A stretch of DNA of 64,000 nt from Branchiostoma floridae (Eukaryota; Chordata; Leptocardii; Amphioxiformes; Branchiostomatidae), in contig NC_049985.1 of the NCBI RefSeq assembly GCF_000003815.2, positions 8,828,251-8,892,250 on the forward strand. Direction: 5' to 3'. Positions 1-64,000 of the stretch are shown piece by piece. Every line of letters starts with the position of its first letter. Positions within the stretch are counted from its first letter, which is position 1. The notes beneath the pieces were generated by a model. That model did no database searches and was not told the DNA's origin. It worked only from the letters and a program-made list of their open reading frames with translations. A program made the position numbers and the translations under genes.

Positions 1-886
1 ACTGATACAAGAGTGAAGAGAGAGTGAAGAGAGAGGATGTGGCCGGAGGTCGATCGTCCATGACTGAAGTCATCATGGTTTGACTTTAAGTTAATACGTA
101 ATCAATTACACGTACAAGGCGAGTCCTTATGAGCAAACGGCTGAAGACCTAAGATTTAAGATGGCTCATGCATGGTACGTCGATGAAGGTTACACATCCA
201 GGTATAATAATATGCCAAAAAGCAGTTACTCTTGCAACTGGATTGGCCGTTTGTGAAATCATATCCAGTTGCTTGAGTAACTGCTTTTTGGGTTAAGGAC
301 TCATGGTGTTTGTCGTGTGGGCTAAGGGGTGTGGTACCCTCTTTAACAAGGAATAACAATTACAGGAGCTGGAACCCACCATTCAAGCGAACTTATAGCT
401 GCGAGCTAAAGCTACGAACACACTAAACCTGACTATCCCCGTTGGATGTAAACCTCCGGAGAGTAGTGGAATAGTATTGTAACCGATATGACACTGTGCG
501 CCAAAATCCTATCCCGGAAGAGAGTGATATGACGTCTATCTGTTTGAAGAACGTATGTCAAATAGAACTAGAAGCGTTAGCGCTTCGCGACGTCAATACA
601 ATTTTGTTTAGTTCTGTTTCGAAATGCAGTAAAAAAAATTCAGTTGGACGCGGGTAATATATCGCAGACAATCCCCTCATTGCAAATCGTAGTTCAGCAT
701 TTTCAGTTCAACTATTCAGACTAAACGGCCTTTGCCATCTGAAAACGTTGATTTCATATCCTAGTGAGACCAAGAACGCAAACGCGCCGCTCAGTGAACT
801 TGCTGCTGTGCTGTGCTACTGGTGGTACGCCGAAAGGCGATTATCGGCCACCAGATACTGTAACAGCAGCTGGAATAGTAAGACGG
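1..886. other. Gene-free flank downstream of the LRR-Ig gene
   Basis: No reading frame here looks like a conserved protein. It holds a short hairpin element at 215-291 and, next to 886, the 3' flank of the minus-strand LRR-Ig gene. Open frames overlapping 748-1116 on the plus strand are antisense shadows of that gene's C-terminal part. Confidence 0.5.
215..291. repeat. Short hairpin repeat (MITE-like)
   Basis: Two arms of about 29 bases, starting CCAAAAAGCAGTTACTC on the left and ending in its reverse complement on the right, pair with about two mismatches around a short loop. This is the form of a very short foldback element. No coding content. Confidence 0.6.
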
Positions 887-2671
887 TCAAAACACCATCT
901 GGCGATTCAAAATTAAAATGCACCAATGCCATCGCCCGGCAGTCAAACTGTCCAAGGCGACTGTTTGCTCGCGCCGAGGTGCTAATGACACTAAGCCGCT
1001 CCGCACAGCGGGAGAGCCGCAGAAACTGCGGGTTTCCATTTCCCGGTTGTGAATTGGCCCAGTTCGTAATGCTTCGCTTGTCTCGCGTGGCTTGGTCAGC
1101 GGTAGATCCACAGTGAAGGTGTGCTGTAGGCTCTGCCCTCCTTCGCTTGTCTCGTGTGGCTTGGTGCTCTTGACCGTGGATTTGCTCATCCTTGCCTTCT
1201 GCTGGGCATGTACAGGTGTCGTGGTGTAGACGGCTGCCATCATGGTGTGCTGGCTCTGCCCTCCCTCACCATGGCTCTGCCCTCCTTCGCTTGTCTCGTG
1301 TGGCTTGGTCAGCGGTAGATCCACAGTGACGCTGCCTGGTGTAGACTGCACGATGCACCGGAAACTGCCCTCCGTCCAGCACCGGTAGGCCTTCTGACTC
1401 AGGCGGAGGGTGGAGGTGGACTTGCCGATGTAGGGTAGGCCGGAGTCGCTCGTGGAGTGTGCTGTTTCTCCTTCAGGAGACTGGGTGGTGGGGATGTCGT
1501 GCTCCAAGTGAGCAGTTACAGCGCTGAAACAATGGCTGGCTGACTCTCCGTCTCTGACGTCCCTCCCTTCCGGATCCAGCCAAATGATCTCTGGCTGCTT
1601 CTCCCAGAAGACCTCACAAACGAGAGTGACTCCGTCATCTTGGTGTGATACCTTGGCTGTAGGTGGCGGACATGGCATCTCGTACCTCTCCACGTCGGCG
1701 ATCTTTTTCCCGGAGAGACTCGGTGGGTAGCTGCACTGCAATCTGCTGTAGACGCGACCCAATGCTCTAGGCCCTACAGACATCAAGCCATCTAGCGCAC
1801 AGGTGCAACGGTAAGGATTTGCCTCAACGTATGGATGGAAGTCGCCACGCCATCCACGCACTGTAGCGAGCGACTCCACTGGGATGATCTGTATCCGGTT
1901 GTATGTGAGCCCTAGACTGAACCTCTGGGCAGGTCTGCCCAACCCTTGTAGCCAATTTGCATTGACTGACGACAGCTTATTGTGATCTAGGGAGAGACTT
2001 TGTAACATGGAAAGGTAACCAAACGACTTCGCAGCAATATGTGAGATGTTGTTGTAGCTCAGGTGCAGATACTTGAGGCTGGTCAGGCCAGCAAAGTACC
2101 AATCTTCCACAGTACTCAGCCGGTTATACATTAAAATAAGGTACTCCAATCGTGCCAAGGGTTGCAAGGCATTCTTCATGATGTGATCAATTTCATTCCT
2201 AGACAGGTCGAGCTTCACCAACTTTGTGATCCCGCCAAACCAGCTTCCAATGACTTTGATGACGTTGCTGCTCATGGACAGTGCCTGAAGGTTTGGCACA
2301 GCTGAAAATGTTTCACTTCCTGTCGCCTGCATGCTCCCGGGCCCCAGAATCAGCGTGAGCAGCTTGTTCAGACGGGGGAAGCTCCTCAGCCTGCCGCTGC
2401 TGTCCGAGTATTCTGTGACTTGCATCATCTTCAGAGTGTTGGGAAGGCACCCTAGTGGAACCTCATTGGTCTGTCCTGTTGTGTTGCACGTAGCGCAAGG
2501 CACCTGGTAGCTTAGGTCTAAAATAATCATCATCAACCCTGGCGGAAGCGCCTTACATGATCGCCCAGTATGTTTTACCTGACAGACGTCATTGCAATAT
2601 GAACCTGCTTGGGCCTGTAGAGCAAACGCAAAGAAGAGGAGAAAAGAAAGCCAGACCATTGTGCCCCCCAT
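887..2671 (-). CDS. Secreted leucine-rich repeat and Ig-like domain protein
   Basis: Single coding exon, 594 codons from the ATG at 2671; the ATG at 2659 is an alternative. A strong acceptor (TTTTCTTTGTAG on the minus strand, boundary 2705/2704) lies just upstream, so a 5' UTR exon is likely. Residues about 5-22 form a signal peptide (WLSFLLFFAFALQAQAG). A diverged cysteine-containing N-terminal cap follows, then about six leucine-rich repeats (about 95-275, e.g. LVKLDLSRNEI, LKYLHLSYNNI), an LRR C-terminal cap (NPYRCTCALDGL to the MPCP motif) and one Ig-like domain (about 338-452) with paired cysteines in VTLVCEV and GSFRCIV. The C-terminal 140 residues contain three copies of a TVDLPLTKP/ETSEGGQS segment and no membrane helix. 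LRR-Ig proteins act as adhesion or recognition receptors; the ligand is unknown. The lack of a membrane anchor makes this form probably secreted, unless a further exon is spliced on. Confidence 0.8.
   Translation of the reverse strand: MGGTMVWLSFLLFFAFALQAQAGSYCNDVCQVKHTGRSCKALPPGLMMIILDLSYQVPCATCNTTGQTNEVPLGCLPNTLKMMQVTEYSDSSGRLRSFPRLNKLLTLILGPGSMQATGSETFSAVPNLQALSMSSNVIKVIGSWFGGITKLVKLDLSRNEIDHIMKNALQPLARLEYLILMYNRLSTVEDWYFAGLTSLKYLHLSYNNISHIAAKSFGYLSMLQSLSLDHNKLSSVNANWLQGLGRPAQRFSLGLTYNRIQIIPVESLATVRGWRGDFHPYVEANPYRCTCALDGLMSVGPRALGRVYSRLQCSYPPSLSGKKIADVERYEMPCPPPTAKVSHQDDGVTLVCEVFWEKQPEIIWLDPEGRDVRDGESASHCFSAVTAHLEHDIPTTQSPEGETAHSTSDSGLPYIGKSTSTLRLSQKAYRCWTEGSFRCIVQSTPGSVTVDLPLTKPHETSEGGQSHGEGGQSQHTMMAAVYTTTPVHAQQKARMSKSTVKSTKPHETSEGGQSLQHTFTVDLPLTKPRETSEALRTGPIHNREMETRSFCGSPAVRSGLVSLAPRREQTVALDSLTAGRWHWCILILNRQMVF
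1067..1335 (-). repeat. Intragenic tandem/dispersed repeat in the LRR-Ig C-terminus
   Basis: A segment reading CTTCGCTTGTCTCG(T/C)GTGGCTTGGT on the plus strand, sometimes followed by CAGCGGTAGATCCACAGTGA, occurs at about 1070, 1140 and 1290. It encodes the repeated TKPHETSEGGQS stretch and copies of the last Ig strand (TVDLPLTKP). The copies are nearly identical, so the duplication looks recent. Confidence 0.75.
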
Positions 2672-2704
2672 TTCAGTCTCCTTGCAAAGGCGTTCCACTT
2701 CACA

Positions 2705-5640
2705 CTACAAAGAAAATAAATATGGTCATTACTCTATATACAAAAGTTTAGGATATATCAAGCAGCCTTGACCTGGCTTATAATGTATGTGGATCTGCAA
2801 CTACATTCTTGAGAGTCCTAGACCAACATGACTGGACGTTGTAGATGCCCCTGGTCCACCCTTTGTCTGGTTGTGGTAGGAGCCAAGATGAATGAAGATG
2901 GTGACTGAGGATGATGCAGATCATCCATATGTCTCAAGCTGAGGCATCCTGAAACAACATGCAACATTTTTGATGTGAGTCCACATGCAAGGTAGGAATT
3001 ATGAGTGAAATCTTGAGTAACTGAGTGATCATGGAGGAATGAATGTGTTATAAGCATTCTATAGAAACTTTTGCATCCTTTTGGTAACTTTGTACACGTG
3101 TAGTCATTAGAGATAACTATAAATGCTGCAATTGGTGAAATCGGAAAGATAAAAAACAATGGAAAAAAGTCAACCTCTAGAAATATTACTGAATACACAG
3201 AGAAGGTACATCCCCTTCCAACAACATGCAAACAGATGTATAATATACTTTAATATCGAAAAACAAGTTGTACCCCCCAGTAGAGAAAATGAAATCATAC
3301 GAAAAATTTGCAAAGATAACATTGGAGAGCCTATACTTGTTACCTTTATTACTACAAAGGAAACTAAGTTACAGTGCTTTCAATAAAAGATTATTCACAA
3401 CTACATGACTACAAACAGCTGGCTAAGAAAAACAAATCTAGCAGAAACCGACCAGTGTAACAACTGTTAAAAAAACATACAACTGAACATTTACTAGTGC
3501 ATTGTAAAGATGTAAAATATTCTGGAAACAATTCTGTCTATGGTGGAAAAGCAAGACCGGGTACTAGATGAAAATATGATGGCTTCCGTCCTACTAGTCA
3601 GTTGTTACTATTGGCTACTACACTTTCACATTGTATGTTAATTGCCAAATACTCTATCTACCAATGTTCTGTTAAAAACGTCAAACCAACTTCTGCATAT
3701 TTTAAAAACAGGCTAAAAAAAAGAAATAGACAACAATCTCTGTAACCTCTTAAAGACACTACTTAATAATAATTGCTTTTTATGTATTATTATGTTTGTA
3801 TTATACTATCTAAACACTTGTATGTGAATGTTGATAAAGGTTGAAAAAGAAATAAATAAATGCTGTGATAGTTTATTTGTCTATGGTAATAATTATTGAT
3901 AGGTGCTTCCAGTAAATGAGGAAAATCAAAATCAACGTAGATTTCGACATTTACCAATAATGCTAGTAATGTAAATCCATGTTGTTTGTACATGAAAAAA
4001 AAGCTTTCCATACAAGCGTATGCCCCTATCACACAGAATCCAGTAAATTTGGAGCAGGTGCATTAAGGAAAATTTTAGCAGCATAATAGCTGTCTGTTTA
4101 TTATTTGCCTAATGGTATGTGCAAGAAGAGTCATTGTTAATGGCTGCATGTCATTTTGTTGTCTTGTGCGAGCGTACGGTACTGTGTAGTACATGTTATT
4201 TGAGCAATGCCTCCTCTCACAAATTCTTTGAAAGGAAAAGAGATAATTACAGAGTTTTAACTGAATGTTATATGTTTAAACTCCAGTTGGGTTCTGGATC
4301 ATGAGTACCTGAATTTCGATTGAAGGAATCTATAACTGAAAATAACCATCATATTTGGAAAACAGCAGGCATCAACTATACCAGGCGAGCAGGCAGCAAG
4401 CTATTGTAGGACCTGTCATTTGCCAACCCTTTGCCTTTTTTTAATAAAAAAATATGCCATAACTATGTATGAGATTTTCTATGCCATCCACAATTAAGGA
4501 CAATCAAATTTCAATTAGAGTGCATTCCAAGTCACCTTGAGGGTTATTAGGTGATATTTGTAATAAGTCTGAATCTTTCCTGATAAAAGAATATCTAAGC
4601 CACAATTGTTAATTTTCTTTTCAAAATATCTACTATAAAAATATTCATCTATTTCAATTTCTTTTAACGTTGATATTTCAGAAACATTTTGAAAGTAACT
4701 ACAATGTACTAAAATATCTCTATCGTATGCTTTTTTTTAACTGGACACCTCAAATTTTGTTTTATACAAATAACTGCACACAGTCAGGAATGGATTCTAA
4801 TTCACGCCCAAACCACATGTACTTACAAGTAACACGTTCATCTTCAAGCTACAAAGGAATGCAAACTTGCGTTTTTGTGTAAAAACAGGTTTGAAGTGGT
4901 CAAATACATTGTACAATGTACACATTACAATGAAAGAGTTTGGGCGGTCTCACAGCGACACCTTTCTTGTATGGGCAGGACTGCACAGGGACGCTAACTA
5001 TATTTTTTTTATCCAGGTCCAGTTACATGTATATATGTATATATCTTATATATTAGATTTCTTATCCATCAAAAGGTGGAGGCAAATTTCATCCTAATTT
5101 TTCTACCTAAACAGACAAAATAAAAACTCTCTTACAGAGTCCATGCACTCAGGAAATGGAATAGTAAAAGCGTTTTCCCACAAGGGATACGTCATACATT
5201 TCTGGGCAAACAACCTCAGGAAAATCGGTGTGGTATCCAGGTAATGTTGTACCTGATGATTTGTAGCTGTCTAAGATTGATGCATTATTGCAGTTACCAG
5301 TTTGCCTTTGATTTCCTGATGAGTGAACTTAAACTGCTAGAGTACCCCACTGCCACATCGGTTGAGACCCAACGTATGCGTAGCTGTAATGACTCTTTCA
5401 ACAGCTAGAGGTCCCCACTGCCACGTCCATTGAGAACTACGGTTTTCGCCGAGCCGAGGGGCTATTTATTGGCTGGTCTCTACCAGCTTCGACTTTGCTG
5501 GCTATTAATTTTATTGGGATAATAATTTGCCAGGGGAGTTTTGCTGCCGGAAGAGTAAGCCGGAAACATTTACCTTTAATAGCATGGATTGACTCCCCTG
5601 GCCAATTTCCGGATTTTTTTACCGAATTCTACGATCCTCG
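2705..5640. other. AT-rich intergenic region, no gene seen
   Basis: Likely promoter and 5' UTR side of the LRR-Ig gene, then AT-rich DNA without a recognisable coding exon. At 5335-5640 there is repeat material: two copies of a CCCCACTGCCACRTC segment (about 5345 and 5410; a third at about 43290) and an inverted pair GCCAGGGGAGT / ACTCCCCTGGC (about 5531 and 5590). Confidence 0.45.
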
Positions 5641-5662
5641 CACCCCGAAGATAGGTGGAGGC

Positions 5663-5731
5663 TAGCCTGAATACCAGACCCCAGTCCGATCTCAAAAATA
5701 TCTATCGAGCTGGGGTCTAGTATCCAGGCTA
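5663..5731. repeat. 69-bp palindromic element, TAGCCTG family, copy 1
   Basis: Near-perfect palindrome starting TAGCCTGAATACCAGACCCC and ending in the complementary GGTCTAGTATCCAGGCTA. It is flanked by a direct repeat close to AGGTGGAtGCTAG, consistent with a target-site duplication. A relative lies at 19348-19414. Confidence 0.7.
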
Positions 5732-6020
5732 CTTAGGTGGATGCTAGCTATTGGCCGAAATTTTTCGAATGCGTGGAGAGGGGGGAGGCTAAAAAATTCG
5801 GCCACTGCGAACCATCCGACCGAAACCTGTGGTCGAATAATAAATAAGTCCGAGTGCCTTCCGTGGACCATGAGCCGCAGCAACCTATGTTTTTTTAAGG
5901 TTTAAGAGTTTTCGGTAAATCCATGAAGCGGCGTTTTGAAGCTAGGCAATCCAAAAATACGTGGATTGGCACTTGGTATGGTACTCGATTTTATTAATCT
6001 ATGCACAAATAAAAGAAATA

Positions 6021-6522
6021 NNNNNNNNNNNNNNNNNNNNNNNNNNNNNNNNNNNNNNNNNNNNNNNNNNNNNNNNNNNNNNNNNNNNNNNNNNNNNNNN
6101 NNNNNNNNNNNNNNNNNNNNNNNNNNNNNNNNNNNNNNNNNNNNNNNNNNNNNNNNNNNNNNNNNNNNNNNNNNNNNNNNNNNNNNNNNNNNNNNNNNNN
6201 NNNNNNNNNNNNNNNNNNNNNNNNNNNNNNNNNNNNNNNNNNNNNNNNNNNNNNNNNNNNNNNNNNNNNNNNNNNNNNNNNNNNNNNNNNNNNNNNNNNN
6301 NNNNNNNNNNNNNNNNNNNNNNNNNNNNNNNNNNNNNNNNNNNNNNNNNNNNNNNNNNNNNNNNNNNNNNNNNNNNNNNNNNNNNNNNNNNNNNNNNNNN
6401 NNNNNNNNNNNNNNNNNNNNNNNNNNNNNNNNNNNNNNNNNNNNNNNNNNNNNNNNNNNNNNNNNNNNNNNNNNNNNNNNNNNNNNNNNNNNNNNNNNNN
6501 NNNNNNNNNNNNNNNNNNNNNN
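6021..6522. other. Assembly gap (N run)
   Basis: 502 unknown bases. Reading frames running through it are artefacts of the Ns. Confidence 0.99.
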
Positions 6523-6757
6523 AGAATGACAATATTTTAAACACAAGACAATGACCAGTACATTGTACACAAAAAAGACATTGTGACTCAGCAATAACCT
6601 CCTTAGAAAAATGGAATGTTTTGACGGACGCATCCTACCTGCAGAAACATTGATTTCATCGTATCCAGGATCGGAGAAGGTAAGGATATCTCCCCTCTGT
6701 CTTTTACTCACTCTCTTCAACAATACCCGCAGTCTGTTATAGTAAAATGGAGACGTA

Positions 6758-7016
6758 CGGCCCGATTTACACGAGGCAAAAAAATTACCTGTCCTAAAAA
6801 TGTCCTCCTACGACGTTCGACGCGCGGCGCGTGTCCTAGGACACATGAAAAACGAAAACGACGAGTGGTGGCGCTCCGCAGTGTGGCACCTCCGGAGGAG
6901 CCACACTGCGTTTTCGTTTTTACAGGGCCAAATAAGCGTCCTAGGACAGGCGCCGCGCGTCGAACGTCGTAGGACATTTTAGGACAGGTTATTTTTTGCC
7001 TCGTGTAAACCGGCCC
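6758..7016. mobile_element. MITE with about 80-bp terminal inverted repeats, TA target site
   Basis: The left end (CGGCCCGATTTACACGAGGC) and right end (complement GGGCCGGTTTACACGAGGC) extend inward as matching arms through CCTGTCCTAAAA and ACGTTCGACGCGCGGCGC. An inner inverted pair surrounds TCCGGAGGAGCC. TA dinucleotides sit at both outer edges (6756-6757 and 7017-7018), so a TA target duplication is likely. It has no transposase and is non-autonomous; the superfamily is not certain. Confidence 0.85.
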
Positions 7017-7074
7017 TATGCGGAGGTCTAGGACGTGAACTCAAGTCTGTGTCTACTGTAGGAGAATGAGAAAA

Positions 7075-7257
7075 CTCTCCAGCAGAGGTTCGGCTCCGGC
7101 TGTTTTTTGACGTGTTTAGGCGCTTTTATCGGGCTTTCAAGTTTGTGCTCTTTTCTTCTTTGGAAGACGTAAAGAAAACAGCACAAACTAGAAAGTCCAA
7201 TAAAAACGCCTAGAAATACGTCAAAAAACAGTCAGAGCCGAACCTCTGGTTGGGGAG
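7075..7257. mobile_element. MITE, AGAGGTTCGGCTC family, copy 1
   Basis: Left arm CAGAGGTTCGGCTCCGGCTG continuing through TTTTTTGACGTGTTTAGGCG, and a right arm that is its complement with few changes, enclose a short core. The outer ends read CTCTCC(A)AGCAGAGGTT. Related, more decayed copies are at 40901-41090 and 42548-42665. Confidence 0.8.
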
Positions 7258-7440
7258 TAGAATGGGACAACTCGAGATAAGCACCATGTTATTGTAATGG
7301 CTATGAACTGTTTAGGAATGCATAATCGCCGTTTGCTTGTTTCATTCGCTGCGTTCCGGGAGATGCTGATGAACATTATTGTTTGTGTCTTGGTTTGTGT
7401 CTGCGCACATTACGGTGTTTGTTTCTGTATGTATGTGCGC

Positions 7441-7542
7441 ACGTGTGTGTGTGTGTGTCAATGTGTGTGTTTGTGTGTGTGTGTGTTTCTGTATGCAATG
7501 TGTGTGTGTGTGTTTCTGTATGCATGTGTGTGTTTCTGTATG

Positions 7543-7585
<43 letters not shown>

Positions 7586-7590
7586 ATGTA
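7441..7590. repeat. (TG)n microsatellite with interspersed TTTCTGTATGCA units
   Basis: Long runs of TG interrupted by several copies of TTTCTGTATGCA. All reading frames across it are low-complexity artefacts. Confidence 0.95.
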
Positions 7591-7599
7591 TGCCGGAGC

Positions 7600-9262
7600 G
7601 TGGAGCATGGATACTAGTACGCGTGTGTGTGTTCCATGTGAGATCAAATACCTTGTACCTGAGCCAAGGCAGATGTGAGAAACAATTGCAATATGCGATG
7701 ATAAAAATTAAAGCCTACCTTGCTGCAGAGGATCCCCGACCAGCCAACGTTGGTCTTCGCGGCCGAGTAGAGCGGTCCGCACAGCAGCTCGAGACAACAG
7801 CTCTTGGTCTTTCCGGGCAGTTAAAAATAGCCAGGGCTAGCTAGACCTATCGGAAGAAAGGTTGTTGCGCAGGTACCATATGGTTTTTTTTTCTGCCCCT
7901 ACGGCCGGTGAGGCTATGGGACCGGTGAGATAAGGTGAGGTGAGGTAGATCCGACTTTTCCCTGCTTTTTTTTTTTGGCAGTCACCCAATATAATAGATT
8001 ATCACATATTAAGTTATCATCGAATTTCCTATCATAAAAACTCACAACCTTATTTGGGGGTTTGTTGCGTACTGGTACTTGCCTTATAGGTTTGATTAAG
8101 GTCAGTAAAAGACATAAAATTTAGAGAAAAAAATGACTTTAATGCAAAACTGTATGCTATAAAAGCTAGTTACAGTTTCCTCGCTTTTTATCTCATCAGA
8201 CTGATCAGTAGACTTTTTGTTACTTAAGGAGAGACCGAGGACTACGATGAAATCACAAGGAAAGCCGAAAGAGGTCCGAAGTCATCAAGAGAACCGAGTC
8301 TCAACCAGACTCCCGCCGGCCGAATTGGGGACTTTGGCCAAGTTAGGAATAAAAGTCTAGTAGGAGTTAATTGGCCTAACTGTAGTGTACTGCTCGGCCA
8401 TCTAACTCCTCTGGCATGTTTTCTGTCATGACCAATTTCTACTATTTTTCTAGCGACCCGTGGAGCCTGCTAGAGGCTGAGAAACTGCCACCAAGGCTGC
8501 CAACAGACAGGTTCACTTTCAGACCATTTTGCTCCGGCATTTTGGCTCCGATGAATAGTCAAGAGTTTCCCCCCTAGCTTTGCTCTCCAATGGGATTTTG
8601 AGGAAATTGACATTCCCTTGCTAGGAAGGGCGGTTGCGGCGAGTTTTAGACGGTGGGAAATTTATTAACGTTACATCATGATTCAATGTTGTGCTTCGAG
8701 TGTTATAATATTACTAAGTATGATATCCTTGTCCTTTGAAATTGAAGATATTTCATCGATGAGTCAACATACAGAGAAACGCAGACAGTTCATACTACGA
8801 TATTTTATTGGGGTGAGATCTGGATCAAGATTAGCCAGTTCGTCCATGCCCGGCGGCTCATCCTGTTTTAGAGTCCAAGCCGAACCCAACTCACACAGTA
8901 GAACCTGTGTGTACCCCGCATTTCAACTTCAATTGTCCCCCTCTCTCCGCAATCATCTTATAACATCGTGTGGGGGTGCATGGCAGACGTTTAATGGTTT
9001 GTGATCAGTTTGACAGTAAATATGTGTCAACTCTAACTGCATATATTATATACATCCTTAGTATATACAACTGTCTTACAAAGATACAACTTCTAGTGAT
9101 TTTCTTCACTGATGAAGTCTGCTCATGTAGCAGTTAACGTTAACGTTACATGTAAAATGGTTCTGCACATTTCATACAACACTCGTACAACAAGTCGGAG
9201 AAATGTCTAGAAATCCTTCATCGTTCGTAAGTGGTTTGGCAAAGACATGGTAACGTTACTAG
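7600..9262. other. Intergenic region, no gene seen
   Basis: Mixed-composition DNA with no exon that I can support on either strand and no clear repeats within the window. Confidence 0.4.
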
Positions 9263-9395
9263 TACTGCAAAAGCAGAAATGTTCGGGGCGGTTTTATGTT
9301 CGCGGTTTTCGCGCAGATTTCAAACCACCGCCAACATTTTTTCATTATATGAGACTACAGACTATGGCGCTGTTAAAACCACCGTATTTACAGTA
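9263..9395. mobile_element. Short inverted-repeat element (TACTGYAAA ends)
   Basis: The left end TACTGCAAAAGCAGAAATG leads into GGGGCGGTTTTA. The right end, read on the other strand, is TACTGTAAATACGGTGGTTTTA. The arms match with small gaps, consistent with a degraded MITE just upstream of the promoter-like block at 9.45 kb. Confidence 0.55.
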
Positions 9396-9444
9396 TTTTC
9401 TTTGCCATCCGTTCCACGGAGAACTCGAATACTATTGACACTTT

Positions 9445-9625
9445 TAGCCAATCAGATAACGCGACCAATCAGTGAAGTGGGTGTGGCCAGGCCACGCCAG
9501 GAAGATGGCCACCAGCTGATGGCCACGGGGACTGTCATAGGTGGCAGACAGACTGATACTTCTTACAGCACGTGCAACTTTAATAGCAACGACGGATCAT
9601 CTTCACGGAACTGCCGACTAACAAG
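9445..9625 (+). promoter_or_regulatory. Candidate promoter and non-coding first exon of the DLC-family gene
   Basis: Two CCAAT boxes in a row (TTAGCCAATCAG and CGACCAATCAG, about 9447-9472) precede a GC-richer stretch and a good splice donor (ACAAG|GTAACT, exon end 9625). It is the best promoter-like block upstream of the first coding exon at 14 kb. An ATG at 9519 opens only a short frame, and splicing to 14016 would be out of frame with the main protein, so it would be an upstream ORF in a 5' UTR. The link to the gene is inference. Confidence 0.4.
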
Positions 9626-10224
9626 GTAACTTTGTGAATCATGAAACTGGTCCAACCCATGACTGAATCCCATAAATATAGCGTTATAAAATGTTTTACG
9701 AAGTTATGACGAAGAACTGAAGAGGGGAGGGGGGGGCACATTTTATACTAAGCTCGTACAATCTGGAAGATATTTTGCTGTCAGTAGCGTATAATTTTGG
9801 TTATCTATACATTCAAAGAGTATTTAATACGAACTTTTGCTGTAAGTCATGTGATACGGCCGAGAACCTCCGCACAGTGTTGTGTTTTACATGTTTGTCT
9901 ACTGACATCTGGTGTTGTTCAATCATTCACCGTGAATGACCTGAGGTCATAATCTTTTTTGCTTGTCTTGACTGTATTCATAAGACTATTGTTACGCCTT
10001 GTGCTTTTATGAATTTCTTTCCTTGACAATAGATTATTGTATGAAAACAAGTCTAAATGTAAACAAGTGTTCAATGTTAAATATTAAGGATCTTGCACCA
10101 TATTGTCTTGTTTGCTACTTATTACTTATGTAAATAAGGTTTTGATAAACATTAACATATGCCCATTGATCACTTCCTACCACTCTATGGAGTATATGAC
10201 AATCACATGTAAAATATATAACTA

Positions 10225-11085
10225 CAGTCAAACCTGCCCGAGCGACCACCTCTTCTCAGCGACCACCTGGCCATTTCGACCGCTTTTTCTCGGTCCCGAT
10301 TTTTTTTCCCATTGACTTAAGCATTAAGCGACCTTTACTCAACGACCACCTGGCCAACGCGACCGCGACCGGCCCAAATTGGGACCCATAACGACCGCAT
10401 AATTTTCAAAATTGAGGTTTTCATCGATTTTTGATGATAACTAGCGCGATTTTGTGCCGAAATCGTTGTCAGAAAATCCGAATTTATAATTAGTTGTTAT
10501 AGAATTTTTTTTTAAAATCTATATCATAATAAAGTGAACGAATGCTGAAACGTATATAGCCTCATACTTTTTTAAGAAAGATCTGTGTAGCTCATACCTT
10601 TTTAAGGAAGATCTGTACGTGTGAGTGCTTTTGTCCAACTGTACTGTATACATTCACCCGTGGGTAAGTACGCTATCGGGACGTACCGGGCATCGAATTC
10701 AAAAGGTGCACCGTAGTTATTTCAGATCAAGAACATAGCGACGCATAAAGGCTTTTTTGGTAGTTAACTGACAGCATCAAAGTTCCCTTACTGTCTAAAA
10801 CGGTAGTGTACAAATACTTGAGCTTTAAAACACTGTATCGTATAAAAACTCGATAAAAGCTTGGGGTTAAATTTACAATTTACAGTGTGCGTGTTGTATT
10901 TGACATTAAAGACCTCGCTTCTTTGCGTGCGTGCAGTGTGCTTGCTTTTGCCCTTAAACACAACGGAAACCATTTATACTTTGCATCAGGCATGTTTTGA
11001 GTCGATACTCTTCTCAGCGACCACCTGTCCAAATCGACCGCTTTTGTCCGGTCCCCCGGGTGGTCGACTTGGGCAGGTTTGACTG
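10225..11085. mobile_element. Non-autonomous pogo/Tigger-like element, copy 1
   Basis: Ends are CAGTCAAACCTGCCC and its complement, with TA on both sides (10223-10224 and 11086-11087). Subterminal GCGACCACCT motifs recur at both ends. About 860 bases with no transposase frame. The CAGTCAAACCTG end and TA target are typical of pogo/Tigger-group Tc1-mariner transposons. A shorter copy is at 49807-50274. Confidence 0.8.
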
Positions 11086-13649
11086 TACTAACAGACAGAA
11101 AACAACACCTCTCTGTGAATCAGTGGCCTTTCCACTGACCCTATGACCTGGACTGTCATCTGATCAACAAGTTCTGCAATGTTTGACCTTAACTTTCTGC
11201 AAGCCTGAGTTTGCAGTCATCTTCCCACTCAACGACTTCTTGCAACTCTACTGACAGTATATTAGAATAAGTACGGACACACACCAACACAAGCAAACAG
11301 ACACACAGAAAACAAAGATTCCATACACGGAGTCAACAACAACAAGAAAACAAGTGATGAAGACTCAGGAACTAAAAATAGCAAGTGCATAGGAAACTTG
11401 AGAAAGCCCTGGGCCCATCCCTATGTGGAGGGAGCTACGCCCTCTAGAACTTAGAAGTGTGTACATACAAACCAGTATAACGCAAAGGTCAGTGACCCCA
11501 ATAAAGTGCAATTCTAGATGTCATGAATTGAATACTCTTACCCACTATTAAATTGTTCAGTGCCTTAACAATTGACAGTAATAAGACAAGAAATAAGAAG
11601 AAAGAAACACCCCTCTTGACCGGTGATGTAATGTTCCATGTGTCTGTAAAGTGGGGGAAACTCAAGCTGGTTACTGCTGATTAGGCCCTGGTGCCCCCAG
11701 GCTGATCCGCAGATGACACATAACCTAACAAAAAACAGCCTGCACGGCTCCAGCGCTCTCCTTTCACAATCCTCACACGCCGTCTGCTGCTTTGTTTTCC
11801 ACATTTTGGACGGATCGTGTAAATTTCTACCTGAAAGGTGTGCCAGAGGTGTGATCCAAAGGTGAGACGTCCATTCGATATTGTGTTAAACTCAGATTGG
11901 TTAATGACTAGGCAGAAACAGACTGATTGTTAGTGCCGTATCTTCCTGATATTGTAGGGTACTATTTCATACACTGAGTAATTCACAAGGTGGGTATTAG
12001 GTGAAACAGCTAAGTGCCTAAAGTAACCCTTTCCAGGCAGGTTACTTGTAGGCTGTAGTTTGAGTCTTAAAACTTTGTTAAGGTTGATGCAAATTCTTGA
12101 CATATTTGGCCACAGTGTAACAGCCTGCACAGTTTGTGCCTTCCAGGGATTTGTAGGTATGCCCAGGGATCAAGCAGGCATGCCCCAGTCCTTTCTAAAC
12201 TATCATGCTGAAGACAACATCTGTGTCTTGTCACTTCGCAGGTTTAGGAAAATCCAGTATGAACCAATTTGTGCTGCGATGTGAGGGAAGTTTCTGCTAT
12301 GAATACAATATAGTATCTGTTGTTATGTTGACATGTTGTCATGTTCCAGAGTTCAAGGACAAAATTTCAGCCATAACTTGTGCCGTTTGTGGTCACAGAT
12401 GCTACACCAGATAGAGAGTTCCAAGCGGCTTTATTTCACTTCCGCGAGAGAAAGTAGTCCTTTCCATGAATTTTGGGGCCGACAGGCCTTACAAGAAAGC
12501 ATGTCACTGAACTATGCAGCTGTGCATCTTCAACTTATTTACAATATCTAAGCCTTGATTTTTACTATATGTAGTAAGAAATTTTCAAACCAATGCAATG
12601 ATCTATCATTTCCTATCAATAATGTAACGCACAATCAGCTGAAATTAATGTAAAATCCTGTTATATTTTCAACCTCTTAAAGATTTCAAACCAGGTCAAA
12701 GTGAAAGCAAAGATTATACTTTCTGACGGTTTATAACTTATTATGAATTTAGAAAGTGAAACAGCTATCAAATGGGAAAACCTAAATTTTGCAAGGTCAT
12801 GTCATAATTGTGACTAGTTATGAGTTTTTAATGATCATTAACCCTTTATAGGGCCTGACTTCATACCAAGACAAATTTTGTCTGAATTATGTTTGCAGTG
12901 GCATCCCATTTATGTGTTCCGAGACTCAGTCCACACAATGGTCAGAAGTGATATAAATCTAACCAACATTTCAAAGTGACTGAGTCACTGACATAGCAAT
13001 CTGTGCACTGTCTTTAAACAGTTGAACATTCCGTGAACCCTGGGTATCAGGACTTCTTACAAAGCTTGTTGCTTGAGTCTACAAAAAAGTGACTTCAATT
13101 CAGTTTAGCTTACTGAAGAGCTGTTTTTTTTACCAGTAGTGACAGAGTAAACAGACTTTGTGCACAGTTTTACAGGTTCATTTTACTGGGGAGATTCTCC
13201 TTGTTCCCTTCAACGCAAGCACAAAGAGCAGTGGATCATTGCTTAACGTCCGGTGGCAAGATCATCAACCCTTTCCCATAGCGAGCATGTCAGAGAATAA
13301 CACAGAATTGAACTCATAGGTTCTTCCCAAGTTCCAGAGCAGGGCAGCTAACCATGGGACAATGCACACTACAACTATTGTTCATTTTTTCATTGCATCT
13401 AAGTTTTAAGTTTTACCCATTTCAGAATGGTATAAAACTATAACATGGACCATGTGAGAACACTCAAGCAGACCTTGCAGAGCTGGAGAGAGCAGATGAT
13501 ACTCAAATCACTCTGACCAGGAAGGACAGGGATAGGAAGAGTGCAATGTGGGAGTGAATGAGAGAAATCATAAGGTGAGAGAAATATCAACCAAAAGCAA
13601 CATTCGCAAGCTAATACAGCTTATTTCACTCCCTCTACCTCCCCATGCA

Positions 13650-13730
13650 AGATTGAATGAATGAATGCATGAACGAATGAATTTTATTGCTCAACAATCG
13701 CACAGGGTACAATGTATGGCAATTAATAAG
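13650..13730 (-). repeat. Retroposon-like 3' tail with (GAAT)n
   Basis: A GAATGAATGAATG run next to TTTTATTGCTCAACAATCGC and ACAGGGTACAATGTATGGCA. Read on the minus strand it looks like the 3' end of a non-LTR element or SINE ending in a short microsatellite. No coding part remains. Confidence 0.4.
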
Positions 13731-14021
13731 GAACAATGTTAATTGTTATCAACCCTTTGCAGAAATAGTTTAGACAATTCCAAAGTTACTTTTACCTGGA
13801 CTCGGATAAAATCACCAAAATTCAAAAATGGAATTTTCCAAATTTGACCCCGCCCCATGCAACAATGTTCTCTTCTAGAGGATGATCTAAAAATCATATA
13901 TTATTTACATTTTTGAACCTGTGTCAAATTACTTGACATGTCTTTTCAAAGGTATTCCAATCTATTACAGTTGCTTCAGATTCATACCACCTGTTTTCAA
14001 TCTATCTGGTGGCAGGCAAAC

Positions 14022-17000
14022 ATGGAAGTTGATTGTGTATGGCCGAAGCGTCCAGACTCACTGGACTTGATGTTGGACCTGCTGGACAGTGAATTAAGGA
14101 GCCTTCCTAGTCTGCAGAGCAATCCGGCATCTGCATCAACATCACTTAACTCCACACCATCCCAGCAACGCCATATCCTAGGGGTGTGTATAAGTACCAT
14201 AGTATTATGAATGCTTTTCTTCTTACAGTCTAGCAAAGGTGAAACCTGTTTTATAATTTCTGTAGAGTCCGTAGGCACTGCCATCTTGAGATTCTGGCAC
14301 TTGACAGTTGTTACGAGTCTAGGTGTGTGATAGACGTTTGCCAGACAGTTCCAAAGCTGCAGTACCATCATGTCTTACTAGTTGGTGCTTAAGTGCTGCC
14401 AAGTTCAAATACCATCCTGACATTCATAGTATGCAATAACAATATATAAGACTCCCTCATGCAAATTATGTAACCGACTTGATAATGTATAACATGGAAA
14501 CCTATGGATCTGCCTAAGGGACGAATTTCAGACACTAAATTATATGCTAAGAACCTGGGTAAAGAAGAAGTAAAGAAAAGCAACGAATCTATCACTAACC
14601 AAGGAGGATAACCTCCTTGCACTAACCAAAAAGAATTCTCCAGGATTGACGATGGATTGCCATGGTAACAGCCATTTATCAAAACTTTAAAGGACCTTTT
14701 CTGCTGCAGACACAAAGCCCACATGACCAGCAGGACTCAGTGACCAGCTCTCCATTGTGTTCGTCAGAGACGTCCCCCTACCCCTCACCTGTGACCTCCC
14801 CTACAGCATCGCCTGATCAGTCCCCTGAACTGGTGCATGGCAGTGGTGCACGCCCAAAGGTGAGTGTCAGTGGGAACATACTGTCTGTTTCAGTAAAAAA
14901 ACTTTTAAGCAACTTGTTAAAATCTGTTATTGCTGGAATGTATTTTTGTGATTGCTGAATGTTTAGTAATCTTTGTGTTCCAGATTCAGAAGGTGTGCAC
15001 TCCCCGTGAGCAGACAGGTGAGTCCATCTTCTGGATATCTACCAAAGTCAAACTGCCAAACCCAACAAACCCCCACCCACCCTACCCCCCATTTGCTGTG
15101 ACTGAACATCTAATGTCTTCCCTCCATAGAAATTTTCTGTCATTGCCTTGACATTGCTCTAAAGTACAGTCAGCATATTCTTCACAGCAAAGCAAAAAAA
15201 AAATATGTTTCAACATTGTGCTTCAGGTTCAGGCCACCTGAATTTAGCACAGTGCTTAGCCAGTCAGTCAGAATTTAGTTTAGTCAACTTTTCCTTGTAG
15301 AAGGGCGTATAACTGCTCAGTGCAATTCATCTCATGTTTTAGATTACTATACTGTTAAAATTCTAACGTGTTATAGTTTCCTGTAGAGGTGCACAATCCA
15401 TGTTATCACCATCATCTTCGGTACTGCTAAGCCCACAAAGTAGATTATCAGCAGCTGCAGTGACCAATATTACCATGTATCGTGTGTGTGATACTGTTCC
15501 ATGGGGACATCTTATCTTCATATTTCCACCTAGACCATTGTCCCACCTGTCTGAATCATATTTTCCACCAACCTGTCATTTAGCAAGGGTTCAGCACATT
15601 TTACACATCATAAGAGATGTGGCTCAATAGACAGACAACAGGAGTCTGTGGTAGTGCATGACAGAATATTGATGAAAGGGTCGGAAGTTTGCAGGTTTGA
15701 GTTCACTTCGCTCATAATGTGCTGCAGAATGACAACAAATACTATTGATAATATGGCTGAAAAGCATAAAAAGTGATGTGTGTTGGGTAGAAATTGCTGC
15801 AGTACCAAGGAAAGCCAGCAGAAACTCTGCTGCAATAACAGGGAATGCTACAATACCAAGGAAAGCTGCTTTAAATCTATTCCTTTCTTTGAGATCAAAA
15901 CCAGCAGCATATGATCTTGTCTCAGGACTGCAACAACTGCAACAATATTGATACATAGCTACAACAACATTGTGATGAATAGGCACCACAGAGGTTTGTA
16001 TCATGCAGATGCTTGTTGTTATTGTACTGAATTAGTAAGATTAGTAAAGGAATAGTATTAGTATTAGCTCTAGTACTTTTATAATCTTGGCACATGCAAG
16101 AGGTCAAAATATGCACTTTGGGGTATAAAAATAAGAAAATTTCCCTATGATAAGCAGAATGGACTCTTCCACAGTAATTACAACTGACCTTACTAAAAGC
16201 CCTGGTGACACCTTGGTCACATTCATGAACTTGAAAATTTTTGTTTTCCTTGCCAGGGGTTAGCCGTCTTCATAAGGTTGAAGGTTGTTGCCAGTCTTCA
16301 GGAAGGAGTTTAAAAGTTAGTAGGACATTAAAAAGTTAGTGAATGCCTCCAAGGTTGATCATGTTCTTTAGGGTCCGACTCAGAGAAGTTATTTCCATCA
16401 CAGCCATCAAGAAAGGCCCCCAAAGGAAAGGAAAGGGACAAGGAAGTATGAAATCATCATGATTTGGCTTCAAATTTTCATTTATACCCAATTTGAACTG
16501 CTCATACCAGGGATCAATCCTGTACCTGGGTGAATCGAGATCCGCATAGCCTCCTGTCAAAGGAGCCATTGCCTTTAATACTTGGGTGAATCTGGCTAAA
16601 TCCTCCTCTGGAGTGGTTTCAGCTAGCCCAGTTTAAAAGCACTCAAGGCATTCCCAGCGCTTTAGGAGCAGACAGGAGGACGTCATCACCAGGAAGTTGA
16701 GATACAATATACTATGTAAATATTATTTCCTGTTTCCGGGGAAAAGAGGAAGGAGCCTAGGTAATCTTCAAGCAGAAAGATCAAATTGATTTCCTAGAGA
16801 CAAAGTACTATGTAAATTAGGTGTGTAGCAAGAAAGATTGAACTGTTTTCTTAGTGCCAATCAAGGAGGTTAAAAAAACTCCTTGGTGCTGATGTAACGT
16901 TACAGCTATGGAGACAAAGTCAAACATTTCCAAACACATGAATATAAAAATTTTGTTTCCTCCAGAGAATAGTAATATTTGAAGTAAAGTTGTTGGTTGT

Positions 17001-20000
17001 TTTTTTTTTCTTTTTTTTTTTTTTGTCATTTATGTTGTCGTTTTTGTTTTCTTGGTACTCCGCAAATACCTTTGATTGTCAGAAAATTTGATGTTATCTT
17101 CTACCGCAACATCTGCTTTGAGTTTGAGCCAAGGGGTGTGACGTAGTTCGTCGTCACGATGACGTATGATCCTTCCGGCCAATCAGCGTGGTTCCCGGGC
17201 GGGCGGGTTCCCCCACGTCGCGGTGTGTTGACAATGAAGAGGACGTGTGTGTGATCGCGGTAGAACCAAGCGACTGTAAGACTTTAGACTTTAGCACTGG
17301 AGCAAAGTCTTTACAAATTCTTTATTCAAGTGATGGTAAGCGAGGAGAGAGAGGTATAAGGTTGTTATATGCCTGAACACCGGGACGCTGACTTTGTTGT
17401 TGGGTTGTTGTTGTAAATGGATTGCGGGCGTGTGGCCCGGCACGGCGCAGAAAAAAGACGGTCGCTTCAACATGTCGGACAGCNNNNNNNNNNNNNNNNN
17501 NNNNNNNNNNNNNNNNNNNNNNNNNNNNNNNNNNNNNNNNNNNNNNNNNNNNNNNNNNNNNNNNNNNNNNNNNNNNNNNNNNNNNNNNNNNNNNNNNNNN
17601 NNNNNNNNNNNNNNNNNNNNNNNNNNNNNNNNNNNNNNNNNNNNNNNNNNNNNNNNNNNNNNNNNNNNNNNNNNNNNNNNNNNNNNNNNNNNNNNNNNNN
17701 NNNNNNNNNNNNNNNNNNNNNNNNNNNNNNNNNNNNNNNNNNNNNNNNNNNNNNNNNNNNNNNNNNNNNNNNNNNNNNNNNNNNNNNNNNNNNNNNNNNN
17801 NNNNNNNNNNNNNNNNNNNNNNNNNNNNNNNNNNNNNNNNNNNNNNNNNNNNNNGTGATGTATAATTATTTTTTGTGCCTACACGGCGACAGTGACTGAA
17901 CGGTTCATAAACAGCTGTGCGGGAATTCAAACGGTTTTGGTCGTAGATTTTTTTAATTATCTCTTTGTCCTGTTAAATGCAACCAGTCTTGTCAACTTAG
18001 TGCTTAGTTTATACAACAGGAACACGGGGCATACAGAAAAGCTAAGAACCCCCCTCCCCCTCCGATCTCAACAGCTGCTTTCAGTTTGATTTTGTGCATG
18101 GCGACTCCCCTGATTATGAAGACTCCTGGGTTCCCAACGCCGGGTAACTTTACGGCTGGCTGCTTCCTGGCCACCCCGTGCCCACGTCTGGCTGTGAAAT
18201 AGGCGTAAAACAAGACAGCAACAATAACAGTAATATACTATTACTAGTGCCGCCATCCCTTCCTGCGTATCCTGTTCTGTGCCTTCTTTTTCTGCCCCCA
18301 TATTTGTGCAAGGAGCTCCCTACTGTTTTCTAATCCCTCTAGCAGATTATTGTTCAACTCATATGGCCAACTTGCACTATATTTTTTTCAGCAACACAAG
18401 TCCAGTAGTCTTGTGAAGATAACATAATTTTAGCTGGATCATCAGTGGATTACAGAAGCTATAGTATGTTACTGCTTATAATATAAGCAATATTATTTGA
18501 TTTGATATTTCTTTTGGCAAGGTTAATTGGAATATCAATGATCATCATCATTGTTTTGGGCCCATAGAGATATTTTGTATTGCAAAGGCCATGATTTGAC
18601 AGGATGTTCCTGTCAATAAGAACTTCAATATTGACAGAATAAGAATGTTTGGGCTATTTTGAAAATGTTGGGCTGATCCTGTAAATGGTGCAAAAACAAG
18701 ACTTAATGTAATTTACACTCCTTACCAAGTATATAACGTTATGTATTAATGACATTAATTGAAATGTTTGTCCGAAGAAAAGAAGACAAAGACCCTGCCT
18801 TGGCCAGGGTTTGAATGAATGAACTCAGCCTTCATACCAGGTGACCTCTCTTGCACCAATGTTTTGAGATTCAAATTCCTGTACTTCCTGTCAGTAACCT
18901 AAGGGTTTTATCACTTAATATCAGAATGTTGCTGTTTATGGCTACACCGTTTTTCATTGTATACATACACATTAAGCGTCATCTCCTCACCAGTGGTTCC
19001 GGGTTGTACAGATTGTCCTGGGGGCAGTGTTGAACTGATAGTACAATCTGGGCTTGTCCTTTGCACAGTACCCTTTCCATCTATTCCTCCTTCTCCAAAT
19101 CAACCCATGAAAGTACTGCTGTGCCTAGTGAGTGCCATGTATTAGATGGCAGGGTGAGGTAAACATGATAAACGTGTTTGTGTTCTGTCTTCTGATAACT
19201 CAGAAACTTGGCTGGAAAATGGCAACAGACACTTTGATATCGCCACATTTGCTGTGGAAAATGCTGGTATCATCCCCACATTTTTGATATGTCACATCCT
19301 CTTCACTGTTCACATGCAGAAAAAGGCAGTGACTGACCGTACTGTCTTAGCCTGTTTACCAAACCCCAGCCCGATCTCAAGTATCTATCGTGCAATGGTA
19401 TGGTATCCAGGCTAGTACTGTTGTACCTCTGCGGTCATTCAGAAGGTCATTTTTTCTCTTGTAAATCAGGTCATATGCCCCATTCTTCCACATAGGCCTT
19501 TTGTAGACACTAGATTATCAAATAAAACAAAGGATAACTCATGCTTGACAGCTGATACTGACCTGGCCTCTCTAAAAGCCCTATTGAGGAGGACTTGTTA
19601 TAAGTTATCATGACTTCCATCACATAAGCAGAGTGGTATTGGGTTGGACCAGACAGGAATTGATTATCACAGGATGTTTATGTTTGGCCTGTCCATCCTA
19701 GAAAGATAACATTCCCCTCCCCAGTAGGTGATTTGAAACATACCCCTCTGACACTGCTGGAAAGATGATAAAGTAGAGTAGAGTAGAGTAGATGGCCTTT
19801 TTTTGCTTGATTAGACAAAAAAAGTCATGCAAACTAGTATCATGGTATAGAGTGTGTATGTAAATTACACTTCAATAGTGTTGAAGTAAAAACTTGAAAT
19901 GGTTCAACATCCCTTTTTTGGCCCATACTAAGTCCATAGATAATATTATATATAGCAAGAGCTGTCCCATTTTATCTAGGCTGGATTCCAGACCACTGTA

Positions 20001-23000
20001 TAATATCACTAGAGTGCATCTTGGCCTGTATAGGTCCTGGAAAAAGTCTGGCATCCAGAATATGAGAAAACATACAAAACATTTTTTTTTACATTTATTT
20101 GGAAGAGCGCCATTCAAAATTACCATGACCCATGGGAAGCCCATGTATGAATTGTAAAGGTCACCTCAGCTCCTGTCCCACCCCCAACTCAGCCAACTGT
20201 CAGATTATCACATTTTGTGTACAAGAATGTCATGATAATGATGATTTTCTGTGTGAGACTTTACTGGTAATCAACTGCAAAAGCAAGACTACGAGTCATA
20301 ACAATATTGAAGTTTGATTATATGTCATGAGAAACCATGAAAAATGGTATCCATTAGATCAAATAGATTAGTGGTTTAGAAGAGCCTAATGACTGTAATG
20401 GAAAGTTTCGAATTCCATCTGGGTCTCACATGCCTAGTCAGGATTAATGGCCATATTGCTCTGGGCCACCATCATGCTTTTTACTTAGATTCCTCTCATG
20501 GGACAACAAAATCAATATTTCAACAAGAGGTCAACTCATGCCACATGAATTCTTCCAATAAGTGACTTAGATTTCGCAAATGCATGAGCATCTTTGCCAG
20601 ACTATGGCGCTTTACATGGTTAAGGACCACAAAATGACAGATATCAAAGTTTAGTAGGGTACAGAAAACGGATTTGTTTGAGTTTAGGGTTCAATCTATG
20701 AAATGATTGAAAACAGGAAAGTTGTGGTTTTAGTGGCATTTGGCATTCAGCCGAGGGCAGTTATGGAGCTGCATCCAATCTGCAGCAATGTGCAGTTACA
20801 ATATTCAAGCTCATCATATGGCAAATGGGAAAATTTTACATATCAATTCATAATAATATGATCTGAAAGTGAAACCCTGCCTTTTATCTAATATGGTGTA
20901 TAATATAAAACAATATCCTCCTCATGGTTTTTATTTAAGAATTTGTTCAAAATTCCAATTTTTTGAATTTTTTTTACTGCATGCCTTAACTGCAATGTCA
21001 TAGATGGGTCATAGATTATTACTATGTTTGCAGATTTTCTCAGAATCTCAGATGACTGAGCTTCCCTTCCTTGTTTTTTCTTCCATCTTGTTTTGACTGG
21101 TCAACAAACTTCTTTGCCCATTTGGATTTGGAGCCCAGTCACCACAAGTTGAGGAAAACATGTGGAAGTAAGAAAAACATATCTCTTGCACGGAAAGCAT
21201 GGTACAGTGGAATCCGCTTTATTGTATCACCTATTTGTCTAGGCATTTTATCCAATTATCCGGCCTATTCTAGAGTCCGAAGTTGGCTATATGACCAGCT
21301 TTAGCGGCATTGGTTGGGGAGGGGTGTAGTTTTGAAAACCAATACGCAAACATAACACACAGACGCTCATAGAGGTTACCACTCTAACGATACGGAACTC
21401 CGTTTACAAAACTTTAATCATATGTTCCGATACTGTGCGCATGCAAATTACTTGTTCTTGATTCCCTCTTCAGCAGGCTTGGCCTCTGGAATGTCAAATA
21501 TTTCGAAGTCATTGTTTGCGAGTGTCACTCGATATTGGCTAGGAGCAGCCCTTTGCCAGTCCATGGCTGCTGTGGAAGGGATGACCACAAAGGAAACATG
21601 TGTGGCAGCAGAGTGATAATTGCCACTATACACCTGCGGAGAATGGACCAGGGCGGCCACGACAATGGTCTCAGCTTTCTGAGAGCAGCTAATGTTGCAG
21701 ATTGGGGCATGCCTTCTTTCAGCCAGTCCATGTTAGGTCATTCATGTTAACGACTTGGGAAAAGTCCGGTCTAGTGTATGCTCCATGCGGCTTTGTTCTT
21801 CGTTGGGTTCTACTGCTGCAGCAACAAGGCGCTGCTCTGCTGGCCGGAGTCAGCAGGTGTCAGGCACTCTGGAACTTCTGCATGGTGAGTTCTGCCTTAA
21901 GGAACATGTTGTCATTGTCTCTAACGGTCAGAGAGACATACATGTACTACAGAGGTCCTCGTTGTATTTTGAGAAAGGAAAGTGTGTATGTTGAGTGAGT
22001 CTGAGTGGGCCACTTCTGTATCTGATATGATCTACATCTCAGGTGCTACCAAGGAGATAAGGTAGAATTTTGGGTGAGGAAGCATCAAAGTGGGCAGGAA
22101 GTATGGTAATGGTAAGTTTGGCTTGTACTGGCCGCCTAGATCTTGTTACATTCCAGGTAAGTTCAGTTGAAACTTTCTCCTTTTTTCCTGTAGGGTATTT
22201 TTTAACGACAAATCTTTATGTAGGTAACTTATAGGAACCTCTTCTTTGGTATGCCTGCTTTCTTGGTTGAGAACATTGTTTCCAAACGCTGTCTAAATGT
22301 GTTGAATAGTCTTGAAAACAACTTGTCGGCCAGGAGATATCCAGTCGATCGTAAGGATGAGAAGGATATCCAATCGATCTTAAAGGATAAGAAGGATATC
22401 CAATCCGGAACAAGGATATGTTTGTATACATATTATTTAACTTGAGTTTCTAACCTCTGTTTGAGCTCCATTAAACAGTGTTGACACAAAACCAATCTGC
22501 ATAAAAAATAGGAGATTACTTCTGGACCTGATGAGCGATATCCATTACTCTGCTTGAGCGATGAAGAATAACAAGATGGAAATGAAGAACTGGCTGGACA
22601 CTGCTATGCAAATATAACATTTACTGATATGTAAATATCGTTGACATATAATGATGCAATACATAGCCACGACAGAACAAGATTAGGGGATGCCAATATT
22701 TTTGGAAGAGAGGGGTGTACTCAGGCTACAAGTGCTGTGTTGATAAGACATACATTCCAGACCCAGGCTTGTGTTCTAATTGAAGTTTGTCACGCAAGGG
22801 GGCTGGAATTCATGCAAACTCTGTGAAGCCTATAACCCACTACATGTGGCTGACGGTGCGGAGTCTTCTTGTTCCCTATTGTAGTCCTGGCTTTGCTGAA
22901 GTTTGTACCTTGTTGTTTTGGCCCTAAAGGTAGCTTTTAAAACATGTCTGTTTTTCCATTGTCCGGAGTCTTTCTGGGACATGAGTGTGAATAGGTGTCT

Positions 23001-26000
23001 CCACCAGGGCTTGGTCTAACAGTGGTGTTACCCGATACGTCATGTTCTGTTGACACGACCCCCAGGATGGCGGCTCAGTGACGCGCCTACCTTTGCACTG
23101 CATAGATTATGAACAAGCATGTTATTACCAATCAGCTCGCCTGTATTTGCCCTCTGGAACCAATAATGCTATGTCCACATCAGCAACTGTAAACCAGGCA
23201 TTCACCCTTCACCTGTCAATGTGTGTGTCGTAAACTTTGTCTATAGATTCACCTGTTAGATTTACATGTTCTACTTGCTTATAGACTCAATGGTTAGCGG
23301 AGCGAAGGGTGTCTGTAGAAGATGGTAGGATTAATGTTATATAACGATAATTGGCGACTTATGGCGAATTAATGGTGACTTTGTAAGCCTCCAACATAGC
23401 TAACGGTTTTCACCAGAAACTGCATGTAACCCCTTGTTTCACCACTCCACTTGACTTGAATGATAATGATGTTTTTACAGGATTGTTACACACTTAAGTC
23501 CAATTGTCCCAACTCCCTACAGGTAGTTGTTTTGTCCTGACCACAGAATCAGTTGCAAAACAAAGCAACTGTATCTCCATCTTGGGTGGTACAGCCCAGT
23601 GCGGATAACAACTGTGCATGGATCTATGTCTACACTTTTGTGTGCCATCTCACAACATGAAAACAGCCAAAGTAGAGAGGATCTCATTCATGTACATTTT
23701 GCATTACTCCAAATACGTAAGAGCTAACAAAAAATTGAATGCTGCTAAAACGTTTCCATTCAGCCAACCCAACTGACGTCAATTGGGTGAAAGATTCTTT
23801 GTAACTGAAAAATTCAGTTGGTAATTGCCGGACGTCATTCACTATGATTCAGGTTCTTTTTTTTTTACATACAGATCAATGGGAATTCAAAATTCGGGAA
23901 TGGGACCTGAAGTATTGACTGTTTATCAGACAGTGTGCTCATCTTGGCCCACAGGTTGGCCCATCTACATAACTGACGTCAATTGGGTGAAAGATTCTTT
24001 GTAACTGAAAAATTCAGTTGGTAATTGCCGGACGTCATTCACTATGATTCAGGTTCTTTTTTTTTACATACAGATCAATGGGAATTCAAAATTCGGGAAT
24101 GGGACCTGAAGTATTGACTGTTTATCAGACAGTGTGCTCATCTTGGCCCACAGGTTGGCCCATCTACATTTCAAATTCACATCTACGCAATTAGAAAATG
24201 ACAATGTTCTTGGCTTTTCCTTTCAATCCCTAACAATGAAACAGATACCCTGTCCTGGGAGAGTAAAGTGGTTTTTCACAGCCTCACCATTCACTACTGA
24301 TGGCCACAGAGTGGGTGATAATTATATCATTCAGATGTCCCTCCCCCTGCTCCACCCAGTTTTACCACTTCTATTCTTCTTGGACAAAGGAAGATCCCAA
24401 GAAGATACTGATAATTTGTGTCGCACAAATGTGCAAATTGCTTGAGAGGCCCTGTTAGATTATTCTGCTATTCCAGACAGCCTTTTGCATGATGTGCATC
24501 TCAGTACAACCAAAACTGCCCAATAAGACCACTTTGGGACTGAGAAAGAGGACCTATGGAATTTGGTCTATGTTCTAGATGGGCGTATCTGTATCTCTAT
24601 GTAGTCGGTATAACCGCCCTTCGGCCTAACATACCAGCTTCACTAGTAGTCACTTGAACAGGTTTCACTGTGTCAGTGTGTATGTTCAAAGTCCTACCTA
24701 TGCACCATCTAGGACTATTACAGGCAACACAACAGAAAAAGAATCCAGTTTTATCTATTGAATATTTTAAAATACTTAATGTCTGTATGTAAGGCTTCTG
24801 ATGATATTGTTTGGTAATAATTGTCTTTCACAAACTTCTAACAGGTGGAAATGAGTGAAATTTTTTAACATTATTTTAAACATTGACCAATCAAACATTA
24901 CCGTTATACAGTGTTAAAAAGTATGTGCCATTAATGGCATATGACAACTCTAGTGTTATAGCTGACACACACCAACTTTACCTTGTAGGTAGGTTGCTGT
25001 AAACAGGATAGGGTGACTTGTTTTCCACCAAAAAATTCAGGCTAAGTCAATAAAAGATACCATTTCCTGAGGTATTTCTAGGGTGAGAAGTTATAATGTA
25101 TCGAAAATTATACAAAGGCACATGGAACAAATGATCCTGCTGACGTGCACAGGTGACGTCATCAGTGGTGTCATGCTCTGTTGCCATTCAGTGGTTGATT
25201 GACACCTTTTCAAATGGGGTAAACTTCTTTTTGATCAAGAATAATGCTTTTCAGTCAGCCATGAAAATGGCCTCGTGCCAAGGCTTACATAGTGGGTAGC
25301 TATATATAGAGAGCTATGGCTTTATGTGTCAGTAATTAGTGGCCTTGAGTTGGTGGAAAACCCTGATGTGCAGACACACGTGTGTAAGAGGTGTTCACCA
25401 TTCTCTACCACACCAGTGTTTCCATGTATCTCTCGTCCTGGATGGTCTTGATTTTTGGGTGGCAGACAGCTTCGTCACCAAGAAAGATAGGTTGTACTTG
25501 TAGAACAGGAGGTATAGGTTCTGGCCCCCTAGCATTTGATTTTGGAAATGTAGGGGCATTTTTGCTCAAGCTTTGAAAGAGGATATCTCAAGAAAGTCGA
25601 GACAGATTTCCTTGACTTCATGCTTCAATACATAAATAACTTGATTTTGGACAGGCAGAATATTGACAGATGCACTTGTGCAGATAAAAACCTTCTTTGC
25701 ATAATGAATGCAAATATATCCTACTTTCTTTGTGGGAAATGATGAGAATTTTATACTTAGGACAAAAATGTTGCCAAGCATTAATTATGTAAATGTTAAT
25801 CATTTGCATAATCAATAACAAAATGTTATACCTGGATTCTGCCAAAGGAAAAGACGTCACACATACAACATGTGTCATCATCATCATCGGTCGGCTGCAA
25901 GCTTTCTCCAGTTCCGTCTATCAGCAGCGAGTTGGCGTAACCGCCTGGGGGTGATCTGGCCGTGATGGTCTGCCATTAGCCGTTGGATGTATGTGTAATT

Positions 26001-29000
26001 GTATATAGAAGACCATCCTTTAAAATTGAGTCTGGTGGTGACAACGTAGTTTAATGAAGGAAGTCGTTTATAAGAAGAAATTCAAGGAAAGCTCTGAATA
26101 TCTTATTTTCGTATGAGTGCGGTCTCGTTTCTGTTGCTGTGTCATGGGGAGTGTGCGCCAAAGGTCCCTCCCGTTCATGACACCATGTTTGTGTTTGTGT
26201 CTCCAAGGTAAGGTAGTACATGTAAGTTGTAGCTGCTTTTATTGGGCTGTGTTCTCCACGTGTGTACAGCACGTTCATGGTAAGATATCCTGTTGTTTGG
26301 TTTTGGGCACATGCCCGTGGGAGAGGGGCTACAAAAAGTTGTGGGAAAGTCGTGCAGCTACCACTATAGTGGTGCCAGGTTCCTCTTTGTTATATTGTTG
26401 TTGTGGAGAATAAACACCCAATGCAAGTGTTTGGTTATAGCTCACTGTTGAATGGCAGTACAGAATGGGAACTTAACGGGTGGCCAGCACAACACCCAGG
26501 GTCCTGACTGCCTGGTAAGACAATGAGTTTGTCAACAATTTCCCACCATATTACATGTCCGCCGCACATTTCCCAACCTATAAGGTACCCATTTTCCGGA
26601 TAGACTGACAGTGGCGCTTTGAAGGGTTGCCATGTTGCTATTACATTAGTAACCTTGCACCCTCCTCTTGCCTTTGAAAATTCCACATCAGCACCCGTCA
26701 TCCTTTTGTACACAACTTGCGAATACATACACACCTCCGTTCTCACGGCTCGGAGGGATCATCGTTTCACAAAACAAACAGAACACAATGGACGAGGCCG
26801 ACACAAGGTGGAAGGTACCGACTGTTTATTACTTAAGCGAGCGACTGCGTGATAGAGAGCATGTGCACATGACAGCGGTCGGACGCCGGGAACGGTCTGA
26901 TTTGGTGTTTCGTCCGAGGGAAGGATTTACTTGGATGACAGAAGTGCGGAGGTGAGTGGTTGGATGACTAGATAGGTGTCCACTCAGGTGTCAGCTACAT
27001 TCCATGCGCTATCCTACACCTCCGTGTTTGCACTTTCTTGGCTAGAAGTACCGGTTTAGGGTCTGACTAATGCAGGAATGTTGGATTGTCCAGTTCCTAG
27101 CTTAGCATTGAAACGGCTACATATAATGCTGGTGAAATGATTTGGCCAAAGTCCGTTAGTTTTAAGTAACTGAATATCTGCTGTCTGTGGCTATGACAGG
27201 CCCCTCTTGGCTTGCCGAAGCTGGACAGGTAAGGTAAGGTTCAATCATGGCTTGGTTGGGGGGAGGGGTGTCAGGCAGGGAAAAATTTTGTTGTCTCCTG
27301 TTTTTTTATTTTAAAATCAATTAGACTTAACTCTAAAGTTGATCAGGTTGATGCTTGCCACTTTGTATCAGTCATAACCACAAGGGTATCAATTTTCCTG
27401 GATGGTTTGCGGTCAGGTCCCTTTTCATGTATAATATATGAATCATTACGATGTTGTCCAGAATGTAATTGGAAATGCTTATTACGAGCGTTACGCTGAT
27501 CGTACCGAACTTCCAAATATCTTTAAAAAGTTGAAACACTCAAACAACTCTTGTGGTATGGACATGCTATGATCTTGTTTTCCTGGTTAGAGAGATATGT
27601 AGGGAGTTTGGGCTGTTATTATTATGATCGTATAGTTTTTATGACCCAACATGTATGATAGCATCTTTATGTAATGCACAATGCCCTTTTGCTACAGAAT
27701 TTAGGAAAACTTACTTTAGAGAAACACTTTGTCTTGCATTATCGGTTGTTTTTCAAACAAAAAGTGGAGCTTGGGACACTGTCAAAATTAGATTGCGTTC
27801 TAGCCTGGAATTGTGACCTGGAATTGGCCTCTCTGGGGAAAAAATTATCAACATGCGATGTACTCTAGTCCCTACAGGCACACTGGTATTCAGATAGCCT
27901 TACAAACTTCCATTGAGGGTTTATCTGAAGTATGCCAGGTATTTACATGTACTTATGCAGGCATAAGGCACCGCGTGAAATGTGGCAATTGGCTTCCATT
28001 GTCATTGTGTGCGCGCCTTTCACTGATAAGGGACTGTACCATTTAGATGACTTACAAAGTTACAGAACAGGTTGTATGGGACAGAACACGTGTCTTATCT
28101 TTGTTATATTGGACATGACGGCTTCAAGTAGCTAAAACTGAAATAGGTAACATTAAAATATAAATGTTGCATGATTGCCATGAATGAGTGGGTGTGTATA
28201 TGTATGTGTGTGTGTGTCACTGTTTTCTGCCCCCTTCTTGGTAGCTGATGGAACGGTCCAGTGCTTATTTGCATATCAGTGTACAATCCTATGGCCTGCA
28301 TGTGTGGAGTTGGCAGGACACTTCCCTGCACCAGCTGAGCTTTCCACTCCCGGACAGGAGATGATGTGGCTGTCAGGTGGGGCAGAGCAGGTTTATGGGC
28401 TCCTTTGTAAATAGTGCAGCAGGCTGTATAACTTGTGGCTCGTTTGTGTTTGTGTGAACAGACTGGATCTGCACCAGAGCAGTTGTTGCTAGTGTTTCCC
28501 AGGGGGCCTTGCTTTTGTGTAGCTGGAACCTTTGGAATGACCTTTGGAAGGGAAGGGCAATTTTGGGCTGTATACATTGATCTGCATCTACTGAACCAAG
28601 TAACCTCTGCACTGTCTCACACAGATTTAGATTTAGATTAGATTTAGAAAGGTGAGAGGTACTTCATAGTTGGAATTTGGGAATTTGCTCATGTATAGTT
28701 GAGAAAAGTGCTGCCATACCTTTAGTCCAGACCATAGAGTAGATAGACCAAGGAGGTATCTATAGGGTAGGGTGCAGTTATGCTTCTTGTGATTTAGAAC
28801 TGACTGACATCCACTAGTAATGAAGAAGCCCGTTTTACACTCGGAAAAGGGCGGTAAAATGCCAGTTGTACAACAGTTTGTTTTTTCTTTACACACATTG
28901 TTCAGTTACAGCCCGGGAGGCAAATACATCAACAACAAGAATTGTTGATGCATCCCAGCAAACATGCATATGACCACCACAAGATGGCATGCCTAGATAT

Positions 29001-32000
29001 GCAAATGCTACTGTAACAGTGTTGTTTTGAGTGCAAACTGCACTTGGCTCCTTGATATAAAAGAAAGCTTTTAGTTGAAGTTTCACTCCTCACTTTCTCA
29101 AGTTTCTGGCATATTCATTTTCAGGCTATGTCATAATACATGATTATCCATTGTGAACATTAGACCTTACCAATACCTATGCTCCTAACCTTATAACTTT
29201 CAAGTGCTCAATGTGATTTATTCTTCCACCAGCCAAACCACCTTCACAACAGCAACCCTGTTGACTTTGTCTGGAGACATTGATATCGTTTGGTACACTG
29301 TGCATGTTCATTAGGATGGAGTTAGTTTACCTGACTGACTGTTCTTCTGTTGTTACAGAACTTGAAGCTATAGACGCTTGCAAGTGGCTGCGAGACTGTG
29401 GGTTTCCTCAGTATGCTCAGATGTATGAAGGTGGGTTGTTTACTTTCTTGTATCATTAGAATTCCAAACTGAAGTTTGATACACATAAGCACATGCTTTG
29501 TTTCTTGTTCATGCCGATTTACTGAAAAGTGGCCGGAAGCAGAAGGAGGTACCGTCCTACTGCATATATCCTTTTTAGCCATTCGCTCAGATTATAGTCC
29601 CCATGCATGTAACTTCTTGTGAGGTAGATGAGCTAACATTGAATTTTTTTTCAATCTTATGTAGATTCCTGCTTTCCTGTGGATATAACGTCAGTGGAAA
29701 CCGATCACGACTTTCTTGACAGGGACTCTATACAATCATTGATTCGGTGAGTTTCAGTGCACTTAACAGTATATCCACAACATCCTGTGTGATATCATTC
29801 AGTGCAGTATAGGATATCTTGTGGCGGAATACAGTATATCCTTTGGTGCAGTATATCCCTCATGGTGGTGTGGGATATCCCACAGGAAGGGGTGCAGCCA
29901 TCCCTAAGGACCGTGAGAATCTGAGTTCGAAGCATGCCACAAAAACCCTACACCACGCATGTAGGATGAGAATTTATAATCATGTTTTTTTATAACATCA
30001 TGTGTACACTGGCAGCAGGGTAACAGTCCACTTGAGAAAAAATGCTTTGAATGCCAAGTATACTGTTAAATCCTGTGGGACATCCACTCCTATGATGGAT
30101 GTCCCATTCCACACCACAGGATATTCCATACCACACCAGGGGTTATCTCCCATTGCTACCTGGGATGTCCCATACCGCACCACGGGGTATCTTGCACAGC
30201 ACTGCAGGACTTTGATACCGGAATACCAAAATATGTACTCTTGTTGTCGAGCAGCTGTGTTAAATTATTTGAACTGGCTCCTGAGCTACGATTTACTGAT
30301 ATTGTCAGGCCCACCTCTGAGGGTTGGTAGGAGGGTTTAGTCTAGTAGGAAACTGACCCATACTTGTTTATTCCGCTGGGTTTGAACTGTGAAACAAATA
30401 CCTGTGTTACTGGGCTATAGGGCTGAGGTCATATGTTTGCAGGAGGTATGCAAAGCAAACAGAGCCTTTTCCATAGGGGGTCAACAAACAGGTCAGCATG
30501 GAGAACCTTTGGCTGTACTGAGGTATCATGTCAGGCAGTTTTTGTATCCAGCAGAATTTTTTTTATTGGTAAATGGAAAGGATAACTGTCTTCCCAGGCT
30601 TTCGTGAATAAAGTAGATCTAGAAATAGTAGAATGTCAGGTTTGAAATACCACCTGCATGTGCAGATAGAATTGTAGTTACACCTAACATTTGCAGTTCA
30701 TGCATAACACATATCAGATGTATGCATGACACCATTCAAGTGAAGAGTTCCAGGTCCACAGATATATATGATCATCACTTTTGTGGGGATGTCTGTCAAA
30801 CCCTTCACATCCAGGTTGCATGCTTGAGTACCTGCATCTACTTTTCATTACTTGCGCACATTCCAACCCTTCAGTTCAGATAAGAAAGTATTTTTGCTTT
30901 CTCCGCAGACGACTCCGGACACTGAACAGATGTGCCAGCATGAGGATTGAAGCTCCAAGGCCGCAAGTGGTGAGTTCAGCCATTCTAAAAATAGCCTTAA
31001 TGGCTTTACATAAACATTTGCACACTACTTTATTTACTCAGTGAACTGGTATTTTCTTTTGTCAACTTCTGTTCAGAGAATATGACAAACCTGCAACACA
31101 TCATACTCCTCGAAGCTCCCTTGTGTTCTATTGACATCAAGTATCACGTATTTGACGCTAAGGCAGTATCTTAGAATAGGAAAGGTTTGTGCTTTAACAA
31201 GATCGAGTCCATCATATCTAAGTAGCCATAGTGATAAACAAACAGAGTATTTGCCTGAGCTGCCAGGCATTTTTGCATGGCCTGTGCTGACCTACTTGTC
31301 CCCTGTCTGTTCTGTGTCAGGTGGATGACTCTGATGAAGATGAGCAGTGCGCCATCAGCAATAAGTGGAAGTACCAGCGCGTCAGCCGGCGCTGGTCCCG
31401 ACTGGAGGACTTCTCCCAGGTACCAGAGGTGACAGTGGATCTGGCGCCTGTCCAGTCCTCAGACATTCCCTCCCAACTGGCCACATCCTACAGTAGTTAT
31501 GACAGTGTACTGACTGATAGTAGTGACAGGGTGGAGAGCCACAGCTACACTAGCGCCAGCAGCTTTGATAGCCAGACCGGGGGCTACTTGCGCAGCCCTG
31601 GGATCAAGACCTCAAGAACTGTGTCCAGCCCGAGGACCAAATCACCACATCCCACAGACTTTCCTGGACTACTCCCAGTCACGATAGAAATTGAGCCAAA
31701 ATCACCCCCGCCAAATGACAATGGTAGGGACCACCGGGGAGTGAAGGGGCTTCTGAAAAGGATGGACACATTGAGGCGAAAGCGAAGTCGGAGTTCCAGC
31801 AGGAAAAGGACCCCCAGCAAGGACCGTGTTGTGATCAGCGGGCCAGTGCTTCAGGAGAGCACCATGAATCAAGCCAAGATGGACCGGCTGAACTGTGTAG
31901 ATGTGAGAAAGACTGATGAGAATTCCAACGTGCAGGGGAAGCTGGGTGAGGTAGTGAGGAGACAGCCTGGGCAGGCGGCGAGCCCCCACTCAAGGAGCCG

Positions 32001-35000
32001 ACGAGAAGGATGTGTTTTTGATGACGATATCCTAAACAGTTTGAAAAACCCAACTCCCAAGTACAGTCCCAACACCTACAACAGGCGAAACGAGTCTCTC
32101 TCTCGCCGTGAAGCCCTCAACAGAGGCAGTGTCGTTCGGAACGGTTGCATTTCCACAGCTCGCGGAAGCATGTTGAACTACCATACTGGAAGTTTCAACC
32201 TCGGTAGCGGTACATGCAAGGACGTTTGGCGCCCGGTCATTAAGAGACAAGCCTCAGAAGACTCTCTAGCAACCCATAGTATCTATGACAACGTTCCCAC
32301 GTCATCGTTGGACACGGCAGGAGACATCGCAGCACCACAGGACAAGGTTGCTGCGGTGGAGGAAATCTTGCAGAGCATCAGCGGACTGAGCGAGGAAATC
32401 ATGTCCATGAGCCTGTCAGACTTTGATGAGGACAGTAGCCATAACCCCAGCAGTGCCCCTCCCACACTGTCGCCCCTGCACCAGCAGGTCCGGCTGGAGA
32501 TACAGGACAGGCCAGCGTTCCCGGACAGTGACATGGGCACGTCCAGCTCATGGGACGAGCTGGAGGTGAGAAGAGGAGTCACGCAGAAACCAAAGGACTC
32601 AGGAATTGAGACGACCTGTTTGAACAAGCTTGCTGTGTAAGTTGTCGCAACTTTATTGCACAGTTCATCACAGATATTGAGTGTTTTTGTTCATCCATGC
32701 TGCATTTTCTGTATTTTATTTGCAGTGGTTTGTATCCTTTGTGTGAAGATTAACTAGAAAGAAGAGTTAACAGAGAGTTGTTCCTTGCTTGCAGTGGCCG
32801 GCGGTCGCGGGTGCAGTGGCACAGTTTCCAGAAGTCGCAGCACCCCCTCCTGCAGGTCCAGCCTCTCGAGGTCCATGTCTTGTCGGCAGGGCAGCTTCTT
32901 GTCCTGCGCAAACTGTCACTCCTCAAGCTCACCGCTCTGATGGAGAGATACTCGCCGTCCAACCGTAGTGGCTGGAACTGGTGAGCTCCTCCAACATCAC
33001 TTAACAGTAATTTTTGTTCTGCTGGAAGTTTGGGCTCTTACAGGTGCTTTCTTCCAGCACCTGTTTTCTTCACAACCTCAGTAGTTTTGTTGTCTTGGAG
33101 CCCAGCGACAGAAACAGCTGCCTGCCCCAGTGCCACAAGGCAGAAAAGGCAACAAATAGACAACAACAAAAAGTAACCAACAGCGCACAGTGCCGCACAC
33201 CTGTAATACTGTTTACCAAGCTTAACAAACATCCTTCTGTAAATAATTGAAGGATAGATTTGTCCTGTCATGAATACATTGTTTGCTGTTCCTTTTCTGT
33301 TATGGCACTTAGGAGATAGGTACATATGTGCAGCTGTTTTGTTTTGAGTGAAAGCCTGGTCCTGTGGCCCCCTAGCAATGGGGCTGTAAAACCAGCACAC
33401 TAGATTGTTCAATAGTCAGGGCAAAGTTCAAAATGACTTGCTAACAACTCTACATGTATATTTGAATGCCTCTATCACAAATTGTGATCTGTTCTCGGAA
33501 CTAATAGTTTGCTTTGTCTCACAGGGCGATGCCACGTTTCATGAAGAGAATACGTGCTCCTGAGTATAAAGGTATGTACTTCAATCATAGTCATTTTTTT
33601 TTTTTCAAGAAATTATTTCAACCGAAATGCTCTAAATATATAGATGTCATCATTGCAGGAATGCTACAAATGTACAGTGTATTGTATTGTGGGCAAGTAC
33701 AACAATGTACAGATATAGGTAACCACAGAAGGAAAGGAATAAAAAGTTCTAAAGGAGAATTTTGCCCTCCCCATTCTGACAAGTGGTATTGACAGTGTGG
33801 TTTAACATGTCTTTCCATCCTTTGTGTGCAGATAAAGCAGTGTTTGGGATCCCCCTTCTGCACGTGCTCCAGCGTACAGGCCAGCCCCTCCCACAGTCCA
33901 TCATCTACGCCATGGACTACCTGCGCAGGACAGCCATGGACCAGGTCGGAATCTTCCGCAAGTCCGGAGCCCGCTCCCGCATCCAGGCCCTGAAGCGCAT
34001 GAACGAGACCAATCCAGACACCCTCAGCTACGAGGGAATGATGTGCTACGATGTGGCAGACATGTTGAAGCAGTACTTCCGCGAATTGCCTGAACCGCTT
34101 CTTACGAACAAGCTGTCCGAGACCTTCGTCAGCATCTTTACACGTAAGTTTTCTATGTGAGCATCTTTTTCTAATTAAATAATGATTGTCTTAACAATTG
34201 TCTTGATCTACCATTCTTATTCTTCAGTTAGGTTTTTGACATCAAGAAAGTTCTTTTCTAGTATCATTTATGTATCCTGCTTCAGAACAAGTTTTTCTTT
34301 TCCTCTTAGAATAACATGTAGTTTTTGAAGTGATGTTGAGTGCTGTTGTGTTGTCCCTTGTCTGCAGGTCTGCCCACGGAGCTGCGTTTACAGGCCATGC
34401 AGGCCGCCATCATGCTGATGCCAGACGAGAACCGTGAAGTTCTGCAGACCCTCCTGCTCTTCCTGCGCGAGGTGGCCCAGAACGTGGAGGAGAACCAGAT
34501 GACCCCGTATAACCTTGCCGTGTGCTTTGCCCCGTCCCTTTTCCACATCGCTGGCCCACGCCGTGGCGATCACTCCCTCACAAGGAGACACCGCTCCGGA
34601 CGGCCTAATGAGAAGGAACTGAGTGAGAATGTGGTAAGAGTTGCTATCATCTGAAATTTTGATATTTTCCATTCTCTTCATATCACTGCACTTGTTTTCC
34701 ACCTGAAAGATTTTTTACACTTAGAAATTACATTCAGAAATGACAGGGTCTCCCTAAGCCACACTCATATTTCTGTAATGTATCCCTCTAGGCTGCCCAC
34801 GAGTGTCTCAACATGATGATCACTGAATGCGAGGAGCTTTTCCAGGTAAGTCCAAGACTTAGTATAGAACGCAAAAACTCAAGGTGTAAAATTGTCAACG
34901 GGTCTTCTGCAGTATTCTTCAGAATTCAAGTAACCTATCTTCCAGATCAAACATTTGGTCAGTTTCCATTGTCACGTGTTTGTATGATTCAGCTGTCTTG

Positions 35001-36867
35001 CAGTACAGCTTCCTTGCAACACAAAAGGCTGTCTTGAACCCTTGTCCGTGGTTGGCTCTTTCACAGCCTGCTTGAAAATCCTATGGCATCAAAATTGTAC
35101 GACAATTGCTTAACCTGTGTGACTGCGCCCTAAGTCTGAGTCTCCTCTGTGCTGTGTCCACAGGTCCCAGAAGACACCATGATGCAATGTCGTTTCTATG
35201 TCCACAGGTCCCAGAAGACACCATGATGCAATGTCGTTTCTATGTCCACAGGTCCCAGAAGACACCATGATGCAATGCCGGTTCACCTACATGGAGCAGG
35301 GCGACCCCGTGACCCTGGACCAGCTGGGGCGCAAGAAGTTTGACGAGAGCTCTGATTGGCACAACTACATCGAGAACTGCATCCAGGGGCTGCTGAAGGT
35401 GGGTTAGTCAGAGGGTGTAGAAATGAAACTCTTTTACTGTACTTGGAATAACACACAAGTGACTCCTGATCATTGGTACCACAACAAGAAACATTTCTAT
35501 CAGAAATTACATACAATGCAACGCAACTTAACAAATATGTTTTGTCTTAATGTGTCTGTCAGGAATCTCGAGACAAGTTCAAGGGCTGGGTGTCGGTGTC
35601 CTGCCCAAATGATGTGGAGCTCACCTACAAGAAGGTTGGTGACGGCCACCCTCTCCGCCTGTGGAAGTGTGCCGTGGAAGTCGAGGCTCCGCCTGTGGAA
35701 CTGCTCAACAGGGTGCTGAGAGAAAGGTGAGCACTGCTTTGTTATCTTCTTTGGAAGGAGCAATTTGTGGTTTATTGCTCAAGGTTATACAGTAGAAGCA
35801 CATCAGATTAATTGCACAGAATCCCAAACTGGTGCGGTCCAGCTGGATAATTTTGCATTGTTGCACAATCCCGGTAATTGCACGAAATACACTGGAGTGG
35901 GGCATGCTATTGTATAGCTGTTGTGCAAGACAGAAAAAACTAAAGAGCAAGATCGTATTAGTTTATTTGCAATTGCCCAAACGACAGAACTTGGATTTGT
36001 ATATTGCCAGAAACTCGAAGACAAAATAAATGCTTAACCTGATGCCTTCATTCCACAGGCACCTCTGGGACGAGGACCTGATAAAATGGCGTGTTGTAGA
36101 GAAGCTGGACAGACAGACGGAGGTGTTCCAGTACGTCACCAACTCCATGGCTCCCCACCCCACCCGGGACTACTGCACGCTGCGGTCCTGGCGGACGGAC
36201 CTGCCCCACGACACCTGCGTACTGGTGGAGACGTCCGTGAAACACCCGGAGGCTGCAATAATGGGAGGGCTGCGCGGGACAGTGCTGGCATCACGGTACC
36301 TGATCGAGCCGTGCGGGTCGGGGAAGTCCAGACTGATACACATTGTCAGAATAGACACAAGGTGAGGATAGCTTTCTGTTTATGGGAGGGGTGGTTTGGG
36401 CTTCATGTAATAGTGAACTGGTCCGTTAGGTCAGTCTGTTTTGTGGCAAACTGTAATGTTTGCCACCAATTGCTTCCCAATAATTAACTTTTTTTTTATT
36501 ATACAGCTACTATTATGCTGTGCAAGAGTAAATACTTAAGGATAGTGAACAAAAACTAAAAATTTGGAACATTCTAATACCGGTAGATTTGTGAAACTTT
36601 TGACAGAATGGATTATGCTTGAAGTAAAAAATAGCACACAAAATAATGGTTTTCCTTTTTGAGATTCATTTCTAATCAACTGAATAATCTGAAGTTGTTG
36701 TTCTGACTTGTGTACAGTTACTAAATTGTTTTGTTTGTTGTGTTGAATCCAGGGGTCGCTCTCCTGAGTGGTACAACCGGGCGTACGGCCACATCTGTGC
36801 CGCTCACGTGGGGCAGATACGAGACTCCTTCAGGCACTCGAACGAGGGACCAGAAACAAAGGTCTAG
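14022..36867 (+). CDS. DLC-family RhoGAP with SAM and START domains (DLC1/STARD13/STARD8 type)
   Basis: Rho GTPase-activating protein; family members act on RhoA-C at focal adhesions. Coding exons: 14022-14183, 14710-14859, 14984-15017, 29359-29430, 29665-29746, 30909-30969, 31321-32636, 32795-32980, 33525-33571, 33832-34143, 34368-34633, 34792-34845, 35252-35398, 35563-35726, 36059-36361, 36753-36867. They sum to 1156 codons plus stop with every phase consistent (human DLC1 about 1091 aa, STARD13 about 1113). The first exon probably starts at an acceptor before 14016. Domains: SAM about 116-187 (KWLRDCGFPQYAQMYE), serine-rich linker from one 1.3-kb exon, RhoGAP about 704-896 with the arginine finger R746 in GIFRKSG, START about 915-1150 (HLWDED, SRYLIEPCGSGKS). 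SIYDNVP near residue 509 matches the tensin-SH2-binding tyrosine motif of DLC1. It may be the single pre-duplication orthologue of the three vertebrate genes. The three N-terminal exons are less certain than the rest. Confidence 0.92.
16862..16886. repeat. CAAGGAGGTT hairpin repeat
   Basis: CAAGGAGGTT, an A-run, then ACTCCTTGG form a short palindrome. Similar palindromes are at 14599-14619, about 41330-41356 and about 47160-47190, so this is a dispersed short element or element end. Confidence 0.55.
17120..17483 (+). promoter_or_regulatory. GC-rich promoter-like block with a start codon at a gap edge
   Basis: Contains CRE-like TGACGT sites, CTTCCGGCCAATCAGCG (ETS plus CCAAT), GGGCGGGCGGG GC boxes and a fair donor (GATG|GTAAGC after 17335). 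Further on, GCTTCAACATGTCGGACAGC places an ATG at 17472 (M-S-D-S) immediately before the N run. This could be an internal promoter and alternative first exon of the DLC-family gene, or the start of an unrelated transcript hidden by the gap. Confidence 0.4.
17484..17854. other. Assembly gap (N run)
   Basis: 371 unknown bases inside the large DLC-family intron, directly after a possible start codon in GC-rich sequence. Confidence 0.99.
19348..19414. repeat. TAGCCTG palindromic element, copy 2
   Basis: TAGCCTGTTTACCAAACCCC at the left and GGTATGGTATCCAGGCTA at the right flank the shared core GATCTCAAGTATCTATCG. More decayed than the copy at 5663-5731. Confidence 0.65.
23771..24169 (+). repeat. 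Tandem duplication of a 200-bp unit
   Basis: Units 23771-23970 and 23971-24169 both start AACTGACGTCAATTGGGTG and end CCATCTACAT. They appear identical except for one T in a homopolymer. Either a very recent duplication or an assembly duplication. Confidence 0.95.
26788..27228 (+). CDS. Candidate alternative first exons of the DLC-family gene
   Basis: An ATG at 26788 opens 54 codons plus two bases (start MDEADTRWKVPTVYYLSE) to a strong donor (CGGAG|GTGAGT, exon end 26951). A 29-base exon at 27200-27228 (acceptor ATGACAG, donor GGACAG|GTAAGG) takes that phase and leaves phase 1, exactly what the SAM exon at 29359 needs. The joined product would read ...CRSWT-ELEAIDACKW, mirroring ...REQT-ELEAIDACKW of the longer isoform. 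Total would be about 1105 codons, near the vertebrate lengths. The peptide is not one I recognise and the short exon could be chance. Confidence 0.4.
29771..30200 (+). repeat. Degenerate minisatellite of GGGATATCCCA-like units
   Basis: About eleven loosely spaced variants of the palindromic core (G)GGATATCCCA, GGGATGTCCCATACC and AGTATATCC occur in the intron following the second SAM exon, with CATACCACACCA between several of them. Unit length is irregular. Confidence 0.5.
35164..35295 (+). repeat. Triplicated 44-bp unit carrying a splice acceptor and exon start
   Basis: Three tandem copies begin at 35164, 35208 and 35252, each opening with GTCCCAGAAGACACCATGAT and, for the first two, ending in CTATGTCCACAG. 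Each copy is preceded by a CCACAG acceptor. Only the third acceptor (35251) keeps the START reading frame; use of either earlier one gives VPEDTMMQCRFYVHRSQKTP and then a stop. Confidence 0.95.
35788..35925. mobile_element. TACAGTAGAAGC MITE, copy 1 (decayed)
   Basis: Starts TACAGTAGAAGC, followed by TTAATTGCACAGAATCCCAAA and further stretches shared with the element at 58089-58262. The right end is less well preserved. It lies in an intron of the DLC-family gene. Confidence 0.65.
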
Positions 36868-39151
36868 TCAGGGGAAGGACCAGAAGTATTAAGCACTAAT
36901 TTATAGACAATTTTGTACACATGACTGATGATCCTTGTACATACTGATCTGTTGGTACATGTGGAGATGCACTGAGGATTCAAGAGAAGCCATAGTAGTG
37001 AAATGCAATACTAAGTAGTACCTTATATATCTGAGTCTCAGACAGTATTATATGTACAGATGTATCAGTGACATGGAAGTTCAGGAGAGATTTGAGCTTT
37101 ATTATTCATACTGTGCAGTCAGGGTATACATTCCAAACATGAACTTCCTATTACTTATTCCAGAGTCTGAGACATAACCCAAGACAGGTCCTATAGTACC
37201 GACCTGCCTTACGTAAAGCTGACATTACTAGTTAGCAGTAGCTGGTTGATTATTAACAATGCAGTACGTGGTATCCACTACTGCTGAAGGTGTCAGGACC
37301 ATGACGACTCCCAAAATGTGTATATATTGGGTCAGAGAAGAGAGTAATATTTATATTTCAAGGAGTATTTTTCTTCTGATTTTTCCTCTTACTGTCTTTT
37401 TTTCCACTTATTTATTGTTTCCCCAAATACCTCATGGCATTTTAAACCTCTGTGTACAGTATTTTCTATATATTTTAAATCAAGTCTGAAAGTAAAGCCA
37501 ATACTTAAAATTGAACTAACACACAATTTAAATTTGTTTTCGATGAGGATGCACACATTTTATGATAATCCTTCAGTAATTGAATTTCCCACTGAAAGTG
37601 TTGGATGGTTGCTATCCTGTGCACTGAGTTGTGTGTCAGGTGTTAGATGATATCAACGCACGTCTCAAGCACCTGTCAGTAGGAAGGCTTTCCCATATGT
37701 GATCTATATAAATCTGTGCTACATGGTAGTAGCACTCACTTTAGTAGACATGTGTTATGAACTGAAGCCCAGGATGGGAGCACAGAAATAGATTTAAGAA
37801 ATGAGAGTTGTGAAGAAAAATTAAGAGGCAATAGGCAAGAAGGTGAAAATATAGCATCCCTGTCTTCTCGCTATCTCACATGAATTAATGGAAATAAAGA
37901 AATATTGACATGTAGTAGGCCTTTTCATGTTGTATCTTTGTCAGTTGATGGATAGGAAATAGGGGCTGAAGTAAGTCACAGTAGCACATACAACATCCAT
38001 CTCTAATTATACTTTCCCACTCCAGTTCCTGTGGTATAATAACAGTTTTGCCCAAGAATCAAGAAGTTCTGGGTACAATGCCCAAACAGTTCATGAGGGC
38101 TGCCCTTGATAATAGTCTCCGGCTAGTTGGGTAGCCCTGGCTGTATTTCTCTCTATAAACAGCCGAATAAATCAAATCAATGTTGTGCACTTGACACAAA
38201 TTTCCTCACTTCACCATGGAGAAAAAGAGTGGATAGTATGTTAGATTGAGGTCCCATGTTTGAAGAAGAAAGTACATCAGATCTTATTTAAACAAAAACC
38301 CTACAAAGAAACAGGACCAAGGACATTAATATCTTGTGAAATGTCCCAGACTGAACCTACTACCTCCGGACAGCAAAGGAGCTCGCTTCTCTTGTGTCTG
38401 CTGAGGTGTATGATATAGATCGAGGTTCAATGTTTTATAAAATGGCTAACCTTGACCTTGTCCAGACAAAAAACTTTATCATAGCTAGCCTACTTATAAA
38501 GGAGCGTTTTTTTTAGCCATTTTCAACATAGGGCATGTTTTCTAATGCTAGAAGTTGCGCCTGTGAGAATCTGGCCGATGTTGAAAAACGCGAATGAGCG
38601 CTCCTTCCAAAAGGTACACGCCGACGCTTCCAGAAGTCTGCGAAGTAGGCTATACCATATGCCTCATAACGTGCCAGGCCTATGTTCAGCACAGAAAACT
38701 CCACATGCGTATGGACAGATCTTGTGACGCAGTTGTGTATCTTTCAAGACCCCAGCGCCAATAAACAATAAAACAGCCTGTTTGGCACACACTCTGTGGA
38801 CACTAATGGGTTCTCTAGTACCAGTTTCCTGTTTATGATGCCATATAACTAACAAGGGCAAAACTGCCGACATCCGTTATAATACGTCTCGTATTACTGT
38901 TTGTGTGTGTCATTGATCCTACATGATCCTGTATGTGTCACACTTCCGGGTTGTCTTGAAAGGAGCACGTATACATTATTGAAGTTAAACTAACATTAAA
39001 TACGGGTTGCAGATCTCTTCCTCCAGACAGACTCTTTGATCAGCCCAAAGGCCATATGAAGTAACTTTACATTTGAGACCATGATGTTTTCGGTTCCATG
39101 GCCTATTGAATTGATAAAGACTATACCAACATGCGCAGTATCCAAGCCCTA

Positions 39152-39288
39152 CTCTCCAAGCAAAGGTTGGTGGGGAAAATCTTGACCTTTTCCTTCTATG
39201 CCATAGTTGGTGGGAAGGCTGGTCGTAAAAAAATACGACATGTAAGGAAAAGGTCACGATTTCCCCCACCAACCTCTGCTTGGAGAGA
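39152..39288. mobile_element. MITE with CTCTCCAAGCA ends
   Basis: Left arm CTCTCCAAGCAAAGGTTGGT and right arm, its near complement, extend through GACCTTTTCCTT on both sides. About 137 bases, no coding content. The outermost CTCCAAGCAGAGGTT is shared with the family at 7075-7257 although the interiors differ. Confidence 0.8.
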
Positions 39289-39573
39289 GTACACAGTACT
39301 CAAGGGCCCGCCACTTTTCTCCGCCCAGCTGACCCGCACAGCAACGGGCAGGCGTCCCGTAGCAACGCCGCCATTGAGTTTCCACCAATAAGCGGCTTGG
39401 GTTACCTGCGGTACAACGAGCTAAACAAACCCGACCGGTACAGCTGAGCATGACAGACTGCACCAAGTTGCCGTACGTCTGGTATTAAACGCTCGGCCGC
39501 TCGGCATTTCAGAAACATTCAGGGCTCGGTAACTTGTGAGAAGCCTTCTTAAGTATCTTTCAGTTCTATTAAG

Positions 39574-39587
39574 GTCACCGTGGTAAC
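39574..39587 (+). promoter_or_regulatory. RFX X-box upstream of the TEX26-like gene
   Basis: GTCACCGTGGTAAC matches the X-box consensus GTNRCC-N(0-3)-RGYAAC at every specified base. It ends 54 bases before the ATG at 39642. RFX factors binding X-boxes near transcription starts drive ciliary genes in animals. Confidence 0.7.
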
Positions 39588-39641
39588 AAGATTAGTCTGG
39601 TTGTGTAGGAGATTACAGGGCTACAACTGCTGAGCTAGAAC

Positions 39642-42600
39642 ATGGCGGCCACGACAGAGATCCTACACGCATGGCGCGACCTGGACCAGCCTACGGAATG
39701 GAGTCGGGAAGGAGAACAGGTCAGTCTCTGTCCTATTGTTACGTCACAAAATCTTCCCATTCACATGTCACTTGGTAACGACAGTTATGACCCATTTGAG
39801 TAGAATTCTTAATCAGACTGTAGGGCGGTCTGGTCCACAATTTGTCGCCACCCAACGTGGAATGTAATTGCAATCTTGAATCGCGGTGAAATGAATCTCA
39901 AACTTAATTTCCGCCTGTTTGAAAATTTAGTGATCTAATAAGATAGCAACACACGGTCTTTTATTGTCATCGTAAGTATTTTTCGATACTGACAATTTCT
40001 TTCTTGTTTCACGACTTCAGCTTGCAGGGCAAATTGTTCTTCCCAGTTTCGCGAAGAACTTGGAAAAATACTTGCAGACTGCCTCCAGTCCGGAGGACAG
40101 GGAACGGTGTTTGCGTCTCCTGGCGTCCCTGAGTGTCCAGAAACAGCCGCTTCCCCATCAGAGAGTAGAGGAGCAGCCCAGAAGGCCCAAGTCAGCCATG
40201 CCGGCGTTAGGTGAGCCGCCCCGGCATGACCCTTCACTGGGCAACCCTTGTTTGGGTCTATTTATACAGCACTAACTACATACAATAATCTGGCATAGCG
40301 GGACCGGGGGGCGGATCGTCAACATAACATAACGTACTGTGCTGTGCGGTAACTTTATTTCTGCATCAAATGTCCAAATTCTCTAGAAAATCATATCATA
40401 TCCGCCTCAACATCACGCGCGAGTGAGCGATTGTCCGTGCCATGTAAGGTACAAGAGACGAACAACAAGTGCCCTGGTTCTGCCACTTGTAACTCTGTAA
40501 CTTGATGGCAAAAGCCGTGCATGACTTACACAGCACAGAGGGACCAACTAAGTTACTAACGACGGGGAATTTTTTTGTGGTCCATATTCTGTTCCAGGTC
40601 TGTTCTGAAACCATGACAACCGTTGTCACGACAGCCCACCTACGAAGCAGAGTAATTTGCTTTGTTTATTGTCACAAGCGTCATCGTCATAAGAAAAGTC
40701 CGCCACTTGTGTAAGATAAGGGTTATTGTGTGTCACTCATTAATCCGGTATTGAGGATCGTTAACCCGACATTTATTTCGACCCACAACAGGGCGAGAGA
40801 AGGCACCGCACCCAGCCTACATCACCACCAACCAACGGGAGTACCAGTACCGGCCAGGCTCTGCCCTGGACAACACAAGGTACACAAAACAAGATATTTC
40901 TACAGGTGGAGGTTAGGCGCCGGACAATTTTAACGTCTTTTATGCGTTTTTGACGGGCTTTCTATCTTGTCAGCATTTTTTTTGTCTCCAACCCAAAAAG
41001 AAATCCCGATAAAATAGAAAGCCTGATTAAAAGCGCCTAGAATGACATCAAAACTGACTGGAGTCTTATCTGTGCTTGGGGAGTAAACTATACACACAAA
41101 CCACAGGCCGTTCGTTCTTGGACGTTTCCCATGTTTTTCCTTGTTCCAGAATAAAGTCAAGCATCCAGACTAGGGTATTGTGATGGTGTTGGTCTTTTGG
41201 AACCGGGTTTATCAAAGTTTTGGTTTGGTTTTATAACGTCAATGTTATACTAATCAAGTGCTAATTGTTTATACTAATCGAAAGTTAACTACTCATAAAA
41301 TCATCTTTTCATATCAAGAAGAGCCAAGGAAGTTCTTGATACAACCTCCTTGGAGGAACAGCTTTTTTTTCAAAAGTTACAAAATAACATTAACGTTACA
41401 AACTTAAGTTTAACGTTACTGCTAAGTCATGCCCATAGGCCGTACGACTTCACTTATGCGGGGTTTGGCTTACTAGTATTCGTCTTGACTTTTAAAGCAG
41501 TGGAAAATGTTTTTAAAAAGAGCTTCATGAATGAGTATATATTTTCCTGTGTTGTGACTTACTGCTTGTGGTAAGCAACTTGTTGGAATTGATATCAGCA
41601 AGAAATAGAAGTTGTAAGGTGCCCTCGCGGTTTGAGCGTGTAAACCAGAGAAGTCTGACAAACCACCTGTTAATCTAGGCGACCTCGTGGGTCAGTGCAG
41701 GTTGCACTGCAACACCCAGGTGTGCGCACTGCAACACCCAGGTGCGCTCGCGTCAGGGCCGGTAATGTTATCAAGCCATCGTCTGCCGCACACGCACTTC
41801 AAATTGTCAATCAACGGAAAGCCTAATCGTGTTCAAACTTGTCACTCAAAATGACAGGTATTTCTACTGAGCTACCATGACTAGTTAGCAATGGGGTCTA
41901 ACCGTTTGCCAACTTAAATAGCTGCTGAAAAAAAGAAACAGGCCAAATATCTGTTTCTGGTTGTCTGTTGTCCCAGCAACACAGAATAACGTTACCTGTT
42001 CGTGACAGAAGAACTAACTTGCGTGTTGGGTAGGTGCGAACTCATTGTCTACCACAATAGGTGCTATGAGTGCCGCTATTGTAGGGTGCTCCAGACAATA
42101 ATAACGTTATCATAACCCTATTGAAAAGACTTCAGAGATGTATTGTGTCACGTCATATTTGAGGTTTGTCGTACAAAGGACATTAGGGATACACAAATGC
42201 AATGAATTAAGTTGAGCGTAACGTTAGGGCAGAAAGAAAGCTGACAGGCGCGTACCATTGGGCGCACCGTGACCAAGAAGTAATCAGTTACGATTTATCT
42301 GTTCCCCCCAGGCCTGGCACCACGAAACACAGCTATATCACGCCCTACCAGCTCCCAGAGAAAATCGGTCACACCACCTACCACGACCAGTATTACAGCA
42401 AAGGCCACCACAAAAGAGAACCTATCCGGTCCGGGACATCGTCGGGGAACCGAAAAAACAACCCACATCCTTTCCAGGTAATGTTAGGTTTATTTTAGTC
42501 TGAAATCTTCATTTTCCTACGCAGAGATTAATTTACTAGTACTTACTCGCCAAACAGAGGTTCGACTTCGGCTACTTTTGACGTGTTTTAGGCATTTTTG

Positions 42601-45393
42601 ACGGTCTTTCCTCATGTTGCGCGGATTTCTTCATGTTGCAGCCGCGCCGAACATCTGCTTGAAGAGTATCTATTTATAGAACTCCGAACAGTCTGCGGTC
42701 GGACTTCCAGAACCCAGGCCAATGGGAGATCTAGAACGCAGAGTAGTCTCATTTGCATAAAAAGGACACAATGCAATGGCCTACAATGCCTTCTTTCGCC
42801 GAGTTTGAACAAGGTTGCTGTTGTTATGGACGTAGTTTGCGCCTTTCGTAATGGTAGACGTCGTTTCAGGTGCGATGATGCTCTCGGTCCCTGTCCTCGC
42901 CATGTTTAGCTAGCGTTGCATTCAAATACGTAAAGCACCACCAACTTCTGCGCAGCCGCTGTGATGGCCGAGTGGTTAAGGCGTTGGACTTGAAATCCAA
43001 TGGGGTTTCCCCGCGCAGGTTCGAATCCTGCTCGCAGCGATAAAATTTTTTCTTTCTTTTCCACTTTTTTCTCTTTTAATCACGTCCTTTCTATCTAAAT
43101 AATTTTTTCACTTTTAGCTTTTAACATTTTTTCCTCCTCTTTCTTCATTTTACCATCTTTTTCGTAGAAAATAGAAAAGCCCATCAGCTTCAGTTGCATG
43201 GATCAAAAGCGACTTCTAACAGTTCTTGTCAGTACTGCAGCAATTGCACTGTACTACTGCCTGCATTCATTACTTTCACTGCTAGAAGTCCCCACTGCCA
43301 CGTTGATTGATTCCTTCATCGGTAATAGTAGCATCCAATTTATACAACTTCTAAATATGCTCCAGTTAGAAGGGTAGGACTATCAAGAAACATTATTTGT
43401 GCATAATTAATGAGAAATTGATGCAAAACAATATTTCTAAATGATTGGAATTTCACACTGTTGATATTTATGCAAAACTATGGTGATATTTGCATTATCA
43501 ATGTGAAATTGCCATAAAATACCACTGTTAAGTACAATGTAGTATCAAAAGGATTGACTTTCTTGGCAATGAGGTATGAATTTTAATTTGAGATTTGATG
43601 AAATATTCTTTGGTATTTGAAATTGCAGTCTTTCATGGTGTGGAAGTTTCCACGACATGAGAAACCACTAAAAGAAGGCAGCCAATGGGGAACTGAGCTC
43701 ACCGACGACATTATGGACCAGGTCATCAAGGACCAGACGAAGTCCACTTACCAATCAGACTACTTGGGCATTCCACAAGGTAAACAGAACATTGATGATC
43801 CAGAGTTTCAGGAACTCATCCCATTGTTGATCAATCATTCTAGACTAAAAGATAAAAAGAAATACTTGTTATTTTACATACAATGCTCATTACTGCCTGG
43901 GTGATCATTGTATAGTTTTTTTTGTACCTGTATTGTTACGGACTCCAGGAAGAATAGTGGGGCAATACATAATGTTGACACTAATGGAGTTCCAAATAAA
44001 ATAAATTGCCTTAGGTTAGGTACTAATCAACACAAAGCAATCATGGCATTCTTTGTTAATTGTGTGAATGACTTAGTCACTCATCAACATCCATTGTCAT
44101 CCAAGTCATCATAAGAAGATCTCTATTGTACAATTTCAACCTCTTACAATAACCAATAGTAGTAGATGAGGGGAGAGTTTCAAACTTTTACTCAACAGCC
44201 CTTGTACTATCATCTCTGCAGGGTTCCAGGTAGGAAATGCTGTTGACGCACCGTTGGATTGGAAGTCCCAGGTTCCCTACTCTCTGGACTCCTTCATGCG
44301 TTACACCTATCGGCGACCTGTGCAAGAGCCACAACTCAAGGAGAACACCACCAGATATGGCTGTAACTCCAAGAAGATGGTGCCAGCGCACGGAATAGGT
44401 CAGCCTCAATTTTACCAAGTTTTCTACACATTATAGGCCATATTACCGATTGCTGCATATGCTGGGAAAAGTCCTATGCATCATTCATAAAATCAGAACC
44501 TCATTTGTAGTTCGAATTGTCAAAAAGATACACATGTATCATCAGGTGCTGATTGTGGTGATGGTTTACATTCCTGATGTATGTCAAAGAGGTAGGGATG
44601 GCTACCTGCAAACCAGATGCTTACTTGACTCACATGGGCATGTGCACAAGATGAACTAATACTACCCTGTTTGTTGTGTTGATTTGTTCGCACAGCGCCC
44701 AACGCATCTCAGCTGCAGAACCATTTGAAGGGCCGTACCACGTACCAGCGCGAGTACAACTCGAAAAATGGGCGTGTGGAGTACCGGGACCTCAACACAC
44801 TGGACCCAGACTGTCTCAGAGAAATGATAAACCAGACGGAACCTGGAAGAGGTAGAAACTCTTTATTTCTTAATTACATTAATATCAATTTCCTCTGAGA
44901 AAGAGGCACATCCATGGAATTTCCATGATGGAAAGGTCATGCAGAGTGAGCTAGATGAAGTTAATGTGTGAGTTGGAACTCTACAAGGATATGTTTTTGG
45001 TGATGCTTTCGCATAGGTGTTTTTATTTCTAGTGAACAGAATACCTTCAAAGGTAATGGATGGATGTAACATTTGTTATTTTCAGATGGACTTGCTGGTG
45101 TCAAATTGGTTTATTTCTGGGGTTGTGGGTAGATTCTTAGATGACCTTCCAAAAGTTCCTGACTAAATCTGTTTTCCTTTTTTTTTTCCTCTAAAGACAA
45201 GCACGTACTGACGAACATCCTCCGGTCGGTGAAGCACCACGGCGACCACTATCGTGAGCTGGCAAGCGTGAGCCGCCGCACGCCGCCGACCCTGCGATCA
45301 CAGCGCCCGCCAAGTACGGCCAGCTCCCGCCGACGCACCTTCGAGACGCCCATCAATCCTAAGATAGTGTCCAGCTGGGTTGGACCTGTCTGA
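39642..45393 (+). CDS. TEX26: TEX26-like protein, probable cilium/sperm protein
   Basis: Exons 39642-39719, 40021-40210, 40792-40879, 42312-42477, 43629-43779, 44222-44398, 44696-44851, 45197-45393 join in frame to 400 codons plus stop. The first ATG (AACATGGCGG) has a good context. The second half resembles vertebrate TEX26: TRYGCNSKKMVPAHGI, then RTTYQREYNSKNG, compares with the KYGC... and TTYQSDYDKTY stretches of the human protein. Repeated TxYxxDY-type segments occur along the chain (TTNQREYQY, TTYHDQYYSK, STYQSDYLG, TTYQREYNS). This short tyrosine/threonine repeat style is also seen in microtubule-associated axonemal proteins, which together with the X-box suggests a flagellar role; that part is inference. 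No membrane segment or enzyme motif. The N-terminal 90 residues and basic C-terminus are longer than in human TEX26. Confidence 0.8.
40901..41090. mobile_element. MITE, AGAGGTTCGGCTC family, copy 2 (decayed)
   Basis: Arms GACGGGCTTTCTAT and its complement ATAGAAAGCCTGA, plus TTAGGCGC/GCGCCTAG, flank a T-rich and A-rich core, as in the copy at 7075-7257. The right edge keeps GCTTGGGGAGTA. In an intron of the TEX26-like gene. Confidence 0.65.
41704..41747 (+). repeat. 22-bp tandem repeat, two copies
   Basis: GCACTGCAACACCCAGGTG(T/C)GC occurs twice in direct succession. Confidence 0.85.
42548..42665. mobile_element. MITE, AGAGGTTCGGCTC family, copy 3 (shortened)
   Basis: Left end CAGAGGTTCGACTTCGGCTA and TTTTGACGTGTTTTAGGC match the copy at 7075. 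The right end GCCGAACATCTGCTTGAAG is a changed complement of the same terminus. The core is short. Confidence 0.6.
42958..43039 (+). tRNA. tRNA-Ser (anticodon UGA)
   Basis: 82 bases with a full cloverleaf: 7-bp acceptor GCTGTGA/TCGCAGC (one G-T pair), anticodon stem TTGGA/TCCAA around loop CTTGAAA (anticodon TGA), long variable arm with GGGG/CCCC as in class II serine tRNAs, and T arm GCAGG-TTCGAAT-CCTGC. A-box and B-box are intact and a T6 run follows. It lies in the fourth intron of the TEX26-like gene, same strand, transcribed independently by Pol III. Confidence 0.97.
43046..43051 (+). terminator. Pol III terminator of tRNA-Ser
   Basis: A run of six T starts seven bases after the discriminator base, the standard Pol III stop signal. 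Confidence 0.85.
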
Positions 45394-47762
45394 TGTCAAA
45401 GGAACTCAGATGTTGAATTGACTCATATGCTGCTGGACAAGACTCAACATATTGTTGACTTGTTGTGTACTATTCCAAACAGTGTTTAGACTTGTTGTGT
45501 TATAAAACCTTATGTGTTCCGTTTTGTTTTCACCCACTGCTCATGCTGGGGAGCTTACGTTCAAAAGTAATAAGAACTGCTGATAATATTTGCCACGTGG
45601 AGCATATTACTTGCATCATTGTCATAGATCCACTCTTCAGAGTTAGTGGTTTGTTAAATTATGGAGTCTTGTACATTTTATGAGCAGACATTGACATACA
45701 AACATGTGCACAAGTATTTTTTTCCCTTTTCCAGGTTGTTATTGTTGTTGTATGAAATGCACACATTTTGCGTGACGATTTGTGTGACCACCAGTGAAAG
45801 GAGGAAGTCATGACAGACATTTGTGCATAGTTAATATGCCAACACATCATGGTCACTATGTACAGAAATATTGTACCTAGTACATAATTTTACACTGCTA
45901 CACGTGTCGCTGTTGTGTATTTAACCCACATGGCCATATACTGTTGTGTATAGTCTTACGCCATATCATCTTACTACCAAGCAGTCTCAAGTGGAACAAA
46001 TTTGACAATGTCTGAAACCATGACAATGTCTGTCAAGATATGTGTAATCAAAATGAGTTGTAATGTTGTGTACATATTTACGAAGAAGTAAAAAGCGCTG
46101 AAAGAAATTTTCTGTGATCTGACTCATGATTTGCATATTTACTATCTAGGCTAGCTTTGTAAATCATCAGCTAAGCTATCTACAAACCAAACATGCCAAA
46201 TCATAACGATCCGTCAACCCCATTCTTCGTCAATGCCTATAAAATAGCCCTTGAAGTCTTAAAAAAGCTGCAAGGGGACCCAAACCTACACCAAAGGAAC
46301 TTCTCTGCCCCAAGAGACATAGCAAAACGACCATAAGGCATGTCCTTAACGGTGCACACCCCAGTTTATTTGGGGTCTCAAATCGAGGCTGCGCACCCTC
46401 AAGTCGAGAGGCCGTGTCTTCAAGAAAATAAAGCTAAAGCAGAAAAGCCGTATATGGGAATGAAGGGTATCACTCCAGCTTTAAGAACAGCCGGGTTTCA
46501 GTTTCTTCACTCTCTTTACTTTCGTAATATTTGGGGGAGAAAAGTTTTTTTCACGTAAAAAAGTATGGCAAAAAAGGGGAATTATGACGTGGAAATAAAC
46601 CCATCACCTATAGTTTAGTCATGAAAATGACTGATATTGTAGGAAAGAGAATACACCTAAGATTAATCAAGCAAAAGATAAAGAAAATCGTAACACTGAG
46701 ATTTTCACAATAACCCGACGCGCGAGGCATAGCAACACGGCTCACAGACCGCATATGGACGGGGAATCTGGGTCAACGGGCGAATCACTTCCAAGGCGTA
46801 GAAATACAAGGAAGTGACACTCGGGCCCAAAACCAATTTGCACCAAAAACACATCACTTCTTACGCTTTTTAGTCATGCCAGTACCAAATGCCACTCCGC
46901 AGCAGATTATGAGAAATTTGAACTCAGACACAGACCCTCCAGAAACCTGTCGTCACATTTTTGTAGAATTGTGCACCGATAACATGATGTATCAAAAGGA
47001 ACTTCAGCTGCAGTACCTTCAATAGCTGCTAAGGGGGCAAACTTGATCTTCGTCTCTCCGTCCCCATTCTCCTAGTCTGTCTGTGTATCACAAACTCTGC
47101 TGTAACTGGCCGGTGTTTGGCGGGGTGCTATAAGCGAGATTTAATCAGGCATTCAAATTACCAAGAAGGTTAAAAAAAAACTCCTTGAAAATACCAAGGA
47201 GTCTTTGACCACAAATCCCATTCACCCCAAAAGGAGCTCGAGGTGGTTTTATCAAATACCTCCTTGCAACCAAATTATGATAAGGATCCGAGTTATGCTA
47301 TTGACGGACAGACAGACACAGAGGCACACAAACGGCGCCAAAACACAACTTCCTTGGAGAATGTGGGTTGAGATACCGGTTGGCCCTGGACTGGAGGGTG
47401 TCGTGGGGTCATGTGGAGGTCACCGAACTGTAGCCGATTCACCTAGAAAGGCGATTGCAATATCAACACGCTGACTTGGCAAACTTCACATTCCGATATA
47501 TACGATCTCAAAACCTGATTATTTTTAACTCTATACGACATTTTTTGGCGTTTTGGTTTCTAATAAAATTCATACGAAGTGTTATAGAAAGATTTTAGTA
47601 GCACTAATTTCTTACTGAACCCCAAGGTCGCGGATAAATACTGTGTTCTCCGGCCATAACAAATCCCGTCAGCCTTCACGGTACAAAATGGAAGCGGCCA
47701 GCAGTGTACGCACATGTTTCGTTAGGCGCTGATAGTGATAGCATATCAGGACAGTTTCCAGA
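45394..47762. other. 3' UTR of the TEX26-like gene and intergenic spacer
   Basis: After the stop comes about 700 bases of AT-rich DNA without a clear exon, then a dispersed repeat at 46351-46970 and CAAGGAGG-type repeats around 47160-47260. The last 150 bases before 47763 are the likely AFG2A promoter; no firm motif seen. Confidence 0.45.
46351..46970 (+). repeat. 600-bp dispersed repeat, copy 1
   Basis: Similar over most of its length, same orientation, to 61568-62095. Shared stretches include CAGTTTATTTGG, GTCTTC(C)A(G)GAAAA, CCCATCACCTATA, TTTTAG..A..AAAATGAC, ACACTGAGATTT, CACAATAACCC and AGCAGATTATGAGAAAT. No coding frame and no obvious terminal inverted repeats. Confidence 0.75.
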
Positions 47763-59192
<11,430 letters not shown>

Positions 59193-59472
59193 GTTCAAGA
59201 CAAGAACAGGAAGTATACTGCTGTGGCAATGATCCACACCGGTTCCTGTCCGATGTATTACACTACCACTGTTCCTTCTATGGTTCTGTGTAATATGTGT
59301 AATAATTGTAGTAGTATCTAATATTTTTTAACGAGATTGTTCAGAGCAAGGTCATTAGACCACTTCAAGGCAACAACGGTCATGACACCAAGTATTAGGG
59401 TATAAAAATGACAAAGTTCATTAGTACATGTATAACTTGGTTTATTAAATATTTTGGCATGTTCCAAGCTTC

Positions 59473-59930
59473 AGGTACAAAGGTGGTCAAACTCAAAGCT
59501 AGATTTTGTTGTGATATGAAGCAATTTTGGAATTACCAAATATGATGGTAGTTATAGTGATCCTCTGGTAACAACAAAATTAATATGATACTAAAATGTT
59601 GCATACAAGATAACATGATCATAAAGATTTTAAAACTATGGCAGTACTTTGGAGTACCTGTTACAGAGAGAAGACTAGTTTGTAAATAGATGTTGTTGAT
59701 ACAAAGGTGGTCGTAGTTTGATTTTGTTGTGATATGAAACAATTTCTTGCAGGAGCCAAAATAGTAGTTATAGTGGTCCCATAAAAGTTGAATCATAATG
59801 GTCCTCTGAATGTCGAATCATGGTAACGACAAAATATGATACTAAAAGTGTAATAACAAAAAAATAAATAAATAAAGTCTGTACTTTGGAGCACTTGTTT
59901 GAGGCAAGACTACCTACACGCACTTGGCAA
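59473..59930 (+). repeat. Diverged tandem duplication, period about 230 bp
   Basis: ACAAAGGTGGTC, GATTTTGTTGTGATATGAA, TAGTTATAGTG, AATATGATACTAAAA and TTGGAGYACYTGTT occur in the same order in 59473-59697 and 59698-59930. Confidence 0.75.
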
Positions 59931-61567
59931 CACACATCATTTTGGACAGTAGCTCCTTTAACTTATCATCCATCTGCTGCTTACAGTTAATGTGGGATAA
60001 AGCTGTACGTGTGGGCCTTTTTTCGTTCATTATACAGTTTCACTGGCCATTTCTTTTTGTACTGGATCGTCTGTGCCGCCAGCCTGTAGACGAGATGAAA
60101 AAAAGGCCCAGAGAGCCTGATATGGAGGCTACACATGGGTCACAACTACTTTCTAAAACAATTTCCATTCCACAATTACTACTGAATACATGAGCTGACA
60201 TGCTTCTGATGTCTTAAGTTAAAACACTAGAAAGTAATTACATGAATGTGTATAGATGATAAGAAGTAAGTGACTTTTTGTGTGATACATATCACTTGTC
60301 AAATGCATATCATGATATCCTGGCACTTATAATATACACATAACTATACAGTAAACTTATACAATATGAGGATTATTTCTTGATATAAAGAGGATGAGTT
60401 TTTTTTTTAATACTGAACCTGGCACATCTTAAAGATGGCCACCAATGGAAAACATTTCAATGTGCATTGCCATCATACCACATGGGTTATTATGGTGCTT
60501 TCAAATATGACTAAATTATAAAATGTCAACCATCACCACTCAACTACATTTGTGTATATCACTGCAGATACATAAATACATGGAAATACTCCTAAAACAG
60601 TTCTCATATAGTTTTATGAATCAAAATCAATGTATCTCTTAGTGATTGAAACCACCTCACACAGGCATAGCTAAAAGGCTGGGATCACATAATATAGGTA
60701 TGACACTGATGATCAAGAAGCATTGGGCACATTGTTACATTTTTTTCCATTATCGTCATGGCCCAGATGTTTTTTTTAGCATTTGAAAATCTACAAGGGA
60801 TGGACCAGTGAGGACAGTGGTTAGAAAAACATGAAAAGGTTTTTTTTTTTAAATGCATCAAGAATTTTACATATTAGAGCACACTTCATTGATCAAGTAA
60901 AGCACAAACTTACAATAAGTTATGAACATTTTCACAAACAACCCAACAATTATGACTGGTGTGTTCATAATGAGAAGACCTACAAGTTATAAAGTCTTAT
61001 AATCATTGAGAAGACATTTTGTGACAACTGAATCTAGTAACTTCACACACATAGTATCAGACAAAATCTGAAACTAAGGCCATTTCTTAGTCTGACATTA
61101 CTGTAGGCTAGTAAAACCACTGACACACACATTCCTGGATTAGGAGGCTGGAAGAACTCACGACATGCTACACATGAACACAGTCCCTGAGAAGTCAACT
61201 GGAACAACATGCACCGTCTCTATGTACTCACACTTTATATTCATATCGATATTTGGATCTCAGTAAATTTGAAACCATGATTTCAAATAGACTGACTGAA
61301 TTTTCTCCTTGTTAACTTGACAGCTTAGCTGGTACAAAACAAACACAAGACATCACCATTAGAGAAGTTACCAAAGAAAACTGCTCTCAACTCTGATATT
61401 GATATGTGTTTGATTAAACATCTTGTACGACTGCACTATTCAAGATTGAGATGTGTTCTTTGGATGTGACTCATGTGAGAAATGATATACCAAAATATCA
61501 CTGACTTGTATAAATGAATAAATAGTATTTCTTAAGATCTTAAGAATTCTGAGATTTGTGAATCTGG

Positions 61568-62095
61568 GTGCACAGTTTATTTGGTATCTCCATTTAAGCT
61601 TGCGCACCTTCAAGTCTAGCAACCATGTCTTCCAGGAAAAACTTCTAAAGCAGCAAAGTATAGGATTGACAGAGCCTATGGCTTGAAGAACAATCAAACT
61701 TCAGTTATAATTACTTCAACCTCTCTAGCTTTTTGTGGGGAGAAAAGTGTTTTCAAATATAAAAAATGATGCGTAAAATTGGGAATTTTCACGAGGAACC
61801 CATCACCTATATTTTAGACACTAAAATGACAGATATTGTCTGAAAGTACTCAGGCATAATAAAGCAAATAATAAGGAAAAACACTGAGATTTCCACAATA
61901 ACCCAACGCTAGAGGTAAAGCAACACAGAACACATGGACGGTGAATCCGGGCACAGCAGGCTCAGGATTTTAACCAAAAACACACCTCTTATGCTTTCTA
62001 GCTATGTTAGTACTGGATGCCATTTTGTAGCAGATTATGAGAAATGTGAACTCAAACCTGAACCCTCCAAACCCTTCTGCCACACACCTTGTTGA
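61568..62095 (+). repeat. 600-bp dispersed repeat, copy 2
   Basis: Diverged match to 46351-46970 in the same orientation; the two copies flank AFG2A as direct repeats about 15 kb apart. This copy has several small deletions. Confidence 0.75.
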
Positions 62096-62277
62096 AGAAC
62101 ATTTGCTGCATGCACCTTGTACTGACTGGTCTGCTGACCATTTAGTATCACTTTGCCCATGTTAACATTAGTGTAGTGGCCCTTATTTTAGCGTAGTGGT
62201 CACAAATTACAGCGTAATGGCCCACTAAGCTAAAATGCACTACTAGTAGCTAGAACCCTGGACATAACACCTGCCAC

Positions 62278-63887
62278 TTACAGCAGTGGTGACCCTTGCC
62301 ACTCAGGGGGATGCAGTTCTAGCAGGCCTTTAGGCTCAGAAAGGGACCAGGAACCCAGCCCTGTAGTAGCATTTTGACAACAAGTTTCCTTCACATCATC
62401 AAGTATATTATCCCAGGGCCCATTATGGCCAGACCCAGTTAAAGTGACTTCACCTATCTCCTCTGACGTATGTATTGGCTTGCCCATATCTGGGGTATCT
62501 GAAGGACTAGGGCACTCATCCCTAATCGCATTAAGGATGTCTTTTGCCTTATCCACCCCTGCTAGGAGCCCACCATGCACAAACCCCATGTACCTCTCGT
62601 GAAAGGCCTCCCCACCAAAATACAGCCTTCCTACAGGGGCCTTGTATTTCTCTGTGCCATCTCTGAAAGCACCAGTAGGAATGCGTGTAAAGGCACCGAG
62701 AAACAAGGGGTCCTGGGACCACCTGCTGACAAATATATCCACTGGTGTGGGGACGTCTTCTCCGTACAGGTTCCTCAGGACCTCCATGATTTCTGATGCC
62801 ACCGTGCTGTTGGGCAGACCCTCCACTCTCTTGGACTCCTCTCCTGTGACGGTCACGGCGAGGATGTTGGTCCCGGGCGGATGGCAGCCCTCGGCCTCCA
62901 TGTCTTGCATGACTGGGTAGTAGCCCCTCTTGGGATGCGCGTGGAAGATGTACTCCTTCCCATCCCAGAACTTGAAAGGAAACTTGAGGAAGATCTTGGT
63001 GTAGTGGCACATCTCCACCTGGTAGATTTCCTCCAGTTTCCAGTCAGGAAGTTCTGGGACGAAGGAGATGTGGTCACTCTGCAGCACCCCCAGGCTAAAG
63101 GTGGTCAGGGCGTATTCTGCCGAATACTCCGACCCATCGCTAGTCCTCACGACTACGCCCTGATTGCTCCACTTTATCTCATCCACACATTTGTTAAACT
63201 GGAGCCGAGGATCTTGCTTGTCGAGAAAAGTTCTCGCCATCTCCTCCACTATGAAGCCAAAGCCACGTTGGTCGGTAACGAAGTATTCCTTGTCATCAAA
63301 ATCAACAAGGGTTTCCTCATCTTCATTCTGCAGGAGTGAGGTGACGTCTGGTGTAGCACCGTTTTGGAAATCGAAGGAGAAGTACTCGACCACCTTGTCG
63401 ACAGGGGCGATGGCCTTCCAGCCAGCCAGACGTAGAGCCACGCGGATGGAGGTGTCATTGCCGTCTTCGCTGATCTTCCTCTCCAGCATGGCGTGGGCGT
63501 GCTTCCGCGCCCTCTGCAGGTCCGCAAACCTGCTGACGGCATGCTCCGTCACATCCGCGCCATCGTCATCTCGAACCACCATCTTGGCGACATCCTGCAC
63601 CTTCCCCTTCAGGTCCAGCCCCTGAGCCAGTTCCCAGACGGGGTTTCCGCGTATCCCGTGGACCCAGTTCGCCCCCGCCTCGATCTTCACTCCCCCAAAG
63701 TCTACCAGACGCATCCGCCCACCGATCCTGTCTGACCCCTCCAGGATAATGAAGTCCTGTACCCCATTGTCCTGCAGGGTTTTTGCTGCTGCAATGCCTG
63801 ATATACCAGCTCCAATAATGATGACTTTAGCACTGGTCCCTCTGAACTGCTGCGCCATTCCCTCTCCACCCAGTCTGTAGACAGCTC
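62278..63887 (-). CDS. Flavin polyamine oxidase-like enzyme (5' end outside window)
   Basis: FAD-dependent amine oxidase, closest in style to polyamine/spermine oxidases, which oxidise spermine or spermidine to an aminoaldehyde and hydrogen peroxide. Counting from the ATG at 63858 (MAQQFRG): FAD-binding VIIIGAGISG at 12-21 with the following acidic ILEGSDRIGGRM, GANWVHG with the active-site-region histidine, YTKIFLKFPFKFW holding the lysine expected near the flavin N5, and the C-terminal FAD-contact block RLYFGGEAFHERYMGFVHGG. The exon probably begins at an acceptor (TTCTCTATAG, boundary 63888/63887), so the ATG at 63906 would be intronic and a further 5' exon, perhaps with a signal peptide, may lie beyond the window. 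About 70 extra residues follow the usual end of the fold. Nearly all of the enzyme is in one exon, unlike typical multi-exon animal homologues. Confidence 0.85.
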
Positions 63888-64000
63888 CTATAGAGAACCA
63901 GAGCATGTGGTCAGATATAGGCAGACTTTTGCTGACAAATCACAGAAACGAAAGTCAGACATTTATTATTACTGGGCTTAAAATCATAATCAGTGTCTGA

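Follow-up and report, generated by a model that had tools for sequence, protein, structure and literature searches.

A gene that by its domains belongs to the DLC family in the lancelet Branchiostoma floridae carries a 44-bp unit three times in tandem, at the intron/exon boundary between its RhoGAP and START coding parts. Each copy supplies a splice acceptor, and just the third keeps the reading frame. We favour, with moderate confidence, the explanation that this is a recent tandem duplication in the assembled haplotype, which would lead to unregulated, leaky and partly wasteful splicing with a mild loss of output, and that no conserved switch is involved. The window referred to below is the whole stretch of 64,000 bp that was analysed, part of contig NC_049985.1.

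Joining the ten exons between 31321 and 36867 at GT-AG borders, with acceptor 3 in use, gives a single open frame that ends at a terminal stop. Pfam places a RhoGAP domain (PF00620, E 6.2e-42) and a C-terminal START domain (PF01852, E 1.8e-38) in the product, and a SAM domain lies upstream of RhoGAP (PF07647 SAM_2, E 1.9e-05, 25.2 bits, the cut-off being 20.5). The closest solved structures are the START domain of STARD13 (2pso, E 2.4e-93) and the RhoGAP domain of DLC1 (3kuq, E 2.4e-77). Judged by these matches, the gene is a member of the DLC family (DLC1/STARD13) with the SAM-RhoGAP-START order. In the 453-residue query the alignment to 3kuq ends at residue 209, the exon that follows the array starts at about 212, the alignment to 2pso starts at 240 and the Pfam START domain at 252. 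The sequence-only reading had the repeat holding the first bases of a START exon; this is right as to the exon start, but those bases encode the RhoGAP-START linker.

Other parts of the window also contain recognisable coding material. Exons resembling an AAA ATPase (PF00004, with the matching piece near 56.2 kb) lie at 52773-58750 on the plus strand, and we take them to resemble AFG2/SPATA5. On the minus strand, 62278-63939 holds an open frame of 553 residues for a flavin amine oxidoreductase (PF01593) with no interrupting intron in that stretch, and 887-2704 holds one of 605 residues that by eye looks leucine-rich-repeat-like and in which a TKP-ETSE motif recurs near the C terminus. Runs of N occupy 6021-6522 (502 bases) and 17484-17854 (371 bases).

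TRF reports the array at 35155-35284, with period 44, 3.0 copies, 97% matches and a score of 246; the period is exact over 35155-35277. The first two copies agree at all positions, and the third departs from either at unit positions 36, 39, 43 and 44. A tandem run of three such similar 44-mers is not chance. Each unit opens with TGTCCACAG/GTCCCAG, that is, nine intron-end bases and then the exon start; the motif CCACAG ends at 35163, 35207 and 35251. The threefold, nearly unchanged unit, the donor and the three acceptor positions given by the sequence-only reading were all recovered (Table 1). When the 150-bp array region was searched against the animal's own genome (513.4 Mb, 431 contigs), the one match was the window itself, on a contig of 25.95 Mb. 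A second tandem repeat in the window, at 23771-24169, consists of two near-identical copies of a 199-bp unit (TRF 99%) that contains CCCACAG/GTT; two acceptor-like sites of at least 5.9 on the plus strand fall in it, as scored with a generic matrix.

Table 1. Positions in the window of the gene, the repeat copies and the splicing features discussed in the text.
Feature	Position	Strand	Remarks
DLC-family gene, 13 modelled exons (further 5' exons left out)	29359..36867	+	SAM, RhoGAP, START
SAM exons	29359-29430, 29665-29746, 30909-30969	+	upstream of the ten-exon part
Upstream exon, RhoGAP end	34792..34845	+	donor CAG/GTAAGT after 34845
Branch-point candidates, acceptor 1	A at 35113, 35122, 35133, 35139 (35113..35139)	+	generic matrix
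Repeat copy 1	35155..35198	+	9 intron-end bases (TGTCCACAG) + 35 exon-like; acceptor 1, exon start 35164
Repeat copy 2	35199..35242	+	same sequence as copy 1; acceptor 2, exon start 35208
TGA read from acceptor 1	35224..35226	+	within copy 2
Repeat copy 3	35243..35286	+	4/44 differ; acceptor 3, exon start 35252, sole frame-keeping one
Exon from acceptor 3	35252..35398	+	RhoGAP-START linker, then beginning of START
TGA read from acceptor 2	35268..35270	+	within copy 3

Splicing from donor 34845 to acceptor 35252 gives EELFQ followed by VPEDTMMQCRFTYMEQGD, and the frame stays open into START. From 35164 and from 35208 the same donor gives an identical tail of 20 residues, EELFQ followed by VPEDTMMQCRFYVHRSQKTP, and then a stop. 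Both results agree with the sequence-only reading, which had predicted START from the third acceptor alone. All nine other acceptors tested (eight within the array and the one at 35067) run into a stop within 20 added codons. An in-frame rescue through an inner acceptor, such as the one at 35171 (+81 nt, frame 0), was rejected, because the frame stops after KTP. The premature stop is the ATGATG of the following unit read in another frame. Since it sits in the next unit, the same product would result whatever the number of extra units; moreover, a unit read in the START frame hits the TGA of the next one, so extra units that are frame-neutral would stop too. The outcome is thus all-or-none, as had been claimed, but not solely because 44 is not a multiple of three.

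From the premature stop to the exon end at 35398 there are 172 nt (acceptor 1) or 128 nt (acceptor 2), and three exon junctions, that at 35398 included, lie 3' of it in the gene model. By the 50-55-nt rule, NMD of the acceptor 1 and acceptor 2 messages is expected. The truncated protein, if made, would keep SAM and RhoGAP and lose START, so the earlier claim of a START-less product or an NMD target is in line with the frames and stop positions. In the ectoderm of the fly, deletion of START from Cv-c is described as abolishing activity, whereas joint deletion of SAM and START does not, and the authors propose there that SAM represses the protein and START relieves the repression (PMC5854602). 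According to the same account, START-less constructs retain some activity in Malpighian tubules, and START-deleted DLC1 is cited there as resembling lack of function (PMC5854602). In the fly testis, a GAP-independent role of START has been described (PMC9678365). Because of the Cv-c and DLC1 deletion results, carried across species, a START-less lancelet product is more likely to be inactive than overactive.

Splice-site and branch-point scores were obtained with a generic matrix. With it, tract plus AG score 5.94 for acceptor 1 and 6.13 for each of acceptors 2 and 3. These values fall inside the span of 2.43-7.49 covered by nine further acceptors in this gene (the three SAM-exon acceptors left out) and in the top 1.1% of the 3989 plus-strand AGs in the window. 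Hence at least two acceptors of native tract and AG strength lie downstream of one donor. The acceptors of copies 2 and 3 are identical over their last 20 bases. Branch points give a different picture: on the generic matrix, candidates before acceptor 1 reach 4.63, 3.99, 3.73 and 3.35, among the best, whereas the best for acceptors 2 and 3 is the ATGATG, at 2.25, and the best for each of the nine other acceptors is higher than that (2.97-5.93). By sequence, therefore, the array acceptors match in pyrimidine tract and AG only, with unequal branch-point candidates, and the description of them as equally good holds for the former and not for the latter. RNA structure hiding one of the acceptors was considered and rejected, as the mean unpaired value across the last 20 bases was 0.33-0.39, no useful difference.

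We propose that a short tandem duplication would have arisen across the intron/exon boundary in one haplotype of the gene, and that one further exact copying would have produced a set of three acceptors spaced by 44 nt, every one of them having a tract and a CAG of its own. Donor 34845 would then face an unregulated, leaky competition among the three. Acceptor 3 would yield the normal SAM-RhoGAP-START protein; since the frame is open over ten exons when it is used, it probably still serves. Acceptors 1 and 2 would yield one shared truncated frame, and with it NMD or a START-less SAM-RhoGAP protein, probably inactive. As to acceptor order, the first suitable AG is taken in the account of branch-point scanning (PMC1431707), whereas in a human-cell reporter library the first of equal-strength tandem 3' splice sites was not preferred and order was irrelevant (PMC6783452); as far as these two accounts go, the literature points both ways. 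Leaky competition is supported because the array acceptors score alike and because equal tandem sites are described as order-neutral (PMC6783452). First-AG scanning and the better branch points at acceptor 1 count against it.

If acceptor 1 won outright, the allele would be close to null for START and not leaky. A START-null or strongly hypomorphic allele of this kind, in which acceptor 1 with its native branch point nearly always wins, the assembled haplotype yields little of the full-length protein and the other haplotype compensates, is in our judgement unlikely, and the foremost of the alternatives. It draws on the top branch-point candidates lying at acceptor 1, on first-AG scanning as described in PMC1431707, and, provided that the contig stems from the published assembly, on the merging of that assembly to one haplotype of a diploid animal (PMC7269912). 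The lack of order preference among equal tandem 3' splice sites (PMC6783452) speaks against it, and so does the rest of the gene, which is open and intact, though a young allele would not have decayed yet.

Copies 1 and 2 are the same and share junction sequence that is absent from copy 3, which points to a duplication made in two steps, the second of them exact. The alignable coding part shows two substitutions when copy 2 is compared with copy 3, both of them synonymous (chance 0.03, or 0.02 over 42 nt), as a coding role of copy 3 would predict. The same two substitutions put more T into the tracts that precede acceptors 2 and 3 (6.13 vs 5.26, generic matrix), so that the synonymous pattern is open to a second reading; with only two changes, neither reading is firm. 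Being synonymous in the coding copy and improving the tract scores of acceptors 2 and 3, these changes would also suit a silent shift of the boundary, in which nearly all splicing goes to acceptor 3, copies 1 and 2 are now intron, and the protein is unchanged. In support of such a shift, acceptor 3 alone keeps the frame. However, acceptors 1 and 2 retain a full tract and AG (5.94 and 6.13, generic matrix), and the match of copy 2 to copy 3 over the last 20 bases of the acceptor gives no local basis for exclusion; this explanation, next in line, is rather improbable.

A more speculative proposal, and one we consider a long shot, is that the number of units varies between individuals and sets the share of productive DLC mRNA at about 1/copy number. 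Each extra unit would add an equally strong unproductive acceptor with the same stop, and the productive share would thereby fall. If true, a minisatellite would tune Rho signalling with the protein unchanged. Copy-number variation in the population would also provide an allelic series for DLC/START dosage.

We surveyed tandem arrays with a period of 20-300 and a match of at least 93% in 20 stretches of 10 kb from contig C7 and in the window. Sixteen near-identical short arrays were found in 255,750 non-N bases (12 in the contig C7 stretches and 4 in the window), covering 3,393 bases or 1.3%. Three of the 16, the present one included, contain an acceptor-like site of at least 5.9 on either strand, as scored with the generic matrix. 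Under random placement, about 0.17 array hits are expected over the 13 modelled acceptor boundaries of this gene, and 28,192 protein-coding loci are given for B. floridae (PMC7269912). An array on a splice boundary would thus be unusual for one gene and ordinary genome-wide, before selection. Since arrays are common in the sample, a mutational accident suffices, and an array on some splice boundary is unsurprising; the built-in choice that the sequence-only reading saw in this gene finds no support. A regulated switch, in which control of acceptor choice by tissue or stage would turn START-containing DLC on and off, fits the all-or-none coding outcome and the inactivation of relatives by START deletion in one setting (PMC5854602), but identical copies give a regulator little to distinguish, and the stretches surveyed hold many similar arrays. 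We hold it to be very improbable.

Sanger reads are normally longer than 130 bp, and because they normally span an array of that length, an error in the number of copies is unlikely if the contig stems from the published Sanger assembly. That assembly is described as resting on about tenfold Sanger data from a single diploid animal, whose haplotypes were first assembled separately and afterwards merged (PMC7269912). Another amphioxus locus is described as highly variable in haplotypes and indels (PMC2632668). An artefact in which one or two copies are false and divergent haplotypes were merged would agree with the merging of haplotypes (PMC7269912) and with the allele-like differences between copy 3 and copies 1 and 2, but an exact third copy is hardly the product of a merge error and a single read can hold the whole array; we hold this to be just as remote as the switch.

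The locus is a natural experiment in 3' splice-site choice, with one donor, three near-identical acceptors and one productive outcome. The best branch-point candidates stand before acceptor 1 only, and the use made of the three acceptors would separate first-AG from equal-use models. It would also bear on whether a repeat placed across such a boundary has no effect, carries a cost or serves to tune output.

Neither a triplicated acceptor nor this gene in lancelets was recognised in the literature searched, which consisted mostly of titles and abstract openings with few subscription papers, and no published precedent for duplicated acceptors in human disease was recognised there. The closest precedent found comes from potato: in its RdRp gene, a tandem duplication over an intron-exon boundary is described as creating a new intron through a cryptic GTAAG donor, with RNA support (PMC4974935). 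As in that case, the lancelet duplication runs from the 3' end of an intron into the exon that follows, with tract and AG copied; unlike it, the array has three copies, and its best donor, GTCCCA, scores -3.57, where three real donors reach 6.13-8.59 (generic matrix). No GT above -3.57 was found in 35140-35300. By its sequence, the lancelet array multiplies an acceptor and does not amount to a demonstrated gain of an intron. The dual-specific AGGT arrays of UBC and VCX3A (PMC10809524) likewise have CAG/GT at the same place in each unit, but the lancelet GTCCCA donor is very weak, and the unit is neither a multiple of three nor a protein repeat. Although AGGT occurs in each copy, its donor half is far too weak for a site that serves as both donor and acceptor, and dual-specific or recursive splicing at CAG/GTCCCA was rejected. 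The array shares with competing tandem 3' splice sites (PMC6783452) the offer of several acceptors to one donor, and differs from them, NAGNAG included, in its 44-nt spacing with copied tracts and in an outcome that is a stop, not a codon-level change. It does not belong to the NAGNAG class, whose AGs lie three bases apart. Finally, the lancelet gene has the SAM-RhoGAP-START order of DLC1, STARD13, STARD8 and fly Cv-c, with a triplicated acceptor between its RhoGAP and START coding parts.
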